A DNA stretch of 64,000 bases from Halopiger xanaduensis SH-6 (lineage in GTDB: Archaea > Halobacteriota > Halobacteria > Halobacteriales > Natrialbaceae), in assembly GCF_000217715.1 (NCBI RefSeq), contig NC_015666.1, positions 1,500,270-1,564,269 of the forward strand, written 5' to 3'. Below the pieces are notes generated by a model, which made no database searches, was not told where the DNA came from, and worked only from the letters and a program-made list of their open reading frames with translations. The stretch's first letter is position 1, and every line of letters begins with the position of its first letter. The position numbers and the translations under genes were made by a program. This document shows, piece by piece, positions 1-64,000 of the stretch.

Positions 1-155
1 GTCACGGCGAGGGTTCCGTCGCGGACGGCGATCGTCTCCTCGACTCGAGCAGCCGGATGAGCAGCCTCGATTCCCGCCCGCACGCACTCGAGGGCGACCT
101 CGTCGGCGTCGGTCCGCGCGAGTGCGTCGCGGTTCTGAAACCGGACATCGACCAT
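1..155 (-). CDS. Glycerate 2-kinase (DUF4147/MOFRL type), N-terminal part only
   Basis: Only the first 51 codons are inside the window; the gene runs off the left edge. The start ATG is at 155. The visible N-terminus has the pattern common to archaeal and bacterial glycerate kinases of the DUF4147 family: R-D-A-L-A, then a helix ending in C-V-R-A-G-I-E-A-A-H-P, then an acidic strand ending in R-D-G-T-L-A-V. The family phosphorylates D-glycerate to 2-phosphoglycerate in the cytoplasm, feeding serine, glycerate or sugar-acid carbon into lower glycolysis. The assignment rests on this short N-terminal resemblance, and the catalytic part is not visible. Confidence 0.65.
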   Translation of the reverse strand, partial: MVDVRFQNRDALARTDADEVALECVRAGIEAAHPAARVEETIAVRDGTLAV

Positions 156-263
156 GTGAGCACGTAGCGTGCCGGATTGCATGTATCTACCGCGCCCGTT
201 CCTCGAGCGCTCGAGCGGGCTCGGTTCTCGAGTTGCGCTACATTTGGTATAGCACATAGTAGT

Positions 264-1442
264 TTAATACCTGTAATCGAGTACTCGATTGAGCGCCAGC
301 AGGCAGAGGATGATCGACAGCAGCGCGGCCAGCAGGCCGAAGGAGACGGCCCAGCCGGCGCGGTCGGCGACGAACCCGACGGCGATCGAGCCCGTCGAGG
401 CGACGATCATGTAGACGGTTCGCACCAGGCCGAAGCCGGCGCTTTGCTCGGCTTCCGAGAGGTGGTCCATGAACCGCGGGAAGACCGCGGCGCCCCAGCC
501 CATGCCCGTGCCCACCAGTACGATGCCGGCGGAGAGCGCCACTAAGCTGGCGCCGGCGACGAGTAACGCGAGTCCCGCGATGGCGGTCGCCGCACAGCAC
601 AGGATCCCGATATCGCGACCGAATCGGTCGGCAACCCGGCCGACGGCGATCTGGAGCACCCCCTGGACGATGAAGTACGCGGCGAACATGCTCCCGGCCG
701 TCGTCGTCGCGTATCCGTGGAACTGGACGAAAAACGTCGGCAGGAACGAGGCGAGCCCCTGCCAGGTGAAATCGAAGATGATGGCGATGACGCCGGTGTA
801 GACGATCGGCGGCCGCGATAGCACCTCGAGCATCGGCCCCGGCGAGAGGCGGTCTCGAAGCGGGTGGTCGGGTCGGCGGGGCTCCGTCGGCCGAACGCGC
901 CACGCGAACAGGAGCGCGGCCGGGGCGGCGACGGCGGCCGTGATCGCGACGGCCGGCCGCCAGCCGTACCGGACCGCGATCCAGGAGACGGCGACCGGCG
1001 TCATCAGACCCGCGACCGGCGCGCCGGCGTTGTGGATGCCGACTGCGGTCCCGAGGTCGTCGTAGATCCGGGTGAGCAGCGCCGTCGCGACGCTGTAGTG
1101 GAGACCGGCGGCGGCGCCGAGCAAGATTGCCCCGAGCACGAAGACGGCGAAGTGGGGCGCGAACACGACGAGGAGACAGGTCGCGCCGGTGCCGCCGACC
1201 GACGCCAGGATGACGAGTCGCTCCCCGTACCGGTCGGCGAGGATGCCGCTCGGATACTGGGCGAGCGCGTACGCGAGCCACATGCCCGTCAGCGCGATCC
1301 CGACGTGGGTGTTCGTGACGCCGAACTCGCCCGTGATTTCGGGGACGACCGGACTGAACGCCAGCCGTCCGACCATCGTCGCGAAGAAGGCGAGCGTACA
1401 CAGCGCCAGCACCGTCTCGCGGTACCGCCAGTCTATCCCCAT
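264..1442 (-). CDS. MFS transporter
   Basis: A 392-residue membrane protein with about twelve hydrophobic segments. The loop between segments 2 and 3 reads G-I-L-A-D-R-Y-G-E-R, the signature of the major facilitator superfamily, and a related G-R-V-A-D-R-F-G-R loop opens the second half. An upstream in-frame extension is rejected because it is arginine-rich and unlike haloarchaeal protein; the ATG at 1442 begins just before the first membrane segment. The gene lies 163 bases downstream of the malic enzyme on the same strand. The substrate cannot be read from sequence. The closest general resemblance is to the anion or organic-acid branch (nitrate/oxalate-like). Confidence 0.85.
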   Translation of the reverse strand: MGIDWRYRETVLALCTLAFFATMVGRLAFSPVVPEITGEFGVTNTHVGIALTGMWLAYALAQYPSGILADRYGERLVILASVGGTGATCLLVVFAPHFAVFVLGAILLGAAAGLHYSVATALLTRIYDDLGTAVGIHNAGAPVAGLMTPVAVSWIAVRYGWRPAVAITAAVAAPAALLFAWRVRPTEPRRPDHPLRDRLSPGPMLEVLSRPPIVYTGVIAIIFDFTWQGLASFLPTFFVQFHGYATTTAGSMFAAYFIVQGVLQIAVGRVADRFGRDIGILCCAATAIAGLALLVAGASLVALSAGIVLVGTGMGWGAAVFPRFMDHLSEAEQSAGFGLVRTVYMIVASTGSIAVGFVADRAGWAVSFGLLAALLSIILCLLALNRVLDYRY

Positions 1443-1605
1443 GCGACGGTTCGAACTCCCGTCTCGAGCCGGCAGTATCTGTCGGCACGGCTCAGCGCGT
1501 GAGACCGCGATCCGCGGTTCGACGTTCCGATTCGGCCAACGGAACGCGAACTCGAGGACGACTCCCAGGAGAAAAACGATCGACGCGACGCGGGCCGACC
1601 GTCGG

Positions 1606-3861
1606 CTATTCGGAGCGCTGGGCTTCGACCGTCGCAACCGCCGCCAGGTTGACGATATCCTTAACCTCGTCGTCGCGCTGGAGGACGTGGACCGGCTCGG
1701 CCATCCCGGCGAGCATCGGGCCGACCGCCTCGGCGCCGCCCAGCCGCTGGAGCAGCTTGTAGGTGATGTTGCCCGCCTCGAGGTTCGGCAGGACGAGCAC
1801 GTTCGCGGGGTCGTCGAGGTCGGCGAACTCGTAGGTGCCCTGCAGGGTCTCCTCGACGACGGCGGTGTCGGCCTGCATCTCGCCGTCGACCGGGAAGTCC
1901 ACGGCGGGATCGTCCCGGAGCATCTCGGCCGCGCGACGGGGTTTGCGGGTGCCCTCGTTGTCGACGCTCCCGAAGTCGGAGTACGACAGCAGCGCCGCGC
2001 GGGGTTCGACGTCGAACCGCCGGGCGATCTCGGCCGCGTGCTGGGTCACCTCCGCGAGCGTCTCCGCGTCGGGGTCCTGGTTGACCGTCGCGTCCGCGAG
2101 GAAGACCACGCGGTTCTTGAACGTCAGCATGTAGACGCCGGCGGCGTAGTCGACGTCCTCGGCCGTCCCGATCACCTGCAGGAGCGGCCGCAGCGCCGAG
2201 GGGTAGTGATGGGTCAGTCCCGTCAGCATCGCGTCGGCGTCGCCCTGGTCGACCATCACCGAGGCGAAGTAGTTGCTGTCCTCGATGAACTCCGCCGCCT
2301 CCGTCCGGGTGATCCCCTTGCGCTTGCGCCGCTGGTAGAGGGCGTCCACGTACTCCTCGTAGTCGCCGGTCTCGGGGTCGACGACCTCGGGATCGAACTC
2401 GAGGCCGAGGTCGGCGGCCGTGCGCTCGATCTCGTCGCGGTTCCCGATCAGCACCGGCTCGGCGATCCCCTGCTCCCGGAGCTGGTAGGCCGCCCGGATG
2501 ATCTTCTCGTTGTGGCCCTCCGCGAGCGCGAGGCGCTTGGGGTCGCTCTGGGCCTTGTTCAGGACGACGCGCATCATCTCGCGGGACTTGCCGAGTCGGG
2601 CCTCGAGCTCCTCGACGTAGGTGTCGATATCGAGATCGACGCGGGCGACCCCGGTGTCGATCGCCGCCTGCGCGACGGCCGGCGCGAGTTCGAACAGGAC
2701 GCGGGGGTCCATCGGCTTCGGAATGATGTACTCGGGGCCGAACTGCAGGGGCTGGTCGCCGTAGGCCTTGCGCACGGCGTCGGGAACGTCCTCCTTCGCG
2801 AGGTCGGCCAGCGCCTCCGCGGCGGCGACTTTCATCGCCTCGTTGATCTCGGTCGCGCGGACGTCGAGGGCGCCCCGGAAGATGAACGGGAACCCGAGGA
2901 CGTTGTTCACCTGGTTCGGGTAATCGGAGCGGCCGGTCGCCATGATGACGGTATCGTCGCGGGCTGCCTTGGCCTCCTCGTAGCCGATTTCGGGCGTCGG
3001 ATTCGCCATCGCGAAGATGATCGGGTCATCGGCCATGGAGCGAACCATGTCCTGCGAGACGATGTCGCCGGCCGCGAGGCCGACGAAGACGTCGGCGCCG
3101 TCGATCGCTTGCTCGAGGCCGCCCTCGGGAACGTCCGCGGCGAACTCGCGGTTGTAGGCGTTCAGATCGCCGGCTTCCGCGCGCTCGGTGGTCAAGATGC
3201 CGTCGATGTCGACCATCGTGATGTTCTCCTTCTGGACCCCCAGCGAGGCGTAGAACTTGGCGGTCGCGACCGCCGCCGCACCCGCGCCGGCGAAGGTCAC
3301 CTCGAGATCCTCGAGGTCCTTCCCGGCGATCTCGGTCGCGTTCAACAGCGCCGCCCCGCTGATGATCGCGGTGCCGTGCTGGTCGTCGTGGAAGACCGGA
3401 ACGTCCATCCGCTCGCGGAGGCGCTCCTCGATGACGAAACACTCTGGGGCCTTGATGTCCTCGAGATTGATCCCGCCGAAGGTCGGCTCCATCCCGGCGA
3501 CGGAGTCGACGAAGTCGTCCGGATCGTCGTGGTCGAGTTCCACGTCGAAGACGTCGATGTCCGCGAAGCGCTTGAAGAGGACGCCCTTCCCCTCCATGAC
3601 GGGTTTGGAGGCCTGCGGGCCGATATCGCCGAGTCCGAGGACGGCCGAGCCGTTCGAGACGACGCCGACGAGGTTGCCCTTGACAGTATAGCGGTAGGCC
3701 TCGTCGGGGTCTTTGTCGATCGCGCGGCACGGGCCGGCGACGCCGGGCGAGTAGGCGAGGCTCAGCTCGCGCTGGGTGTTCGTCGGCTTCGTCGTCCTGA
3801 TCTCGAGTTTCCCGGGCGGCCGCTCCGCGTGGTACTCGAGGGAGTCGTCTTCCAGTGACAT
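1606..3861 (-). CDS. maeB: Malic enzyme with C-terminal phosphotransacetylase-like domain
   Basis: A 751-residue cytoplasmic enzyme that oxidatively decarboxylates malate to pyruvate, normally with NADP. Residues about 15-150 form the malic N-terminal domain, including Y-S-P-G-V-A-G-P-C and the G-L-G-D-I-G-P-Q-A-S-K-P-V-M-E-G-K block. Residues about 160-400 form the NAD(P)-binding domain with A-G-A-G-A-A-A-V-A-T-A-K. From about 430 to the end lies a phosphate acetyl/butyryl-transferase fold (A-E-G-H-N-E-K-I-I-R-A). This three-part layout and length match bacterial MaeB, where the C-terminal domain mediates acetyl-CoA regulation rather than catalysis. The start at 3861 sits just before the conserved N-terminus. 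The gene is divergent from the PRC-barrel gene. Confidence 0.95.
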   Translation of the reverse strand: MSLEDDSLEYHAERPPGKLEIRTTKPTNTQRELSLAYSPGVAGPCRAIDKDPDEAYRYTVKGNLVGVVSNGSAVLGLGDIGPQASKPVMEGKGVLFKRFADIDVFDVELDHDDPDDFVDSVAGMEPTFGGINLEDIKAPECFVIEERLRERMDVPVFHDDQHGTAIISGAALLNATEIAGKDLEDLEVTFAGAGAAAVATAKFYASLGVQKENITMVDIDGILTTERAEAGDLNAYNREFAADVPEGGLEQAIDGADVFVGLAAGDIVSQDMVRSMADDPIIFAMANPTPEIGYEEAKAARDDTVIMATGRSDYPNQVNNVLGFPFIFRGALDVRATEINEAMKVAAAEALADLAKEDVPDAVRKAYGDQPLQFGPEYIIPKPMDPRVLFELAPAVAQAAIDTGVARVDLDIDTYVEELEARLGKSREMMRVVLNKAQSDPKRLALAEGHNEKIIRAAYQLREQGIAEPVLIGNRDEIERTAADLGLEFDPEVVDPETGDYEEYVDALYQRRKRKGITRTEAAEFIEDSNYFASVMVDQGDADAMLTGLTHHYPSALRPLLQVIGTAEDVDYAAGVYMLTFKNRVVFLADATVNQDPDAETLAEVTQHAAEIARRFDVEPRAALLSYSDFGSVDNEGTRKPRRAAEMLRDDPAVDFPVDGEMQADTAVVEETLQGTYEFADLDDPANVLVLPNLEAGNITYKLLQRLGGAEAVGPMLAGMAEPVHVLQRDDEVKDIVNLAAVATVEAQRSE

Positions 3862-4062
3862 ACCCTCCGTTTCCAGTATGCGAGCAAAAACGTATGGGAT
3901 GGCGTCGATATATGGAACGAACCGTCGGTCGACGCGGCCCCCGGTGGACGTTCGACCGGTTCGGCGGGTGAACGGTATCGGAACCGTCCGGTGTCGCTCC
4001 GTGAGAGCGCCTCGGCTGTTGCAGGCACCAGTCGCTTGCCGCGGATGCGACTACCGCTACCC

Positions 4063-4563
4063 ATGGCCCAGTTCACGGACGACGACCGCGGGAAGCCGGT
4101 CGAGAACGCCAACGGCGACCGGGTCGGCACGATCGAGACCGTCGAAGGCGACGTCGCCCACGTCCGGCCGAACGCGGACGCCGTAGATTCGATCAAATCG
4201 TCGATCGGCTGGGAGAGCCGCGCCGACGAGACGCTCCCGCTGACCCGCGACCGCGTCGCCGACGTTACCGACGACGCGGTCCGGCTCGAGGGGGAACTGC
4301 TCGAGCAGATGCCTGACGGCGAACGCGACGAGTCGGAACCGGAGGAGACGACGAACCGCGGCCTCTCGGCCGATCCGTCCGAGATGACCGACGACGCGTC
4401 CGGGTTCGAAGTTAACCCCGACGACTTGGACGACGAGTTCCGACGGGACGACGCAGCCGCCGACCCCGACGAGGACGCGGAACGATCCGACGCAGCCGTG
4501 AATCCCGACGACGTAGATGATCGGACTGACGCGGACGCCGATGCAGACGAGGACGCGACGTAA
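4063..4563 (+). CDS. PRC-barrel-like acidic protein
   Basis: A 166-residue soluble protein. Residues about 1-90 resemble the haloarchaeal PRC-barrel group: M-A-Q-F-T-D-D-D-R-G-K-P-V, then N-G-D-R-V-G-T-I and V-E-G-D-V-A-H-V, which would give a small beta-barrel. The C-terminal half is low-complexity and dominated by Asp and Glu (several D-D-V-D-D and D-A-D-A-D stretches), so it is probably disordered. The ATG at 4063 is preferred over an upstream in-frame ATG at 3991 because the added residues are basic and unlike the rest. PRC barrels are found in ribosome-maturation and photosynthetic proteins; no specific role can be given here. Confidence 0.75.
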   Translation: MAQFTDDDRGKPVENANGDRVGTIETVEGDVAHVRPNADAVDSIKSSIGWESRADETLPLTRDRVADVTDDAVRLEGELLEQMPDGERDESEPEETTNRGLSADPSEMTDDASGFEVNPDDLDDEFRRDDAAADPDEDAERSDAAVNPDDVDDRTDADADADEDAT

Positions 4564-4680
4564 ATGCCGATCTCCGGATTGAGGCTTCCCTTGTTGCAGA
4601 GATGAACCAATAGATGCTATATCAAAATGCTGCCCGCCGAGATCACTGATCGTTAATCGGGTTGGCAAGATCGCCGACTT

Positions 4681-6108
4681 TCAGGCCCCACGTTTGCGCT
4701 GTCGATAATCCAGACAAATCAGCCCTGCACGCGCCTGAATCGCGACGAGTTTCCAGATCGGGATCGTCTCGTAGTCCAGTTCGGTTCGAATCTCCTCGAG
4801 TCGGTCGTGAAAAACGTCCTCGAGCGTCCCCTTCGCGTTTAGCAACGTGTCGCGGACCTCGTCGTCGGCGCTCATCGCAGCATGGTCGACCGAGCGGAGC
4901 ACCATTCCGAGGTACGTCAGCAGGTGGTACTGGCGGATGAACCTCTCGTCGACGTGCTGGGCGACGGTCCCGGGCTCGTCGGTCTCCGGAGCCGACTTCG
5001 CCCAGTCGAGTTTCGCCTCGAGTTCGTCCTCGAAGTAGCCGAAGACGCCAGCCGCTTCGCGGGCCATCGGCGTGTCCGGTAGGTGCTCGGCGACGGCGTC
5101 GACCGGATCCGCGATCTCCTCGAGGAGCGCCCGTCGGTGCTGGACGCCCTCACGGATGACGTCCTCGCGGGAGCGCTCGAGCGGCGTTCGATCGCCGATT
5201 CGCGGAGCGGAGAAGTACGGGAGCTCGACCGCGAACTCGACGACGTCGTCCTCGAACCGGCTCGCGTAATCGTAGGCGTTGCCGCCGAGCAGCGGTTCGT
5301 CGGCTCCCGATTCGTCGTCGGTCGTCGTGGCGGCGTCGAACCGATCCGCGAACGTCGGGAGCTGATAGACGGCGTCGTCGAACGCCTCGTCGATGAACCG
5401 CTCCGGTTCGCCGCGGTCGAGCGGCACGCCGTACTCTTCCGGAAGCGACCGCAGCGCGTCGTGCAGCGGTTCGAGCGGTTCGGTGACGACGTAGTAGCAG
5501 CCGCCGAACGCGGTGTTGTGGAAGCTGTAGACGAACTCGGGGCGGCGGACCTCGATTAGGTCCGCCAGCGCTCGCGTCGCCGGGGTCGGATCGTCGAACG
5601 AGTAGCCCTCACGGTCGACCGGAAACGTGGCTTCGATCTGGCGTTCCGGCGGCGGCCGATAGAAGTTCTGCGCGTAATTCGAGAGCGTGAACGGGCCGTC
5701 GAACCAGCCCTCGTTCCGTCTGACGCCGTCCGGATCCGCGACGGGGACGCAGACGAATTCGTAGTCGAGCGACGCGCGGAGCTCGTCGTTCGTCGCGAGT
5801 TCGTGAAGGAGGAAATCGACGGTCATCGAACCGATCGGTTCGTTCGGGTGGGGCGCGCCGAGCATGAGCGCGGTCCGGCTCCCTTCACCGACGGTCGCTG
5901 CCCAGATCGGGTTTCCATCGGCGCTTTCACCGAGTTCCTCGTACGTTACGTGCTCGTGTTCGTCCTCGAGCGCCCGGTTGCGCTCGCGGTGTTTTCGGAC
6001 CGGGAAAACGACTCGTAGCGGGGAATCGACTCGTCGAGCCACTCGAACGTCCGCGCGGGCGTCGACGACGGGTCGATCATATGTAGTCACATTGACTCCA
6101 GTGCACAT
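4681..6108 (-). CDS. M14-family zinc carboxypeptidase-like protein
   Basis: A 475-residue protein. The zinc-binding H-x-x-E signature of M14 carboxypeptidases appears as G-A-P-H-P-N-E-P-I-G-S-M in the first quarter. The third zinc ligand is probably the His of Y-S-F-H-N-T about 110 residues later. No clear signal peptide is visible, so it may act in the cytoplasm. A potential earlier start at 6237 would run through the acyl-CoA dehydrogenase promoter, so the ATG at 6108 is used; a GTG a few codons later is also possible. The gene is divergent from the acyl-CoA dehydrogenase. The C-terminal 200 residues are helical and acidic and have no recognised domain. Its peptide or amide substrate is unknown. 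Confidence 0.78.
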   Translation of the reverse strand: MCTGVNVTTYDRPVVDARADVRVARRVDSPLRVVFPVRKHRERNRALEDEHEHVTYEELGESADGNPIWAATVGEGSRTALMLGAPHPNEPIGSMTVDFLLHELATNDELRASLDYEFVCVPVADPDGVRRNEGWFDGPFTLSNYAQNFYRPPPERQIEATFPVDREGYSFDDPTPATRALADLIEVRRPEFVYSFHNTAFGGCYYVVTEPLEPLHDALRSLPEEYGVPLDRGEPERFIDEAFDDAVYQLPTFADRFDAATTTDDESGADEPLLGGNAYDYASRFEDDVVEFAVELPYFSAPRIGDRTPLERSREDVIREGVQHRRALLEEIADPVDAVAEHLPDTPMAREAAGVFGYFEDELEAKLDWAKSAPETDEPGTVAQHVDERFIRQYHLLTYLGMVLRSVDHAAMSADDEVRDTLLNAKGTLEDVFHDRLEEIRTELDYETIPIWKLVAIQARAGLICLDYRQRKRGA

Positions 6109-6204
6109 AGTTGTGAGTGGTATTACACGAATTGCCGACGCTATCTGGTCCGTCGTAATCGCTATCTTCTCGCGGTTCCGTCTCGAGGCCGGATCCCCGG
6201 CGGC

Positions 6205-6216
6205 ACGTTTACCATG
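6205..6216 (+). promoter_or_regulatory. TATA-like element for leaderless acyl-CoA dehydrogenase transcript
   Basis: The short AT-containing tract CACGTTTACC is centred about 26 bases before the ATG at 6238. That is the spacing expected when transcription starts at or next to the first codon, as is usual in haloarchaea. This is inference from position only. Confidence 0.4.
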
Positions 6217-6237
6217 GTGGTTCGCAATACTTGCCAC

Positions 6238-7404
6238 ATGTCGCTTTCACCGGAGCAGGAACTCGTCAGGGACAGCGTCCGGGAGTTCGTCGAACGGGAA
6301 GTAGAGCCCGTCGCGGCAGAGGCGGACGCGAACGGGGAGTTCCCCGAAGACGTCTGGGACGCCCTCGCGGAACTCGACCTCACCGGTCTCACCGTCCCCG
6401 AGGAGTACGGCGGCTTCGACGCCGACCCGCTGACGGCCAGCGTGGTCTACGAGGAACTCGCCTACGGCCACCTCTCGCTGGCGACGGCGCTCTCGGTCCA
6501 CTCGCTGGCGACGGCCTGCATCCGCGAGTTCGGTGCCGAGGCGCACATGGACGAGTGGCTCCCCGAGATGGTCGACGGCCGACCGGTCGGCGCGTTCGCG
6601 CTGTCGGAACCCGACGCCGGCTCGAACCCGGCCGAGATGAGTACCACGGCTCGACTCGACGAGGACGCGGGAGAGTACGTGCTCAACGGGACGAAACAGT
6701 GGATCACGAACGGCGAGCGAAGCGGCGTCGTCATCCTGTTCGCGAAGGTGGCGGGCGAGTCAGACGGTGATTCAGACGCGGACTCGAGCCCCGACGCCGA
6801 CACCATCACGCAGTTTCTCGTTCCCAAGGACACGGCGGGCCTCGAGGTTGGCAAAAAGGAGGACAAACTCGGCCTGCGGGCCAGCGACACGACCACGCTG
6901 GTGTTCGACGACGCCCGGATTCCAGCGGAGAACCGCCTGACAGAGGTCGGGAAGGGGCTCAAGGCCGCCTTCTCGATCCTGACCGGCGGCCGGATCGCGA
7001 TCGCGAGCCAGGCGGTCGGCCTCGCGCAGGCCGCGCTGGACGACGCCCTCGAGTACGCGACCGAGCGCGAGCAGTTCGGGAAATCGATCGCGGACCACCA
7101 GGCGGTCGCGCACAAGCTCGCGGACATGCGGACGCAGGTGCAGGCCGCTCGCCTCCTCGCCCGCGACGCGGCGCGGAAGAACGGGGGCGACGACGTCGAT
7201 CCGATGGCCGCGAGCACGGCCAAGTACTTCGCGAGCGAGGCGGCGGTCGAGGTGGCCAACGAGGCCGTCCAGATCCACGGCGGCTACGGCTACACGACGG
7301 ATTTCGACGTGGAGCGCTACTACCGCGACGCCAAGGTGACAACGATCTACGAGGGGACGAGCGAGATCCAAAAGGAGATCATCGCGCAGCACCTGCGGGA
7401 GTGA
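6238..7404 (+). CDS. Acyl-CoA dehydrogenase
   Basis: A 388-residue FAD enzyme of acyl-CoA beta-oxidation that introduces the alpha-beta double bond. The three-domain family layout is complete. The N-terminal helices run from S-P-E-Q-E-L-V-R-D. The middle beta domain has A-L-S-E-P-D-A-G-S-N-P and W-I-T-N-G. The C-terminal helical domain has A-S-Q-A-V-G-L-A-Q-A and the signature Y-R-D-A-K-V-T-T-I-Y-E-G-T-S-E-I-Q; the Glu of Y-E-G-T-S-E is the usual catalytic base. A short acidic insertion (G-E-S-D-G-D-S-D-A-D) near residue 185 is typical of haloarchaeal loop acidification. It precedes methylmalonyl-CoA mutase on the same strand, which fits fatty-acid or branched-chain acyl-CoA oxidation. The ATG at 6238 is used rather than 6214. 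Confidence 0.95.
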   Translation: MSLSPEQELVRDSVREFVEREVEPVAAEADANGEFPEDVWDALAELDLTGLTVPEEYGGFDADPLTASVVYEELAYGHLSLATALSVHSLATACIREFGAEAHMDEWLPEMVDGRPVGAFALSEPDAGSNPAEMSTTARLDEDAGEYVLNGTKQWITNGERSGVVILFAKVAGESDGDSDADSSPDADTITQFLVPKDTAGLEVGKKEDKLGLRASDTTTLVFDDARIPAENRLTEVGKGLKAAFSILTGGRIAIASQAVGLAQAALDDALEYATEREQFGKSIADHQAVAHKLADMRTQVQAARLLARDAARKNGGDDVDPMAASTAKYFASEAAVEVANEAVQIHGGYGYTTDFDVERYYRDAKVTTIYEGTSEIQKEIIAQHLRE

Positions 7405-7507
7405 GCGGTGTCGATCCGCGCTCGAGCAGGGCGACGCTGACGCCGCGCGTGCACCGTCTCGAACATTCCTGCGTGATTCAGTCCATTCGTGTCGTGGTGT
7501 GTGGTAC

Positions 7508-7520
7508 CAATACTTTAGAC
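7508..7520 (+). promoter_or_regulatory. TATA-like element before methylmalonyl-CoA mutase
   Basis: The tract AATACTTTAGAC lies 24-35 bases before the ATG at 7543, the usual distance for a leaderless haloarchaeal transcript. It indicates that the mutase has its own promoter despite following the acyl-CoA dehydrogenase by only 138 bases. Confidence 0.45.
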
Positions 7521-7542
7521 GAATCCCGTCGATAGTGTCGCT

Positions 7543-9249
7543 ATGTTCGATCAGGACGACCTCGAGGACATCCGCGCGGAGCGCGAGCGGTGGGAATCGG
7601 AGACCCTCGAGCCAATCCTCGAGCGCCACGGCGAGCGCCGTGAGCGGTTCGCGACGGTCTCGAACCACGAGGTCGATCGGCTCTACACGCCGGAGGACAT
7701 CGCGGACCTCGATTACGAGGAAGACCTCGGCTTTCCGGGTGAGCCGCCGTATACGCGCGGCCCGTATCCGACGATGTACCGCGGCCGGACCTGGACGATG
7801 CGCCAGTTCGCGGGCTTCGGCACCGCCGAGGAGACCAACGAGCGGTTCCACTACCTCATCGACGAGGGCCAGACGGGGCTGTCGACGGCCTTCGACATGC
7901 CGTCGCTGATGGGGATCGACTCGGACCACCCGATGAGCGAGGGCGAGGTCGGCAAGGAGGGCGTCGCGGTCGACACCCTCCGCGACATGGAGATCCTGTT
8001 CGACGGCATCGACGTCGGCGAGGTCTCGACCTCCTTCACGATCAACCCCTCCGCACCGGTGATCTACGCGATGTACGTCGCGCTGGCCGACCGGCAGGGC
8101 GTCCCGCGCGACGAAATCCGCGGCACCCTCCAGAACGACATGCTCAAAGAATTCATCGCGCAGAAGGAGTGGGTCATCCCGCCGGAGCCGTCGCTCGAGG
8201 TCGTCACCGACACGATCGAGTTCGCCGTCGAGGAAACGCCGAAGTTCCACCCGATCTCGATCTCGGGGTATCACATCCGGGAGGCCGGTTCGACCGCCGC
8301 CCAGGAGGCTGCGTTCACGCTCGCGGACGGTTTCGCGTACGTCGAGGACTGCCTCGAGCGCGGCCTGGACGTCGACGAGTTCGCCCCCTTGCTCTCTTTT
8401 TTCTTCAACTCGCACAACTCCATCTTCGAGGAGATCGCGAAGTTCCGCGCGGCGCGGCGCGTGTACGCCCGCACCATGGAGGATCGGTACGACGCGGCGA
8501 AAGCGGAGTCGAAGCGGATGAAGTTCCACACCCAGACGGCGGGCCAGTCGCTGACCGCCCAGCAGCCGCTGAACAACATCGTCCGCGTCACGATCCAGGC
8601 GCTCGCGGGCGTTCTCGGGGGCACGCAGTCGCTGCACACCAACAGCTTCGACGAGGCGCTGGCCCTCCCAAGCGAGGAGGCGGTCCGGGTCGCCCTGCGC
8701 ACCCAGCAGATCATCGCCGAGGAGTCCGGGGCGGCCGACATCGTCGACCCGATGGGCGGCAGTTTCGCGATCGAGAAACTGACGAACGAGATGGAAGAGG
8801 AGATCACGGCCTACCTCGCGGAGATCGAAGAACTGGGCGACGGCTCGCTCCGCGACGGCGTCCTCGAGGGCATTTCGGGCGGCTACTTCCAACGCGAGAT
8901 TCAGGACGCGAGCTACGAGTACCAGCAGCGCGTCGAGCGCGGCGAGGAGGTCGTCGTCGGCGTCAACGCCTACACCATCGAGGAGGACACGTCGCCGGAC
9001 ATCCTCCAGATCGACGAAACGACCAGGGAGCGGCAACTCGAGCGCCTCGAGTCGGTCAAGGCGGAGCGCGACGACGAGGCGGTCGAGGCGGCGCTCGAGG
9101 CGCTGGCGGACGCGATCGCGGAGGACAAGAACGAGAACGTCATGCCGTACATCGTCGACGCCGTGAAGGCCTACACGACGATGGGCGAGATCATGCGGGT
9201 GTTCGAGGACCGGTACGGCGCGTACCGGGAGGAGGTGACGCCGGCCTAA
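7543..9249 (+). CDS. mcmA: Methylmalonyl-CoA mutase, large (catalytic) subunit
   Basis: A 568-residue protein catalysing the adenosylcobalamin-dependent interconversion of methylmalonyl-CoA and succinyl-CoA, the last step of propionyl-CoA use. The substrate barrel is recognisable by R-G-P-Y-P-T-M-Y-R-G-R-T-W-T-M-R-Q-F-A-G-F, F-D-M-P-S-L-M-G, the T-Q-T-A-G-Q-S-L-T-A-Q-Q-P region and D-P-M-G-G-S. The B12-binding D-x-H-x-x-G domain is absent and the length fits the large subunit only. A separate small cobalamin-binding subunit must therefore be supplied by a gene outside the window. The preceding gene is an acyl-CoA dehydrogenase. The cofactor supply is plausibly linked to the cobamide genes at 53-58 kb. 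Confidence 0.95.
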   Translation: MFDQDDLEDIRAERERWESETLEPILERHGERRERFATVSNHEVDRLYTPEDIADLDYEEDLGFPGEPPYTRGPYPTMYRGRTWTMRQFAGFGTAEETNERFHYLIDEGQTGLSTAFDMPSLMGIDSDHPMSEGEVGKEGVAVDTLRDMEILFDGIDVGEVSTSFTINPSAPVIYAMYVALADRQGVPRDEIRGTLQNDMLKEFIAQKEWVIPPEPSLEVVTDTIEFAVEETPKFHPISISGYHIREAGSTAAQEAAFTLADGFAYVEDCLERGLDVDEFAPLLSFFFNSHNSIFEEIAKFRAARRVYARTMEDRYDAAKAESKRMKFHTQTAGQSLTAQQPLNNIVRVTIQALAGVLGGTQSLHTNSFDEALALPSEEAVRVALRTQQIIAEESGAADIVDPMGGSFAIEKLTNEMEEEITAYLAEIEELGDGSLRDGVLEGISGGYFQREIQDASYEYQQRVERGEEVVVGVNAYTIEEDTSPDILQIDETTRERQLERLESVKAERDDEAVEAALEALADAIAEDKNENVMPYIVDAVKAYTTMGEIMRVFEDRYGAYREEVTPA

Positions 9250-9364
9250 CCGAGTCCGCTCCCGCGCTCCCGGTCGAGACGCGAGTGAGCGAACCGTTCG
9301 AGCGGCGGATCGAGGCACGCGCCGGCCCGACCACTAAGGCGCTGCCCGTGATACGAAGCCGGGC

Positions 9365-10162
9365 ATGACCGCAGCACCCGATCGAGGCCCCGAGGGCGCC
9401 GTCGACGTCGACGGCCCGGCGGACGCGCAGGCGATCGTCTTCGTCCACGGCGCCGCCATGACCCGAAAGATGTGGCTGCCCCAGCGGCGCGACCTCGCCG
9501 GCGAGTTCCGCGTCGTCGCGCCCGATCTGCCGGGCCACGGCTCGCGCGCCCGCGAACAGTTCCGGATGGACCCCGCGATCAGCCAGCTTCACGACGTCGT
9601 TCGGACCCACACCGACGGCTCGGCGATCCTCGTCGGCCTGTCGCTGGGCGGCTACGTCGCGACGGAGTACGCACACCGCTACCCGTCGAACGTCGACGGG
9701 CTGGTGCTCTCTGGCAGCAGCGTGAACCCGGTCCGGGGTATGGGCGTGCTGACGCGAGCGACCGGCGGCCTGACGCGCCTCCTGACGAAGCCGGACGCCG
9801 GCAAGCGCGCCGGCGAGCGGTTCGCGACGCGGTGGGTTCGACGGCGCGACCTGCCGCAGGACGTCGAGCGCGAGATCATCGAGGCCGGCTTCTACCCGAA
9901 GCAGTTCGGCGATGCGGCCCCCGATATCGCGGGCCGGGATTTCCGCTCGGCGCTCTCGACCTATCCCGGGCCGACGCTCGTTCTGAACGGCGAGAACGAC
10001 AAACTCATGCGCCGCGGCGAGCAGGCCCACGCTCGAGCGGCCCAGAACGGTCGGATCGAAGTCCTCGCGGACGCCGGCCACATCTGCAACCTCCACCGGC
10101 CGCGGACGTACACCGAGCGGGTGCACAACTTCGTTCGGCAACGGGTGCCGACCGAGACGTAG
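9365..10162 (+). CDS. Alpha/beta hydrolase
   Basis: A 265-residue soluble hydrolase. The oxyanion-hole segment F-V-H-G-A-A-M-T lies near residue 25 and the nucleophile elbow G-L-S-L-G-G near 90. The acid residue is likely in N-G-E-N-D-K, and the catalytic His is in D-A-G-H-I-C-N near 245, so the catalytic triad appears intact. It lies 115 bases after methylmalonyl-CoA mutase and 95 bases before the SDR-cupin-FAH operon, on the same strand. The family includes esterases, lactonases and C-C hydrolases, and the substrate cannot be chosen from sequence alone. Confidence 0.85.
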   Translation: MTAAPDRGPEGAVDVDGPADAQAIVFVHGAAMTRKMWLPQRRDLAGEFRVVAPDLPGHGSRAREQFRMDPAISQLHDVVRTHTDGSAILVGLSLGGYVATEYAHRYPSNVDGLVLSGSSVNPVRGMGVLTRATGGLTRLLTKPDAGKRAGERFATRWVRRRDLPQDVEREIIEAGFYPKQFGDAAPDIAGRDFRSALSTYPGPTLVLNGENDKLMRRGEQAHARAAQNGRIEVLADAGHICNLHRPRTYTERVHNFVRQRVPTET

Positions 10163-10256
10163 CACCCCGTTGTCGGCCGCCGTTCACCGCTCTGCCCGTT
10201 GCCGCGTTACCGCAACGACAATCTTTTTCGTCCTCTCGTGGGCGAGTACGAACGAT

Positions 10257-11045
10257 ATGGACCTGCAGATCGACGGCAACGCGGCGCTGGTAACGGCATC
10301 CTCGAGCGGGCTGGGCAAAGCGTCTGCAACGGCGCTGGCCCGCGAGGGCGTAAACGTCGTCATCAACGGCCGCGACGAAGATCGACTCGCCGACGCGAAG
10401 GCCGACATCGAGGAGGTCGCGACCGGCGAGGTCGTCGCCCAGCCGGGCGATCTCACCGAGGAGGACGACATCGAGCAACTCGTCGAGACGACCGTCGACG
10501 AGTTCGGCGGCCTCGATCACCTCGTCACGAGCGCCGGCGGCCCGCCGTCGGGCCCGTTCCTCGAAACCGACGACGAGGACTGGTACGAGGCCTACGAACT
10601 GCTCGTGATGAGCGTCGTCCGACTGGCTCGCGAGGCCGAGCCTCACCTGAAGGAGGGCGAGGGCGGCACGATCGTCAACATCACCTCCCGGAGCGTCAAG
10701 GAGGCCATCGACAGTCTCGTGCTCTCGAACTCGGTTCGGATGAGCGTCATCGGCCTCGAGAAGACCCTCTCCCAGGAGTTCGCGCCCGACGTGCGCGCGA
10801 ACGCCGTGCTGCCCGGGCCGCACGAAACGTCGCGCATCGAGGACCTCGTCGAGCAGGCCGTCGAGCGCGGCGAGTACGACTCCTACGAGGAGGGCCTCGA
10901 GAACTGGGCCGACAACCCGCTCGAGCGGGTCGGCGACCCGATGGAACTGGGCAACACCGTCGCATTCCTCTCGTCGCCCCAGTCGGGCTTCATCAACGGG
11001 CAGAGCATCGTCATCGACGGCGGCACCACCGGCTCGAACCTATAA
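10257..11045 (+). CDS. Atypical SDR-family oxidoreductase lacking the classical Tyr-Lys pair
   Basis: A 262-residue Rossmann-fold protein. The cofactor loop is V-T-A-S-S-S-G-L-G (residues 12-20) and the N-A-G-type motif is T-S-A-G-G. At the catalytic region classical enzymes have Ser, Tyr and Lys in the Y-x-x-x-K spacing. This protein keeps Ser144, but has Ser at about 157 and Arg at about 161, within L-V-L-S-N-S-V-R. A subset of FabG-annotated proteins shares the L-S-N-S/T-V-R variant. The C-terminal cofactor-domain motif G-Q-S-I-V-I-D-G-G is normal. The ATG at 10257 follows a TATA-like ATCTTTTTCG. The stop overlaps the next start as TAATG, so translation is probably coupled to the cupin. 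Confidence 0.85.
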   Translation: MDLQIDGNAALVTASSSGLGKASATALAREGVNVVINGRDEDRLADAKADIEEVATGEVVAQPGDLTEEDDIEQLVETTVDEFGGLDHLVTSAGGPPSGPFLETDDEDWYEAYELLVMSVVRLAREAEPHLKEGEGGTIVNITSRSVKEAIDSLVLSNSVRMSVIGLEKTLSQEFAPDVRANAVLPGPHETSRIEDLVEQAVERGEYDSYEEGLENWADNPLERVGDPMELGNTVAFLSSPQSGFINGQSIVIDGGTTGSNL

Positions 11046-11437
11046 TGGAGCCCGTCGAGTTCGACGACGCCGAGACCTACGAGCCCGACGCGGACTGGCG
11101 GCGCGCGGCGCTGGCCGGTAGCGACCGCTTCTCCTTCGAGTGGTTCGAGAAGCCGCCGGGCCACAGCTCCCCGATGCACGACCACGAGAACGAGCAGGTC
11201 TGCGTGTGTCTCGAGGGGGAGCTGACGGTGGTCACCGAGAATGACGAGGTAACCCTCGAGCGGTACGATTCCGTCTGGCTCGACGCCTGGGAGTCCCACC
11301 GGGTCGAAAACACCGGCGACGAGCGGGCGGTCGGCCTCGACGTGTTCGCGCCGGGTCGCTCGTTCGACTTCTGGACCGATCGGGAGGACGAAAACGAAGC
11401 TGACGGGGACGACGAAGCTGCTGGCGAGGGCGCATGA
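11045..11437 (+). CDS. Cupin-domain protein
   Basis: A 130-residue single-domain beta-barrel protein. Metal-ligand motifs are visible: P-M-H-D-H-E-N-E-Q (the G-x5-H-x-H-x3-4-E cupin box 1 pattern) and W-L-D-A-W-E-S-H-R-V-E-N (cupin box 2 His). These suggest a mononuclear metal centre. The last 15 residues are acidic and probably disordered. The start overlaps the SDR stop by one base and the stop overlaps the next start as ATGA, so the three proteins are probably made in fixed proportion. Cupins beside FAH and SDR proteins often act on sugar acids or aromatic acids, but the reaction here is unknown. Confidence 0.85.
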   Translation: MEPVEFDDAETYEPDADWRRAALAGSDRFSFEWFEKPPGHSSPMHDHENEQVCVCLEGELTVVTENDEVTLERYDSVWLDAWESHRVENTGDERAVGLDVFAPGRSFDFWTDREDENEADGDDEAAGEGA

Positions 11438-12267
11438 AGTATCTCGCACGCACCCTCGAGGGCCGGCCGCTGCTGGGCGACGAGGAGGGATTCGTCCCGC
11501 TGTCGGCGGCCGCGCCGGGTCTCGAGACCGTCCGCGACGCCCTGCCGCGGGCCGCGGCTGGTACCCTGCCCGACGTCGACGACGCGCCCGCCGACCGGAT
11601 CGACGCCGAGGGCCTGCAGTTCGGCCTCCCGCTCGAGCGCGAGCAGTTCGGCAAACTGTGGGGGATCGGCCTCAACTACGCCGAACACGCCGGCGACTTA
11701 GACGAGCAACGTCCCGAGGAGCCGGCGAGTTTCATGAAGCCCTCGAGCGCGCTGACCGGTCCGGGCGGTCCGATCCGACTCCCGCCGCTCGAGCGGAGCG
11801 AGCGCGTGACGGCGGAGGCCGAACTCGCCGTCGTCGCGGGCCGGCAGTGCCGAAGCGTCGACGAGGACGGCGTCGACGACGCGATCGCCGGCTACCTCCC
11901 CGTCATCGACATGACCGCGGAGGACGTGCTGCAGCGGAATCCGCGATTCCTGACGCGAGCCAAGAGCTTCGACTCGTTCCTCGTCGTCGGGCCGACGGTC
12001 GCCGTTCCCGAGCCCGACGACGCGCTCGCGCTCGAGGAGCTGACGGTCCGGACGGTCGTCAACGATCGCGTCGCGGCCGAAAACGAGATCCGGAACATGC
12101 TGTTCCCGCCCCGCGAGATCGTCGCGTTCCACTCGGACGTGATGACCCTCGAGTCGGGAGATCTGTTCAGCACGGGCACGCCCGGCGCGGAGCCGATCGA
12201 ACCGGGCGACGACGTTCGCGCGGAAGTCGAGGGGATCGGCACCGTCTCGGCGCCGGTCGTGCGCTAG
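11434..12267 (+). CDS. Fumarylacetoacetate hydrolase-family protein (FAH)
   Basis: A 277-residue member of the FAH superfamily, which hydrolyses or hydrates 2-oxo/4-oxo acids using a divalent metal. The C-terminal catalytic fold begins at G-I-G-L-N-Y-A-E-H-A. It includes the acidic metal-site region A-E-L-A-V-V-A-G and ends with F-S-T-G-T-P-G-A-E-P-I-E-P-G-D-D-V, the usual C-terminal signature. The first 70 residues are a family-typical small domain. Overlap with the cupin gene by four bases makes this the third member of a coupled SDR-cupin-FAH operon. A role in sugar-acid or hydroxy-acid breakdown is likely, and the exact substrate is open. A shorter paralogue lies at 51.1 kb. Confidence 0.9.
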   Translation: MKYLARTLEGRPLLGDEEGFVPLSAAAPGLETVRDALPRAAAGTLPDVDDAPADRIDAEGLQFGLPLEREQFGKLWGIGLNYAEHAGDLDEQRPEEPASFMKPSSALTGPGGPIRLPPLERSERVTAEAELAVVAGRQCRSVDEDGVDDAIAGYLPVIDMTAEDVLQRNPRFLTRAKSFDSFLVVGPTVAVPEPDDALALEELTVRTVVNDRVAAENEIRNMLFPPREIVAFHSDVMTLESGDLFSTGTPGAEPIEPGDDVRAEVEGIGTVSAPVVR

Positions 12268-12337
12268 TTCCGACTCCGGGACTGCGCCCCATCGACGACC
12301 GATCACGGTTTGTCGTCCCGCGGCCTCGTCCACCGTA

Positions 12338-13546
12338 ATGGATCGCCAAGTCCGCTGTTACGACTGCGGGAAGACGTACCGCCTCGAGGAGCGCCAGCGC
12401 TGTTCGTGCGGCGAACCGCTCTGGTTCGACGCCGACGCGGAGACCTTCGAGTGGCCGGACGACGACCGGAACTGGACCGCGGGAATGTGGCGCTACGAGG
12501 ACGCGCTCCCGGTCGCCCCCTCGTCCGCGGTGCCGACGGGGTCGGTCCCCGGCACGACGCCGCTCGTTCGCGCCGAGGGACTGGACGAGTACGCCGGCTG
12601 TCGTCTCTCCCTGAAGCCGGAGGGACAGAACCCGACGGGGAGCTTCAAGGACCGCGGGACCGCCGTGGGCGTCGAGTACGGCCTCCGAGACGGCCACGAC
12701 TGGATCGGCACCGTCTCCCACGGCAACATGGCGCTGAGCACGAGCGCCTACGCCGCCGCTGCCGGACTCGAGGCGGCGGTCTTCGTGCCGGCGGACACCC
12801 CGCTGGAACGCCTCGAGTTGATCGCCCGCCACGGCGCGCGAATCTTCCGCGTCGAGGGCGACTACGGCCGGCTGTACGCCGAGACGCTCGGGCTCGAGGC
12901 CGAGGTCGGGCGATTCGTCAACTCGGATACGCCGCTGCGGGTCGCCGGCCAGAAGACGGTCGCGTACGAGATTCTCGAGCAGTTTCAGCCGAGTGCGCCG
13001 GACGCGATCGTCCTCCCGGTCAGCAGCGGCGGACAGGCGAGCGGGGTCTGGAAGGCGCTCCGAGAACTCGAGGCGGCCGGCCTGCTCGACGCCGACGACG
13101 TCCCGCGGCTCTACCTCGTTCAGGCGGCCGCGTGCGATCCCATCGCGACGGCCTCCCGCGAGGGTCGAGAATCCGTCTCGGCGATCGAACCGGGAGAGAC
13201 GATCGCGGTTTCGATCGCGAACGCCGATCCGCCCAGCGGCACCCGCGCGCTGACCGCCGCCCGCGAGACCGGCGGTGCGGTCGTCTCCGTCCCCGACGAG
13301 GCGACCCGCGAGGCGATGGATCGGCTGGCGACGGCGGCGGGGATCTCGGTCGAACCCTCGAGCGCCGTCGCGCTGGCCGGCGTCCGCGAACTCTCCCGGC
13401 GGGGCGAACTCGACGCGGACGAGGAGGTCGTGACGATCCTCACCGGATCCGGGTACAAGGAGCGATACGACGTCGACGTCGAGTCCCGAACGCGGACGAT
13501 CGACCTCGAGGCGGTCGAGCGGGAACTCGCCGCCGCTCTCGAGTGA
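12338..13546 (+). CDS. Threonine synthase-like PLP enzyme with N-terminal zinc ribbon
   Basis: A 402-residue fold-type II PLP enzyme. It starts with a rubredoxin-like knuckle, C-Y-D-C-G-K then C-S-C-G-E. The body has the PLP-lysine motif G-S-F-K-D-R-G (near 105), the loop S-H-G-N-M-A-L-S, the phosphate-binding S-S-G-G-Q-A-S-G and the closing T-G-S-G-Y-K. These features match threonine synthases, which convert O-phosphohomoserine to threonine, and their relatives. Haloarchaea carry several such paralogues, so a threonine synthase function is likely but not assured. The gene is 70 bases after the FAH gene and may have an independent promoter. Confidence 0.82.
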   Translation: MDRQVRCYDCGKTYRLEERQRCSCGEPLWFDADAETFEWPDDDRNWTAGMWRYEDALPVAPSSAVPTGSVPGTTPLVRAEGLDEYAGCRLSLKPEGQNPTGSFKDRGTAVGVEYGLRDGHDWIGTVSHGNMALSTSAYAAAAGLEAAVFVPADTPLERLELIARHGARIFRVEGDYGRLYAETLGLEAEVGRFVNSDTPLRVAGQKTVAYEILEQFQPSAPDAIVLPVSSGGQASGVWKALRELEAAGLLDADDVPRLYLVQAAACDPIATASREGRESVSAIEPGETIAVSIANADPPSGTRALTAARETGGAVVSVPDEATREAMDRLATAAGISVEPSSAVALAGVRELSRRGELDADEEVVTILTGSGYKERYDVDVESRTRTIDLEAVERELAAALE

Positions 13547-13588
13547 CGCCCCGCTCCTCGCGGACCGGCAGTCGCGCCTGCTTCGAGA

Positions 13589-14242
13589 TCAGTCGCCGCT
13601 CGAGGTCGGGCCCAGGTCGTGGTCGTGACCCTCGAGTTCCAGCGTCTCCGAATCGAGCGTGTAGTACCGCTCCCAGGCCGGCGCGAGGCTCACGACGCGG
13701 GTCTCACCGAGCTCCGTTTCGCGATGCTCGTGGTGGTGGCCGACCAGACACAACTCGGGGTCGATCGCCTCGAGAAGGTCGTCGACGTGCTCGCAGCCCG
13801 GATCGTAGCCGTACGAGAGGAGCCCGGTCGGCGCCTCGTGGGTGAGGAAGACGTCGACGTTTTCGAGGTCTCGCGCTCGCTCGACGTCCTCGCGGGTGAA
13901 GTGGCGACGGCGTTCACCCGCGAGCTTCGAGCGCGGCTGATCGTACTTCGTCGGCGCGTAGTTGCCGGAGAGACCCGCCACCCGGACACCGTCGACCGTC
14001 GCGGCCGTGCTCGCGAGCAGGTGGACGTTCGACTCGCCGAACGGCCGCTCGTTCGCGCGCATCGACTCGATGACGTCGAAATCCTCGTTGTTGCCGGCGA
14101 TAAACCACGTCGGCGCCGGGAGATCGTAGTACTCGAGGTCGCCGACCTGAAGGACGCGATCGGGGTCGACCCGCCGGTACAGCTCGAGCAGCGTCTCGCG
14201 CCGGGCCGGATCGGCGGCGTGAGCGTCGCCGAGGACGAGCAT
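13589..14242 (-). CDS. Calcineurin-like metallophosphoesterase
   Basis: A 217-residue protein with all metal-binding blocks of the calcineurin-like superfamily in order. They are G-D-A-H at residues 5-8, V-G-D-L-E-Y-Y-D at about 38-45, A-G-N-N-E-D at about 53-58, T-H-E-A near 130 and V-G-H-H-H-E-H near 170. A two-metal phosphodiesterase or phosphatase activity follows from the family. The length matches small archaeal YfcE/MJ0936-like phosphodiesterases. The gene is convergent with the threonine-synthase-like gene and stands alone on its strand. The substrate is unknown. Confidence 0.88.
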   Translation of the reverse strand: MLVLGDAHAADPARRETLLELYRRVDPDRVLQVGDLEYYDLPAPTWFIAGNNEDFDVIESMRANERPFGESNVHLLASTAATVDGVRVAGLSGNYAPTKYDQPRSKLAGERRRHFTREDVERARDLENVDVFLTHEAPTGLLSYGYDPGCEHVDDLLEAIDPELCLVGHHHEHRETELGETRVVSLAPAWERYYTLDSETLELEGHDHDLGPTSSGD

Positions 14243-14401
14243 GGCGGCGGTACGGTTTCGACGCGGATAGCGTCGTTGCTCGACGCGCAGGTAGGCGGTG
14301 CGACGGCGCGGGGCGCTCGAGTGGCGCGCTATCGGCTCGGCCGACCGCGGGCGAGGCCGACGCGACTGCGCGCCGCCGCGGTAGCCGTGCGGCGAGCGCG
14401 G

Positions 14402-14539
14402 CTAACTCCCCGCGGCCCCGTCGTAGCTCGGACTCGCCCGGAGCGGTCCGCCGCAGTCCGGACAGCGCGCCCGGTACGAGACGGGATGCACCTCGGATTC
14501 GCACTCCTCGCATTCGTAGTGGTTTTCGTATCGCTTCAT
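14402..14539 (-). CDS. Zinc-ribbon microprotein (rubrerythrin-like domain)
   Basis: A 45-residue protein beginning M-K-R-Y-E-N. It has two Cys pairs, C-E-E-C and C-P-D-C, separated by 14 residues, that should form one rubredoxin-like zinc site. Such short proteins recur in haloarchaea as 'rubrerythrin-like domain' proteins of unknown function. The ATG at 14539 is preferred to an upstream in-frame start at 14608 because the extension is not haloarchaeal in composition. The C-terminal tail is Ser/Gly/Ala-rich. Confidence 0.7.
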   Translation of the reverse strand: MKRYENHYECEECESEVHPVSYRARCPDCGGPLRASPSYDGAAGS

Positions 14540-14687
14540 TCTTCTTCCACCGGTGCGTGGAATACAGGGCTCTCCGATAAAAATGTGTGGCCTGGTATCA
14601 CCCACCATTCTCGGCGTCTCGCTTCCGGTGTCGAGCGGTACGCCGAACTCGCCCCTCGAGGATAGCGTTCCGAACCGCGAGCGTGCG

Positions 14688-15197
14688 TTACGCTCGCTGC
14701 GTCGCCGATCCGATCTCGAAGATTTCCGTATAGAGGCCGTCTGCGAGTCGGTCCAGGTTCTCCTCCGCGTCGGCTGCGTCCATCGTGTCTTCCATACCCT
14801 GCCACTCGATCGACAGCTTCGTGATCGGCGCCAGCGCGACGCCGCCGACGACGACGTCGCCGCGGGGCGTCCGGACGGTCCACTCGGTCCGCATGCCGTC
14901 GGACGAGCGCGTCACCGACTCGACGTCGCCGCCGGCGTCGACCCACCGCTCGACCAGTCCGTCGGTGATCCGGCGCAGTTGCCGTTCACCCAGCAGGTGG
15001 ACGCCGACGCCGCCGGCTGCGAGAAGGACGAAGGCGACGATCGCGAACGGGACGCCGCCGTACGGGATGTTTACGGACGCTGCGAGCCCCGCCGTCGCGA
15101 CGACCAGCCCGAGCACCCGGACGTCCACGGCGGTCGGCACCGTGCCGCTCCACTCGCGGCTCTGCGCGCGGCGCTGGGACGACTTCTCGAGTTGCAT
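14688..15197 (-). CDS. Hypothetical membrane protein
   Basis: A 169-residue protein. A short hydrophilic N-terminus is followed by two adjacent membrane segments around residues 28-75 (V-L-G-L-V-V-A-T-A-G-L then I-V-A-F-V-L-L-A-A-G-G-V-G). A soluble C-terminal domain of about 95 residues follows, with a charged beta-rich pattern (V-R-T-P-R-G-D-V-V-V-G-G). I do not recognise the family. The start at 15197 is chosen because the 15 residues added by the ATG at 15242 are polar and of different composition, but either is possible. Confidence 0.65.
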   Translation of the reverse strand: MQLEKSSQRRAQSREWSGTVPTAVDVRVLGLVVATAGLAASVNIPYGGVPFAIVAFVLLAAGGVGVHLLGERQLRRITDGLVERWVDAGGDVESVTRSSDGMRTEWTVRTPRGDVVVGGVALAPITKLSIEWQGMEDTMDAADAEENLDRLADGLYTEIFEIGSATQRA

Positions 15198-15339
15198 ACC
15201 GGAGTTCTGTGCGACCGGCCGATAGCGGTTCTCCTGCGTCACTGTTCGCTTTAAGTGGGCGAAAGCGCGATCTCGAGGCGGCCGTTCTGTTCCCTTCGCG
15301 GGTCCGATTCAGCCGGCTGTCACGAACGCAAGTGTGTCA

Positions 15340-15352
15340 TCAATTTTATTTG
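15340..15352 (+). promoter_or_regulatory. TATA-like element for sugar isomerase/epimerase-like gene
   Basis: The tract CAATTTTATTTGG lies 23-36 bases before the ATG at 15375 and is the only AT-rich run in the interval. Its position fits a leaderless transcript. Confidence 0.45.
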
Positions 15353-15374
15353 GTGAGGTATTGCTTCTCAAGGT

Positions 15375-16115
15375 ATGGTTCGCACTGCCGTTCAGTTGTA
15401 CTCGCTGCGCGATATCGACGCACCGCTGTCCGAGGTCCTCGATCTGGTCGGCGAGACGTCCTTCGACGGGGTCGAGTTCGCCACCCGGATCCGGGACGAG
15501 GAGACGGACCTCGAGGCGGTAATCGACGCCCTCGAGCGAAACGATCTCGAGGTCGCCGCGGCCCACGTCGGGCTCGACGACCTCGAGAACGACTACGAGG
15601 CTGTAACGGAGCTGTACGGCCGGCTCGGCTGCCGGACGCTCGTCGTGCCGTGGCTCGAGCCCGAACGGTTCGCGTCCGAGGACTCGATCGCCGACGCGGC
15701 CGAGCGACTGTCGGCCGTCGCGGACGACCTCGCGGCCGACGGATTCGACCTGCAGTACCACAACCACGACCAGGAGTTCGTCTCGCTGGGTACCAAGACG
15801 GGGCTGGACGAACTGCTCGGGCGAGCCGAGAACGTCGGCTTCGAGATCGACCTCGGCTGGGCGCGCGCGGGCGGCGCCGACCCCGTCGCGGTCGTCGACC
15901 GGTACGCCGACCGGATCTCGCACGCCCACTTCGCCGACGCCGACGGCGAGACGATGACCTGCGTCGAACTCGGCGAGGGCGATCTCGACGTCGAGCGCGC
16001 CCTCGAGGCCGTCCGCCGCGCCGACGTCGAGTGGTACATCTACGAACACGACAATCCCGAAAACCCCCGCAAATCGATGGCTCACGGCGCCGAGACGCTC
16101 GAGTCGTTCCGATAG
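15375..16115 (+). CDS. Sugar phosphate isomerase/epimerase-like TIM-barrel protein
   Basis: A 246-residue protein of the AP-endonuclease-2/xylose-isomerase-like barrel family. The N-terminus (Q-L-Y-S-L-R-D) and the F-D-G-V-E-F strand are typical. Metal-ligand candidates are the His of A-A-H-V, the Glu/His cluster Y-H-N-H-D-Q-E-F, the Asp of E-I-D-L-G-W and the H-A-H-F segment, all in family order. The C-terminus ends soon after W-Y-I-Y-E-H-D. Members isomerise or epimerise sugars, inositols or hydroxypyruvate. No pathway partner lies next to it, so the substrate is not assignable. Confidence 0.85.
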   Translation: MVRTAVQLYSLRDIDAPLSEVLDLVGETSFDGVEFATRIRDEETDLEAVIDALERNDLEVAAAHVGLDDLENDYEAVTELYGRLGCRTLVVPWLEPERFASEDSIADAAERLSAVADDLAADGFDLQYHNHDQEFVSLGTKTGLDELLGRAENVGFEIDLGWARAGGADPVAVVDRYADRISHAHFADADGETMTCVELGEGDLDVERALEAVRRADVEWYIYEHDNPENPRKSMAHGAETLESFR

Positions 16116-16313
16116 CGTGCCGAAGCGATTCGCTTTCTTCCTTCCGACTCGCTGTCTGGCGTTTGCAGTCGCAACTTTCGATCGGCAGTTCTGCTATCGA
16201 AGTTCGACCGTGCGCTCGAGTTGGAATCAGCAGCGCCGAGGTGCATAAAGAACGGACGGATGAAGTCGGGACCCTATCCGGGGCGAGCCCCTCCGATCAC
16301 ATCCCACGACTGT

Positions 16314-16529
16314 ATGTCTCGAGATTACGTTGACGATCTGCGGTGGGGCTGGAGGTGCCCCCGGTGTGACGCGGACGCGACGGTGACGAAGGATCCCCGA
16401 ACGGAGACGTTCCTGTGGGAGTGTCCCGAAGAATCGTGTTCGGCCATCGGATTCGGCTTCTCGTCCCGCCGAAAGGCGCGAATCGCGCTCCGAGAGTACC
16501 GCGAACGGTACAACGAGATCTACCGCTGA
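16314..16529 (+). CDS. Small zinc-ribbon protein
   Basis: A 71-residue protein with one zinc-ribbon site, C-P-R-C near residues 15-18 and C-P-E-E-S-C near 37-42. A basic helical tail follows (R-R-K-A-R-I-A-L-R-E-Y-R-E-R-Y). The tail could bind nucleic acid or pack on a partner. The upstream in-frame extension to 16221 is rejected because of its composition. Family unknown. Confidence 0.68.
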   Translation: MSRDYVDDLRWGWRCPRCDADATVTKDPRTETFLWECPEESCSAIGFGFSSRRKARIALREYRERYNEIYR

Positions 16530-16532
16530 CGA

Positions 16533-18242
16533 TTAGGTTGCGTCCGCCGGAACGGGCCGCGCGCCGTCGGTTTCGACCCCGGATATTGGTGACGGCGAGT
16601 CGATTACCTCGAGTGACGACGGCGCGCCGATCGCGGCCGGTGCGGCGGGTTCGGTGGGTTCGGTCTCGGCAACCGACTCGTTCGACCCGTTGCCGGCCGT
16701 CTCCTCGACGACGTAGCGCTGGCCGAGCATCGGATCGAGCAACCCGTTGACGCCGCCGCGGTCGTCGCGCAGCACCGGCGCGCCGTCGGTGTCGGGCTCG
16801 TCCATCCGGTTGTGGACCGCGTCCTCGAGATCGACGCCGAGATCGCGCGCGTCGTTGCGCCGCTCGAGTTCCCGGGTCGACATCTCGGTGGCGTTCTTCG
16901 TGGCGACGACCTCGATATTCTGGATCGAACTCGTCTCCGAGGTGCGGAAGCTGTAGACCTCGGGGAAGACCTCGTCCATCGTCCGGTACTGCGCGCGGTA
17001 GAACGCCCCGGCGGAGCCGGTGGGCGCGGAGATGACGTTCGCGTACAGCATGCCGTCGTCGGTCAGCCGCTCCGAAGCCACTTCCATGAACTCCTCGGTC
17101 GTCAGGTGGAACGGAACCTGATCCTTCTGGTAGGCGTCGAGGACGATCAGATCGTAGGTCTCGTTCGTCCGCTCGAGGTACTGCCGGCCGTCGCCCGTGT
17201 GGACGGTCAGGTTCTCGTTCTCCTCGAGGCCGAAGTACTCCTTCGCGGCGTCGGTGACCGTCGGATCGATCTCGACGACGTCGACGGTCGCGTTATAGCG
17301 CTCTTCGAAGTCCTGCGGGCCCGTGTACCCGCCGCCGCCGATGAACAGCACCCGATCGATCTCGTCGGGGTCGTCGGCCATCAGCATCGGCAGGTGGAAG
17401 TACTTCGTGTAGGTGAAGACGTGCCGGTCGGGGTCCTCGAGGTCCACCGCGCTGTGGCGGGCGTCGTCTAAGTACATCGTCCGCACGTCGCCGTCGTCGA
17501 CGACCTCAAGTTGCTGCTGGTAGGCGGTGGTGGTCTCGTAGACGACGTCGCCGCGGTAGTCGAGCGCGACCGGGCCGCCGCCGGCGGCGACGACCAGCAG
17601 GACCGCGACGACGACCGAGGCGGCGGTCGGCTTCCGCGGGAGCGAGGGCGCCTCGATGGCCAGCGCGGTTGCGACGAGCATGAGCCCGAACAGGAGCGCG
17701 ATCTGGCCGATCGTCAAGAGTGGGATCAGCACGAACGTCGTCGCGCCGGAACCGACGATGCTGCCGATGGTCCCGAGCGCGTAGACGTGACCCGACGCTT
17801 CGCCGGTTCCCTCCTTCGCCGAGAGTTCGGCGGCGTAGGGGCTGATGAAGCCGAGCAAGTAGGTCGGCGGTCCGAACAGGACGATCACCGACGGTAAGGC
17901 GGCGTACCGCGCCGGCAGCGCGAGCGTCGACGTCTGGACGACCAGCAGTTCGTTCGCGTAGATCACGACGCCCATGTAGACCGCCGTCGCGAGCATGATC
18001 CAGGTCATCTCTCGGGTCGTCGCGCTCGCGGCGCGCTTGCCGCCCTGCCAGTAGCCGAGGCTCAGGGCGGCGAGACAGACCGTGAGAATCCCGCCGACGG
18101 TGTAGATGTGGCTGCCGTACTGCGGGGCGACGATCGGGAGCGCGAGAATCTCGATACCCATGCTCGTAACCCCCGAGACGAACACGGCGAGGCCGGGTTT
18201 CGTGGGGCGGTACGAAGCGATGGTCCGTCCATCAACGTCCAT
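16533..18242 (-). CDS. Membrane-anchored spermidine synthase-like protein
   Basis: A 569-residue two-part protein. About residues 10-215 hold six to seven hydrophobic segments (for example I-L-A-L-P-I-V-A-P and the G-F-I-S-P-Y-A loop), as in the membrane domain fused to polyamine-synthase homologues. About 240-480 form an aminopropyltransferase/methyltransferase Rossmann fold: L-F-I-G-G-G-G-Y-T-G-P, V-D-V-V-E-I-D-P, H-T-G-D-G-R-Q-Y and L-I-V-L-D-A-Y. The last 80 residues are acidic and low in complexity. The ATG at 18242 is preferred because the upstream frame is arginine-rich. A true spermidine synthase reaction is doubtful, since such membrane fusions are mostly uncharacterised. Confidence 0.83.
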   Translation of the reverse strand: MDVDGRTIASYRPTKPGLAVFVSGVTSMGIEILALPIVAPQYGSHIYTVGGILTVCLAALSLGYWQGGKRAASATTREMTWIMLATAVYMGVVIYANELLVVQTSTLALPARYAALPSVIVLFGPPTYLLGFISPYAAELSAKEGTGEASGHVYALGTIGSIVGSGATTFVLIPLLTIGQIALLFGLMLVATALAIEAPSLPRKPTAASVVVAVLLVVAAGGGPVALDYRGDVVYETTTAYQQQLEVVDDGDVRTMYLDDARHSAVDLEDPDRHVFTYTKYFHLPMLMADDPDEIDRVLFIGGGGYTGPQDFEERYNATVDVVEIDPTVTDAAKEYFGLEENENLTVHTGDGRQYLERTNETYDLIVLDAYQKDQVPFHLTTEEFMEVASERLTDDGMLYANVISAPTGSAGAFYRAQYRTMDEVFPEVYSFRTSETSSIQNIEVVATKNATEMSTRELERRNDARDLGVDLEDAVHNRMDEPDTDGAPVLRDDRGGVNGLLDPMLGQRYVVEETAGNGSNESVAETEPTEPAAPAAIGAPSSLEVIDSPSPISGVETDGARPVPADAT

Positions 18243-18370
18243 CACGCGAGGGGACGAGGTCCGCGGGGGAGTACTTGTCGCCTCGGCGTACAGTCCTCGC
18301 TCGAGACGCGGCGAACGCGACGGCGTCCAGCGCTCGAGCGAACTGCCGCGGAACGCCCGGAAGCGACGAC

Positions 18371-18598
18371 TCAAGTCTGGACGACGGAATACGTGAGCAC
18401 GAAGAGACAGACGGCGACGAACGCCAGCGTCGTGAGGGTGAATTCGCGGGCGCCGATGAAGTCCAACCCCCAGAGGACCAGCGCGGCAAAGGCCGTCGAG
18501 AGGACGGCGTTGAGGGCGGTCAGCAGCCGCGGATCGCCCTGCGACGACTCGAGTCCCTCCTGGAGTCCGTCTCCGTCCCGCTCGCCGTCGGATGCCAT
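18371..18598 (-). CDS. Small membrane protein
   Basis: A 75-residue protein with an acidic, hydrophilic first 25 residues and two membrane helices: L-N-A-V-L-S-T-A-F-A-A-L-V-L-W-G, and T-L-A-F-V-A-V-C-L-F-V-L ending nearly at the C-terminus. The ATG at 18598 replaces a longer reading frame to 18679. It lies 128 bases upstream of the spermidine-synthase-like gene on the same strand. Function unknown; similar small membrane proteins are common in haloarchaea. Confidence 0.65.
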   Translation of the reverse strand: MASDGERDGDGLQEGLESSQGDPRLLTALNAVLSTAFAALVLWGLDFIGAREFTLTTLAFVAVCLFVLTYSVVQT

Positions 18599-18749
18599 GC
18601 GTGGAGACGCGGCCGTTCGCCACTTAGCCGTTTCCCCTCGCCGTTTCCGTCGCCGTCCGTCGTGTTGAAGGCCCGGCATCCTCGCGTTCCGGAGTCAGCC
18701 CGGCACTGCTGTCGTCGCCATTTATGCCGCGCGGCCCGAACGTGGCCGT

Positions 18750-19163
18750 ATGCGGGAGGTCACCGCGTCGCGCGGCGTCGACGCCGCGCCCGAGGAGCTG
18801 TCGGCGCGGCTCGAGCCGCCGACGATCGTCGAGGCAGAGGGGAGTTTCACCGTCGAGTCCGTCCACGAGCGCGACGACGCGACGGTCGTCGTCGCCGGCG
18901 GTCCCGGACTGCAGGTCCCGCTCCGATTCGAAGCCCGCGAGAACGGGCTCTACTACACCCAGGAGGGCGACGGCGGCCCGTTTTCACACCTCGAGACGTG
19001 GCTCGAGTTCGAGCCGGTCGACGCGGGCTCGAAGACGCGCGTGCTGATGCGGTCGACCGTCTCGCTCGCCGTCCCGCTGCCGTTTGCCGACCGGATCGCC
19101 GCGTGGAAGCGCAGCGGCGAACTCGAGCGCGCCCTCGAGCGGATCGACGCGGAGTTCGACTGA
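18750..19163 (+). CDS. SRPBCC-like (START/polyketide cyclase fold) protein
   Basis: A 137-residue protein with the beta-helix-grip pattern. The N-terminal strand R-E-V-T-A-S-R-G-V-D is followed by the A-P-E-E-L helix. A set of alternating strands runs to R-S-T-V-S-L-A-V-P-L-P, and a long C-terminal amphipathic helix (L-E-R-A-L-E-R-I-D-A-E) closes the fold. Family members bind hydrophobic ligands or act as small cyclases and chaperones. The sequence ATTTATGCC about 27 bases before the ATG suggests a leaderless transcript. Ligand unknown. Confidence 0.7.
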   Translation: MREVTASRGVDAAPEELSARLEPPTIVEAEGSFTVESVHERDDATVVVAGGPGLQVPLRFEARENGLYYTQEGDGGPFSHLETWLEFEPVDAGSKTRVLMRSTVSLAVPLPFADRIAAWKRSGELERALERIDAEFD

Positions 19164-19288
19164 TCCGCCGTCGCGTTCGCGCGCGGTTCGACCGACGACG
19201 GAACAGATCGAAGCCGTTGGTCGGGTATTTTCTGACGTAGAACATTCACTCGATCTTACTTGTACCGGTGCCGTCAATCGCTTGTCGT

Positions 19289-21343
19289 ATGCCACAGTGT
19301 CCCCGCCGATCCCTCCTCGGAGGACTCGGAACGACGCTCGCCGTCGCGTTCGCCGGAAGCACCGCCGCCGTGGCGGCCGACGAGTCGTCGGACGACGAAA
19401 ACGAGGACGCGGTTCCGCCGACGTTCGACTCCGTCCGCGAGTCCCTCCCGGCGTCGGTCGCCGCCGAACCGATGACCGTAACGCTTCAGGATCTGGACGC
19501 CCAGCGCGAGGCGAACGACCCCCACCGACCGCGCACGATCGGCTACGAGTTCGGGATCGACCCCGAATCCGTCTCGACGGCCGCCCGCGTGACCAGTTAC
19601 GGTGACGAATACGCGCAGCCGATCGGGGTGCTAACCGGCGACGTCGAGTTCGGCGACGAGTTCGCAGACGAGGGCGAGACCCGCGAACTCGCCGACGTCG
19701 AATACGACCGCTACGACGGCGACGACGCCGTCGCCGCCGACGCGGGTGACATCGTCGTCATCGCCGAAGAAACCGAAACGATCGAGGCTGCCTTCGAAGC
19801 CGGCGCAGGCGAGACCGACCGGCTCTTCGAGGCCGAATCGCTGCTCGAGGAGGCGTTCGACGTCGTCGACGACGCCGACGGCTACACCGCGCGACTCCCC
19901 GACGAAGAGGAGTCGGCAATTCCCGGCGCGGAAGACGCCCCCGTCGAGTACATCGTTCAGACAACGACCGTGCTCGATCCGGACGCGCTCGAGGTGACCT
20001 ACGGGATCGCCTTCGAAGACGAGGACGACGTGACCGACGAACTGGTCGAGACCCTCGAGGCGGAACTGGCCTACATGCCGACCAAGGAGGAGCCGTCCGC
20101 CGAGGTCGACGGCGCCCTCGTCACCGTCACCGCCGAGCGCGACCTCGCCGCCGAGCGGGAGATCCGCGAGCACGACAGCCCCGGCAGCCTGCGGATCGAT
20201 CGCGACGCCGACTTCGACGGCGACACCGTCGAACTCGAGGTCGGGCGCGGCGATCCGACGCCGATCGAGGACCTCACCCTCGAACTCGACGACGAGGAGT
20301 ACGACCGCGATATCTGGGCCGACGGCCAGGGCAAACTCGAGGAAGGGGACACGATCGAGATCGACACCGACGATATCGAACCCAACCTGTCGGTCACGCT
20401 CACCCACGACCACGAACTCGGCTCGAGTTCGAGCACGACGACCGTCCTCAACCACTTCCGCTTCGAGTACGACTACGACGTCAACGCCGAGACGCTGACG
20501 GTCGAGTACGCCGACGACTACCCACTCGACGGCGACAAGCTGTCCCTCGCCGCCCGCGAGGAGTACACCTACGTCCGCCCCGACGAGGACGAAGACATCC
20601 CCGACCCCAAGGCCGAAACGCAGCCGTGGACCGGTGAGACGCTCGAGGACGGCGACACCGGCACCCTCGAGGGCGTCGAACCCGGCGACCGCGTGCTCGT
20701 CGGCTGGGAGGGAACCACCCACCGCGACGCGATCGGTCGCTTCCGCGCGCGACCGCCGGGCTACGTCGACTTCGAGTACGACTACGACGCCGAGACGGTT
20801 TCGGCGACGCTCGAGTTCCCGGAGGATTCCGCCGAGGGTGAGGGCGAGGAAGCCGAGAACGGTGACGGAGACAAGGACGGGGCCGAGGAAACGGACGACG
20901 AAACCGCTACCGAACGTCCCGCGGACGAGTACGAACTGCGCGTCGGCGGCGAGCCCGCCGCGACGCAGTGGGCGGACGACCACGAGACGGTCTCCGGCGG
21001 CGAAACGATCGAAATCGAGGACGTCGACGTCGGAACCGAGATCGAGGTCGTCTGGGGCGAGGACGCTGACGTCAGCGGCACGCGAGCGGTTCCGACCGTC
21101 GACCTCGAGGTCGAGACGGACGGGACGGTCGAACACGCCGGCGGCGACGCCGTCCCCGCCTCGAAACTCGAGGGGCGGGCTCGAACGGACGACGACTCGC
21201 TCGAGATTTCCCTCGACGAGTACGTCGACGGCGAGTTTGCGGAGGGGGACAGCTTCGACCTCGACGTCGACGCGGAACTCCACACGGTCCACCTCCGTTA
21301 CGACGGCGAGCACCACGTCGGCTACGGCTACGTCGACCGGTAG
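19289..21343 (+). CDS. Large acidic Tat-exported protein with pilin-like beta modules
   Basis: A 684-residue protein. The N-terminus C-P-R-R-S-L-L-G-G-L-G-T-T-L-A-V-A-F-A-G with A-x-A near residue 30 is a twin-arginine signal peptide; this favours the ATG at 19289 over 19268. The mature chain is extremely acidic. From about residue 290 several segments share a pattern of strand, then G-D-T-I/V-E-I-D or similar, then V-x-V-x-W/Y, ending in E-Y-D-Y-D. The segment H-A-G-G-D-A-V-P-A-S-K-L near residue 615 resembles a motif in haloarchaeal pilin/archaellin-like beta domains. A surface or secreted structural role is likely. No enzyme motif or C-terminal sorting signal is visible. Confidence 0.75.
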   Translation: MPQCPRRSLLGGLGTTLAVAFAGSTAAVAADESSDDENEDAVPPTFDSVRESLPASVAAEPMTVTLQDLDAQREANDPHRPRTIGYEFGIDPESVSTAARVTSYGDEYAQPIGVLTGDVEFGDEFADEGETRELADVEYDRYDGDDAVAADAGDIVVIAEETETIEAAFEAGAGETDRLFEAESLLEEAFDVVDDADGYTARLPDEEESAIPGAEDAPVEYIVQTTTVLDPDALEVTYGIAFEDEDDVTDELVETLEAELAYMPTKEEPSAEVDGALVTVTAERDLAAEREIREHDSPGSLRIDRDADFDGDTVELEVGRGDPTPIEDLTLELDDEEYDRDIWADGQGKLEEGDTIEIDTDDIEPNLSVTLTHDHELGSSSSTTTVLNHFRFEYDYDVNAETLTVEYADDYPLDGDKLSLAAREEYTYVRPDEDEDIPDPKAETQPWTGETLEDGDTGTLEGVEPGDRVLVGWEGTTHRDAIGRFRARPPGYVDFEYDYDAETVSATLEFPEDSAEGEGEEAENGDGDKDGAEETDDETATERPADEYELRVGGEPAATQWADDHETVSGGETIEIEDVDVGTEIEVVWGEDADVSGTRAVPTVDLEVETDGTVEHAGGDAVPASKLEGRARTDDDSLEISLDEYVDGEFAEGDSFDLDVDAELHTVHLRYDGEHHVGYGYVDR

Positions 21344-21516
21344 CAACGCCGCGCTCGCGCTGACTCCTCTTTCTGTCCTCGTCGCCGGTCGTTCTCGGTG
21401 TGATTCTCGCAGCTGCTATCGTGTGCGCTCGAGCCAGCCCCGCATGTCACTGCGGCAACGCCGTCGAACCGGGAGACGCGATATCTTTTTACCCGCAGCG
21501 TCACGCATGATTGATG

Positions 21517-21813
21517 ATGGAACTCGCCGATCGAATCGCCGCGTTCCGTGCGACGCTCGAGGAGTGGCTCCACGGGCTCTACCACGGGATGATCGCCCAT
21601 CCGGCCACCGAGAAGATCGAACAGGAGGCCGAGGACCTCGAGGACGCGTTCATGCTCGCGTGCTTCCCCGACGCCTTCGGCATCCCGTCGCCGGTGTCGT
21701 ACTACACGGCCGAACTCTTGCCGTACCTCGGCGAGGAGTACGCGGCCTGGGAGCGCCGGATGTGGGATCGGCAGTCGCTGATCGAACGCAAGGGCCACCA
21801 GTACCACTTCTGA
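21517..21813 (+). CDS. Small conserved protein coupled to ArsA-type ATPase
   Basis: A 98-residue soluble protein, mostly helical and rich in aromatic residues: W-L-H-G-L-Y-H-G-M-I, Y-Y-T-A-E-L-L-P-Y-L and W-E-R-R-M-W-D-R. It has no transmembrane helix or known motif that I recognise. Three start triplets are packed together (TTG 21511, ATG 21514, ATG 21517); the last gives M-E-L-A-D-R. An AT-rich ATATCTTTTTACC at 21480-21492 places transcription just before it. It ends one base before the ArsA-type ATPase start, which suggests one mRNA and a functional partnership. Confidence 0.75.
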   Translation: MELADRIAAFRATLEEWLHGLYHGMIAHPATEKIEQEAEDLEDAFMLACFPDAFGIPSPVSYYTAELLPYLGEEYAAWERRMWDRQSLIERKGHQYHF

Positions 21814-21814
21814 T

Positions 21815-22828
21815 ATGAGCGAGTCTACCACGACGACCCGATCCGAGGACGCGACCGCTGTCGACGCCGGTTCGGAAACCGAGTTCGTCTTCGTCGGCGG
21901 CAAGGGCGGCGTCGGCAAAACCACCGTCTCGAGCGCCTACGCCCTCGAGTGCGCCGACGCGGGACTCGAGACGTTGATCGTGTCGACGGATCCGGCCCAC
22001 AGCACGGCCGACGTCTTCGAGCAGGAATTCGACGACGACCCGCAGCCGGTCGAGGGGTACGACGGGCTCTCCGCCATGGAGATCGACCCCGACCAGGAGG
22101 TCGAGGAGCACCTCATGGACCTCAAGCGCCAGCTGAACGACCAGCTGAGCGCGGGGATGGTCAACGAGGTCGACGCCCAACTCGAGATGGCCCACCAGAC
22201 CCCCGGTGCGTACGAAGCGGCCCTGTTCGACCGGTTCATCGAGGTGATGCGCAACGCCGATCCCTACGACCGGGTCGTGTTCGACACCTCGCCGACCGGG
22301 GCGACCCTGCGGCTGCTCGCGCTCCCGGACCTGCTCGAGGGGTGGATCGACCGGCTGATGGCCAAACGCGAGCACAGCATCGACCTCTACGAGAAGGCCG
22401 CGATCGGCAATCAGGCGCCCCGGCGCGTGATGGACGGCGATCCGATCCTCTCCCGCCTGCAGGCGCGGAAGGAACGGTTCGAGTTCGCCGGCGAGGTACT
22501 GCGCGGGCAATCGTCGTTCTACCTCGTGTTGAATCCCGACGAGCTTTCGATCCGGGAAACCCAGCGCTCGCTCGCGCAACTGCGCGACGCCGACCTCCCC
22601 GTCGAGGGGCTCGTCGTCAACCGGCTGACGCCGGAACCGGAACCCCACGAGGAGGGTCGCGGCGCGACGTATCTCCGCCAGCGCGTCGAAACCGAGCGCG
22701 AGCGCCTCGAGCGGATCGAACGCGAGTTCGACGTGCCGGTCGTCGCGACGATCGAAACGCGCGTCGAGGAAGTTCGGGGGAGCCTGCTCGAGGAGGTCGC
22801 TGCGGAACTTAACGTCTCAGTGAACTGA
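21815..22828 (+). CDS. arsA: ArsA/Get3-family ATPase
   Basis: A 337-residue cytoplasmic P-loop ATPase of the ArsA/Get3 group. The deviant Walker A is G-G-K-G-G-V-G-K-T-T (residues 28-37), switch I is S-T-D-P-A-H-S-T (about 57-64) and switch II is F-D-T-S-P-T-G-A-T-L-R-L-L. A single ATPase domain of this length matches archaeal Get3/ArsA homologues, which act as dimers, rather than tandem bacterial ArsA. No arsB, arsR or arsD gene is near, so arsenite efflux is unlikely. Tail-anchored protein or other client handling is the family alternative. It directly follows the 98-residue partner gene with a one-base gap. Confidence 0.85.
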   Translation: MSESTTTTRSEDATAVDAGSETEFVFVGGKGGVGKTTVSSAYALECADAGLETLIVSTDPAHSTADVFEQEFDDDPQPVEGYDGLSAMEIDPDQEVEEHLMDLKRQLNDQLSAGMVNEVDAQLEMAHQTPGAYEAALFDRFIEVMRNADPYDRVVFDTSPTGATLRLLALPDLLEGWIDRLMAKREHSIDLYEKAAIGNQAPRRVMDGDPILSRLQARKERFEFAGEVLRGQSSFYLVLNPDELSIRETQRSLAQLRDADLPVEGLVVNRLTPEPEPHEEGRGATYLRQRVETERERLERIEREFDVPVVATIETRVEEVRGSLLEEVAAELNVSVN

Positions 22829-22971
22829 GTTATACGCGAATACCGGTCCTCGATAATACGTATTTCGACCGGGTAACTGCCTCTTGACCGATATTATTCT
22901 CGACAGGGTCAGATCTAAATGAATTATATTTATGGTCATCCCGCACAATCGACCGCACGGGAGATACTACC
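22829..22971. other. AT-rich leader/promoter region of cstA
   Basis: This 143-base interval is clearly AT-richer than its surroundings. Candidate TATA elements are ATATTATT near 22891-22898 and ATTATATTTAT near 22924-22934. The second lies about 40 bases before the cstA ATG, with GGGAGA just upstream of the start as a weak ribosome-binding site. No riboswitch fold was recognised. Confidence 0.45.
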
Positions 22972-24804
22972 ATGGCAGGAGTGATCTGGATCGTGGCACT
23001 GGTGCTGGTACTGTTCAGCGTCGCGTACGTCGGGTACGGGCGCTACCTCTCGCAGTTCGTCGACTTAGACGACAGTCGGGAGACGCCGGCACACAAGTAC
23101 CAAGACGGGCAGGAGTACGTACCGGCCAAGAAACCGGTCTTACTGGGGCATCACTACTCGAGTATCGCGGGCGGGGCGCCGATCGTCGGCCCGATCACGG
23201 CCGCGCTGGTCTGGGGTTGGGTGCCGGCACTGCTGTGGGTCGCGATCGGCAACCCGCTGATCGGCGCGGTCCACGACTTCGTCTCGCTCTCGAGCAGCCT
23301 TCGACACGAGGGGAAGTCGATCGGCTACATCATCGGCGAGTACGTCGGGGAACGCGGCAAGAACATGCTGCTGTGGTTCGCGTTCCTGCTGACGATTCTC
23401 GTCGTCGCGGTGTTCGCGCTGGTCATCGGGATCGTGTTCGACGCCTATCCGCAGGCGGCGACGGCGAGCCTCCTCTACGTAGGGCTCGCGTTCGTGTTCG
23501 GGTTCTGGCTGTACCAGCTGAACCTCCCGTTCTCGATCGGGACGATCGTGTTCGTCACCGGTATCTTCGCGACGGTGTGGGTCGGCATCCAGTACCCGAT
23601 CGCGCTGTTCGGTGCGGAGTTCCCGAACGCGACCGATACGATCGTACTGTTCGGCGAAACCGCACCGTGGTTTATTCCGACGCTCGGACAGGGTGCCAAC
23701 GTCGGGGCGTGGGTGCTGGTGATGCTCGTCTACGGCGGGCTCGCCAGCGTCCTGCCGGTGTGGATGCTGCTCCAGCCCCGCGACTACCTCTCGTCGTTCC
23801 TGCTGTACTCCGGCGTCGGCGGCGCGCTGCTGGCCGTGATCGTCGGGACGTTCGTCACGACCACCAGCCAACCGCTGGAGTTCCAAATCGACGCGTGGTA
23901 CGGACTGCTCGGCAGCGACAACGCGGCGTACGATCTGATGCCGCTGTTCCCGCTGCTTTTCATCACGATCGCCTGCGGGACGATCAGCGGGTTCCACTCG
24001 CTGGTCTCGTCGGGCACCACCGCGAAGCAACTCGACAAGGAGACCGACGCGCGCCTGATCGGGTACGGCGGCATGCTCGGCGAAGGACTGCTCGCCGCCG
24101 TCGCGCTCTGTACGATCGGCGTCGCCGGCATCGCCGGCGCCGGCGGGATCGGCACGGCGCTGCCGAACTTCGCGACCGGCGGCGGCGTGATCCTCACGGC
24201 CTTCGGCATTCCGGAGACCTACGGCGCGCCGTTCATGGCGCTGGTGCTGGCCAGCTTCCTCCTGACGAGCATGGACACGGCCGTCCGACTGAGCCGGTAC
24301 ATGGTCGAGGAGATCGTCGGCACGCCCGAAACGGCGATCGAGGGCTACGGCGCCAACCGCTACGTCAACACGACGTTCGTCGTCGCCTTCGCCTTCGTGC
24401 TGCTCGGTACGGGAAGCTGGGAGGACCTGTGGCTGCTGTTCGGCGGCGCGAACCAGCTGCTGGCCGCGCTGGCGCTGCTGACCGGAACGGTCTGGCTCGC
24501 CAACTGGGACCGAAGCAAGCAGCTGTACAGTACCGGCGCCCCGCTGGCTCTGATGGCTTTCATCACGGTGTGTGGCCTCCTGTGGGTCGCGTTCTACCAG
24601 GTGCTGTACAGTCGACTCCTCTCCGGTGACCCTACGGTCTGGACCTGGATCGCCGGCGGCGGACAGATCCTCATCAACCTGACGCTGCTCGCGCTGGCGC
24701 TGGCGCTGCTCCGGATCGGCTACGGCAACATCTCGTCGATTCGCGGCGTCGGCGACGAGGCTGTCGCAGCCGACGGCGGCGACGTAGAACGGACTGACGA
24801 CTGA
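22972..24804 (+). CDS. cstA: Carbon starvation protein CstA-family transporter
   Basis: A 610-residue integral membrane protein with about fifteen hydrophobic segments. The CstA signature block is intact: G-H-H-Y-S-S-I-A-G-G-A-P-I-V-G-P near residue 60, followed by H-D-F-V-S-L. A second conserved block, S-G-F-H-S-L-V-S-S-G-T-T-A-K-Q, lies near 340. The family takes up pyruvate or peptides by proton symport and is usually induced on nutrient limitation. The short acidic C-terminus is cytoplasmic-like. It is convergent with the 218-residue hypothetical gene at 24.8-25.5 kb and appears to be monocistronic. Confidence 0.93.
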   Translation: MAGVIWIVALVLVLFSVAYVGYGRYLSQFVDLDDSRETPAHKYQDGQEYVPAKKPVLLGHHYSSIAGGAPIVGPITAALVWGWVPALLWVAIGNPLIGAVHDFVSLSSSLRHEGKSIGYIIGEYVGERGKNMLLWFAFLLTILVVAVFALVIGIVFDAYPQAATASLLYVGLAFVFGFWLYQLNLPFSIGTIVFVTGIFATVWVGIQYPIALFGAEFPNATDTIVLFGETAPWFIPTLGQGANVGAWVLVMLVYGGLASVLPVWMLLQPRDYLSSFLLYSGVGGALLAVIVGTFVTTTSQPLEFQIDAWYGLLGSDNAAYDLMPLFPLLFITIACGTISGFHSLVSSGTTAKQLDKETDARLIGYGGMLGEGLLAAVALCTIGVAGIAGAGGIGTALPNFATGGGVILTAFGIPETYGAPFMALVLASFLLTSMDTAVRLSRYMVEEIVGTPETAIEGYGANRYVNTTFVVAFAFVLLGTGSWEDLWLLFGGANQLLAALALLTGTVWLANWDRSKQLYSTGAPLALMAFITVCGLLWVAFYQVLYSRLLSGDPTVWTWIAGGGQILINLTLLALALALLRIGYGNISSIRGVGDEAVAADGGDVERTDD

Positions 24805-24815
24805 CGACTAACGGC

Positions 24816-25472
24816 TTATAGCTGGAGCCGGCGGGCGATCAGCCCGAGAATCCCCGGCTCCTCGCGCTCGATTTCGTCCCAGAGTCGAAACGCCGCCTCG
24901 ACGTCGGCGTTCTCGTTGGCGACCAGTTCCTCCCGATCCGGTGCGACGACGACCAGATTGATCTCGTAGTGGCCGTGGTAGCCGTACTTCAGTAGCGTCC
25001 GCTCGGAAAAGTCCGCGACGCGACGGCGTACGTCGTCGGGGATCGACGGCGCGACTGCGACGAACGTAAACTCCGTCGCGAAGTGCTCCTCGTCGGGCTC
25101 GAGCCACTCCTCGTCGTCGGCCAGTTCGTGGCCGAGGTCGACGTACCGGTCGAGCGTCTCGTCGTCGAGGCGGTCGACGCGCTGGACGAACAGGTGTTCG
25201 TTCGACTCGTGCTCGGCGAGCGAGATCGCCGGGTGGAGGAAGTGTTTCTGGCTGACGAGGTTCATCTCCCCGTACAGCGTAAAGCGCTCGCCGGCGACGG
25301 CGCGATCCTTCTCGAGGTCGTAGTTGTGCATGAGCCGGTCGCTCACGCGGTCGACGTACTCGTCGTCCCAGTCGGGGACGGATCGTTCGCTCGGCTCCGG
25401 TTCCGACTCCGTTCCCTCGATCGACCGCTCCGAGCCGGCGATATCCCCGCCCCGTCTCTCTCGGTCGCTCAT
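24816..25472 (-). CDS. Conserved hypothetical soluble protein
   Basis: A 218-residue protein with an acidic low-complexity N-terminus (about 30 residues, S-E-P-E-P-S-E type) and a folded remainder. The folded part contains H-N-Y-D-L-E-K, L-V-S-Q-K-H-F-L-H-P, E-F-T-F-V-A-V-A-P and Y-H-G-H-Y-E-I-N-L-V-V-V-A-P. The two V-A-P strands suggest an alternating alpha/beta fold. I do not recognise the family. It ends 11 bases from the cstA stop on the opposite strand, so the two genes are convergent. Confidence 0.7.
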   Translation of the reverse strand: MSDRERRGGDIAGSERSIEGTESEPEPSERSVPDWDDEYVDRVSDRLMHNYDLEKDRAVAGERFTLYGEMNLVSQKHFLHPAISLAEHESNEHLFVQRVDRLDDETLDRYVDLGHELADDEEWLEPDEEHFATEFTFVAVAPSIPDDVRRRVADFSERTLLKYGYHGHYEINLVVVAPDREELVANENADVEAAFRLWDEIEREEPGILGLIARRLQL

Positions 25473-25698
25473 GTTCGGTCCCTCGATTGCTCTGTCGTTC
25501 TTTTCGCGGCCGTCCGACCCCCGAGCGACTGCGAACTCGAGCGGCGGGTAGGCGCGCCTCGAGTCCGCGCGAGCGAGTCGCCGTTTACGACGCCATCGAT
25601 CATGCGATGAAATGCCACGCCGTGACCAAAAGCGCGTCGCCCCGGGCCCCGGAGCCAGCGCTTAAGTCGCGGCCGGCCGTACTGCTGGATGAATAATC

Positions 25699-25935
25699 AT
25701 GGCAAAAGAACGCGAGGCTTGCGGCCGATGCTCGACGTCGATCGCGCTCGAGGCCGTGACCGAGGGGGAGGACGACGGCGGGGACGGCGACGAACGCGCA
25801 GGACGCGACCTCTTCGGTCCGGAGCGGATCGAGGTCGACGAAGGACAGCTCCGGTCGCTCTCGCCCGACGGCTGGATGGATCGCGTCTCGTCGCGCCTCG
25901 ATACGGCGGTCGAGCGACTTACCTGGGGCCGGTGA
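25699..25935 (+). CDS. Small acidic protein with one CxxC
   Basis: A 78-residue protein starting M-A-K-E-R-E-A-C-G-R-C. The C-G-R-C pair stands alone, with no second pair, so any zinc site would need dimerisation. An acidic middle (E-G-E-D-D-G-G-D-G-D) is followed by an amphipathic helix near the C-terminus. It lies between convergent or divergent neighbours and is not in an operon. Function unknown. Confidence 0.6.
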   Translation: MAKEREACGRCSTSIALEAVTEGEDDGGDGDERAGRDLFGPERIEVDEGQLRSLSPDGWMDRVSSRLDTAVERLTWGR

Positions 25936-25974
25936 GCGACGCCGATAATCGAACTGAGAATCGCTGCGAAGCGT

Positions 25975-27174
25975 TCAGTTCGTCGTAATAACCTCGATCA
26001 CGTCCCGCGGTTCGACCTCGTAGTCCTTGCCCAGTTGGCGGTTCGTCCGGCAGTCGATGGCGTGGAGGAACCCGTCGCCGATATCGGAGTGGAGGCTGTA
26101 CGCGAAGTCCTCCGCGGTCGAGTTCGGCGGGATCAGGTAGCAGTCGGGCAGCACCTCGCCGCGCTCGTTGCCCAGCCCGTTCGCGCCGCCGGGGAACACC
26201 GGCACGACGCCGAGCACGTCGAACAGCGCCGTCTCGAGGGCCGCCTGGACGCCCGTCGCGCCGTACTCGGAGAGGAAGTCTCGAATCTGCTCGAGTCCCT
26301 GTTCCTGCTCGCCGGAGATATCGCCCGTGATCTCGAAGTCCGCGTCGCCGGGCCGGTAGTCGACGACGCCGGCCTTGTCGGCGGATTTCAGCGCCTTCTC
26401 GGCGTGGGCGCTGCAGGGGACGAACGTGAGGTGGTCGTAGTCGGGATCGTCCGTGATCTCCTCGTAGTTTTCCTGTGCCTCCGGGAGGTCCATCTTGTTT
26501 GCGGCGACGACCATCGGCTTGGTCTCCTTGCGGATCTCGCGGGCGAGTCTGAGTTTCTCGTCGTCCTCCCAAGCCGCGGGATCGAAGCCGACATCCGTCC
26601 GGCGGATGAGGCGCTTGATCTCGTCCTCGTTGGTCTTGAACGCGCTCATCTGTTCGGCGAGCTCTTCTTCGATGGCGTCGTCCTCGGTGGTGTAGCCCGA
26701 CTCGTAGCGTTCGATGCCCTTCTCCAAGACGCCGAGGTACCACTGGTCGAGCTCCTCCTCTAAGAAGTCGATGTCCTTGCGCGGGTCGTGGTCCTCGGTG
26801 GGTTCGCCCTCGAGGTCGGTCTGGCCGGAGAAGTCGACGACGTGGACGAGCACGTCGGTTTCGTTCAGGTCGGTGAGGAACTGGTTGCCCAGGCCGGCGC
26901 CCTCGTGGGCGCCGGGAATGAGGCCGGCGACGTCGACGAGTTTCGTCGGGACGAACCGGGTGCCGTGATCGCAGTAGCCGACGTTGGGGGTACATTCCTC
27001 GTCGAATTCGGGGGCCGCGCAGTCGACGCGGACGTAGGCCTCGCCCACGCTGGGGTCGATAGTCGTGAACGGGTACGCGCCCTCGGGCACGTCGTTCATC
27101 GTCGCTGCGTTGAAGAAGGAAGATTTGCCGACGGACGGTTTGCCGACCAGTCCGATTCGGTAACTCGTACTCAT
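25975..27174 (-). CDS. ychF: YchF/OBG-type translation-associated NTPase
   Basis: A 399-residue TRAFAC GTPase-fold protein. G1 is G-K-P-S-V-G-K-S-S (near residue 10), G3 is D-V-A-G-L-I-P-G-A-H-E-G-A-G-L-G (near 80) and the G4-like N-K-M-D is near 220. The C-terminus holds a TGS-like domain (L-L-P-D-C-Y-L-I-P-P-N-S-T-A-E-D-F-A). Family members bind ribosomes and hydrolyse ATP or GTP. The ATG at 27174, just before Y-R-I-G-L-V-G, is chosen; 19 upstream codons are rejected as basic non-family sequence. Confidence 0.93.
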   Translation of the reverse strand: MSTSYRIGLVGKPSVGKSSFFNAATMNDVPEGAYPFTTIDPSVGEAYVRVDCAAPEFDEECTPNVGYCDHGTRFVPTKLVDVAGLIPGAHEGAGLGNQFLTDLNETDVLVHVVDFSGQTDLEGEPTEDHDPRKDIDFLEEELDQWYLGVLEKGIERYESGYTTEDDAIEEELAEQMSAFKTNEDEIKRLIRRTDVGFDPAAWEDDEKLRLAREIRKETKPMVVAANKMDLPEAQENYEEITDDPDYDHLTFVPCSAHAEKALKSADKAGVVDYRPGDADFEITGDISGEQEQGLEQIRDFLSEYGATGVQAALETALFDVLGVVPVFPGGANGLGNERGEVLPDCYLIPPNSTAEDFAYSLHSDIGDGFLHAIDCRTNRQLGKDYEVEPRDVIEVITTN

Positions 27175-27355
27175 TACCCCTTCTGGACGGGGGGCGCCTA
27201 AACGGGTTTCTCTCCGACACGACGGTGGCATAACGTGGCATACCGCGACGACGGCACGAACCAGCCGGCGCTCTCGAGTCCGACTCGAGTCGAAAACTGA
27301 AGGTGAAAACCGAGAGCCTGCGAGATCGAACCGATCGGCGCCGTCGCCGCCGTAC

Positions 27356-27634
27356 TTAGCCGGAGATCGCCTTCCAGCTCCAGCCGGCCAGCGCGAGCCA
27401 GATCAGCGCGAGCACGGCGAAGGCGCCCCACTGCTGGGTCTGCGTCTCCGCGACGGAGCCGAACACGTCCATGACGCCGGTCGCCTGCATCATCGCGACC
27501 GCGAGCAACAGGAGGCCGAAGATCGAGACGACCGCAACCCCGATCCAGTTGCGGATCATCCACTGATCCTCCTCTTTCGCCTCCTGTTTCGTGTTCGTGG
27601 GTTTCTTCGTTGGCTCTCGATCGGGTTCGGACAT
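27356..27634 (-). CDS. Small two-helix membrane protein
   Basis: A 92-residue protein. A charged 25-residue N-terminus (P-T-K-K-P-T-N-T-K-Q-E-A-K-E-E-D) is followed by two membrane helices: N-W-I-G-V-A-V-V-S-I-F-G-L-L-L-L-A and G-A-F-A-V-L-A-L-I-W-L-A-L-A. The second ends near the C-terminus. No family recognised. It is the sole gene between YchF and the aminotransferase. Confidence 0.65.
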   Translation of the reverse strand: MSEPDREPTKKPTNTKQEAKEEDQWMIRNWIGVAVVSIFGLLLLAVAMMQATGVMDVFGSVAETQTQQWGAFAVLALIWLALAGWSWKAISG

Positions 27635-27744
27635 GCGCTACCCTAGGACCGACGGCCGGGAAACGGTTGGACCTGCAGGTTCCGGCTACGCGTTCATCCC
27701 GCGGTTCGAAGCGTCACCGCCGCCGCTCGAGGTCCCGCAGCCGA

Positions 27745-28863
27745 TCACTCGAGCACCGCTTCGAGCGCGTCCATCGTCTCGTCGACCTGGTCGAGGCGCG
27801 CGTTGTGGCCCATGTGGCCCACGCGGAGAACGTCGTCCTCGAGGTCGCCGAGCCCGGTCGCGAGGACGATGTCGTGCTCCTCGCGCATGCGTTCCTGCAG
27901 TTCCGTGGCCCGACCGCCGACCTCGAGCGCGGTGACGGTCGGCGACGCCGCGCCCTCGTCGGGGTACGTCTCGAGGCCGAGTTCCGCGGCGCGCTCGCGA
28001 CACCGCCGGGCCGCGTCCGCGTGGCGCTCGAAGACGTTCTCGAGGCCCTCCTCGAGCAGCAGATCGGTTGCGGTCTCGAGGCCGGCGACGTTCGCCGAGA
28101 GGTGGGTGTAGGGGAACCACTCGACGTCCTCGTCGGCGGCGTTCCGCCAGGGCTCGAGGTTCGTGTACAGCGACCGGGTCTCGACGGCCTCGATGCGCTC
28201 CCAGGCGCGCTCGCTGATCGCGCAGGTCGTCAGCCCCGGCGGCGCGCTCAGACACTTCTGGCTCGCGCCGAGGCAGACGTCGATCCGGTCGGTCGGGACG
28301 GGCGTGCCGCCCAGGGCTGAGACTGCGTCGACGACCGAGAGCACGCCGTGGTCCTCGAGCGCGTCGAGGACCGGCTCGAGGTCGGAAAGCGTCCCCGTCG
28401 GCGTCTCGCAGTGGACCATCGTCGCGAGGTCGAACGGCTCGCCGGCGTCGGCGGCGCGCTCGAGTTCCTCGCGGACGGTGTCGGCCTCGAGCGTCCCTCG
28501 CCAGGGGAACTCGCAGGTGACGGCCTCGCCGCCGTAGTCCTCGACGAAGTCGGCGAAGCCGTCGCCGTAGAGCCCGTTCGAGAGGCAGAGCACGCGGTCG
28601 CCGTCCTCGACGAGCGAGGCGATTGCGGCCTCGAGGCCCAGAATGCCCTCGCCGCCGAGCACGACGACGTCCCGGTCGGTGCTCGCGTCGTCGGCGTCCC
28701 CGCCCGCCGCGTAGATCCGCTCGAGGTTAGCCGTCAGCGACCGATACGTCTCGAAGAATTCGCTCTCGACGTCGGGATTGGGCATCGGTTCGGCCATCCG
28801 CTGGCGCACCGCGGCAGGGACCTCGGTCGGTCCGGGGGTCATCCGCAGTCGATCGTCGCTCAT
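27745..28863 (-). CDS. Class V aminotransferase (alanine-glyoxylate / serine-pyruvate type)
   Basis: A 372-residue PLP enzyme. The N-terminal T-P-G-P-T-E-V-P signature, the G-E-G-I-L-G-L-E-A-A phosphate-binding region and the C-E-T-P-T-G-T segment are family hallmarks. The aspartate region is D-A-V-S-A-L-G-G and the PLP lysine lies in G-A-S-Q-K-C-L-S. The usual reactions are transamination of alanine or serine with glyoxylate or pyruvate. The protein begins at 28863, 54 bases downstream of the methyltransferase on the same strand. The amino donor cannot be set from sequence. Confidence 0.92.
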   Translation of the reverse strand: MSDDRLRMTPGPTEVPAAVRQRMAEPMPNPDVESEFFETYRSLTANLERIYAAGGDADDASTDRDVVVLGGEGILGLEAAIASLVEDGDRVLCLSNGLYGDGFADFVEDYGGEAVTCEFPWRGTLEADTVREELERAADAGEPFDLATMVHCETPTGTLSDLEPVLDALEDHGVLSVVDAVSALGGTPVPTDRIDVCLGASQKCLSAPPGLTTCAISERAWERIEAVETRSLYTNLEPWRNAADEDVEWFPYTHLSANVAGLETATDLLLEEGLENVFERHADAARRCRERAAELGLETYPDEGAASPTVTALEVGGRATELQERMREEHDIVLATGLGDLEDDVLRVGHMGHNARLDQVDETMDALEAVLE

Positions 28864-28917
28864 ACCGAGAGCCGGGACGCCCGACCCGATAAATCCCGGC
28901 GGCTTCGGGCCCTCGCT

Positions 28918-29607
28918 TCAGAGCGGTCCCGCGCTCCCGAGCCCGAGTCCGTCCCGTTCCCGGCGCAGCGTCCCGCGGACGACCGGCGTCACCGGGAAGA
29001 ACCCGAACTCGAGGCGCTCGATTTCCTCGACGTCAAACGCGTCGTGGGCGACGAACCGTGAGATCGTATCCCGGGTCAGGTGACAGCCGCCCGAGGCCCG
29101 TTTCCACAGCGGGTTCAACAGGTTCTGGCCGGTCCTGCGCCAGCCGTCGTTGCCGACGTGCTCGAGGAAGCGAAACTCGCTGTCGGGCCGCAGGACGCGC
29201 GTGATTTCGGACAGCGCGGCGTCGGGGTCCTGCACGGTGCAAAAAACCAGCGCCGAGACGACCGCGTCGAACGAGTCGTCGGGGTAGGGCAGCGACTCGG
29301 CGCGAGCGTCCCGCAGATCGACCGTCAGGCCGGCCTCGCGAGCCGTCTTCGCCGCGCGCGTTCGCATGTTCGGGTCCGGTTCGATCGCGTGGTACTCGAG
29401 ATCGGCCGCGGCGCCGTCGGCGACGTACGGAAACATCGCTCCGCTTCCCGGCCCGATCTCGAGGACCCGGCCCGAGAGGTCCCGCGCGAGGTACTCGCGG
29501 TGGGGTCGCAGCAACACCGAGTCCGGAAGCAAGTCGTAGAGCGCCGCGAAGACGGGATGGTTCACGTCGTCGGGTTCGGCCGCCGGTCGGACTGATCGTT
29601 CGGTCAT
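28918..29607 (-). CDS. Class I SAM-dependent methyltransferase
   Basis: A 229-residue Rossmann methyltransferase. Motif I V-L-E-I-G-P-G-S-G-A (near residue 50) binds S-adenosylmethionine. The acidic post-motif is Y-H-A-I-E-P-D, then D-A-R-A-E-S-L-P-Y-P-D-D-S-F-D and V-V-S-A-L-V-F-C. The family layout resembles UbiE/Methyltransf_11 enzymes. The C-terminus has C-H-L-T-R-D-T and a terminal low-complexity Gly/Leu tail. The methyl acceptor is unknown. It precedes the class V aminotransferase and could share its mRNA. Confidence 0.88.
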   Translation of the reverse strand: MTERSVRPAAEPDDVNHPVFAALYDLLPDSVLLRPHREYLARDLSGRVLEIGPGSGAMFPYVADGAAADLEYHAIEPDPNMRTRAAKTAREAGLTVDLRDARAESLPYPDDSFDAVVSALVFCTVQDPDAALSEITRVLRPDSEFRFLEHVGNDGWRRTGQNLLNPLWKRASGGCHLTRDTISRFVAHDAFDVEEIERLEFGFFPVTPVVRGTLRRERDGLGLGSAGPL

Positions 29608-29867
29608 GGGTTACCGTCCCACGGGAACGGTATTCAGTGTACGCCGTGACACTCGAGGCAGTACCGGCGAGACGCGCCGCTGTAGCGTCGAACTGGCGCC
29701 GTTCGCGCAGATCTTGAAATCCCCCAATATAACGGGGTTCTCGACACCCTTTTTGTCCTCGATCCCGTCTATCTGTTCGACGAGTATCACTCCAGACGAA
29801 GCGTCGGCCCGGATGCCGAAGTCGAGGATCCGTTCCATCCGGATCGCCGAGCGATCGGAGGGAATTC

Positions 29868-32774
29868 ATGAGTAAACAGGTATCTGACCACACCAGCCGC
29901 CATCTCACAGCTGACGACGGACGTCAGTTCGCATCCGCACAACCGAACGTCGATATTCGCGGCCCGCCCGGATCGGTCGAGAGCCACGAGGACAACGACC
30001 ACTTCGCCCTTATCTACGAGGACCGACGGCAGCAGTTCGAAACGGTCGTCCCGTTCATCGAGGAGGGACTCGAGCGCGGCGAGCGGTGTATCTACGTCGC
30101 CGACGACAACACCGTCGACGAGGTCCTCGAAGCGATGCGAATTCGCGGTATCCCCGTCGAGCGCGCCCGCGAGTCGGGAGCGCTCGTCGTCCACACGGCC
30201 GAAGAGACCTACCGCCGAACCGGCGAGTTCGACCGCGAGGCGATGCTCGAGTTCTGGGAGGGCGCCCTCGCGGACGCGACCGCCGACGAGTTCACGGGAC
30301 TCAGGGCGGCCGCCGAGATGACGTGGGCGCTCGACGACGACGAGACGGAACTCGACGACCTCTGCGAGTACGAAGAACTCCTCAATCCGCTCTACGACGG
30401 CGAGGACTACGCGGTCCTCTGTCAGTACAACCGGAACCGGTTCCCGGCGGAGATTCTCCACGACGTCCTCAAAACCCACCCGTTTCTCGTCTACGACGAC
30501 ACGACCGTCTGTCAGAACTTCTACTACACTCCGCCGGCGGAGTACTTCGGCGACGCCCGGCCGTCGCGGGAACTCGACCGGAAGCTGGCGACGCTCGTCG
30601 ATCGGACCGACGCGCGAACGACGATCGAGACCCGCGAGCGGTACCAGCGGGAACTCTACGAGACGATCGCGGACCCGACCGCGTCGCTCGGCGAGAAGAT
30701 CGAGAACCTGCTCGAGCTGGGCCGCCAGCGGCTCGGCCTCGAGATCGGCTACTTCACGGAAACCCGCGACGAGAACGCGTTCGAGATCGTGGAAGCCGTC
30801 GGGGACCACGAACAGATCCGGCCGGGAGTCACCGACTCGCTCTGTGACACCTACTGCGAAAAGCTGCTCGCCTCGCCCGGGACGATCGCCGTCCGCGACG
30901 CGGCCGAGGTCGGGTGGACCGACGACCCCGCCTACGAGCGGTTCGGCTTGGACGCGTACTTCGGCACGACCGTCCACGTCGGCGGCGAGGAGTACGGGAC
31001 GCTGTGTTTCGCCGCCGAGACGCCGCGCGAGAGATCGTACACGGACGCGGAACGGACGTTCCTCGACCTGATGGGGCAGTGCGTGGAGTACGAACTCGAG
31101 CGCCGGCGCCGCGAGCGATTCCTCCGGGAGAGCTACCGGATCACGGCCGATACCACCCGCAACTTCGACGAGAAACTCGAGGAGCTGCTCGAGTTGGGAC
31201 GGGAGTGGTTCGGCCTCGAGATGGGCGGGCTGAACCACCTCCCGGCGTGGGGCGGCGAGTTTCGGCTGGAGCGGGGCGTCGGCCTCGGCGTCGATCCCGA
31301 CGAGGAGCTGTGGTCGAATCCGGGGTACGGGTGCTTCTGCCGACAGACCATCGAAGCCGACGAGCCGATCGCGATGGCGGACGTTCGCGGTACCAACTGG
31401 GAAGACGACGTGATCCACCGCGAGTTCGGGTTGACCAGCTACCTCGGGACGCGAGTGATGAACGGGTCGACGCCGTACGGGACGTTCTGGTTCGGGAGTA
31501 CGGAACCCCGCGACCGGCCGTTCTCCGAGACCGAGCGCACGTTCATCGAGTTGATGGGCCAGTGGGTCAGCTACGAACTCGAGCGCGAACAGCGCGAACA
31601 CCACCAGCAGACGCTGAGCCGGATCGCCGCCGATCCCGATCGGTCGTTCGAGGCGAAGCTGGACGATCTGTTCGAACTTGGCTGCGAACGATTCGACCTC
31701 GAGATGGGCGGGATCGCGAAAATCGATCCGGCAACTGATTCGTTCACGGTCCAAGCCACGAACGGCGACCACGACCAGCTTCAGCCCGGCGCTGAGGCGC
31801 CGCTCTCGGAGACCTACTGTCGGGCCACGGTCGACGACGAGCCGATCGCAAACGTTACCGATCCCGAACGAGCCGGGTTCGGCAACACCCTCGCGTACGA
31901 CGAGTTCGGCGTCGAGACGTACATCGGCACCCGCATCGAACTCGAGAACGAGCCCGATCGGACCTTCTTCTTCGTCTCGACGGAGTCGCGCGACCGGGCG
32001 TTCACGGACGCCGAACTGACCTTCCACCAGCTCATGGCCCAGTGGATCCAGTACGAACTCGAGCGGACCCAGCGGGAACGGGCGCTCGAGGAATCGAACG
32101 AGCGCTTAGAGCAGTTCGCCTACGCGGCCTCCCACGACCTGCAAGAACCGCTGCGGATGGTCACGAGCTACCTCCAACTCCTCGAGAACCGGTACGCCGA
32201 CGCCTTCGACGAGGACGGCGAGGAGTTCCTCGAGTTCGCGGTCGACGGCGCCGAGCGCATGCGCGAGATGATCGACGGCCTGCTGGCTTACTCGCGGGTC
32301 GAGACGCAGGGCGATCCGTTCGAGCCGGTCGACCTCGACAGCCTGCTCGACGCCGTCCGGGAGGACCTCCAGATTCAGATCGACGAGACCGACGCCGAAA
32401 TTACGGCCGACGACCTCCCCCGCGTGTCGGGCGACGCGAGCCAGTTGCGCCAGGTCTTCCAGAACTTGCTCGAGAACGCGATCCGGTACAGCGGCGACGA
32501 CCCGCCGCGGATCCGCACCGATGCGACTCGCCGCGGGCGGGAGTGGGTGATCTCGGTCGAAGACGACGGGATCGGCATCGATCCGGACGATCAGGATCGG
32601 GTGTTCACCGTCTTCGATCGGCTCCACAGCCGCGAGGAGTACGAGGGAACCGGTATCGGCCTGGCGCTCTGTCAACGGATCGTCGAACGCCACGGCGGCG
32701 ACATCTGGGTCGACTCCGAACCCGGCGAGGGCTCGACGTTCTCGTTCACGCTCCCTGCGGTGCGCGATCGATAA
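29868..32774 (+). CDS. Sensor histidine kinase: MEDS domain, three GAF-like repeats, HisKA and HATPase
   Basis: A 968-residue soluble sensor kinase with no membrane segment. Residues about 43-228 form a MEDS (DcmR-type sensory) domain, starting D-H-F-A-L-I-Y-E-D. Three related GAF-like units follow at about 262-410, 422-571 and 583-731. Each has the same block order (E-L-G-x-x-R/W/C-x-x-L/F/D-x-L-E, x-Y/F-C, E-F/R-F-G, R-T-F, L-M-G/A-Q). HisKA follows with S-H-D-L-Q-E-P (H756), then an N-box N-L-L-E-N-A-I-R-Y-S-G and a D-D-G-I-G-I / G-T-G-I-G-L-A catalytic domain. GGAGGG lies seven bases before the ATG. No receiver gene lies next to it. Confidence 0.92.
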   Translation: MSKQVSDHTSRHLTADDGRQFASAQPNVDIRGPPGSVESHEDNDHFALIYEDRRQQFETVVPFIEEGLERGERCIYVADDNTVDEVLEAMRIRGIPVERARESGALVVHTAEETYRRTGEFDREAMLEFWEGALADATADEFTGLRAAAEMTWALDDDETELDDLCEYEELLNPLYDGEDYAVLCQYNRNRFPAEILHDVLKTHPFLVYDDTTVCQNFYYTPPAEYFGDARPSRELDRKLATLVDRTDARTTIETRERYQRELYETIADPTASLGEKIENLLELGRQRLGLEIGYFTETRDENAFEIVEAVGDHEQIRPGVTDSLCDTYCEKLLASPGTIAVRDAAEVGWTDDPAYERFGLDAYFGTTVHVGGEEYGTLCFAAETPRERSYTDAERTFLDLMGQCVEYELERRRRERFLRESYRITADTTRNFDEKLEELLELGREWFGLEMGGLNHLPAWGGEFRLERGVGLGVDPDEELWSNPGYGCFCRQTIEADEPIAMADVRGTNWEDDVIHREFGLTSYLGTRVMNGSTPYGTFWFGSTEPRDRPFSETERTFIELMGQWVSYELEREQREHHQQTLSRIAADPDRSFEAKLDDLFELGCERFDLEMGGIAKIDPATDSFTVQATNGDHDQLQPGAEAPLSETYCRATVDDEPIANVTDPERAGFGNTLAYDEFGVETYIGTRIELENEPDRTFFFVSTESRDRAFTDAELTFHQLMAQWIQYELERTQRERALEESNERLEQFAYAASHDLQEPLRMVTSYLQLLENRYADAFDEDGEEFLEFAVDGAERMREMIDGLLAYSRVETQGDPFEPVDLDSLLDAVREDLQIQIDETDAEITADDLPRVSGDASQLRQVFQNLLENAIRYSGDDPPRIRTDATRRGREWVISVEDDGIGIDPDDQDRVFTVFDRLHSREEYEGTGIGLALCQRIVERHGGDIWVDSEPGEGSTFSFTLPAVRDR

Positions 32775-32801
32775 TCGGCCGCCGTCGCCGCTTCCTCTCC
32801 G

Positions 32802-33578
32802 TCACCGGATCGTATCCGGAACCCGGTCGATCACGTCCGTCGCGAGGACGCCCGGTCCGTACTCGGCCGTCGCGAGTTCGCCGCTCTTGCCGAGGATCCA
32901 CGCGCCCAGTTCCGCGGCCGCCGTCCGGTCCATCCCCTGACCCAGCAGCGACGCCGTGATCCCGGCCAGCGTGTCGCCCGTTCCGGCGACCGTCAGCGCC
33001 GAGGTGCCGGTCTCGTTGTGCAGTCGCTCGCCGCCGGCGACGATCTCGTCCACGTCGCCGGTCAGCGTGATCACCGCACCCGTCTCCTCCGTGAACGTCT
33101 CGAGGGAGCCGTAGGCTTCCCGAATCGGATCGTCCTCGGAACTGCTCGGCGTGAGGATCGCACTCGAGAGGTCGGCGTCGAGCGCGGGTTCGATCGCGAG
33201 CGCGTCGACGACGACGGGGACGTCAACGCCGTCGATGGTCTCGCAGACCGCCTCGGTTTCCGCGTCGACGAGTCCGGGGCCGATCACGAGCGCGTCGGCC
33301 CACCCGCAGACGTCCAGGGCTTGCTCGACGGCGTCTTCGCTGAACCGCTCGCCGGCGTAGTAGCTCGCTAACAGGTTCGGCGAGTGGGTCGCGACGATCT
33401 CGTAGATGTTCTCGGCGACCAGCGCCCGGACGTGGTCCGAGCCGGTCCGCAGCGCCGCCATGCCGGCGATCGCCGGCTGGTTCGGGTAGTCGATGCTGCC
33501 GCCGACGACGGCGATCCGGCCGTTGTCCTTCCCCGTCTCCTCGGAGACGTTCGAGAGCGTTCGCTGGAGTCGTCCCAT
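32802..33578 (-). CDS. nnrD: ADP-dependent NAD(P)H-hydrate dehydratase-like (YjeF C-terminal/ribokinase fold)
   Basis: A 258-residue ribokinase-like protein. The N-terminal G-R-I-A-V-V-G-G-S strand, A-G-M-A-A-L-R-T-G, V-I-G-P-G-L, I-L-T-P and the nucleotide-site A-G-T-G-D-T-L-A-G (near 215) are the YjeF_C hallmarks. The family repairs hydrated NADH and NADPH. The usual N-terminal epimerase domain of bifunctional YjeF proteins is absent. The start at 33578 (M-G-R-L-Q-R) is preferred, since the upstream frame is arginine-rich. It is divergent from the phosphoribosyltransferase gene. Confidence 0.85.
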   Translation of the reverse strand: MGRLQRTLSNVSEETGKDNGRIAVVGGSIDYPNQPAIAGMAALRTGSDHVRALVAENIYEIVATHSPNLLASYYAGERFSEDAVEQALDVCGWADALVIGPGLVDAETEAVCETIDGVDVPVVVDALAIEPALDADLSSAILTPSSSEDDPIREAYGSLETFTEETGAVITLTGDVDEIVAGGERLHNETGTSALTVAGTGDTLAGITASLLGQGMDRTAAAELGAWILGKSGELATAEYGPGVLATDVIDRVPDTIR

Positions 33579-33736
33579 ACCTCTCGTCGCGAACCGGAAC
33601 GGGTAGTGATTCGGCCAGCGTGTTCCAGTCCGGTCGCGACCGCGCTCGAGGCCGCTCCCGACTCCCGTCCCCCTCGAGCGTCTGCCCCGTCGTGTCCCAC
33701 GGTAACGCAAAGTGCGTGGCCCGCCTATACCCGACC

Positions 33737-34375
33737 ATGTTCGCCACGCGAAGCGAGGCGGGCGATCGACTCGCGGCCGAACTCGAGGGGCGGGGCGTCG
33801 AGGCCGACGTCGTCCTCGGCATTCCGCGGGGCGCACTGCCGGTCGCTCGGCCGGTCGCGGACGCGCTCGAGGCCGACCTCGACGTCGTCGTCGCGCGAAA
33901 GCTGGGCGCGCCGAACAACCCGGAACTGGCCCTCGGTGCGGTCGCCAGCGACGGCAGCGTCTGGTACAACGACGCGCTCATCGATCGCCTCGACGTCTCC
34001 GACGACTACCTCGAGGAGATTCGCGCGGAGGAAGCGCAAAACGCCCGCGAGAAGGCCGACCGGTACCGCGATTCGCCGGGGCTGCCGGATCTCGAGGGAG
34101 AACGCGTCCTCGTCGTCGACGACGGCGTCGCGACGGGCGCCACCGCGACGGCGTGTCTCCGCCAGGTTCGGGCGGCCGACGCCGACTACGTCGGGCTGGC
34201 GGTGCCCGTCGGCTCGCCGCAGTCGGTCGCCGACCTCGAGGCCGAAGCCGACGAGGTGATCGCGCTCGAGACGCCCGAGAACTTCCGCGCGGTCGGGCAG
34301 TTCTACCGCGAGTTCGGACAGGTGACCGACGAGGAGGCGATCGCCTATCTGGAGGGACTGGGCGGCCGGTCCTAA
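33737..34375 (+). CDS. Phosphoribosyltransferase-family protein
   Basis: A 212-residue protein of the type I phosphoribosyltransferase family. The PRPP-binding loop is V-L-V-V-D-D-G-V-A-T-G-A-T (near 130), preceded by V-V-A-R-K-L-G-A-P-N-N-P. The C-terminal half continues the Rossmann-like fold. It resembles the 'predicted phosphoribosyltransferases' found with hydrolases in bacteria rather than the purine salvage enzymes, so the acceptor base is not clear. The last four bases overlap the convergent membrane-protein gene. Confidence 0.85.
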   Translation: MFATRSEAGDRLAAELEGRGVEADVVLGIPRGALPVARPVADALEADLDVVVARKLGAPNNPELALGAVASDGSVWYNDALIDRLDVSDDYLEEIRAEEAQNAREKADRYRDSPGLPDLEGERVLVVDDGVATGATATACLRQVRAADADYVGLAVPVGSPQSVADLEAEADEVIALETPENFRAVGQFYREFGQVTDEEAIAYLEGLGGRS

Positions 34376-34596
34376 TCGGAATCGACCGTCGCCTCGTCCG
34401 CCCGCGGCAGTTCCGACCGCTGCGAGAGGTACCAGAGGACGACGACCCAGCCGGCGAGCGGAACGGAGAGTATGCCGAGGGCGTACATCGTCGCCCGCTC
34501 GAGATCGAGTCGTCTCGCGTCGAGGTAGACGAGGGCGGCGATCGGGAACTGGATCAGGAGGGCCGCGATGAGGAGCACGACGACCGAACTGGACAT
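34372..34596 (-). CDS. Small two-helix membrane protein
   Basis: A 74-residue protein. Two hydrophobic segments (V-V-V-L-L-I-A-A-L-L-I-Q-F-P-I-A-A-L and A-L-G-I-L-S-V-P-L-A-G-W-V-V-V-L-W) are separated by a charged loop Y-L-D-A-R-R-L-D-L-E-R-A. The loop pattern resembles the phospholipase D-nuclease N-terminal-type membrane domain of small proteins. It ends within the last codons of the convergent phosphoribosyltransferase. The ATG at 34596 is used. Confidence 0.65.
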   Translation of the reverse strand: MSSSVVVLLIAALLIQFPIAALVYLDARRLDLERATMYALGILSVPLAGWVVVLWYLSQRSELPRADEATVDSD

Positions 34597-34751
34597 ATCA
34601 ACCGAATCACAGCCGTGGGAGAAAAAAGTACGCGAGGGGTCACAGTGGCGATTCGCTCGAGCCGACTCGGTTTTGGTCACCCGACCGAGCCGACTGACAC
34701 GCCGCTGCCTCGAACCGATACCCGTACCCCGCTCGAGCCCCTGAAACGGGT

Positions 34752-35423
34752 ATGGGTATGCGCGTCGCCGTCACCGTCGACGACCGGGAGCCCTCGGGTC
34801 TCGTCGAGGCCGTCCGCGAGCACCCCGACGTGACGGAGGTCGTCGTCGACCGGCTCCCCTCCGGCGACATCGCGATCGATTCGATCGGCTTCGAGCGGAA
34901 GACGCCCCGCGATTACGTCAGCACGGCGATGGGCCGCTCCGGTCCCGACCTCGAGGAGCAGGTCGCGCGGATGGCCGAGTCCTACGACCACTCCTACGTC
35001 CTGCTCGAGGGCGATTTCCTCGATCTGGAGTCGCTGCGGACGGCCGTCTCCCCCGAATCGATCCGCGGCTCGATGGCCTCGATCACGGCCCGCCACGAGG
35101 TGCCGGTCGTCCCCTGTACGGATCGCAGTCGGCTCGTCGACTTCGCGATCCGGCTCGGCCGGAAGCACGCCGAGGATCCCTCGAGCCGGCGGCTGCCGGT
35201 CGGCGCCGTCGCGAGTCGCAGGGAACCGACGACCAAGCGGATGTACGGCTGTATCGACGGCATCGGACCCGAACTCGCGACCACGCTGTACGAACGGTAT
35301 CCGACCGTCGAGTCGCTGCTCGCGGCCGACCTCGAGGACCTCACGCGGATCGACGGTATCGGCGAGACGCGAGCGGAGACGATCTACGCGGCGTTTCGGA
35401 ACGACGGGACGGAGTTGGAGTAG
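34752..35423 (+). CDS. ERCC4/XPF-type nuclease with helix-hairpin-helix tail
   Basis: A 223-residue protein with the XPF/Mus81 nuclease core. The acidic site begins V-D-D-R-E (near residue 10) and continues to the catalytic E-R-K-T-P-R-D (near 50). Residues about 165-215 carry two helix-hairpin-helix motifs, I-D-G-I-G-P-E-L-A and I-D-G-I-G-E-T-R-A, for structure-specific DNA binding. The helicase module of archaeal Hef is missing, so this is a standalone nuclease that cleaves branched DNA in repair or replication-fork processing. Two ATGs (34752 and 34758) are possible; the first is given. Confidence 0.88.
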   Translation: MGMRVAVTVDDREPSGLVEAVREHPDVTEVVVDRLPSGDIAIDSIGFERKTPRDYVSTAMGRSGPDLEEQVARMAESYDHSYVLLEGDFLDLESLRTAVSPESIRGSMASITARHEVPVVPCTDRSRLVDFAIRLGRKHAEDPSSRRLPVGAVASRREPTTKRMYGCIDGIGPELATTLYERYPTVESLLAADLEDLTRIDGIGETRAETIYAAFRNDGTELE

Positions 35424-35442
35424 GAGCAGGCGCGAACGGCGG

Positions 35443-36537
35443 TTACAGTTCGAAGTCACCGCTGACGATGCTGTCCGCGATCATCGACAGATACTCGACG
35501 TACGGTTCCTTGGTCGATTCCGTCCCGGATTCGATCTGGTGGCGGTGAACGTCCGCCCAGACCGTCGCGAGGAGAAACGCCGCGAGCGCCAGATAGAAGC
35601 GTTCGTTTTCGACGGTAAAACCCGTCCGCTCCTCGTATCGAGCGACCAGTTCCCGTCGGCTCGGGCTGCCGGGTTCGTTCGTGAAGGGTGCGAGGCCGCG
35701 CTCGTTGATCCGCCGCAAGTCCCGTCTCACGTCGTCGTTCGAATGCCGCGCTTCGATGTCGCCGAGCGACGGCGTCGGATCCCCGTCGTCGCGCCAGCGG
35801 AGCAGCAGGTAGCCGAGTTCGGTCACCGGATCGCCGAGAAACGCCGTTTCCCAATCGAGGACGCCGGACAGCTCGGGGTGGTCGTCCCCGGCGAAGAGCA
35901 CGTTACTCGGCCTGTAGTCTCCGTGGACGAGCGTCGCCCTCGAGCCCGTCGGGACGTTCCGCTCCAGCCAGTCCGCAACGTCCCACAGCCCGCGGGGTTC
36001 GAGGTCGGTCTCGCTCGTCACCGCCTCGAGTCGGTCGACGCCGTGAGCGAGTTGCGCCTGTGGACGCCGCCGCTCACAAACCTCCTCGAACGGCTCCGCG
36101 TCCGCCGAGTGGAGTTCGGCGAGCGTCTCGATCAAGCGACCGCTCACCGTTCGACGCGCGTCCGGGTTCCGGAACCGCTCGGGCAGGTACGAGCCCAGTC
36201 GGACCGGCTCTCCCTCGAGATAGGTCGTGAGCAGAAACGGCGCGCCGACGATCGAGTCGTCCTCGCACAGCAACACCGGCTCCGGAGCGGCTCCCGTCGT
36301 TTCCTCGAGCAGTTGCAGCACGTCGAACTCTCGTCGCAGGCTGTTGAACGCCCCGGTGTCTCGCAACTTGTCCGGTTTGCGGAGCACGTACGCGTTCTTT
36401 GCTTCCGCGGTCGAAATCGCGACGGAGACGTTAAGTCCCTCGTGGAGCCGTTCGGTCGCCGTCACGTCGACGTCTAATTCCGCGGCGAGGTAGGACTCGA
36501 GTTCGGTCGCGTCGAAATCGTCGTCGCTGCCGGTCAT
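35443..36537 (-). CDS. Aminoglycoside phosphotransferase-like / ACAD10-type kinase
   Basis: A 364-residue protein-kinase-like-fold enzyme. The ATP region includes V-L-R-K-P. The catalytic loop is H-G-D-Y-R-P-S-N-V-L (near 200) and the metal motif is D-W-E-T-A (near 225), both as in the APH family. Proteins of this shape beside acyl-CoA dehydrogenases (ACAD10/11-like) phosphorylate hydroxy-acyl-CoAs. Here the neighbours do not show that, although an acyl-CoA dehydrogenase lies elsewhere in the window. Antibiotic resistance is not implied. Substrate unknown. Confidence 0.83.
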   Translation of the reverse strand: MTGSDDDFDATELESYLAAELDVDVTATERLHEGLNVSVAISTAEAKNAYVLRKPDKLRDTGAFNSLRREFDVLQLLEETTGAAPEPVLLCEDDSIVGAPFLLTTYLEGEPVRLGSYLPERFRNPDARRTVSGRLIETLAELHSADAEPFEEVCERRRPQAQLAHGVDRLEAVTSETDLEPRGLWDVADWLERNVPTGSRATLVHGDYRPSNVLFAGDDHPELSGVLDWETAFLGDPVTELGYLLLRWRDDGDPTPSLGDIEARHSNDDVRRDLRRINERGLAPFTNEPGSPSRRELVARYEERTGFTVENERFYLALAAFLLATVWADVHRHQIESGTESTKEPYVEYLSMIADSIVSGDFEL

Positions 36538-36580
36538 ACCGTCCTATGAACCGGCAGTCCGGATAAATGATCGTCACCCG

Positions 36581-37453
36581 TCACCGGAACAGTCCCGTGT
36601 ACGCCGACCACACCTCCCGCATCGGTACCCAGCCGTCCTCCGGCTCGACGCGACCCGCGAGGACGGCGTTCAGGACCGCCCCGAGGAGCAGGCAGAGCCC
36701 GCCCAAATACACCCACGTCAGGATCAGGAGGACGGCGCCGGCGACGCCGAACAGCGCGACGCTCTCCGACGTTGCGACGTAGAGCCGGAAGCCGCCGGCC
36801 AGCGCAGTCCAGGAGAGGGCCGCGAACGCGGTCCCCGGGAGCACCTCGCCGACCGAGACGTCAGATTGGGGAAAGAGGTAGTACATCGGCAGGAAGACGC
36901 CGGTCAGGAGGGCCGCGAGAAGGACCGACCCGCCCAGAGCCAGCGGGAGGCCGCCGCCGAGCGCCGAGAGGCTCAGTCCGACGGCGCTGACCAGCGCGAC
37001 GCCGACCGCGAGCGTCACGGTGACGAGGACGACGTAGAGCGCCGTTACGAGGGTCACTGTCGTCGCCTCATCGACGTACGAGACGTCCTTCCGCGAGCCG
37101 TAGACGTCGGTGAACGCGCTGTTTATCGCCTGAAACAGCCGGACCGCGCTCCACAGGAGAATAGAGAGTGCCAACACTGCGGCCCGCGTCCGAGCGCTGC
37201 CGTCGGCGGCCGCCGCTGCACCGTCGAGTCCCGTTCCGCCGAGGCCGGCCGCGCTCGCGAGCTCCCCGAGCAGCGGCTCGAGCGAGTCGACCAGCGCGGC
37301 GCCGACGAGCGCGAGGATGACCAGCGGGACGAGCGTGTTGAAGGCGTGGTAGGCCAGCCCCGCCGCTTTGACGCTTATCTGACGCTCGCGAGCGACCGCG
37401 GCGACGTTGCAGACGAGCGTTCGGAGCCCCCGTTTCGAGTCGGAGTCAGCCAT
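36581..37453 (-). CDS. YihY/BrkB-family membrane protein
   Basis: A 290-residue inner-membrane protein with six predicted helices. The family signature is visible as A-G-L-A-Y-H-A-F-N-T-L-V-P-L (the YihY motif is x-A-x-x-x-S/A-x-x-L-P-x) near residue 32, with A-I-N-S-A-F-T-D-V-Y near 115 and the Y-Y-L-F-P-Q-S-D block near 210. The family is often called virulence factor BrkB in bacteria, with no accepted function; some members export or transport unknown solutes. It sits 44 bases from the phosphotransferase on the same strand. Confidence 0.87.
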   Translation of the reverse strand: MADSDSKRGLRTLVCNVAAVARERQISVKAAGLAYHAFNTLVPLVILALVGAALVDSLEPLLGELASAAGLGGTGLDGAAAAADGSARTRAAVLALSILLWSAVRLFQAINSAFTDVYGSRKDVSYVDEATTVTLVTALYVVLVTVTLAVGVALVSAVGLSLSALGGGLPLALGGSVLLAALLTGVFLPMYYLFPQSDVSVGEVLPGTAFAALSWTALAGGFRLYVATSESVALFGVAGAVLLILTWVYLGGLCLLLGAVLNAVLAGRVEPEDGWVPMREVWSAYTGLFR

Positions 37454-37567
37454 GAACTGCGTTCGATTCCGCCGTCAACGGACGGCGGGAAGTTCCTTGT
37501 GCCGGTACGGTGTCCCTACCGGACGACGGCGACGAAAAGAGGTGCAGACGACGGACGCGGTACTCGG

Positions 37568-37774
37568 TTACTCGTCCGCGACGACCGACTGAACGTGGCC
37601 GACGACGCCGCTTTTCAGCTCCACCTCCGGCCCCTTCGGATCGTCGCCGTAGACCGTCCCGATTTCGCCGACGATCGGCTCTCGATCCTCGGACTGAACG
37701 TCCTGATCGCCCTGGACGATCTCGACGGTGATACCCTGGCGGAGTTCCTCGGCGGTGGGTCGTTCGTTCGACAT
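37568..37774 (-). CDS. ywbE: YwbE-family protein (DUF2196)
   Basis: A 68-residue protein. R-Q-G-I-T-V-E-I-V-Q-G-D-Q matches the opening of the YwbE family. It continues with G-E-I-G-T-V-Y-G-D-D-P-K-G-P-E-V and the V-K-L/V-G-H-V closing strand. Such proteins fold as small barrels and are conserved in bacteria and archaea without a known function. The ATG at 37774 is chosen; the much longer reading frame to 38584 is an antisense extension through the MBL gene and is not credible. Confidence 0.8.
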   Translation of the reverse strand: MSNERPTAEELRQGITVEIVQGDQDVQSEDREPIVGEIGTVYGDDPKGPEVELKSGVVGHVQSVVADE

Positions 37775-37930
37775 ACGGGTGGTGGTGGGCCGGATACGTC
37801 GAAAAGGGACGTGCCTGCACTTGCGCCGCCCGACGGCTGCGGCAAGCGAAGGTGAAGACGCCGTCGGCGACGGGACGGTTGCCGTTGTTCGAGGTAACTT
37901 ACAACCCTCCGCTGGCCGAAGTCCATCCGT

Positions 37931-38665
37931 ATGACAACCGACTCCGACGTCACCGTTCGTCTCGTACGGCACGCCACCGTCCTCGTGACTATCGGCGACA
38001 CGACGTTCCTCGTCGATCCGATGTTCGCGTCGCCGGGCGAGAACCCGCCCGTGCCGAACTCGCCGAACGACCGCGAGAATCCGCTCGTCCCGATGCCCGA
38101 CGTCGACCGCTCCCACGACGCCGTGGTCGTCACCCACCGTCACACCGACCACTTCGACGAGGCGGCGAAAGACGAACTCGAGGCGGACGTCCCCCTCTTT
38201 TGCCAGCCCGAAGAGGCGGACGAGTTCGCCGAGGAGGGGTTCACCGACGTCCGTCCCGTCGACGACGAGGTGTCGTTCGACGGCGTCACCGTCCGCCGGA
38301 CGCCCGGTCAACACGGGTACGGACAGCTGGCCGAGGAGATGGGGCCGGTCTCCGGGTTCGTCTTCGAGGGCGACGAGACGCTGTACCTCGCCGGCGACAC
38401 GATCTGGTACGAGCCGGTCGAGGAGACCCTCGAGGAGTACGATCCCGAGGTGGTCGTCCTCAACGGCGGCGAGGCCCAGTTCGAGCAGGGCGAACCCATT
38501 ACGATGGGCGTCGAGGACGTCGCCGCCGTCCGCGAGGCGACGGACGCGACGGTCGCCGTCGTTCACATGGAGGCCATCAACCACTGCCTCCTCTCGCGCG
38601 ACGAGTTACGGTCGGAGACCGACGGCGTTCTCGTCCCCGAGGACGGAGAGCGGTTCTCCCCGTAG
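37931..38665 (+). CDS. MBL-fold metallo-hydrolase
   Basis: A 244-residue protein of the metallo-beta-lactamase superfamily. The metal motif H-x-H-x-D-H appears as T-H-R-H-T-D-H-F near residue 62. The later histidine is in T-P-G-Q-H-G-Y, followed by F-V-F-E-G-D-E-T-L-Y-L-A-G-D-T and the terminal H-M-E-A-I-N-H-C. The pattern resembles UlaG-like lactonases or N-acyl-phosphatidylethanolamine phospholipase D-like members. The AACTTACAACC about 28 bases before the start suits a leaderless transcript. Substrate unknown. Confidence 0.88.
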   Translation: MTTDSDVTVRLVRHATVLVTIGDTTFLVDPMFASPGENPPVPNSPNDRENPLVPMPDVDRSHDAVVVTHRHTDHFDEAAKDELEADVPLFCQPEEADEFAEEGFTDVRPVDDEVSFDGVTVRRTPGQHGYGQLAEEMGPVSGFVFEGDETLYLAGDTIWYEPVEETLEEYDPEVVVLNGGEAQFEQGEPITMGVEDVAAVREATDATVAVVHMEAINHCLLSRDELRSETDGVLVPEDGERFSP

Positions 38666-38701
38666 GGGTCTCCGACTAACGAACCGTCCGCTCGACGGCC
38701 G

Positions 38702-39124
38702 TTACTCGCCGTCCTCGTCCTCGAACTCGAGGGCGACGCTGTTGATGCAGTAGCGCTTGCCGGTCGGCTCGGGGCCGTCCTCGAAGACGTGGCCGAGGTG
38801 GCCGCCGCATTCGGCACAGACTACTTCGGTGCGGCGCATGCCGTGGCTGGTGTCGACGCGGGTCTCGACCTTGTCGTCGTCGACGTCGTAGAAGCTGGGC
38901 CAGCCGCAGCCCGACTCGAACTTCGTCTCGGAGTCGAACAGTTCGGCGCCGCAGGCCGTACAGGCGTAGCTGCCGTCCGCTTTGTGGTCGACGTACTCGC
39001 CGCTGAACGGCGCTTCGGTGCCGGCCTCGCGGAGGATGCGGTACTCCTCGTCGCTGAGTCGCTCGCGCCACTCGGCGTCGCTTTCCGGCAGGTCGTCCGC
39101 GGTGCGGTCGTTCTCGGATTCCAT
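38702..39124 (-). CDS. msrB: Peptide-methionine (R)-S-oxide reductase MsrB
   Basis: A 140-residue enzyme that reduces the R epimer of methionine sulfoxide in proteins, a repair step for oxidative damage. Zinc is held by two C-x-x-C pairs (C-T-A-C-G near residue 58 and C-A-E-C-G near 105). The substrate pocket C-G-W-P-S-F is near 78. The catalytic Cys lies in R-Y-C-I-N-S-V-A near the C-terminus. The acidic tail after E-F-E-D-E-D is not part of the fold. It is complete. Confidence 0.94.
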
Positions 39125-39220
39125 ACTCGGTGTAGGCGGGTGACGTTCAAGAGTTTGTCCGCGCGGCGCATCCGAGCCGTCGCCACCGTGCGAGCCGCGA
39201 CCGGCCCCGTCGCGACGGCG

Positions 39221-39379
39221 TCACCGTCGCGTGATCACGTCCGTACTCTCGCAGTTCGGACACTGCGTCATCCGGCCCAGTTTCGGCACCTCGAGGCGGA
39301 GCCACGCCTCGTCGCCGCCCGGCGCCTCGAAACCGCAGTTGCGACACCGCGAGAGCGCTGTGGCTGTGTCGGTGGCCAT
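39221..39379 (-). CDS. Zinc-ribbon microprotein
   Basis: A 52-residue protein. A zinc ribbon formed by C-R-N-C-G (Cys12 and Cys15) and C-P-N-C-E (Cys40 and Cys43) occupies almost the whole chain, with W-L-R-L-E-V-P-K-L-G between. It looks like a haloarchaeal single zinc-ribbon protein. The ATG at 39379 is preferred to one at 39406. It lies upstream of msrB on the same strand. Function unknown. Confidence 0.68.
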   Translation of the reverse strand: MATDTATALSRCRNCGFEAPGGDEAWLRLEVPKLGRMTQCPNCESTDVITRR

Positions 39380-39904
39380 ACGCGAATCTATGCTACCGAG
39401 TACCATATAGGTTGCTCCGGAATCGATGCCGCCGATTCGGGGAAGGATGGGGGGAGCGTGTGACGGCGCTCGATTCGAGTCGGGCGCCCGCGATCGCGAT
39501 CACGGTCGCGGTCGCGTCTCGCCGATCGACTCGAGCCGCCGGTCACTCGGAGATCTCCTCGTCGTCCCGCCGCTCGCCGCGGATCGGTACTACTGGATCG
39601 TCGCCGGCGTTCTCTCGAGCGCGTCGCGTCGGCCGACGACAGCGCGTCTACCGCCGTCGTGACAGGGCGACGGCGTCCGGTTGCCGTCGGCGAATCGGAC
39701 GCACGTGCGATCTCCGTGGGAGGAGTCCACGACTCCGCACAAAAGTGTTTGTTATTATATCAGTATCGTGGTTGTGAAAGTAATTGATTCGGTGTGATTT
39801 CCTCGAGACTGCCCGCCGAGCGGTGGCACGACGAACACTGACCGGCCGGAACGTGCTGGTCGAAAACCTCCACTGTCTTAGGCCGTGCCGTCTAACTACC
39901 CCCA
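39380..39904. other. Gene-poor interval upstream of the ornithine cyclodeaminase-type gene
   Basis: A 525-base stretch with no credible gene. The short frames inside are arginine/serine-rich and lack family features. A minus-strand frame around 39555-39630 reads E-N-A-G-D-D-P-V-V-P-I-R-G then a stop; it looks haloarchaeal but has no start, so it may be a gene remnant. From 39740 to 39800 the sequence turns AT-rich (GTTATTATATCAG), which may contain a promoter for the gene starting at 39905. Confidence 0.5.
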
Positions 39905-41134
39905 ATGACAGTTGCACGCACGGTCGAACTCGAGGGCCACATCATCGATTCGGGGACGATGGGCCACTGTATGGGGGTCGTGATGGACATGGGCGGCGAG
40001 TTCGAAGTCGAGGAGTTCGAGGTTGGCCGCCACAAGCACGCCGAGACGTACTGCCGGATGACCGTCATGGCCGACACGGAGGAGGACCTGCGGGCGATCC
40101 TCCACGAACTCAACCAGCAGGGTGCGACCGTCGCCGATCCGCGCGATGCGACGCTGCACGAAGCGCCCGAGGACGGCGTCGTCCCGGTCGACTTCTACTC
40201 GACGACGAACCACCCGACCTACGTCCGGGTCGACGGCGAGTGGATCGAAGTCGCGGACCCGGAGATGGACTGCGCGCTCGTGGTCGAGCGGGACGACGCC
40301 GACGAGCCGCGAGTCTCTACAAAAGTTCTCAACGCCGTCGAGGAGGGCGACCTCGTCGTCACCGGCGAGACCGGCATCCGCGTCGAACCGCCCGAACGCC
40401 CCCGCGACGGCGGCGGTTCCTTCGGCTTCATGCAGGGCGGCGTCTCGAGCGAGCGCCCCTCCGAGTCGCTCATCGAGGAGATCGCCGAGGAGATGCGCGA
40501 GGTGCGGGAAAACGACGGCAACGTCCTCGCGGTCTGCGGCCCGGCGATCGTCCACGCGGGCGGCCGGGACGCCCTCGCGGACCTCGTGGGTGCGGGCTAC
40601 GTCGACGCGATCAGCGCCGGGAACGGCTTCGCCGTCCACGACCTCGAGCGCGACCTCTACGGCACCTCGCTGGGCGTCGACACGGAGAACTTGGAGCACC
40701 CCCGCGACGGCCACAAACACCACATCTACACGATCAGCGAGATCGCCCGCCTGGGCGGCATCGAGGAGGCCGTCGAGAAGGGCGTCGTCGACGAGGGCGT
40801 GATGTACGAGTGCGTCGCGAACGACGTTCCTTTCGTGCTCGCGGGCTCGATCCGCGACGACGGCCCCCTCCCGGACACGATCACCGACTCCATCGAGGCC
40901 CAGAACGCGATCCGCGAGCAGGCCCACGAGGCCGACCTCGTGCTCATGCTCTCGACGCTGCTGCACTCGGTCGCCGTCGGCAACTGCCTCCCCTCGACCA
41001 CCAAGACCGTCTGCGTCGACATCAACCCCGCCACCGTCACCCAACTGCTTGATCGCGGCAGCGCCCAGGCCATCGGCATGGTCACAGACATCGGCACGTT
41101 CATCCCGATGCTCCGGGACGAACTGCTCGAGTGA
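39905..41134 (+). CDS. TIGR00300-family protein, archaeal ornithine cyclodeaminase type (LOR/SDH-like)
   Basis: A 409-residue protein. The N-terminal region with L-E-G-H-I-I-D-S-G-T-M and the G-R-H-K-H-A-E-T-Y segment is the LOR/SDH bifunctional-enzyme domain. A Rossmann-like middle and C-terminus follows (V-C-G-P-A-I-V-H-A-G-G, then C-V-D-I-N-P-A-T-V-T-Q-L). This domain pairing is that of archaeal proteins converting ornithine to proline with ammonia release. The NAD-binding and active-site details are not resolvable by eye. The gene stands alone and is followed 54 bases later by the BAT-type regulator. Confidence 0.83.
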   Translation: MTVARTVELEGHIIDSGTMGHCMGVVMDMGGEFEVEEFEVGRHKHAETYCRMTVMADTEEDLRAILHELNQQGATVADPRDATLHEAPEDGVVPVDFYSTTNHPTYVRVDGEWIEVADPEMDCALVVERDDADEPRVSTKVLNAVEEGDLVVTGETGIRVEPPERPRDGGGSFGFMQGGVSSERPSESLIEEIAEEMREVRENDGNVLAVCGPAIVHAGGRDALADLVGAGYVDAISAGNGFAVHDLERDLYGTSLGVDTENLEHPRDGHKHHIYTISEIARLGGIEEAVEKGVVDEGVMYECVANDVPFVLAGSIRDDGPLPDTITDSIEAQNAIREQAHEADLVLMLSTLLHSVAVGNCLPSTTKTVCVDINPATVTQLLDRGSAQAIGMVTDIGTFIPMLRDELLE

Positions 41135-41188
41135 TCGACGGTCGGGAGCCCGATTCGTTATTACGACTCGAACCCAAATACAGGAGCG

Positions 41189-42823
41189 ATGGCCACCGGG
41201 GACGCACTCGCCGCCGCCGCCCTCGAGACGCTTCCGATTACCGTCGCGGTTCTCGACGGCGACGGCGAGATCCTCCTGACGAACCGAGCTTGGCGCGAGT
41301 TCGAAGCCGACGAGACGACCGCCGACCACGTCGGCCACAATTACGTCGCCACCGCTGCGATGGATGCGGACGACGACGAACACGCAAAGCGTGCCGTCGA
41401 GGGCCTCGAGTCGGTTCTCGAGGGCGATCGCGACGCGTTTTCGATGGAGTACCCCTGCCACTCCCCGGACGAAAAGCGGTGGTTCATGATGCGAGCGGGG
41501 CGGTTCACCGTCGACGGGGCGGTACGGGTTACCGTCATCCACCTCGATATCACCGACCGAAAGCTCGCCGAGATCGCCGCCGAGGAATCCGCCGAGCAGG
41601 TCCGCGAGGAACACCGGGCGCTGGAACACGTCCTCGAGCGCGTCGACGGACTCGTCCGCGAGGTTACCGACGCCGCGGTCGGCGCCGGCAGCCGCGACGA
41701 GATCGAGCGGCGGGTCTGTCGCCGGCTCGCCGACACCGACCCCTACGTGCTCGCCTGGATCGGCCGCGTCGACGTGACGACGCGGCGGATCTCGCCCCGC
41801 GAGTGGGCCGGTCGGGACGACGTTCCCCTCGAGGACGACGACCTCGTCCTCGATTCGGACGAGACGCACCCGGCCGTCCGCGCGCTCGAGGCCGGGGAGC
41901 CGTACGTGATTCAGGACCTCGCGGCGTTCGAGGACGCCGACCGCTGGTGGCCGACCGGCGCGGACGACCACTACCGGTCGGTCGCCGCGATCCCGCTGAC
42001 CTACGGCGACGTCACCTACGGCGTGCTCGCGCTTTTCGCCGCCGACCCGGACGTCTTCGACGAGCGGGAGCTGCCGATCCTCGAGTCGCTCGCGGAGACG
42101 GTCTCGACGGCGCTGAACGCGATCGAGGCGCGACGCATGCTGACGACCGAGACGGTCGTCGAACTCGAGGCGACGATCGAGGATCCGTCGCTGTTCGTCG
42201 CGGAACTCGCCGACGCGCTTTCGTCGACGGTCATCTACCGGGGCCTGACCTACGACGAGGGCGGCACGCCGCTTGCCTTCTTCCGCGTCGAGACGGCCGA
42301 CCCCGATCGTGCCGTCGACGCCGCGGCCGATCTCGAGGCCGTCGAAGCCGCGTCCGTGCTGACCGAGTACGAGGACAGCGTCGTCCTCGAGTTGGCGCTC
42401 GGAAACGGGATCGTCACTGCGCTGGCCGACCACGGGGCCGTGATCCAGCGGCTCGACGCCGACGATCGAGTGCTCGATCTGGCGCTGGAGTTGCCCAACG
42501 GCCAGGCGGCCCGCTCGGCGTACGACCTGCTCGATGAGCGGTACGACCGCGTCGAGCTGCGCAGCTACCACGAGACGGACCAGCCGACGCGGACGCCGCG
42601 GGACCTGCAGTCGACGATCGAGACCAAGCTGACGGACCGCCAGCAGGCGGCGCTGCGGAAGGCCTACTACGCCGACTACTTCGACTGGCCCCGCGGCGTC
42701 TCGGGCGAGGAACTGGCCGAGTCCATGAACGTCTCCCGGTCGACGTTCCACCAGCACCTCCGGGCCGCTCAACGGAAACTGCTCGAGGAACTGTTCGCCG
42801 GCGACCCCACTAGTGAGGCCTAG
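41189..42823 (+). CDS. PAS/GAF/HTH-10 bacterio-opsin-activator type regulator
   Basis: A 544-residue soluble transcription regulator. Residues about 10-130 are a PAS-like sensor (V-A-V-L-D-G-D-G-E-I-L-L-T-N). Residues about 150-310 are a GAF-like domain. Residues about 315-470 match the BAT-associated module. The end carries the HTH_10 domain with L-T-D-R-Q-Q-A-A-L-R-K-A-Y-Y and the recognition region V-S-R-S-T-F-H-Q-H-L-R. Such proteins control opsin, carotenoid and stress genes. GGAGCG lies just before the ATG. It ends 85 bases before crtB on the same strand, which suggests local control of carotenoid synthesis. Confidence 0.9.
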   Translation: MATGDALAAAALETLPITVAVLDGDGEILLTNRAWREFEADETTADHVGHNYVATAAMDADDDEHAKRAVEGLESVLEGDRDAFSMEYPCHSPDEKRWFMMRAGRFTVDGAVRVTVIHLDITDRKLAEIAAEESAEQVREEHRALEHVLERVDGLVREVTDAAVGAGSRDEIERRVCRRLADTDPYVLAWIGRVDVTTRRISPREWAGRDDVPLEDDDLVLDSDETHPAVRALEAGEPYVIQDLAAFEDADRWWPTGADDHYRSVAAIPLTYGDVTYGVLALFAADPDVFDERELPILESLAETVSTALNAIEARRMLTTETVVELEATIEDPSLFVAELADALSSTVIYRGLTYDEGGTPLAFFRVETADPDRAVDAAADLEAVEAASVLTEYEDSVVLELALGNGIVTALADHGAVIQRLDADDRVLDLALELPNGQAARSAYDLLDERYDRVELRSYHETDQPTRTPRDLQSTIETKLTDRQQAALRKAYYADYFDWPRGVSGEELAESMNVSRSTFHQHLRAAQRKLLEELFAGDPTSEA

Positions 42824-42825
42824 GT

Positions 42826-42837
42826 ATTTTATAACCA
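42826..42837 (+). promoter_or_regulatory. Candidate TATA region of crtB
   Basis: The stretch GTATTTTATAACC between the regulator stop and crtB is the clearest TATA-like element in the 85-base gap. With a start site about 26 bases later, the crtB mRNA would have a leader of about 50 bases. It suggests that crtB is transcribed separately from the regulator. Confidence 0.45.
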
Positions 42838-42907
42838 TCCGTCGTTGTCAGACATCCGACGGTCGGTGACGGTTGCGTTCGCGTCGTCGACTCGGGCGAA
42901 TTTAGCA

Positions 42908-43906
42908 ATGCAACGGGAACACATCGACGCCGGCAAGGCTATCCAGCGACGGACCGGAAAGACGTTCTACCTCGCGACCAAGTTTCTGCCGGAACGAGTG
43001 CGACACGCGACGCACGTCCTCTACGCGTTTTTCCGCATCGCCGACGAGGTCGTCGACGACGCCGAGGGCGTGTCCCCCGCTCGACAGCGAGCCGAACTCG
43101 AGTCGCTGCGCGCGCAGGCGCTCGGCGAGGCCGAGCCCGAGGATCCCGTCCTCGAGGCCTTCCGAGAACTGCGCGAGGAGTACGACATCGACGACGAGAC
43201 CGTCGACGAGTTCGTCGACGCGATGGCGACCGACATCGACACGACCCGGTACGAGACCTACGCCGACCTCGAATCCTACATGCGCGGCTCGGCGGCCGCG
43301 GTCGGCGTGATGATGACGGCGATCATGGACTTAGAGCCCGAAGTCGAAGAAACTGCGCTCCCCCACGCCCGAAAACTCGGCGAGGCGTTCCAACTCACCA
43401 ACTTCCTGCGGGACGTCCGCGAGGACGTCCTCGAGCGCGACCGGATCTACCTCCCCCAGGAGACGCTGCGCCGACACGGGGTTTCGAACGACGAGATCGA
43501 ACGCCTCGAGTACTCGGAATCGTTCGCGGCGGCGATGCGCGAGGAACTTCGCCGCGCGGAGTCGCTCTACCGGGAGGGCGTCGCGGGCATTCGGTACCTC
43601 CCCGAGGATTGCCAACTGCCGGTGCTGCTGGCGGCCGTGCTCTACGCCGAGCACCACGCGCTGATCCGCAGTCAGGGGTACGACGTGCTCTCCGCGGAGC
43701 CGTCGCTGTCGACGAGCCGGAAGCTGTGGTGTCTCGCGAAGACGCGGTGGCACTGGCAGTGGACGCGGGACCCCGAGGCGGTCTTCGAGCGCGTCGCCGC
43801 GGTGCCGACGCTCGAGTCGGAGTCGGAGACCGACTCCGAACCCGGTCCCGGCCCCGATCCCGAGCCGCACGGCCCCGAACGCGGCGACGGCGTTCCGACG
43901 CGATAA
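42908..43906 (+). CDS. crtB: Phytoene synthase
   Basis: A 332-residue prenyltransferase that condenses two geranylgeranyl diphosphates to phytoene, the first committed step of carotenoid and bacterioruberin synthesis. The first aspartate-rich motif is F-F-R-I-A-D-E-V-V-D-D (near residue 48) and the second is L-R-D-V-R-E-D-V-L-E-R-D-R (near 180). The squalene/phytoene synthase core is complete. The last 25 residues are Glu/Pro/Gly-rich and probably disordered. The ATG at 42908 is preferred over 42845, which overlaps the promoter region. It stands between the BAT-type regulator and a membrane microprotein, facing cruF. Confidence 0.93.
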   Translation: MQREHIDAGKAIQRRTGKTFYLATKFLPERVRHATHVLYAFFRIADEVVDDAEGVSPARQRAELESLRAQALGEAEPEDPVLEAFRELREEYDIDDETVDEFVDAMATDIDTTRYETYADLESYMRGSAAAVGVMMTAIMDLEPEVEETALPHARKLGEAFQLTNFLRDVREDVLERDRIYLPQETLRRHGVSNDEIERLEYSESFAAAMREELRRAESLYREGVAGIRYLPEDCQLPVLLAAVLYAEHHALIRSQGYDVLSAEPSLSTSRKLWCLAKTRWHWQWTRDPEAVFERVAAVPTLESESETDSEPGPGPDPEPHGPERGDGVPTR

Positions 43907-44008
43907 TACGACGGCTCGCCCTCGCTCGCGGCCGGAACCGGAACCGCCTATCAAAGCCCCTGATATAGTGGATTCTCTTTCGTATAGCCGCAGTGAGTAC
44001 CTAGGGGT

Positions 44009-44170
44009 ATGGCTGAAAGCGCCAGTTCCGGTCCGCTCGAGGTAACGGAGAGCGATCAGGAGTTCGTCCGCACCGCCGCGGTCTCGCTCGGCGTCTGGCT
44101 CACGCTGACGCTCCTCGCCGTCGTCATCCTGCTGGTGGCCGGCGACAGCATCACCAGCTTCTTCCTCTAA
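44009..44170 (+). CDS. 53-residue membrane microprotein in the carotenoid locus
   Basis: A small open frame from ATG 44009 to TAA 44168-44170. It has an acidic hydrophilic first half (A-E-S-A-S-S, E-V-T-E-S-D-Q-E-F) and one membrane helix, V-S-L-G-V-W-L-T-L-T-L-L-A-V-V-I-L-L-V-A. It ends I-T-S-F-F-L. TTCGTATAGCC about 26 bases upstream may be its TATA element. It is convergent with cruF, whose stop is 13 bases away. The codon pattern and composition are coding-like, but no homologue can be checked here. Function unknown; halocyanin or cytochrome-accessory roles are pure speculation. Confidence 0.7.
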   Translation: MAESASSGPLEVTESDQEFVRTAAVSLGVWLTLTLLAVVILLVAGDSITSFFL

Positions 44171-44182
44171 CCCCTCCGTTCG

Positions 44183-45091
44183 TTACCCGCTCGAGAACGC
44201 CGTTCGGACCATCGCCCAGTCGTACCGATCGGTGCTGAACAGCCCGGCACAGAACAGGCCCGCGACGGCCGCGGCGATCCAGTTCCCGTACAGCAGGTTG
44301 ATCGCACCCCACAGTAGCACGAAACTCACCAGATCGTCCAGCACGAACTCGCAGGTCCGAACGCGCTCGAGCAGCGCCGATCGATCGAAGGCCAGATCGA
44401 CGAGCGCGACGGCGACGGCGCCCGAGAGGAGCCAGCCCCGATAGTTCGATAGCGGGACGCCGTAGTAGCCGCCCGTCTCGTAGCTCCAGAAGCCGATCGC
44501 GACGGCGCCCGGATCGAGGACGAGGTCGACCGCGACGACGGCGGCGACGGCGACCGGCAGCCTGATCGACGTCCGCTCGAGCCCGCTCGGCCACCACCGC
44601 TCGAGGACCAGCAGGGTGAGCAGGAAGGCGTTCAGCACGAGCGGGATGAAGAACAGCGGGAGCGCGAGCGGGATCTCGCCGCCGAGCATCGGGCCCAGTT
44701 CGATGCCGTACTCGAAGGCCCCGTAGGGCCAGCCGGTCCGCACGCCGACGGTCTCGATCGCGTAGGTGTAGGCCGTCAGCAGCCCGAGACAGCCGAGTGC
44801 GCGGCGGTCGATCCGCGGCAGGAGTCCGACGATCAGCGGCGAGCGCATCACCGCGGTGCCGACGAAGATCAGCAGCGGATTGAACGCGAGCGACGCCGGC
44901 AGCAGGTCCTCGACGCTCGCGACCAGCATGATCGCGCCGACGACGGGGAAGACGACCGCGATCGTGAACCGGTTCTCGCGGACGAGGGCCTCGAGGCGGC
45001 GCTGGACGGCGGTACGCGTCTCGCCGTGCTCTCGGGGATGCGAAGAAGGTGACTCGTGGGCGCCGGACTCGTGCGCGTCGGTCCTATCCAT
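44183..45091 (-). CDS. cruF: Bisanhydrobacterioruberin hydratase CruF-type (DUF422 carotenoid protein)
   Basis: A 302-residue membrane protein with about seven helices. It carries the DUF422 pattern Y-A-I-E-T-V-G-V-R-T-G-W-P-Y-G-A-F-E-Y, then L-G-P-M-L-G-G-E-I-P-L-A-L-P and V-A-V-D-L-V-L-D-P-G-A-V. In haloarchaea the cruF product hydrates bisanhydrobacterioruberin to bacterioruberin. The ATG at 45091 lies within the last codons of lyeJ, giving an eight-base overlap. It is the last gene of the crtD-lyeJ-cruF unit, the order known from Haloarcula japonica. Confidence 0.9.
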   Translation of the reverse strand: MDRTDAHESGAHESPSSHPREHGETRTAVQRRLEALVRENRFTIAVVFPVVGAIMLVASVEDLLPASLAFNPLLIFVGTAVMRSPLIVGLLPRIDRRALGCLGLLTAYTYAIETVGVRTGWPYGAFEYGIELGPMLGGEIPLALPLFFIPLVLNAFLLTLLVLERWWPSGLERTSIRLPVAVAAVVAVDLVLDPGAVAIGFWSYETGGYYGVPLSNYRGWLLSGAVAVALVDLAFDRSALLERVRTCEFVLDDLVSFVLLWGAINLLYGNWIAAAVAGLFCAGLFSTDRYDWAMVRTAFSSG

Positions 45092-46001
45092 TGACGATCC
45101 TCCAGAGCCCGCCAATCGTCAGCACCGCGCCGACGACGGTGTTGATCGCCGGGAACCACCAGTAGGCGCGGTCGACCGCGACGCTCGAGGAGACGATCGC
45201 CCCGACGAGCGCGGGGTAGACGAGCATGACGGCGCCGAGTCGGCCGTCGACGGCGGCAAAGGCGAGGGCGCTGCCGAGCCAGCACGCGCCGCAGTAGGCG
45301 TAGGTGCGCCGTTCGCCGAGCACCGTCGCGGTCGTCCGGATGCCCGTCTCGCGGTCGGGTTCGATGTCGGGGATCGCCGAGAAGGTGTGCATCCCCATGG
45401 CCCACAGCCAGGCGCCGAGGACGGCGATCGCGGGCGGTTGCGCCCCAGCGACTGCGGCGTAGGCTGCGGCGCCCGGCGTGACGTAGAGCCCGTTCGAGAC
45501 CGAATCGAGGATCGGCGTCGTCTTGAACCGGACGGGTGGCGCGCTGTAGCCGGCCCCGAGCAGCAGGAAAGCGACGAGCCAGGGCCAGACGACGGGCTCG
45601 AGCAGCGGGGCGAACAACAGCGGGAGCGCCGCGCAGACGCCGACCGCGAGGGGAACGTACCGCTGGCCGCGGTACCGCGCTTCCTTCTCCTCCTTTTTGG
45701 GGTTCGCGGCGTCGATCTCCCGGTCGTAGATATCGTTGATCCCGTAGAGGAAGACGTTCGCCGGCAGCAGGAAGTAGGCGAAGAGAACGATCGACGCGGG
45801 GGTGACGAGGTCGGCCCTCGACTCCGCGGCGTAGGCGACCCCGACCAGCACCGGCCCCGCGAGGTAGAGCCAGAACCGCGGCCGCGAGAGGACCAGCAGG
45901 TAGGCGAGCCGGCTGCGGAGGCCGGCGTCGCCGGCCGTCGACGCGCCGCTCGAGGGCTGCGAACACGGTCCGCTCGAGTCCGGGTTCGGGTCGTCGGTCA
46001 T
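45084..46001 (-). CDS. lyeJ: Lycopene elongase/1,2-hydratase LyeJ (UbiA-family prenyltransferase)
   Basis: A 305-residue membrane prenyltransferase. The UbiA aspartate motif is N-D-I-Y-D-R-E-I-D (N89, D90, D93, D97), followed by A-A-N-P-K-K-E. The second acidic motif is D-I-E-P-D-R-E-T-G near residue 210. About eight helices surround them. It would add two C5 units to lycopene, leading to C50 carotenoids. The location between crtD and cruF makes the lycopene elongase assignment much more likely than another UbiA function. Residues 1-27 are polar and probably flexible. Confidence 0.92.
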   Translation of the reverse strand: MTDDPNPDSSGPCSQPSSGASTAGDAGLRSRLAYLLVLSRPRFWLYLAGPVLVGVAYAAESRADLVTPASIVLFAYFLLPANVFLYGINDIYDREIDAANPKKEEKEARYRGQRYVPLAVGVCAALPLLFAPLLEPVVWPWLVAFLLLGAGYSAPPVRFKTTPILDSVSNGLYVTPGAAAYAAVAGAQPPAIAVLGAWLWAMGMHTFSAIPDIEPDRETGIRTTATVLGERRTYAYCGACWLGSALAFAAVDGRLGAVMLVYPALVGAIVSSSVAVDRAYWWFPAINTVVGAVLTIGGLWRIVNG

Positions 46002-46044
46002 CGGTGGTGCGGTGGGTCGCGATATCGGTGTAGTCGTCTCGCAG

Positions 46045-47532
46045 TCACTCCCGGCCGTAATCTGCCAGCACCTTCTCCGCGGTCAGTTCCCCGCTGATGA
46101 GACACATCGGAACGCCGATCCCCGGCGTCGTGTCGCCGCCGACGAAGTAGAGGCCGTCGGCGCCCTTCGAGCGGTGGGGCGGCCGGAAGAGCGCGGTCTG
46201 GCGGAGCGTGTGCGCCAGGCCGAGCGCGGTCCCGTCGTAGCTGTTGTACCGGTTCGCGAAGTCCTCGACGCAGAACCGCTCCTCGACGACGATCCGATCG
46301 CGGAGGGCCGTGCCGGTGTAGTCGGCGATATCTTCCAGGATCTTGTCGCGGTACTGCTGGCGGATCTCGGGAGTGTCCTCGAGGCCGGGCGCGATGGGGA
46401 CGAGGACGAACAGCGCGCTGTGGCCGTCGGGGGCGACGTCGTCGTCGGTCTCGGAGGGAACGCAGACGTAGTAGGCCGGGTCGTCGGGCCACTGCGGGTC
46501 GTCGAAGATCTGGTCGAAGTGCTCGTCCCAGTCGGTCGGCAGGACCAGCGTGTGGTGGGCCAGTTCGTCGACCTCGCCCTCGACGCCGAGGTACAGCAGG
46601 AACGCGGAGGGGGCGTAGGTGCGGGACTCCCAGTAGTCGGCGTCGTAGCCGCGTCGCTCGGGCGGCAGGAGGTCCTGCTCGGTGTGAGCGTAGTCGGCGT
46701 TGCTGACGACCAGATCCGGCCGGAGCTGGCCCTCGGGCGTCTCGACGAGGAAGGCGCCCTCCCGCCCTTTGATCGCCGTCGCCGGCCGGTTTGTGTCGTA
46801 CTCGACGCCGAGTTCCCGGCCGAGATCCGCGATGGCGTCGACGGCTGCGGCGACGCCGCCGTCGGGATACCAGACGCCGAGGTTGAAATCGACGTGGCTC
46901 ATCAGGTTGTACAGCGCGGGGGTGTTCTTCGGCGAGCCGCCGAGAAACACCAGCGTGTACTGCATGATCTGCTGGAGTTTCGGGTGATCGAAGTAGCCCT
47001 CGACGTGGCCCTGCATCGAGCCCAACAGCGAGAGGCCCCGGGCCTGCCGAGCCACGTCGAGATCGAGGTAGTCCCGCAGCCGGGTCCGATCCTCGTAGAC
47101 GAAGTGCTCCATGCCGACCTCGTAGTTCTCCTTGGACTTCTCGAGGTACCGCTCTAAGGCCTCGCCGGCGCCGTCCTCGTACTCCTCGAAGACCTCCTTG
47201 GTTCGCTCGAGATCGGGCGTCACGTCCACCTGATCGCCGTCCTTGAAGAAGATCCGGTAGTGGGGATCGAGGTGTGTGAGTTCGTAGTAGTCGGAGGGCG
47301 TTCGATCGAAATCGGCGAAAAAGCGCTCGAAGACGTCCGGCATCAGGTACCACGACGGTCCCATGTCGAACCGAAAGCCGTCGCGCTCGAGGTGACTCGC
47401 TCGTCCGCCCAACTGCTCGTTTTTCTCGATGACGCGGACGTCGGCGCCCGCGTCGGCGAGGTAACACGCCGTCGCGAGGCCGCCGACACCGGCCCCGATC
47501 ACGACGACGGACGAACCGGCCAGCGATTGCAT
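46045..47532 (-). CDS. crtD: Carotenoid 3,4-desaturase (phytoene desaturase family)
   Basis: A 495-residue FAD-dependent desaturase. The dinucleotide fold is V-V-V-I-G-A-G-V-G-G-L-A-T-A (residues 8-21) followed by E-K-N-E-Q-L-G-G-R-A. The C-terminal CrtI-family signature is F-V-G-G-D-T-T-P-G-I-G-V-P-M. As the first gene of crtD-lyeJ-cruF it corresponds by position to CrtD, which introduces the 3,4 double bonds on the way to bacterioruberin; a phytoene desaturase (CrtI) role cannot be ruled out by sequence alone. The ATG at 47532 is chosen, 15 codons inside a longer frame. Confidence 0.88.
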   Translation of the reverse strand: MQSLAGSSVVVIGAGVGGLATACYLADAGADVRVIEKNEQLGGRASHLERDGFRFDMGPSWYLMPDVFERFFADFDRTPSDYYELTHLDPHYRIFFKDGDQVDVTPDLERTKEVFEEYEDGAGEALERYLEKSKENYEVGMEHFVYEDRTRLRDYLDLDVARQARGLSLLGSMQGHVEGYFDHPKLQQIMQYTLVFLGGSPKNTPALYNLMSHVDFNLGVWYPDGGVAAAVDAIADLGRELGVEYDTNRPATAIKGREGAFLVETPEGQLRPDLVVSNADYAHTEQDLLPPERRGYDADYWESRTYAPSAFLLYLGVEGEVDELAHHTLVLPTDWDEHFDQIFDDPQWPDDPAYYVCVPSETDDDVAPDGHSALFVLVPIAPGLEDTPEIRQQYRDKILEDIADYTGTALRDRIVVEERFCVEDFANRYNSYDGTALGLAHTLRQTALFRPPHRSKGADGLYFVGGDTTPGIGVPMCLISGELTAEKVLADYGRE

Positions 47533-47794
47533 AGATAGCTGTGAGTATCGGCCAACTGAAAAACGTACATCATACATACGTCGGGTTCCGGACTCGTTTG
47601 CCGGTTAGAGACCGCGTCTCCGGCGGTCGTATCGCGTCCATCAGCCGCCTCGAGTCGGATAATTACATCTCTCCCTTAGAATAGGAAATTTTGAACGAAC
47701 GTCTATTAATTCGAGGGCCAGTGCGAATTCGGTCCAGTTCGATACCGTCGGAAATGCCAACGTCTTAGTTCTTCAACCCACTCGTCTCCTCATA
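47533..47794. promoter_or_regulatory. Divergent promoter region between crtD and the FNT-Usp gene
   Basis: A 262-base non-coding interval. It is AT-richer in the middle (GGATAATTACATCTCTCCC and TAGAATAGGAAATTTTG near 47657-47694). A T-rich tract on the minus strand (CGTTTTTC, plus 47557-47564) is about 26 bases before the crtD start. No light-responsive upstream activator sequence could be recognised. Confidence 0.4.
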
Positions 47795-49690
47795 ATGGCT
47801 GATCCCGAACCCGAATCCGAACGCTCTCCGCCCCCGCAGGGGGACGCGGACGAGACCGAGTCCGGCCAGCAGGCGCAGACGGCACCGGCTGATTCGGTCG
47901 CCGAGCAGGGTACGGCCGTCCGAGACGCCGTCGAGCGATCCAGACACGGCGCGCCGGCGGTCGGCTCGGTCGTCCGCGACCGATTCTCGTCCGACGAGGT
48001 CTTCCAGCGGATCGTCGCGGCCGCCGACGAGGAGGTCACCTCCGGCAACCGGGAACTGTTCTTCAGCGGGCTGGCCGCCGGCTTCGCGATCACGATCACG
48101 TTCCTGCTGTACGCTTCCCTGTACGGCGCGACCGACGGGGATCCGATCCTGAGCACCCTGCTCTACCCGCTCGGGTTCATCTACATCATCATCGGCGGCT
48201 ACCAGCTCTACACCGAGAACACGCTCCCGCCGGTCGCGCTGACCCTCGAGCGGTTGGCCAGTCTCCCGATGTTGCTTCGCCACTGGCTGATCGTTCTCGC
48301 CGGTAACTTCACGGGCGGTGCTCTCGGCGCGGTCGCGCTCACGTGGGGCGGCGTTTTCGATCCTGATGCGGCGGATGCGGCGATGTCCATCGCCCACCAC
48401 GGAATCGAGACGTCGTGGTGGCAACTGTTCTTCAAAGCGGCGTTCGCGGGACTGATCGTCGCCGGCGTCGTCTGGGTGACCTTCGCGTCTCGCGATACGA
48501 TCTCCCGGCTCGTCGTCGTCTACCTCGCGTTCCTCGCGATCCCGCTCGGGAACCTGTTCCACGTCGTCGTCTCCTTTACCGAGATGCTCTATCTGGTCTT
48601 CGCCGGCGAAGCCCAGCTCTTCGTCGGCGTGACCGAGTTCGTCCTGCCGGTGTTGCTCGGCAATACGATCGGCGGCATCCTGCTGGTGACCGTCGTCAAC
48701 TACTACCAGACCAGCGAGGAGCGCCTCGAGTCCGCGCGGTTCGACGGCATCGAACGCCGCCTCACCCCACAGGAGTGGCTGTTCGGCAGTCTCGCCGGTC
48801 GATCGTACGTCCCGCTGATCGACACCGCGGAAACGACGGCGCCCGAGGACGACGAGACGTACCGGATCGTCGTCCCGATCGCCAATCCGCGGACCGAAGC
48901 GCCGCTCGTCGAGTTCGCCGCGCGGCTCGCGAGCGATCACGAGCACGCGACCGTTCACGTCGAACACATCGTCCAGACGCCCGGCAGTTCGGCGACGGCC
49001 GATCGACAGCGCGATCGGATCGTCACCGAATCGGAGCGGCTGCTCGCCGATCTCGAGGGGATCGTCACCGATCACGAGGTCGACTGCCAAACGTCGACGG
49101 TCGTCACGCACCGGTCGTTCGAGGAGATCTTCGACACGGCCGACCGCGAGCACGCCGACCTCGTGTTGATGGGGTGGGACGAGAACACGCTGTGGAGCGC
49201 CGCGCGGGCCGAACGACCGCTCAGCGAATTGACGACGCGGCTGCCGTGCGACTACCTCATTCTGAAGAATCGCGGGCTGGACACGTCGCGGCTCCTCCTG
49301 CCGACGGCCGGCGGCCCCGATTCGGAACTGAGTGCAGCGGTCGCGCGCACGCTCGCCGATACCGACGGGTCCGAGGTGTCCCTCCTGCACGTCGTCGACA
49401 GCCCCGACGAGCGCGACGAGGGCGAACAGTTCCTCAAGGAGTGGGCCGTCGATAACGACTTACCCGACGCCGAGATCATCGTCGACGACTCGGGCGACGT
49501 CGAGGACGCGATCTGTCGCGCCGCCGACGATCACACGATGGTCCTGATCGGGGCGACCGAACGCGGCCTGCTCTCGCGGCTCGTGACCAGTTCCCTGCAC
49601 TTGGACGTCGTCAACGAAGTGGACACCTCGGTGGTGCTCGCCGAACGGCCGACCGAGCGAAGCCTCTACAAGCGGCTGTTCGGACGATAG
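47795..49690 (+). CDS. Formate/nitrite transporter-family channel fused to two Usp domains
   Basis: A 631-residue protein. Residues 1-85 are an acidic, mostly disordered N-terminus. Residues about 88-305 form six membrane segments of the FNT channel family, with G-N-L-F-H-V-V-V-S near 252 and G-N-T-I-G-G-I-L-L-V near 289; the His near 256 could be the central conserved His. Then come two universal stress protein modules at about 355-490 and 495-631, each ending near a G-x-x-x-x-x-L/W-x-S/G pattern. The canonical Usp ATP motif is poorly conserved in the first. The likely role is uptake of a small monovalent anion under stress or ligand control. Confidence 0.88.
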   Translation: MADPEPESERSPPPQGDADETESGQQAQTAPADSVAEQGTAVRDAVERSRHGAPAVGSVVRDRFSSDEVFQRIVAAADEEVTSGNRELFFSGLAAGFAITITFLLYASLYGATDGDPILSTLLYPLGFIYIIIGGYQLYTENTLPPVALTLERLASLPMLLRHWLIVLAGNFTGGALGAVALTWGGVFDPDAADAAMSIAHHGIETSWWQLFFKAAFAGLIVAGVVWVTFASRDTISRLVVVYLAFLAIPLGNLFHVVVSFTEMLYLVFAGEAQLFVGVTEFVLPVLLGNTIGGILLVTVVNYYQTSEERLESARFDGIERRLTPQEWLFGSLAGRSYVPLIDTAETTAPEDDETYRIVVPIANPRTEAPLVEFAARLASDHEHATVHVEHIVQTPGSSATADRQRDRIVTESERLLADLEGIVTDHEVDCQTSTVVTHRSFEEIFDTADREHADLVLMGWDENTLWSAARAERPLSELTTRLPCDYLILKNRGLDTSRLLLPTAGGPDSELSAAVARTLADTDGSEVSLLHVVDSPDERDEGEQFLKEWAVDNDLPDAEIIVDDSGDVEDAICRAADDHTMVLIGATERGLLSRLVTSSLHLDVVNEVDTSVVLAERPTERSLYKRLFGR

Positions 49691-49842
49691 CGGCCTCCAC
49701 GACGAACCCCGCTTCCGATTCGGTTTTCGATAGATTCGAATCGAAACGCAGCGGATCGTCTCTCGGCTGCTGACAGTCATCGACGTTATTAACTCGATTC
49801 TGTATTAGAGTAGTTTTACAAACCCTCGGCACGTAGCAGGGG

Positions 49843-49962
49843 ATGATGCCGGAAGTCACCGTCTCCGAACGACTGTACGAAAAGCTCGAGGAACAGACCG
49901 ACGAGTCCGTCGAGGACGTGCTGTGGGAGCTGATGTACCAGTCGGAGCGGGGCTACCAGTAG
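49843..49962 (+). CDS. 39-residue acidic small protein (antitoxin-like)
   Basis: A short frame from ATG 49843 (a second ATG at 49846) to TAG at 49960-49962. The product is M-M-P-E-V-T-V-S-E-R-L-Y-E-K-L-E-E-Q followed by an acidic helix (D-E-S-V-E-D-V-L-W-E-L-M). The T-V-S-x-R-L-Y-x-x-L pattern resembles small haloarchaeal proteins related to the strand part of ribbon-helix-helix or antitoxin proteins. GTTTTACA at 49813-49820 is correctly placed as a TATA element for a leaderless transcript. No toxin gene is beside it. Confidence 0.68.
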   Translation: MMPEVTVSERLYEKLEEQTDESVEDVLWELMYQSERGYQ

Positions 49963-50141
49963 GTCGATACTAGCGCGGTCGCTGCTCGTCGTTTGCTGTT
50001 ACTGTTCACGTTGCGCGTTGTCGGTGTCGAGAGGTGTCGAGAAGCGTCGCTACGACGTCGACTAGGGAGTGCTCGAGCGGGACGAACGCTCAATGGGTAG
50101 CATCGGCACGCGAGAAATCGATGTATTAGCTGCGGCTGCGA

Positions 50142-50426
50142 TCAGTCAATGTGGCCTTCGCGGCGGAGCTGATCGGCGTCCTGACTGGTGTATCGCCACT
50201 CGATGGTGGCCTTCTCGTCCTGCCAGTCCCAGGGCTCGGCGACGACGATGTCGTCTTGCTCGATCCAGGTCCGGTACTTCATCCGACCCGGAATGCGGCC
50301 GAGGCGTTCCTCGCCGTCCTCGCAGCGGAGCTGCACGTGGTTTCCACCGAGGTGTTCGGTGACGACGGCGAATACTTCATCGCTGTTGGGCATACGGAGA
50401 TTCCGACGCCCGGAGTTTTCTGTCAC
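50142..50426 (-). CDS. eif1A: Translation initiation factor aIF1A (GTG start)
   Basis: A 94-residue OB-fold protein that helps position initiator tRNA on the small ribosomal subunit. The sequence contains the whole family block from R-R-N-L-R-M-P-N to L-R-R-E-G-H-I-D, with [14 protein letters not shown] and [14 protein letters not shown]. The start is GTG at 50426, giving [11 protein letters not shown]. An ATG at 50393 would cut off the conserved R-R-N-L-R, and an ATG at 50450 lies inside the TATA-like TTTAAA (50450-50455), which is centred 26 bases before the GTG. A leaderless GTG start is therefore the best reading. Confidence 0.9.
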
Positions 50427-50449
50427 ACTTTTACTACGCGGGGAAGACA

Positions 50450-50455
50450 TTTAAA
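50450..50455 (-). promoter_or_regulatory. TATA element of aIF1A
   Basis: TTTAAA on the minus strand, centred 26 bases before the GTG at 50426. It fixes the start choice, as transcription should begin about at the GTG. Confidence 0.6.
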
Positions 50456-50551
50456 GGATTGGAGAGCCGTGGTAGCATGACACGTGAACGAGACGCGTTT
50501 GTCACGTTTACTGACCAGCAGGCCCGGATCTATGTGTCGACTGGTTCTGCG

Positions 50552-51067
50552 CTACAATTCTCGGTCCGAATCGGGATTCTCGAGGTCCCACAGCAATTCG
50601 GGGAGAAAAGCCTCGAGGTTGTCGATCACCTTCCGCTCGCTGACGTTCAGCCCGTCGCAGTGGTCGTGGGCCGAGTCCCGGATATCGACGTGGAGGTCGC
50701 CGTCCTCGCGCCAGACGCCGAGCGGGAAAACCGAACACCGCGTCGGTTTCCAGTCCTCCTCTAAGTGCAGCGAGCAGAGGCCGTCCTCCCGGAGGAACGC
50801 GCAGGCGCAGCCGTCCTCGGCGACGTGGTCCTCGCGCCCCTTCTCCTCGCGGGTGACGAACTTCTCGCCGCGGAAGTCGGTCGTCGTCTCGGCGAGGTTC
50901 GCTCGCTGGGCCAACTCGAGCAGATCTCGGTCGTAGAGCAGGACGCCGTGGTGACAACACCAGGTACAGTCGTCGACGCACTCGAAGGTGAGGTCGGGAT
51001 CGAACTCGACGACGACCTCCCGGTCGGGGTAGACTTCCACGCGGCGCGGGGCCTCCTCGGTGCTCAC
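50552..51067 (-). CDS. YkgJ-family cysteine-cluster protein (GTG start)
   Basis: A 171-residue protein with eight cysteines. They are in C-V-D-D-C-T-W-C-C-H (near residue 28), then C-A-C-A-F-L, C-S-L-H and C-S-V-F-P-L-G, the YkgJ-type Fe-S or zinc cluster pattern. No ATG exists upstream in frame for hundreds of bases, so the GTG at 51067 (M-S-T-E-E-A-P-R-R-V) is the start. It lies 53 bases downstream of the second FAH gene on the same strand. The family is proposed to bind an Fe-S cluster; function unknown. Confidence 0.85.
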   Translation of the reverse strand: MSTEEAPRRVEVYPDREVVVEFDPDLTFECVDDCTWCCHHGVLLYDRDLLELAQRANLAETTTDFRGEKFVTREEKGREDHVAEDGCACAFLREDGLCSLHLEEDWKPTRCSVFPLGVWREDGDLHVDIRDSAHDHCDGLNVSERKVIDNLEAFLPELLWDLENPDSDREL

Positions 51068-51120
51068 GTCCGGTCGAAGGGGGGTCGGGCTGAAGTGCCT
51101 TTCTACCCGCACGGCGGTCG

Positions 51121-51852
51121 TCAGTCTCCGCTCGCGCCTGACTCGACTACCGTATTCCGCAACGTGCCGACGCCCTCGTAGGTGATCTCGACCGCGTCGC
51201 CGGGTTCGACCAGCCCCGGATTGGCCGGGCTGCCGAAGGCGATCACGTCGCCCGGGCGGAACGTGAACCGCCGCGAGAGGTACGAAATCACCTCGTAGGG
51301 GTCGAACAACATCAGCTCCGTGTTCGCCTCCTGCCGGCGCTCGCCCGCCACGTCCGTGTGCATGTCGATCCCCCGCGGATCGAGGTCCGTCTCGAGCCAC
51401 GGGCCGAGCGGGCCGGAACCGTCGAAGGCCTTCCGCGCGGTCCGCCCCTGCTGGTCGAGGGCGTCGACGTCGTTCATGACGGTGTAGCCCCGCACGACGT
51501 CGGGCGCTTCGTCCTCGGAAACGTCGCGGCAGCGCTCGTCGATCACCGCCGCCAGCTCGCCGGCGTAGGTGAGTTCGTTCGTGAATTCGGGGTATTCGAT
51601 GGGGTCCTCGTGGGCCAGCAGCGACGCCGGCGGCTTGATGAAGAAATCGGGCTCTTCGGGGCGTTCGTACTCCATCTGTTCTAAGGTCTCGGCGTAGTTT
51701 CGTCCGACGCAGTACAGCGCGGAGGGGTCGCACGGCGGCAGAAGCTCGCCGTCCTCGCCGACGGCGTAGGTCCCGTCGTCGGCGTGAACGACGCCGTCCT
51801 CGTAGCGTCCGCGCACCGGTCCGTCGGGCGTCTCGAGTCTCGCGAGTCGCAT
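51121..51852 (-). CDS. Fumarylacetoacetate hydrolase-family protein, short form
   Basis: A 243-residue FAH-fold enzyme. It contains the D-P-S-A-L-Y-C-V-G-R-N-Y-A-E core, the metal region Y-A-G-E-L-A-A-V-I, Y-T-V-M-N-D-V-D-A and the C-terminal G-S-P-A-N-P-G-L-V-E-P-G-D-A-V. It is shorter than the paralogue at 11.4 kb because the N-terminal domain is reduced. Candidate reactions are acylpyruvate hydrolysis, oxaloacetate decarboxylation or 2-keto acid hydration. Its nearest partner on the strand is the YkgJ-like gene. Confidence 0.88.
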   Translation of the reverse strand: MRLARLETPDGPVRGRYEDGVVHADDGTYAVGEDGELLPPCDPSALYCVGRNYAETLEQMEYERPEEPDFFIKPPASLLAHEDPIEYPEFTNELTYAGELAAVIDERCRDVSEDEAPDVVRGYTVMNDVDALDQQGRTARKAFDGSGPLGPWLETDLDPRGIDMHTDVAGERRQEANTELMLFDPYEVISYLSRRFTFRPGDVIAFGSPANPGLVEPGDAVEITYEGVGTLRNTVVESGASGD

Positions 51853-51957
51853 TGTCGGCGGTGGGGCGTCCGGCGGATTAGTGGTACCGATTCCGAGGAC
51901 TCGCCCGTGGCATATGCAACCCCGAGCCGTTTCTCGTTGCTCGCCGTTCTTCCACCT

Positions 51958-52158
51958 ATGTCGACTTCGACCGACCGCACGAAACTGTTGAAAAACGCCG
52001 GCGTCGTGACGACGCTCATCGACGCTGCCATGGAATTTTCGAAGGGGCGACCCAAGAGCGGCGCCCTCCTGCTCGGCTCCGCGATCGCCTCCTCGCGGAT
52101 CCCCGGCTTCGGTACCGCCGTCTCACTCCTGCTCCGGGCGTACCGCCGGTTCCGCTAG
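51958..52158 (+). CDS. Small basic protein
   Basis: A 66-residue protein with a polar N-terminus and an amphipathic or membrane-leaning middle (L-L-K-N-A-G-V-V-T-T-L-I, then S-G-A-L-L-L-G-S-A-I-A). It ends in basic residues L-L-R-A-Y-R-R-F-R. The ATG at 51958 is chosen over an upstream frame start at 51784 that overlaps the FAH gene antisense. No family recognised; unusually basic for this genome, so possibly membrane- or nucleic-acid-associated. Confidence 0.6.
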   Translation: MSTSTDRTKLLKNAGVVTTLIDAAMEFSKGRPKSGALLLGSAIASSRIPGFGTAVSLLLRAYRRFR

Positions 52159-52245
52159 CGGGTCGATCGCGGACGACCGCTCTCGGTGCTCGAGGCGGTA
52201 GTCCCCGCTGCGAGTTCGTATCTGGATCGCCGCTAACCTGCCTCC

Positions 52246-52455
52246 CTACTCCTCGAGCACGAGATACGTCCGCGCGCCGCAGTGCTCGAGCGAGACGCGT
52301 TCGGTCGAGACGTTCGCGCGGACGAACTCCTCGATCCTGGCCGTCGGGAGGTCGGTCACGTCGATGCGACGACGCCGCTCGGCGGTCGTCACGGTCCCTT
52401 CGCGTCGGCTGTCCACCTCGCTCCGGTCGTCGGCCGCGTCTACGATCAGTGCCAT
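52246..52455 (-). CDS. Hypothetical small protein
   Basis: A 69-residue protein. The middle is R-R-E-G-T-V-T-T-A-E-R-R-R-R-I-D-V-T-D-L-P, and the C-terminus has V-S-L-E-H-C-G-A-R-T-Y-L-V-L-E. It has no motif I can name. The ATG at 52455 follows three alternative codons at 52464. Composition is coding-like. Confidence 0.58.
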   Translation of the reverse strand: MALIVDAADDRSEVDSRREGTVTTAERRRRIDVTDLPTARIEEFVRANVSTERVSLEHCGARTYLVLEE

Positions 52456-52590
52456 ACCGTTCAATTAGCCAGACGGTACGTCAAACCGATCCGTCCGGAG
52501 TGAAAGTGAAAGTGCAGGACACGAGGCGCGTCTCCTCGCGATCCGCGCAGTCGGTTCGTCGGCGCTCCTGCGGACGCACCGCCGCGCGGC

Positions 52591-53043
52591 TCAGCCGAGT
52601 CGCTTCACGTCGACCCGGTGGGACCCGTCGTCGGTCTCGAGCGTCACCGTCTCGACGATGGCGGTTTCGGCGCGCTCCTGCCAGTCCTCGACGGCCTCGG
52701 CGTGACGCTTCCGGAGGCGTTCGGCTTCATCGTCGGCCAGTTCCGCGACGCCGTCTTCCGCGAGGTCGTCGAACTCGTCCTCGAGTTGGGGATACGCCGC
52801 CAGCGCGTCGTCGGCGATGACGTCTTCGGGCGGGACGTGGACGGCCCCGGTCACCTGCGTATCGTCGACGCGGTAGACGTGAATCCGCGCTCGCATTCGG
52901 CCGTGGAACGGCGGCGTCACGCGGAGGACGGCCTCGCCGGGGTTCTCACGGCCGTAGGCGTACGCGTTGACGGCGTCCTCCGGTGACACGGCGAGCGACC
53001 GGATCCGGGTCGGATCGCTCCCGTCGGCTTCGTCCCCTTCCAT
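52591..53043 (-). CDS. Hypothetical acidic protein
   Basis: A 150-residue protein with a beta-rich first half (A-V-L-R-V-T-P-P-F-H-G-R-M-R-A-R-I-H-V-Y) and a long charged helix (A-D-D-E-A-E-R-L-R-K-R-H-A-E-A-V-E-D). It ends in a strand V-T-L-E-T-D-D-G-S-H. I do not recognise the family, but the length and the smooth composition support a real gene. It lies 26 bases from the cbiZ stop, at the end of the cobamide operon, and could be co-transcribed. Confidence 0.65.
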   Translation of the reverse strand: MEGDEADGSDPTRIRSLAVSPEDAVNAYAYGRENPGEAVLRVTPPFHGRMRARIHVYRVDDTQVTGAVHVPPEDVIADDALAAYPQLEDEFDDLAEDGVAELADDEAERLRKRHAEAVEDWQERAETAIVETVTLETDDGSHRVDVKRLG

Positions 53044-53069
53044 CGAGGAGGCGTTGGACTCGAGCGCGT

Positions 53070-53900
53070 TTAATTGCCCTGCTCCGGCGACTCCTCGGCC
53101 GGTCGGAACACGGTCGCGCGAACGTCGGTCGAAACGCCGTAGGTTGCCGCGTCGACCGACGCCGGCACCTGTTGCTCGGCTCCGTCGTAGTGCGAGCGCA
53201 GCGACGCCCGAACGGACTCGCGGACGCAGGCTCGCGTCGCCGCGCCGACCGCCGTTCCCGAGCCCGAGAACGAGGTGGACCGGCCGGACGGATCGTGGCC
53301 GGCGACGATCGCGTCCGTCGTGGTGCCGGGAAACCCGGTTTCGGCGAGTAGCGTCGCGGCCTTCGCCTCCGCGGCGACGGCGATCACGTTCGCCAGCGCG
53401 CCGGGCTCGAGGGCCCGCGTCGTGCCGACGACGAGGTTGACGGTGCCGGTCGGGTCCGGTTCCGCGTCCGGTTCGGTTCCCGTCTCCGCAGTCCCCTCAA
53501 CGCCGGGCTCCATCGGCAACGCTGCCGGATTCGAAATCCCGGCGGTTGCGTAGACCGTTACCGGGCCGTACTGCGCGCCGCGGGCGTCCTCGAGGTCGAC
53601 GCCGGTCAGCAGGACGGGCGGCTGGCCGCTGGCGTCACGGTTGTCGCCGCTGTCTCCACCCCCGTCAGCAAAGCCCGCCCGCTCGAGTCGCTCGTCGACG
53701 TACGCCCCGAGATCGGTCCGGTCCCAGCCGTCCGGAACCGAGACGTTGTACGCGCAGTCGGCGGTCCGGCGGCCGCCGCTCCAGCCGGTCGAGAGCCATT
53801 CGGTGTCGATGTCCGGATCAGAGCGGCGGACCCGGAGGACGCCGTCCCGTCGCACCGCCTCGTACGCCGGGTCTGTCCCGTCGGTTGCCTCCAGCGCCAT
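53070..53900 (-). CDS. cbiZ: Adenosylcobinamide amidohydrolase CbiZ
   Basis: A 276-residue enzyme that removes the aminopropanol side chain of adenosylcobinamide to give adenosylcobyric acid, the entry step of the archaeal salvage route. Family blocks include L-S-T-G-W-S-G-G (near residue 37), N-V-S-V-P, L-T-G-V-D, V-Y-A-T-A-G-I-S-N-P-A and the second G-T-T-R-A-L. The ATG at 53900 overlaps the stop of the upstream cobD. A Gly/Asp-rich insertion near residue 85 and an acidic one near 130 are not family-conserved. Confidence 0.9.
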   Translation of the reverse strand: MALEATDGTDPAYEAVRRDGVLRVRRSDPDIDTEWLSTGWSGGRRTADCAYNVSVPDGWDRTDLGAYVDERLERAGFADGGGDSGDNRDASGQPPVLLTGVDLEDARGAQYGPVTVYATAGISNPAALPMEPGVEGTAETGTEPDAEPDPTGTVNLVVGTTRALEPGALANVIAVAAEAKAATLLAETGFPGTTTDAIVAGHDPSGRSTSFSGSGTAVGAATRACVRESVRASLRSHYDGAEQQVPASVDAATYGVSTDVRATVFRPAEESPEQGN

Positions 53901-54949
53901 CAATCGCGGTCGCCCCGTACGTCGAGGGCGGCGAGCAATCGGTCGTTCGCCTCGCGATCCTCGACGGCGACGCGAACGTGCGACTCGAGGCCCCGGAAGG
54001 TCGTCGCGTCCCGAATCGCGACCCCGCGCTCGCGGGCCGATTCGATCACGCGATCGACGTCGCGGTCGCCGACGTTACACAGCAGGTACGGGGCGTCCGA
54101 CGGGTGGACGTCGAACCGCTCGGAGAGCGCATCGCGCAGTCGTTCGCGCTCGCTCGCGACGCGCTCGCGCGTTTCGCGGACGAACTCGTCCTGCCGAAGA
54201 CAGTAGGCGCCGACCCGCGCGGCCGGCGTTCCGAGCGACCACGCGCGACGAGCCGTCTCGAGCGCGTCGCGCCGCTCGCCGGTCGCGACGGCGAAGCCCG
54301 CCCGCAAGCCGGGCAGTCCGAACAGTTTGGTCAGCGAGCGCGCGACGATCACGTTCTCGAGGTCGCGGTCCCGCGCGCGCAGCGCTGCCGACGGCAGGTC
54401 GGTAAAGCCCAGAAACGCCTCGTCGACCAGCAGCGTCGTGTCCGCGCGCTCGCAGCGGGCCGCGAACGCGGCCAGCTCGTCGGGATCGGCCGCCTCGCCC
54501 GTCGGGTTGTTCGGCGTGCAGACGATCGCGAGCGCGGCCGACTCGAGGCCCTCGTCCTCGAGGTCGAACAGGTCGTCGTACCGGACGAACCGCGGCCGGG
54601 CGCCCTGCAGTCGGACCTCGCGGGCGTACTCGCCGAAGCTCGGGTACGGAACCAGCGCCTCGTCGCCGGGCTCGAGCGTGCTCTCGACCGCGAGCCGGAT
54701 CGCGGCCAGCCCGCCGGGCGTCGGGATTACGTCGTCGGGCTCGCAGCCGACGAACCGGGCCGCGGCGGCACGGAAGTCGATGTACTCGTCGTCCGGGTAG
54801 CGCCGGGCGTCCTCGAGCGCGTCGGCGTAGACGGCCTCGACGCCGTCGGGGATCCGGGGATTCGTGTTCGCCGAGAAATCGAGCAGGTCCCTGTCGGTCT
54901 CGCCGCCGTGAGGGACCCGCTCGGCGGTGCGGATCGAGTCAGGATCCAC
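53900..54949 (-). CDS. cobD: L-threonine-O-3-phosphate decarboxylase (CobD-type) aminotransferase-fold enzyme
   Basis: A 349-residue PLP enzyme that provides (R)-1-amino-2-propanol phosphate for the nucleotide-loop linker. The N-terminal V-P-H-G-G and D-F-S-A-N-T-N-P are CobD/HisC hallmarks. The PLP lysine lies in S-L-T-K-L-F-G-L-P-G-L-R. The start is GTG at 54949: GGAGGTGA stands eight bases before it, while a GTG at 54961 is itself inside that ribosome-binding site. The gene overlaps the end of cobT by 11 bases. Confidence 0.86.
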   Translation of the reverse strand: MDPDSIRTAERVPHGGETDRDLLDFSANTNPRIPDGVEAVYADALEDARRYPDDEYIDFRAAAARFVGCEPDDVIPTPGGLAAIRLAVESTLEPGDEALVPYPSFGEYAREVRLQGARPRFVRYDDLFDLEDEGLESAALAIVCTPNNPTGEAADPDELAAFAARCERADTTLLVDEAFLGFTDLPSAALRARDRDLENVIVARSLTKLFGLPGLRAGFAVATGERRDALETARRAWSLGTPAARVGAYCLRQDEFVRETRERVASERERLRDALSERFDVHPSDAPYLLCNVGDRDVDRVIESARERGVAIRDATTFRGLESHVRVAVEDREANDRLLAALDVRGDRD

Positions 54950-55973
54950 GGCCGCCCTCACCTCCCCGTTCGGCGTCGATGCCGAGCCGGTCGCACACGG
55001 TCTCGAATCGATCCCGTACGTCGGCCATCCGGCCGTCCGGCACCAGCGAGAGCGCGCCGCCCATCGCGACGCCTTCCTTCGCCTCGCCGGCGCAGTAGCG
55101 GGTCATCGCGACGTGCTCGCGCTCGGGCGCGTCGAAGCCGGGGTCGGTTATCGTGAGGTCGCAGTCGAACCGCTCGCAGGCGGCCTCGAGCTCCGCGCCG
55201 CGCTCGTCGGCGACGAACGACGTCGTCGCGATCGACAGCGGCGCGTCGACGCCGGCGTGGCGCAGGAGTGCGGCCACGGCGACCATCTGCGTGCCCCCGG
55301 CGAGCGTGACCGCGGTCCCAGTACCGGACTCGAGCGCGCCGGCCGCGACGCCGGCCACCGTCGGCTGGACGGGATCGCCGACGGCCCGGATCGCCTCGAG
55401 GGGCGTCCCCTCGCACGCGCCGGGCTCGAGGTCGCTGGCGGCGAGTCCCTCGTCGACCACCCGGCGCTTGCGCTCGAGCGGATTCTCGGGCAGCGAGGAG
55501 GAGACGCCGGTCGGCTCGCCGAGCGCGGTGAGCACGCCCAGGGCCGTCGTCGTCCCGCCGGGGATCGTCTCGCCGATCAGGAGTTCATCGTCGGGGAGGC
55601 TCGCGCCGTACCCGTGCGCGCGATCGAAGATCGCCGCGGCGTCCGGGACGGCCTCGTCCTCGCGGACGTCCGCGCCGGGCGCGACGTCGGCGCCGAGATC
55701 GACCGTCGGCGCGGTCGTCGGCTCGGCGAGTCCGGCGTCGACGACCGCGACGTCGAAGCCGATCACCTCCCGCACGGAGCGGGTGACCGCCGCGGGCGTC
55801 GGACAGCCGGTCGGACTCACCGGCGTCACGGGCGCGGCGGTCGGCTCGCCGTAGGCGAGGATCTCGGCGTCGGCCGCGGGGGTGTGGGCCATCAGTTCCG
55901 GGGACGCGCCGGCGGCGCTTATCCCCTCGATCAGTGCGGTCTCGGTCGCTCCGGCTGCGAGTAGTACGCGCAT
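54939..55973 (-). CDS. CobT-like (TIGR00303) nicotinate-nucleotide:base phosphoribosyltransferase-type protein
   Basis: A 344-residue protein. The G-I-S-A-A-G-A-S-P-E start, V-T-P-V-S-P-T-G-C-P-T-P and I-G-E-T-I-P-G-G-T-T-T-A-L-G are characteristic of the archaeal TIGR00303 family, and G-T-A-V-T-L-A-G-G-T-Q-M resembles the CobT phosphate region. The family is placed with cobamide genes and is thought to activate the lower ligand. ATG 55973 begins M-R-V-L-L-A-A-G-A. It is followed by cobD with an 11-base overlap. Confidence 0.85.
   Translation of the reverse strand: MRVLLAAGATETALIEGISAAGASPELMAHTPAADAEILAYGEPTAAPVTPVSPTGCPTPAAVTRSVREVIGFDVAVVDAGLAEPTTAPTVDLGADVAPGADVREDEAVPDAAAIFDRAHGYGASLPDDELLIGETIPGGTTTALGVLTALGEPTGVSSSLPENPLERKRRVVDEGLAASDLEPGACEGTPLEAIRAVGDPVQPTVAGVAAGALESGTGTAVTLAGGTQMVAVAALLRHAGVDAPLSIATTSFVADERGAELEAACERFDCDLTITDPGFDAPEREHVAMTRYCAGEAKEGVAMGGALSLVPDGRMADVRDRFETVCDRLGIDAERGGEGGRGS
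54954..54965 (-). promoter_or_regulatory. Strong Shine-Dalgarno site setting the cobD start
   Basis: The minus strand reads GGGGAGGTGAGG here, containing GGAGGTGA, complementary to the 16S rRNA 3' end. It is eight bases upstream of the GTG at 54949 and excludes the in-frame GTG at 54961. It lies within the cobT coding end, so translation of cobD is internal-initiation type. Confidence 0.65.
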
Positions 55974-55982
55974 AGTTTGCTG

Positions 55983-56588
55983 TCAGCTGAGATCGATTGT
56001 CCATTCGTCTGCGATTCGAGCGTCCTGGAGTCGGTTCACGTTCACCGCGAGTCGCGCGTCGTAGTGGACGTCGATCGAATCGGCCGCGTCGGCGTCGCCG
56101 ACGACGTTGACGCCCGTCGGCGCGAGGTGCGGGCGCGACTCGAGTTGCGAATCAACGCTGACGCCGAGCCGTCGCTTGAGCGCGACGGGGACGCAGACGG
56201 TCCGCGACCGGCCGCGCTCGCCCTGTACGTGGCGCTCGAGCACGCGATCGACGACCGGCGCCTCGAGCAGCGGGAGGTCGGCGGCGACGGTGAGCACCGG
56301 GGTCGAAATATCGTCGCGCTCGAGAATGGCCATCAGGTCTGCGACGTAGCCCTCGCCCGGCGTTTCCACGGCTGTCAGGTCCTCGCGGTCGCCCGCGGCG
56401 CGCTCGAGGCGGGCCCGCGTCTCGGGTGCGTTCGGCGAGACGGCGGCGTAGATCGTCTCGACGCGACTGTCCGCGAGGGCCGCCACGACGCGGTCGACCA
56501 TCGGCGTGCCGCCGATCGGGTGCAGGGGCTTCTCGCGGGGGCTCTCGAGGCGGGTTCCCTTCCCGCCGCACATCACGAGAGCGTCCAC
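55983..56588 (-). CDS. cobY: GTP:adenosylcobinamide-phosphate guanylyltransferase CobY
   Basis: A 201-residue nucleotidyltransferase that replaces bacterial CobU in archaea. The NTP-binding loop is M-C-G-G-K-G-T-R-L-E near residue 6, followed by E-K-P-L-H-P-I-G-G-T-P-M and the T-V-A-A-D-L-P-L-L motif near 98. The start is GTG at 56588, with GGTGA four bases before it; the frame upstream, through cobS, is rejected. The gene overlaps cobS by 16 bases and ends nine bases before the cobT-like ATG. Confidence 0.88.
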   Translation of the reverse strand: MDALVMCGGKGTRLESPREKPLHPIGGTPMVDRVVAALADSRVETIYAAVSPNAPETRARLERAAGDREDLTAVETPGEGYVADLMAILERDDISTPVLTVAADLPLLEAPVVDRVLERHVQGERGRSRTVCVPVALKRRLGVSVDSQLESRPHLAPTGVNVVGDADAADSIDVHYDARLAVNVNRLQDARIADEWTIDLS

Positions 56589-57340
56589 GCGATCACCCCC
56601 GCGTGAACGGCGACGACGCGGCCGATCTCGTTCGCGGCGCCGAAGACGTCGCCGTTGATGCCGCCGAGGTTGCGGTTCGCCCAGTACCAGGGGAGGCCGA
56701 TCCCCGCGAGTGCGCTCCACAGTGCGACGGCGGCCGGGTGGGGCCAGATGAAGGCAGTCGCGCCGGCGAGGATCCCCGCCGGAACGACGAACCGTCCCGG
56801 CGTCGACGCCTCGGTGAACTGCTGGCCCATCCCCTCGAACCCCGCGGTTCCGAAGCAGGCCATCGCCGCCATGCCGAGTTTCGCGCCGATTTCGGCGGCG
56901 ATCGCAACTGCAACCGCCGTTCGCGGCGGCAGCCCGGCCAGTCCGAGGCCCGCGAGCGCGAGGCCGGCGACGGTGATCGCCACCGCGAGCACGGCCCCGA
57001 CGCCGGTCGTCGTGTCCTTCAGGACCTCGCGTCGTCGTTCCGCGTCGCCGTGGACGACGAGAGCGTCGCCGAGGTCGGCGATCCCGTCGAGGTGGTGAAT
57101 CCCCGTCACGGCGTAGACCGCGAGCAGGTAGCCGAGCGCCACGGTCGACGCCGGCAGCGCGTCGGCCGCGAGCAGCGGCACCGCCGCCAGCGACCCCGAA
57201 ACGAGGCCGACCAGCGGAAACGCGGCGGGCCGCGAACGGAATGCGTTCCAGTCTCCCTCGCGGAGGGGGACCGGCAGCCGCGTCAGGAACCCGACCGCGG
57301 CGCGTACCGCGCCGAGCCACCCTCGGCTGCGAGCGCTCAT
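56573..57340 (-). CDS. cobS: Adenosylcobinamide-GDP ribazoletransferase CobS
   Basis: A 255-residue membrane enzyme that joins the nucleotide base to GDP-cobinamide, completing adenosylcobalamin phosphate. The family motif is H-H-L-D-G-I-A-D-L-G-D-A-L near residue 80, with R-L-P-V-P near 20. Six to seven hydrophobic segments follow. The ATG at 57340 overlaps the cbiB stop by four bases (ATGA), a sign of translational coupling. The C-terminal part includes G-I-N-G-D-V-F-G-A. Confidence 0.92.
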   Translation of the reverse strand: MSARSRGWLGAVRAAVGFLTRLPVPLREGDWNAFRSRPAAFPLVGLVSGSLAAVPLLAADALPASTVALGYLLAVYAVTGIHHLDGIADLGDALVVHGDAERRREVLKDTTTGVGAVLAVAITVAGLALAGLGLAGLPPRTAVAVAIAAEIGAKLGMAAMACFGTAGFEGMGQQFTEASTPGRFVVPAGILAGATAFIWPHPAAVALWSALAGIGLPWYWANRNLGGINGDVFGAANEIGRVVAVHAGVIAWTLS

Positions 57341-58356
57341 CGGATCGTCACCTCCGGCACCACGAGCCGGAGTCGCGCCTCGAGCGGCGTCGCGGCCACA
57401 TCGGCTACGGCCGCGTCGGCGCCGACCGCCAGCGCGACGGCGACGAGCACCGCGACCGCCGCCCCGCGTCCGACGACGCGCACGGCCCGCTCGCCGTCCG
57501 CCAGCGTCGGGAGGTCGCGCTCGGGATTGAGGTCGTAGACGCCCGGCTTGCGGAGCCGTACGTCGAGCGCGCAGGCCAGCGTCGCCATCGGCCACCCGGA
57601 GTTGGGCGAGGGCGGCGCTCGAGCCCACCGCCGCGCCCGCCCGAGCGCGAGCGGGTCGACGGCGGCGACGGCGATCGCCACCGCGCTGAGGCGGGCGGGG
57701 AGCCACATCACGAGGTCGTCGAGTCGCGCGCTCGCGGTGCCGATCGGCTTGTCCGGGTAGCCGAGCATCGAGTCGAGCGTGTTGACGCCCTTGACCCACG
57801 CGGCCGCGGCCGCCGCGGCCGCCGGCGAGATCGGTGCGAGCAGGGCGAACGGGACCAGCGTCGCCACGAGCCCGTCCGCCAGGTTCTCGGCCGCGCTCTC
57901 GACGGCGGCGCTGCGGAGCTCCGCCGCCGAAAGCGTCGACGTCTCGCGACCGACGAGGCCGCGAACCCGTTCGCGGGCCGTCTCGAGGTCCGCAGCCGCG
58001 GTTGCCGCGACCACGGAGTCGGTAAGCTCGAGCAGCGAGCGCAGGCTCATCGACAGAAAGAGCACGAGCGCGGCGGCGACGGCGCCCGCGAGCGGGGCGA
58101 GCGCGGTCGCGGCGATGACGAGGACGGCGGCCGCGACGGCGGGGAGCAGCGGCGCGAAGAGGGCGATCGCGAATCCGGCGCGTCGCTGCCGTCGATCCGC
58201 GTTCTCGGTGCGGGTATCCGTCGTCGCGCCCCTGTCGCAGTCAAGCGCGTCCACGAGCCGACCGAACCACGCGACCGGATGGGCGGCGTTCGGCGGCTCG
58301 CCGATCAAGAGATCGAGGCTGAAGGCCAGTCCGATCATCCCAAGCGTCGCGATCAC
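57337..58356 (-). CDS. cbiB: Adenosylcobinamide-phosphate synthase CbiB
   Basis: A 339-residue membrane protein that attaches aminopropanol phosphate to adenosylcobyric acid. The family signature G-E-P-P-N-A-A-H-P-V-A-W-F-G occurs near residue 20. The helix-rich core includes A-A-A-W-V-K-G-V-N-T-L-D-S-M-L-G-Y, another CbiB block, near residue 190. It is the first gene of the minus-strand cbiB-cobS-cobY-cobT-cobD-cbiZ set. The ATG at 58356 is 50 bases downstream of the HAD gene, so the operon may include that gene. Confidence 0.92.
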   Translation of the reverse strand: MIATLGMIGLAFSLDLLIGEPPNAAHPVAWFGRLVDALDCDRGATTDTRTENADRRQRRAGFAIALFAPLLPAVAAAVLVIAATALAPLAGAVAAALVLFLSMSLRSLLELTDSVVAATAAADLETARERVRGLVGRETSTLSAAELRSAAVESAAENLADGLVATLVPFALLAPISPAAAAAAAAWVKGVNTLDSMLGYPDKPIGTASARLDDLVMWLPARLSAVAIAVAAVDPLALGRARRWARAPPSPNSGWPMATLACALDVRLRKPGVYDLNPERDLPTLADGERAVRVVGRGAAVAVLVAVALAVGADAAVADVAATPLEARLRLVVPEVTIR

Positions 58357-58405
58357 GCGCGTCCCTCCCGTCGGTCGTGGTCCGGTCCCGGTCGCGCCGT
58401 CGGCG

Positions 58406-59080
58406 TCATCGCTCCGAGTCCCGCATCGGTGCGTTCGCGTTCGGTCGGTCCGTCAGCCGCTCCGGAACGTCCTCGATCGTCGGTCCGTCGCCGTTCTCAC
58501 CGTCCGCGAGTAACAGCGCCGTTCCACCGATATCCTCGACGCCGCCGTCGGTGTCCGGATCGTCGCCGACGTGGACGAGATCGCTCGGATCGACGCCGAG
58601 TTCGTCGGCCGTCAGTTCGAAGATCTCGGGGGCCGGCTTGCGCCAGCCGCAGCCGACGCTCGTGACGACCGTGTCGAACGCGTCTCGCTCGAGGTCGGCC
58701 CGGATGAGGGTGCGGGCGACGAGCTCGGGGACGCTGCAGTTCGAGCAGATCGCTACCGGGCCCAGTTCGCGGGCTGCGCCGACCGCCTCGATCGCCCCGT
58801 CTCTGGTCGTCACGTCGGGATCGAACGCCGCGACGACGGCCCGTCTGACCGCGTTGTGCTCGTAGTCGATGCCGCGGCTCGCGAGCGCGCGGGCGACGTG
58901 GGCCGGGAGGGGCACTTCGGCGCCCTCGGGGGCGTCGACGTGCGGTTCCGCGTACGCCGCTTGCCAGTCGTCGGGGACCGCGACGCCCCGCTCGGCGAGT
59001 TCGGTCGCGACGGCGCCGGCCGGATCGGACGGCGTCTCGGCGGTCACGAGCGTTCCGAAGAGGTCGAACGATACTCCCAC
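58406..59080 (-). CDS. HAD-superfamily hydrolase, GTG start
   Basis: A 224-residue HAD protein. Motif I is F-D-L-F-G-T-L near residue 5; the second acid of D-x-D is Phe, as in haloacid-dehalogenase-like members, so classical phosphatase activity is uncertain. Motif II is I-C-S-N-C-S, motif III W-R-K-P-A-P and motif IV V-G-D-D-P-D-T-D. The start is GTG at 59080: the minus-strand AT-rich tract CTTAAAGTAAATTT around 59098-59111 is centred about 26 bases before it. It is 50 bases upstream of cbiB on the same strand and could join the cobamide operon. Confidence 0.85.
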   Translation of the reverse strand: MGVSFDLFGTLVTAETPSDPAGAVATELAERGVAVPDDWQAAYAEPHVDAPEGAEVPLPAHVARALASRGIDYEHNAVRRAVVAAFDPDVTTRDGAIEAVGAARELGPVAICSNCSVPELVARTLIRADLERDAFDTVVTSVGCGWRKPAPEIFELTADELGVDPSDLVHVGDDPDTDGGVEDIGGTALLLADGENGDGPTIEDVPERLTDRPNANAPMRDSER

Positions 59081-59097
59081 GACAGTGTTACTAGGAC

Positions 59098-59111
59098 AAA
59101 TTTACTTTAAG
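59098..59111 (-). promoter_or_regulatory. TATA-like element before the HAD-cobamide gene set
   Basis: The minus-strand CTTAAAGTAAATTT lies 18-31 bases before the GTG of the HAD gene. It is the clearest AT-rich element upstream of the whole cobamide operon, so it may drive the HAD gene and cbiB onward. No B12 riboswitch is visible. Confidence 0.5.
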
Positions 59112-59178
59112 TAATCGGTCCGCCGACTCTCGGAGCCGCGCACTGCGAGAAGAGCGGGAAGAAAACGCGTGGCTCCCG

Positions 59179-59790
59179 TCAGGCCAGTTTCGCGAACGCG
59201 AGGTTGCCCGAGATGTTCTTGATGTAGATCTCGACGACGTCGCCCTCTTCGGCGCCGGGGACGAAGATCGTGTACTCGCCCTTCTCGGCGACGCCGTCGC
59301 CCTTGCGGCCGGTGCCGGTGATCTCGACGGTGTAGGTCTTGCCCTCTTCGACGGCCTCTTGCTGCTGTTGCTGCTGGCTGCTCGCGGAGCGCTTGGTGAC
59401 CGGGCGGAACGCGCCGCAGGCGTCACAGCGCAGCATCGGCGTGCGGTCCTCGCGGACGAGACGGGTGTCCGGCAGGCCACACTCCGAACAGAGGACGTAC
59501 TCGTCGACGTAGGCGTCGACCGCCATGTCGAAGTCCTGCTCGGAGAAGGTGCCGTTGTACCGGCCGCGGCCGTCCTCGAGTTTGCCGCTGGTACCCATCT
59601 CGCGCTGGATGAACCGGTGGAGGTGTTCGTCCTCGCGCGAGAGAACGTCGGCGATCTCGCCGAGGTTGCGGAATCGGGTGAACGCGCCGTCCTTCTGGGT
59701 CTCGGCGTCGGGGATCTGGAGCCGCTGTTCGTCGCCCCCGATGTCGGGGACGTCGTCCATCGCACGGTCGAGACTCGATTCGTAATCCAT
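59179..59790 (-). CDS. Translation initiation factor aIF2 subunit beta with C-terminal TRAM domain
   Basis: A 203-residue protein. Residues about 1-140 are the aIF2/eIF5 beta core, with L-Q-I-P-D-A-E-T and R-G-R-Y-N-G. The zinc ribbon is C-S-E-C-G and C-D-A-C-G near residues 100 and 125. After a Gln-rich linker (S-S-Q-Q-Q-Q-Q-Q) residues about 148-203 form a TRAM-like nucleic-acid-binding domain: T-G-T-G-R-K-G-D-G-V-A, then G-A-E-E-G-D-V-V. This fusion is known among haloarchaeal aIF2-beta. The subunit joins aIF2 alpha and gamma to deliver initiator tRNA. Confidence 0.93.
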   Translation of the reverse strand: MDYESSLDRAMDDVPDIGGDEQRLQIPDAETQKDGAFTRFRNLGEIADVLSREDEHLHRFIQREMGTSGKLEDGRGRYNGTFSEQDFDMAVDAYVDEYVLCSECGLPDTRLVREDRTPMLRCDACGAFRPVTKRSASSQQQQQQEAVEEGKTYTVEITGTGRKGDGVAEKGEYTIFVPGAEEGDVVEIYIKNISGNLAFAKLA

Positions 59791-59899
59791 ACGCGAACGA
59801 AAGAGGTTGGAACGTAAATCCGTTCTGCTATCACGATCCGGCGACGGCGCGGCGATCGCGCATCGGCAGCCTCGAGGTCGGTCTCCGCCTCGCCGCGGG

Positions 59900-60286
59900 T
59901 TACAGCGAGTCGCCGCCCCGCTCGCTCGGCGACCCCTGTTTCTCCTCGTCCAGCGCCGCGAGGTCGCGTTCGGCGTTGGCCTCGTTCGGACTCCCCGCTT
60001 CGCCCGTAATTTCGCCGTACACCGCTTCCCGAACTTCTTCGGGGTCGTCGTACTGTTCGCCCGCCAGCCGATCGAAGACGCTGCCCAACGACTCCGTCTC
60101 GTTCGGCATGTCGATCGCCTCGTCGCCGTACTCCGTGGCCAGTTCCTCGCTCGTGACGGGGTACTCGAGGTCGCCGAGGTGGCGCTGGACGTCCTCGAAG
60201 ATGGCTTCGGTGTGCTCGGCCCGCTCCGACTTGCGCTGCCCGATACGATCCTGTGCGCGGTCGCGGTTCGGCCCGTCCTCGCTCAT
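59900..60286 (-). CDS. DUF5789-type acidic protein
   Basis: A 128-residue highly charged protein. The segment L-E-Y-P-V-T-S-E-E-L-A-T-E-Y-G-D (near residue 40) followed by L-G-S-V-F-D-R-L is typical of the haloarchaeal DUF5789 family. The rest is acidic and rich in Glu/Asp. The ATG at 60286 is chosen; the 42 upstream codons are cysteine/arginine-rich and unlikely. No function is known. Confidence 0.72.
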   Translation of the reverse strand: MSEDGPNRDRAQDRIGQRKSERAEHTEAIFEDVQRHLGDLEYPVTSEELATEYGDEAIDMPNETESLGSVFDRLAGEQYDDPEEVREAVYGEITGEAGSPNEANAERDLAALDEEKQGSPSERGGDSL

Positions 60287-60664
60287 ACCCGGCGTTTTCA
60301 CGAGGCGAGCGAAAAGGGACCGGCCGGCGTTTGCGGGGCTGAGTTGCAACTCGCGGCGACGGCTCACACACTCGCACTTCCCGACGCCGTCCCCGGAATC
60401 CGCGCGTGCCATTCGTTATCTATCCCTATTTGAGCGGCTTGCACAATCGTCAACGATAGTTTATGTGTTTCCCGTCCCAACTCGGAAGTGGCCCTGGTTG
60501 ATGGTGGCGCGTTGCCCAGCGGCTACCTGTTCTCCAGGGTCATTCGTCATTTTCGACTCGAGACGGGACGGCCCGCTCGAGCGAGTCGAGTACGGATCGC
60601 AAAATACGGCGAGCGAGCCGCCGAGATGGCGAAGACCGGTCGATACGCGCGATCTGAGAGCCGG
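60287..60664. other. Intergenic interval between the DUF5789 and F420 oxidoreductase genes
   Basis: 378 bases without a recognisable gene. Toward the DUF5789 start a minus-strand CCCTTTTCGC (plus 60311-60320) may act as a promoter. The region near 60440-60470 is AT-richer (TCAACGATAGTTTATG). Several CTCGAG palindromes occur near 60555-60590, which are common in this genome. Short frames inside look like shadows. Confidence 0.45.
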
Positions 60665-61693
60665 TTACGGCGTCGCCGTCACGTCCTTGAAGCGCGGGAA
60701 GACCTCCTCCTCGAGCACCTCGCAGAAGGCCTCCTGATCGGGGCTGTGGCTCTGGTAGACGATGTGGTTGAAGCCGGCGTCGACGTACTTCTCGGTGACG
60801 TCGACGATATCCTGGGGATCCGTCGTGATCGTCATCTCCTCTTTGAGAACCTCGGGGTCGACCTTGTCGCCGTGGTACTGCACCGTCCGCGGGTCGGCGA
60901 TGTTCGCCTCGAAGAAGATGTCGAGCATCGTCCCGCGCCACGGGAGACACGGCTCGAGAGCGGCCTCCTCGCTGTCGGGGTCGTAGGAGACGTGGAGGTG
61001 GATCGAGCGGTCCATTTCCTCTAACGAGTCGTTCCGATCGGACTTCTTGACGCCCTTCCGGACCGACGGGAAGAGTTCCTCCTGAGCGCGCTCGGGGGAT
61101 TCGAAGACCGTGACGTAGCCGTCGCCGAGGTCGCCGGCCATCCGGGCGAGCGTCGGCCCGTTGCTGGCGATGTAGACCGGCGGCATCTCGTCGGGGCCCG
61201 TGTAGAGGTTCGCCTCGTCGAACGACCAGTACTGGCCGTCGTAGCTGACGAACTCCCCTTCGAAGAGCGCGCGCATCATCCGGACCGCCTCAGCGGTCCG
61301 CTTCGCACACTCGCCGAACTCGGGCATCGGCAGGCCGAGCGGGCTCTCGTTAAGCGCCTCGCCGGAGCCGAGGCCGAGGAAGATCCGGTCGGGATACATC
61401 TCCGCGAGCGTCGCCAGCCGGTGGGCGACGTTACCCGGATGGTAGCGGTGAATGACGGCGGTGACGCCGGTCCCCATGACGAGGTCGTCCGTCCGCTCGA
61501 GCGCGGCGGGGAGCCACGACCAGGCGTTCCCGGCGTTGCCCGAGGAGCCGTCCTGCTTGTGATCGAGCCACGGGTGGAAGTGATCGCTCACCCACGCGGT
61601 GTCGAACCCCGCCTCCTCAGCGAGCTCGACCTGCTGCAGGCACTCGTCGGGCGTAAACTCCTCGAGAGATGCAAACCAGCCGAATCTGACCAT
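60665..61693 (-). CDS. F420-dependent oxidoreductase, luciferase-like monooxygenase family (TIGR03557 type)
   Basis: A 342-residue TIM-barrel flavin/F420 protein. It starts M-V-R-F-G-W-F-A-S-L-E, with D-T-A-W-V-S-D-H-F-H-P-W near residue 34. The V-I-H-R-Y-H-P-G-N-V-A-H-R block and G-L-G-S-G-E-A-L-N-E near residue 115 are the hallmarks of TIGR03557 members, and the C-terminus has V-Y-Q-S-H-S-P-D-Q. The likely cofactor is reduced F420 in place of FMN. The substrate is unknown. It sits on the same strand as tRNA-Tyr, 528 bases downstream of it. Confidence 0.88.
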   Translation of the reverse strand: MVRFGWFASLEEFTPDECLQQVELAEEAGFDTAWVSDHFHPWLDHKQDGSSGNAGNAWSWLPAALERTDDLVMGTGVTAVIHRYHPGNVAHRLATLAEMYPDRIFLGLGSGEALNESPLGLPMPEFGECAKRTAEAVRMMRALFEGEFVSYDGQYWSFDEANLYTGPDEMPPVYIASNGPTLARMAGDLGDGYVTVFESPERAQEELFPSVRKGVKKSDRNDSLEEMDRSIHLHVSYDPDSEEAALEPCLPWRGTMLDIFFEANIADPRTVQYHGDKVDPEVLKEEMTITTDPQDIVDVTEKYVDAGFNHIVYQSHSPDQEAFCEVLEEEVFPRFKDVTATP

Positions 61694-61753
61694 ATTTCTA
61701 CCTTTAGTGACGGGGCACTAAGTCCATTCTTCACGGCGAATCTAACCGACATC

Positions 61754-61777
61754 CGTGACGCCGGCGCGCCGGTCACG
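61754..61777. repeat. Near-perfect inverted repeat around a 12-bp palindrome
   Basis: CCGTGA, two bases (CG), CCGGCGCGCCGG, TCACGG. The arms pair apart from the two-base bulge. Located about 60-85 bases before the F420 oxidoreductase start, so an operator or an RNA hairpin is conceivable. Confidence 0.6.
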
Positions 61778-61800
61778 GTTTCCGCGTTCGTTTCCGATTC

Positions 61801-61818
61801 CGTCGTGGCTCCACGACG
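61801..61818. repeat. 8-bp inverted repeat with 2-base loop
   Basis: CGTCGTGG CT CCACGACG. Perfect pairing of eight bases, 24 bases beyond the preceding inverted repeat. Possible cruciform or hairpin; no known element matched. Confidence 0.6.
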
Positions 61819-62221
61819 GTTCGACGAGCGCCTCGAGCGTCGCTTTCCCATCGTGGCGGTCCGGTTCTCGAGTCCGACAACTGCTCCGGGTCGTCCGTCG
61901 CGTTACTCCCCTGGCCGGGCGCTCGCGCTCGAGGGTCGCTGCCGGCCACCCCATCGTTTCGCGTAGAGTTTTCAGACTGTGAGACAACTGTTCAGTTCCC
62001 GGAACTACACAGCGACGGACCGCTCCGCAGGCGAGACAGCGCTGCAATCACTGCCATCTCTCCCGCTGCTGTGAATTCGTCGCACGGCTCGAGGGCACGA
62101 CGTCGACTTAGTCCAGATCGCGATTTGCGGTGACTTCTCGGAAATTAATTCGGCTCATAACGGACCAATGGATGCGCAAACGCAACTCCCCTACTTTGCT
62201 ACAGTTCAACGAAGAAGGAAG

Positions 62222-62295
62222 TCCGCCCTCCCCGATTTGAACGGGGGACAAGTCGATCTACAGTCGACTGCTCTACCAGTCTGAGCTAAGGGCGG
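62222..62295 (-). tRNA. tRNA-Tyr (anticodon GTA)
   Basis: A 74-base cloverleaf on the minus strand. The acceptor CCGCCCT pairs with AGGGCGG and the discriminator is A. The D stem is GCTC/GAGC. The anticodon stem GTCGA/TCGAC encloses CTGTAGA, so the anticodon is GTA, which reads UAU/UAC tyrosine codons. The variable loop has five bases. The T stem is CCCCG/CGGGG around TTCAAAT. No intron is visible and CCA is not encoded. It is isolated, with an AT-containing AACATAAGGG (plus 62323-62332) upstream on its strand as a weak promoter. Confidence 0.93.
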
Positions 62296-62423
62296 TCGCA
62301 CTCATACGTAGCCGCCGAGGGAAACATAAGGGTTATCATTCGAACCGAACCCGAACCTGTCAGGACCGATGAACGGCAGAATGATTGATATGGGTGGCGT
62401 TTCAATGTGGTAGTATCCGCCCC

Positions 62424-63134
62424 ATGAGCAAGATCACGTTCCGCGCCGACGACGACCTCGTCGAGGAACTCGAGGCGCTCGAGACCTCGAAGAGCGAGGC
62501 GATGCGGGAGGCGCTTCGAGCGTACCTCGAGGAGGAGGAGGAGGTGAGCGGTACGTCGGTGCAGGACGGATCGGACGGGGCCGAAAACGAGAGCGCAGCG
62601 CGCGCGAACGAAACCGCGATCGACGATCTGGTTCGCGAGCGCGTCGACGAACTCCTGACGGAGCGACTAGCGGAGATGGGATACAACGCGCACGGGCGCG
62701 AGGGACAGCCGCGCCCGCAGTCGTCCCAACCGCAGGACGTAAACGTCACGATCGCGCTCGAGGACGGGCGGGCGCGGCGCGTCGACGAGGCCCAGGGTTC
62801 GGCGTCGTCACACGCACGGCCACACACGCAGGCCCGGTCCGACTCGCGAGCGGGTCGCGAGAGCGAACACGGCCGCGATCGCTCGCAGCACCCGCAGGAC
62901 GAGCCTCAGTCCCAGTCCCAGTCCCGAACGCCGAGCCGACAGCGCACGTGCGGCCAGTGCGGCGAGGACGTCGACGGCGAGCACGTCTTCTGTCCCAACT
63001 GCGGGGAGAAGGTTTCTCGCCGGTTGTTCTGCGACTGCGGCGACGAACTGCGATCGGACTGGGCGTTCTGCCCCAGCTGCGGCCGACGGACGGCGTCAGC
63101 GGACGTACTCGAGTCGAACAGTCAACGATCGTGA
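62424..63134 (+). CDS. cdrL: CdrL: ribbon-helix-helix regulator with long linker and C-terminal double zinc ribbon
   Basis: A 236-residue protein. Residues 1-38 form a ribbon-helix-helix DNA-binding domain (S-K-I-T-F-R-A-D-D-D-L-V-E-E-L-E-A-L, then S-E-A-M-R-E-A-L-R-A-Y-L). Residues about 60-85 are a helical segment, and 90-172 a Gln/Ser/Arg/His-rich, probably disordered linker with S-Q-S-Q-S-Q. The C-terminus has eight cysteines in C-x-x-C spacing or near it (C176, C179, C190, C193, C203, C205, C216, C219), giving two zinc ribbons. Position upstream of cdrS and ftsZ2 identifies it as the long Cdr protein, a regulator of that operon. The ATG at 62424 is preferred over 62385. Confidence 0.87.
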   Translation: MSKITFRADDDLVEELEALETSKSEAMREALRAYLEEEEEVSGTSVQDGSDGAENESAARANETAIDDLVRERVDELLTERLAEMGYNAHGREGQPRPQSSQPQDVNVTIALEDGRARRVDEAQGSASSHARPHTQARSDSRAGRESEHGRDRSQHPQDEPQSQSQSRTPSRQRTCGQCGEDVDGEHVFCPNCGEKVSRRLFCDCGDELRSDWAFCPSCGRRTASADVLESNSQRS

Positions 63135-63204
63135 CTGTTGTAAGACAGTGAGAGTTGCGTCTGACGAAACTTTTATTATCCAAGACAGTATTGCGTTTAT
63201 TCGC

Positions 63205-63222
63205 GTAAGACGGTCGTCTTAC
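63205..63222. repeat. 18-bp inverted pair GTAAGAC-GGTC-GTCTTAC
   Basis: A perfect inverted repeat with seven-base arms and a four-base spacer. Ribbon-helix-helix dimers bind such two-fold sites. It overlaps the expected transcription start of cdrS-ftsZ2 if TTTTATTAT at 63171-63179 is the TATA element. Confidence 0.85.
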
Positions 63223-63245
63223 AGCGGCCGACGGACGTCGGAAAC

Positions 63246-63261
63246 CGCCCGATGTCGGGCG
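63246..63261. repeat. Hairpin in the cdrS leader
   Basis: CGCCCGA TG TCGGGCG, seven-base perfect arms with a two-base loop. If transcribed it would form a stable stem in the cdrS leader RNA. Confidence 0.7.
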
Positions 63262-63331
63262 ATTCCGGTGTAAGACACGTCGCGTCAGACAGGGGCGCGT
63301 TGCCGTCTTACCTCAACGGGGAATATCAACC

Positions 63332-63511
63332 ATGGAGCGTGTGACACTGCGCATTCCGAAACAGCAGATCGAGGAGGTCGAACAGTTAGTTGACTCGGGC
63401 GAGTTCCCGAACCGGAGCGAGGCGATCCGGTCGGCCGTCCGCGAGATGATCAACGAAGAGTACGACGGACAGACCGAGCAGTCCCGTCAGCGTAATTGGG
63501 CCAAGGTGTAA
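63332..63511 (+). CDS. cdrS: CdrS: short ribbon-helix-helix regulator of cell division
   Basis: A 59-residue transcription regulator made almost entirely of one ribbon-helix-helix domain. It has strand E-R-V-T-L-R-I-P-K, helix I-E-E-V-E-Q-L-V, the turn [11 protein letters not shown] and helix V-R-E-M-I-N-E-E. A polar tail ends in N-W-A-K-V. In haloarchaea CdrS is co-transcribed with ftsZ2 and activates it. It ends two bases before the ftsZ2 ATG, and AAGGTG within its last codons serves as the ftsZ2 ribosome-binding site. Confidence 0.93.
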
Positions 63512-63513
63512 CG

Positions 63514-64000
63514 ATGCAGGATATCGTTCAAGACGCCCTCGAGAACGCCGAACAGGAAGCCCGGCAGATGGACGCCGACATGGACGATGACGAGTTCGGC
63601 GATCCGCGAATCGTCATCGTCGGCTGCGGCGGCGCCGGCAACAACACCGTCAACCGGCTGTACAACATCGGCGTCGACGGCGCTGACACCGTGGCGATCA
63701 ACACGGACAAGCAGCACCTCAAGATGATCGAGGCCGACACGAAGATCCTGGTCGGCAAGTCGCTCACCCAGGGACTCGGCGCCGGCGGCGACCCCTCGAT
63801 GGGGGAGCGCGCGACCGAGATGGCCCAGGGCACGATCAAGGAAGTGCTCGGCGACGCGGACCTCGTGTTCGTGACCGCCGGCATGGGCGGCGGGACCGGC
63901 ACCGGCGCCGCGCCCGTCGTCTCGGAGATCGCCAAAGAGCAGGGCGCGATTGTCGTCGGCATGGTCTCGACGCCGTTCAACGTCGAGCGCGCACGTACCG
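63514..64000 (+). CDS. ftsZ2: FtsZ2 cell-division tubulin homologue, N-terminal part
   Basis: The first 162 codons are present; the gene runs off the right edge. The GTP-binding domain is recognised by [15 protein letters not shown] (near residue 32), I-N-T-D-K-Q-H-L and the tubulin signature [12 protein letters not shown] near 130. The 25-residue N-terminal extension starting M-Q-D-I-V-Q-D-A-L and the position right after cdrS identify FtsZ2, which constricts the division ring, rather than FtsZ1. Translation is likely coupled to cdrS. Confidence 0.93.

Follow-up and report, generated by a model that had tools for sequence, protein, structure and literature searches.

Operators of ribbon-helix-helix (RHH) proteins such as Arc consist of two-fold paired half-sites about 11 bp apart, which corresponds to about one helical turn. 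Structured 5' leaders such as those of ribosomal-protein operons and riboswitches are conserved and covarying, and this is also the case for the cdrS-ftsZ2 leader described here. CdrS-FtsZ2 is a key switch in haloarchaeal cytokinesis, and the closest described system is the CdrL-cdrS-ftsZ2 circuit of Halobacterium salinarum, which has the same gene order and in which CdrL binds upstream of cdrS-ftsZ2 (PMC7439475). In that organism CdrL ChIP-seq, at region-level resolution, reproducibly marks this upstream region and no other site, and the text on the Halobacterium circuit gives no motif, array or RNA structure, unlike the present locus (PMC7439475). Because of second-site mutations in the delta-cdrL strain, its phenotype does not settle the sign of regulation (PMC7439475). 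A discrepancy between Halobacterium RNA-seq and Ribo-seq led to the inference of post-transcriptional control of the cdrS-ftsZ2 operon (PMC8303175). In Haloferax volcanii, where cdrS has a published TATA box, start site and 5' untranslated region, CdrS operators are likewise symmetric RHH-type motifs at promoters; CdrS ChIP-seq returned 18 sites, including ftsZ1, dacZ and threonine ammonia-lyase, and its own promoter is not listed (PMC8406309). A literature search found no relevant paper linking GTAAGAC with haloarchaea and none after 2020 with CdrL and haloarchaea.

The window, the whole 64-kb stretch of Halopiger xanaduensis DNA that was analysed, ends inside this circuit. On the plus strand, cdrL (62424..63134) is followed by cdrS (63332..63511), identified by its ORF and by Pfam as encoding an RHH protein of 59 aa, and by the ORF of ftsZ2 (63514..64000), which runs beyond the window edge. 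Pfam places an N-terminal RHH domain, a CdrL_M middle region and a C-terminal double zinc ribbon in CdrL (PF01402, PF24252 and PF12773, all above cut-off). The array is found in the interval bounded by the cdrL stop (63134) and the cdrS start (63332), and its five exact copies of GTAAGAC, all confirmed where the original prediction had placed them, fall within 172 bp upstream of cdrS. Copies 1 (63140-63146), 2 (63205-63211) and 4 (63270-63276) are on the plus strand and copies 3 (63216-63222) and 5 (63305-63311) are on the minus strand. The heptamer occurs 70 times in the 4.36-Mb genome, a count from which the probability of at least five copies in 197 bp is about 2e-15. Copies 2 and 3 make up an inverted repeat of 18 bp, as predicted, with 8-bp arms around a 2-base centre; it is not a perfect 18-bp palindrome. 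The near copy that had been reported at 63181-63189 exists as CCAAGAC at 63180-63186; it has two mismatches and is poorly conserved in the aligned leaders, and three relatives have a full GTAAGAC copy at this position.

A predicted BRE/TATA element, CGAAA CTTTTATTAT (63165..63179, plus strand), falls between copies 1 and 2, and its TATA columns are near 2 bits in 209 aligned leaders. Reckoned from this element by the usual archaeal distance, transcription is inferred to begin at about 63198-63203, only a few bases short of copy 2. Copy 1 would then lie outside the predicted cdrS transcript, upstream of the promoter elements. The core of the inverted pair is adjacent to the promoter, 33 bp beyond the TATA core, and the predicted positions of TATA box and start support the earlier proposal that the pair overlaps the probable start site.

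Conservation of the motif in related haloarchaea, which had been proposed as a check, is extensive. Among 110 Natrialbaceae loci (named relatives include Natrialba, Natrinema, Natronococcus and Halobiforma), exact copies 2, 3 and 5 are present in all 110, copy 4 in 109 and copy 1 in 90; copy 4 is the least conserved of the transcribed copies. The inverted pair GTAAGAC-N2-7-GTCTTAC occurs in 381 of 392 Halobacteria genomes, exactly once in 379 of them, and is upstream of cdrS wherever the position of CdrS is also known. The reversed pattern, used as a control on the same genomes, is nearly empty, with 9 forward matches in total. In a survey of the phylum the pair was found in 79 of 81 Halobacteria versus 6 of 312 genomes of other classes, and conservation of the array spans 84 of 86 genera. 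Of 210 unique leaders, 202 show no change in the 7-mers of copies 2 and 3.

The spacing between copies is less uniform. The equal 65-base spacing of the plus-strand copies, reported by the original prediction, holds in H. xanaduensis, and copy 1 precedes copy 2 by 64 or 65 in nearly all the Natrialbaceae in which it is present. The equal spacing is not a class-wide rule, as only this stretch from copy 1 to copy 2 is almost constant, and this in Natrialbaceae alone; in the other families a place about 52 bp before copy 2 is mostly taken by an inverted copy or by the variant GTCATAC. Copies 2 and 4 are 62 to 89 apart across leaders, mostly 64-68. Since this interval is variable and that of copy 1 is family-specific, the two equal 65s are partly coincidence.

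The spacing of copies 2 and 3 is the exception. Start to start it is 11 in 159 and 12 in 40 of the 202 unique leaders with the pair, so that two-fold half-sites 11 or 12 apart are found in 199 of 202 leaders, and by sequence the pair matches the operator geometry of RHH proteins of the Arc/MetJ/CopG type. The array differs from Arc-type operators in that its half-sites reach into the transcript and also pair as RNA. DNA binding at the array is likely, given that copy 1 lies upstream of the TATA box, and CdrL is the best candidate reader by published ChIP-seq. In H. xanaduensis the published CdrS targets ftsZ1, dacZ and threonine ammonia-lyase (ilvA-like) carry the 11-bp-spaced pair GTCNGAC-N4-GTCNGAC, with at most one mismatch, in their promoters (G000:C3:3314588, 2096438 and 1296860). 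Across genomes this pair, with at most two mismatches, is found in 29 of 31 ftsZ1 and 15 of 29 dacZ promoters, where about 0.3 would be expected, and it may be taken as a text-level consensus for the CdrS operator. CdrS operators usually consist of one such pair upstream of the TATA box. The array shares their geometry but not their half-site: GTAAGAC, or its variant GTATGAC, departs from GTCNGAC at the third or fifth base, one base per half-site, and across genera the array sites remain GTAAGAC and the CdrS-type sites remain GTCNGAC. The recognition strands are alike, MERVTLR in CdrS and MSKITFR in CdrL, with a common K/R3-T5-R7 pattern of which K3, T5 and R7 are invariant in CdrL. The shared geometry, the half-site difference and the similar recognition strands favour a model with two codes, in which CdrL would read the array and CdrS the GTCNGAC pairs. 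The difference between the half-sites can be tested in vitro.

One CdrS-type half-site does occur in the leader itself. GTCAGAC (63284..63290, plus strand) is present in the leaders of most Natrialbaceae, with about 97 matches near -45/-50 among 109 leaders of this family. In the same 109 leaders GTCWGAC was observed 114 times versus 2.1 expected; the leaders of other families show no excess of GTCWGAC. Elsewhere in the genome, chains of three or four GTCNGAC-like half-sites in 11-bp steps were seen at G000:C3:406112-406140, 1267504-1267532 and 3504441-3504488, two of which adjoin genes for small proteins that, judged by their sequence, appear HalOD1-like.

The genomes without detectable CdrL bear on the identity of the reader. 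A profile search detected CdrL in 378 of 392 Halobacteria genomes, and 12 of the 14 genomes without detectable CdrL keep the inverted pair. In the remaining 2 of the 14 the cdrS locus was not found either, which suggests an assembly gap. The array is thus not confined to genomes with CdrL, and at least six examined loci lack cdrL beside an intact leader; these absences rest on assemblies most of which are 93-99% complete. No masked bases were found in the CdrL-less loci checked. In the loci examined tRNA-Tyr, which elsewhere flanks cdrL, is usually near the leader with no cdrL between them, and cdrL therefore looks to have been lost independently several times. The genomes of L206, L219, L241, L244, L248, L260, L455, L456 and L464, which belong to at least six genera, are without cdrL. 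Since 12 CdrL-less genomes keep the pair, CdrL is not its sole reader, and another reader or function must maintain the array there. CdrS is next to the array in every genome checked, the CdrL-less ones included. The prediction of an operator array for Cdr proteins is partly supported, by conservation, by the 11/12-bp geometry, by the position over the predicted start site and by CdrL binding upstream of cdrS-ftsZ2 (PMC7439475), with the amendment that CdrL is not the only reader. Autoregulation by CdrS, also proposed earlier, agrees with the geometry shared with CdrS-type pairs but not with the published CdrS ChIP-seq, in which the cdrS promoter is missing.

What the DNA-operator interpretation had missed is that copies 2 to 5 are the predicted arms of a previously undescribed, conserved leader RNA fold. 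The structured 5' leader RNA of cdrS-ftsZ2 (63200..63334, plus strand) scores 111.9 bits with the covariance model R1 and has a fold z of -3.08. In the predicted fold, helix P1 pairs 63205-63213 with 63303-63311, so that copy 2 is its 5' arm and copy 5, beside the translation start region, its 3' arm. P1 encloses helix P2, formed by copies 3 and 4, in which 63216-63223 is joined to 63269-63276, and the stem continues as 63225-63227 joined to 63265-63267. Copies 2-3 and 4-5 do not form separate hairpins in this fold. A hairpin CGCCCG-AUGU-CGGGCG (63246..63261, plus strand), whose columns are moderately conserved, is predicted inside P2. Across the 93 leaders that have all four copies, the mean pairing probability is 0.89 for P1 and 0.90 for P2, and the nested fold is obtained in 86. 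When the motifs are held fixed and the rest is shuffled, the hairpin of copies 2 and 3 becomes dominant (0.66) and P1 and P2 fall to 0.18 and 0.16. With folding parameters and energies that are not for molar KCl, the minimum free energy is -58.1 in the real leaders versus -47.4 in the motif-fixed shuffles, and the sense strand folds at -53.8 versus -47.9 kcal/mol for the complement, a strand-specific gap that exceeds that of composition-matched shuffles.

Covariation also points to the nested structure. It gains 145 compensatory cells in 125 leaders, versus 71 when shuffled and at most 68 in slid controls, figures which, the sequences being related, are inflated by an uncertain degree and are not independent probabilities. 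The leader thus combines a conserved fold with compensatory changes, as a structured leader RNA would. The local hairpins 2-3 and 4-5, considered as alternatives, show no excess of compensatory cells and are disfavoured in the real leaders. Pairing of the P2 flanks is above that of shuffles both inside and outside Natrialbaceae; 34 leaders with a degenerate copy 4 retain the P2 stem, and the CdrL-less L206 keeps it with wholly different letters. The fold as a whole is kept in several CdrL-less genomes. Other observations are less favourable. Among the most divergent leaders tested, several (e.g., L252, L261 and L263) lack P1 and P2 in the prediction. G-U pairs are not in surplus over A-C mismatches in the helices (60 versus 84), so this simple strand test gives the RNA no support. 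Applied to the whole alignment, RNAalifold recovered hairpin 2-3 and nothing else, because gaps spread the long-range arms, whose sequence does not vary. A monocistronic cdrS mRNA has been published with a size of about 250 nt, too small to hold both the leader and the gene. This counts against the fold; the size may reflect processing or rough sizing.

The covariance model finds cdrS leaders that were held out from model building, and its match at the leader is the only strong one in the window. At ftsZ1, at dacZ and at the CdrS paralogue it gives no match of similar strength. No Rfam family scores above chance with the leader, the best reaching 17.9 bits against a gathering score of 50. The leader differs from described leader RNAs in this respect and in that its helix arms coincide with DNA half-sites.

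We consider it probable that the array is a dual-use element, in which RHH operator half-sites are reused as arms of a structured leader and FtsZ2 is controlled at two levels. The fold preference and covariation indicate an RNA constraint on the transcribed copies, and the copy on the far upstream side of the TATA box, together with the invariance of the 7-mers, indicates DNA recognition too. A DNA operator read by CdrL only, with the RNA fold a by-product of the inverted repeats, is unlikely. Such an operator would explain why CdrL ChIP-seq marks the cdrS-ftsZ2 locus only, why the pair is largely confined to the Halobacteria, in which CdrL occurs, and why there is a copy upstream of the TATA box, but not why the 12 CdrL-less genomes retain the pair; moreover, inverted repeats alone give local hairpins and not the nested fold, and the P2 flanks covary past the 7-mer. 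Alternatively, CdrS, which accompanies the array in every genome checked, the CdrL-less ones included, would regulate itself and treat the array as a weaker-binding form of its GTCNGAC pair, a proposal to which the 11-bp geometry, the single-base difference between half-sites and the common K/R3-T5-R7 pattern lend some weight. It is improbable, given the 18-site Haloferax list without the cdrS promoter, the distinctness of the two kinds of site across genera, and the scarcity of the pair in other classes (6 of 312 genomes), where CdrS also occurs, as in methanogens, which do not have CdrL.

The array could conversely be an RNA element only, perhaps bound by a protein that requires GUAAGAC, with the upstream copies acting in a read-through transcript from cdrL. 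Fold preference, covariation, strand asymmetry and retention of the fold in several CdrL-less genomes are what such an element would give. There is little probability in this reading either, as the upstream copy is conserved beyond a conserved TATA box with an orientation that depends on the family, pairing alone does not require invariant 7-mers, and copies 2 and 3 hold the spacing of a DNA operator. A chance cluster or recent local duplication has practically no probability, considering the P of about 2e-15 in this genome, and is already refuted by conservation across 84 of 86 genera.

Under the dual-use reading, GTAAGAC would be an RHH half-site at the DNA level, and copies 2 and 3, with their centres about 11 bp apart, would make up an inverted operator that closely follows the predicted start. 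Copy 1, or the inverted copy in other families, would be an upstream half-site before the TATA box. CdrL, the likeliest reader, would when bound block or tune initiation, and in lineages that have lost CdrL, either CdrS or some other factor would have to maintain selection on the sites. At the RNA level, P1 would tie the 5' end (copy 2) to the start region (copy 5) and enclose P2 (copies 3 and 4), and the fold probably governs how well the cdrS-ftsZ2 message is translated or how stable it is. A more speculative possibility, which we hold to be rather doubtful, is that the leader is a class-wide cis-regulatory RNA in which P1/P2 switches and couples translation of CdrS and FtsZ2 to protein level, with the same 7-mers serving as the DNA operator. 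The trigger might be binding of CdrL or CdrS, or the competing 2-3 hairpin, and one sequence would then be read twice within one feedback loop. If dual use is correct, a single 7-base word acts as operator in the DNA and as helix arm in the RNA throughout an archaeal class. Base-level candidates are now available for both levels of control, the CdrL sites and the suspected post-transcriptional control; the CdrL-less lineages are natural controls, and the new conserved leader RNA comes with a working covariance model.

Some variants of the locus were also seen. In Haloquadratum and relatives (L154, L156 and L192) GTATGAC replaces copy 3 and helix P1 is kept; about 130-100 bp before cdrS these leaders have GTATGAC-TGC-GTAAGAC-GGT-GTATGAC, three direct half-sites 10 bp apart. 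L264 (G317:C13:1029870-1030025) is a second, diverged CdrS paralogue without array, leader RNA or adjacent CdrL. In IMG/VR, 56 viral contigs have the exact pair, judged to be about chance for a collection that large. The sequence GGGGAATA (63318..63325, plus strand), 7-14 nt before the cdrS ATG, is strongly conserved, mostly at 1.3-1.9 bits per column, and differs from the usual haloarchaeal Shine-Dalgarno sequence.
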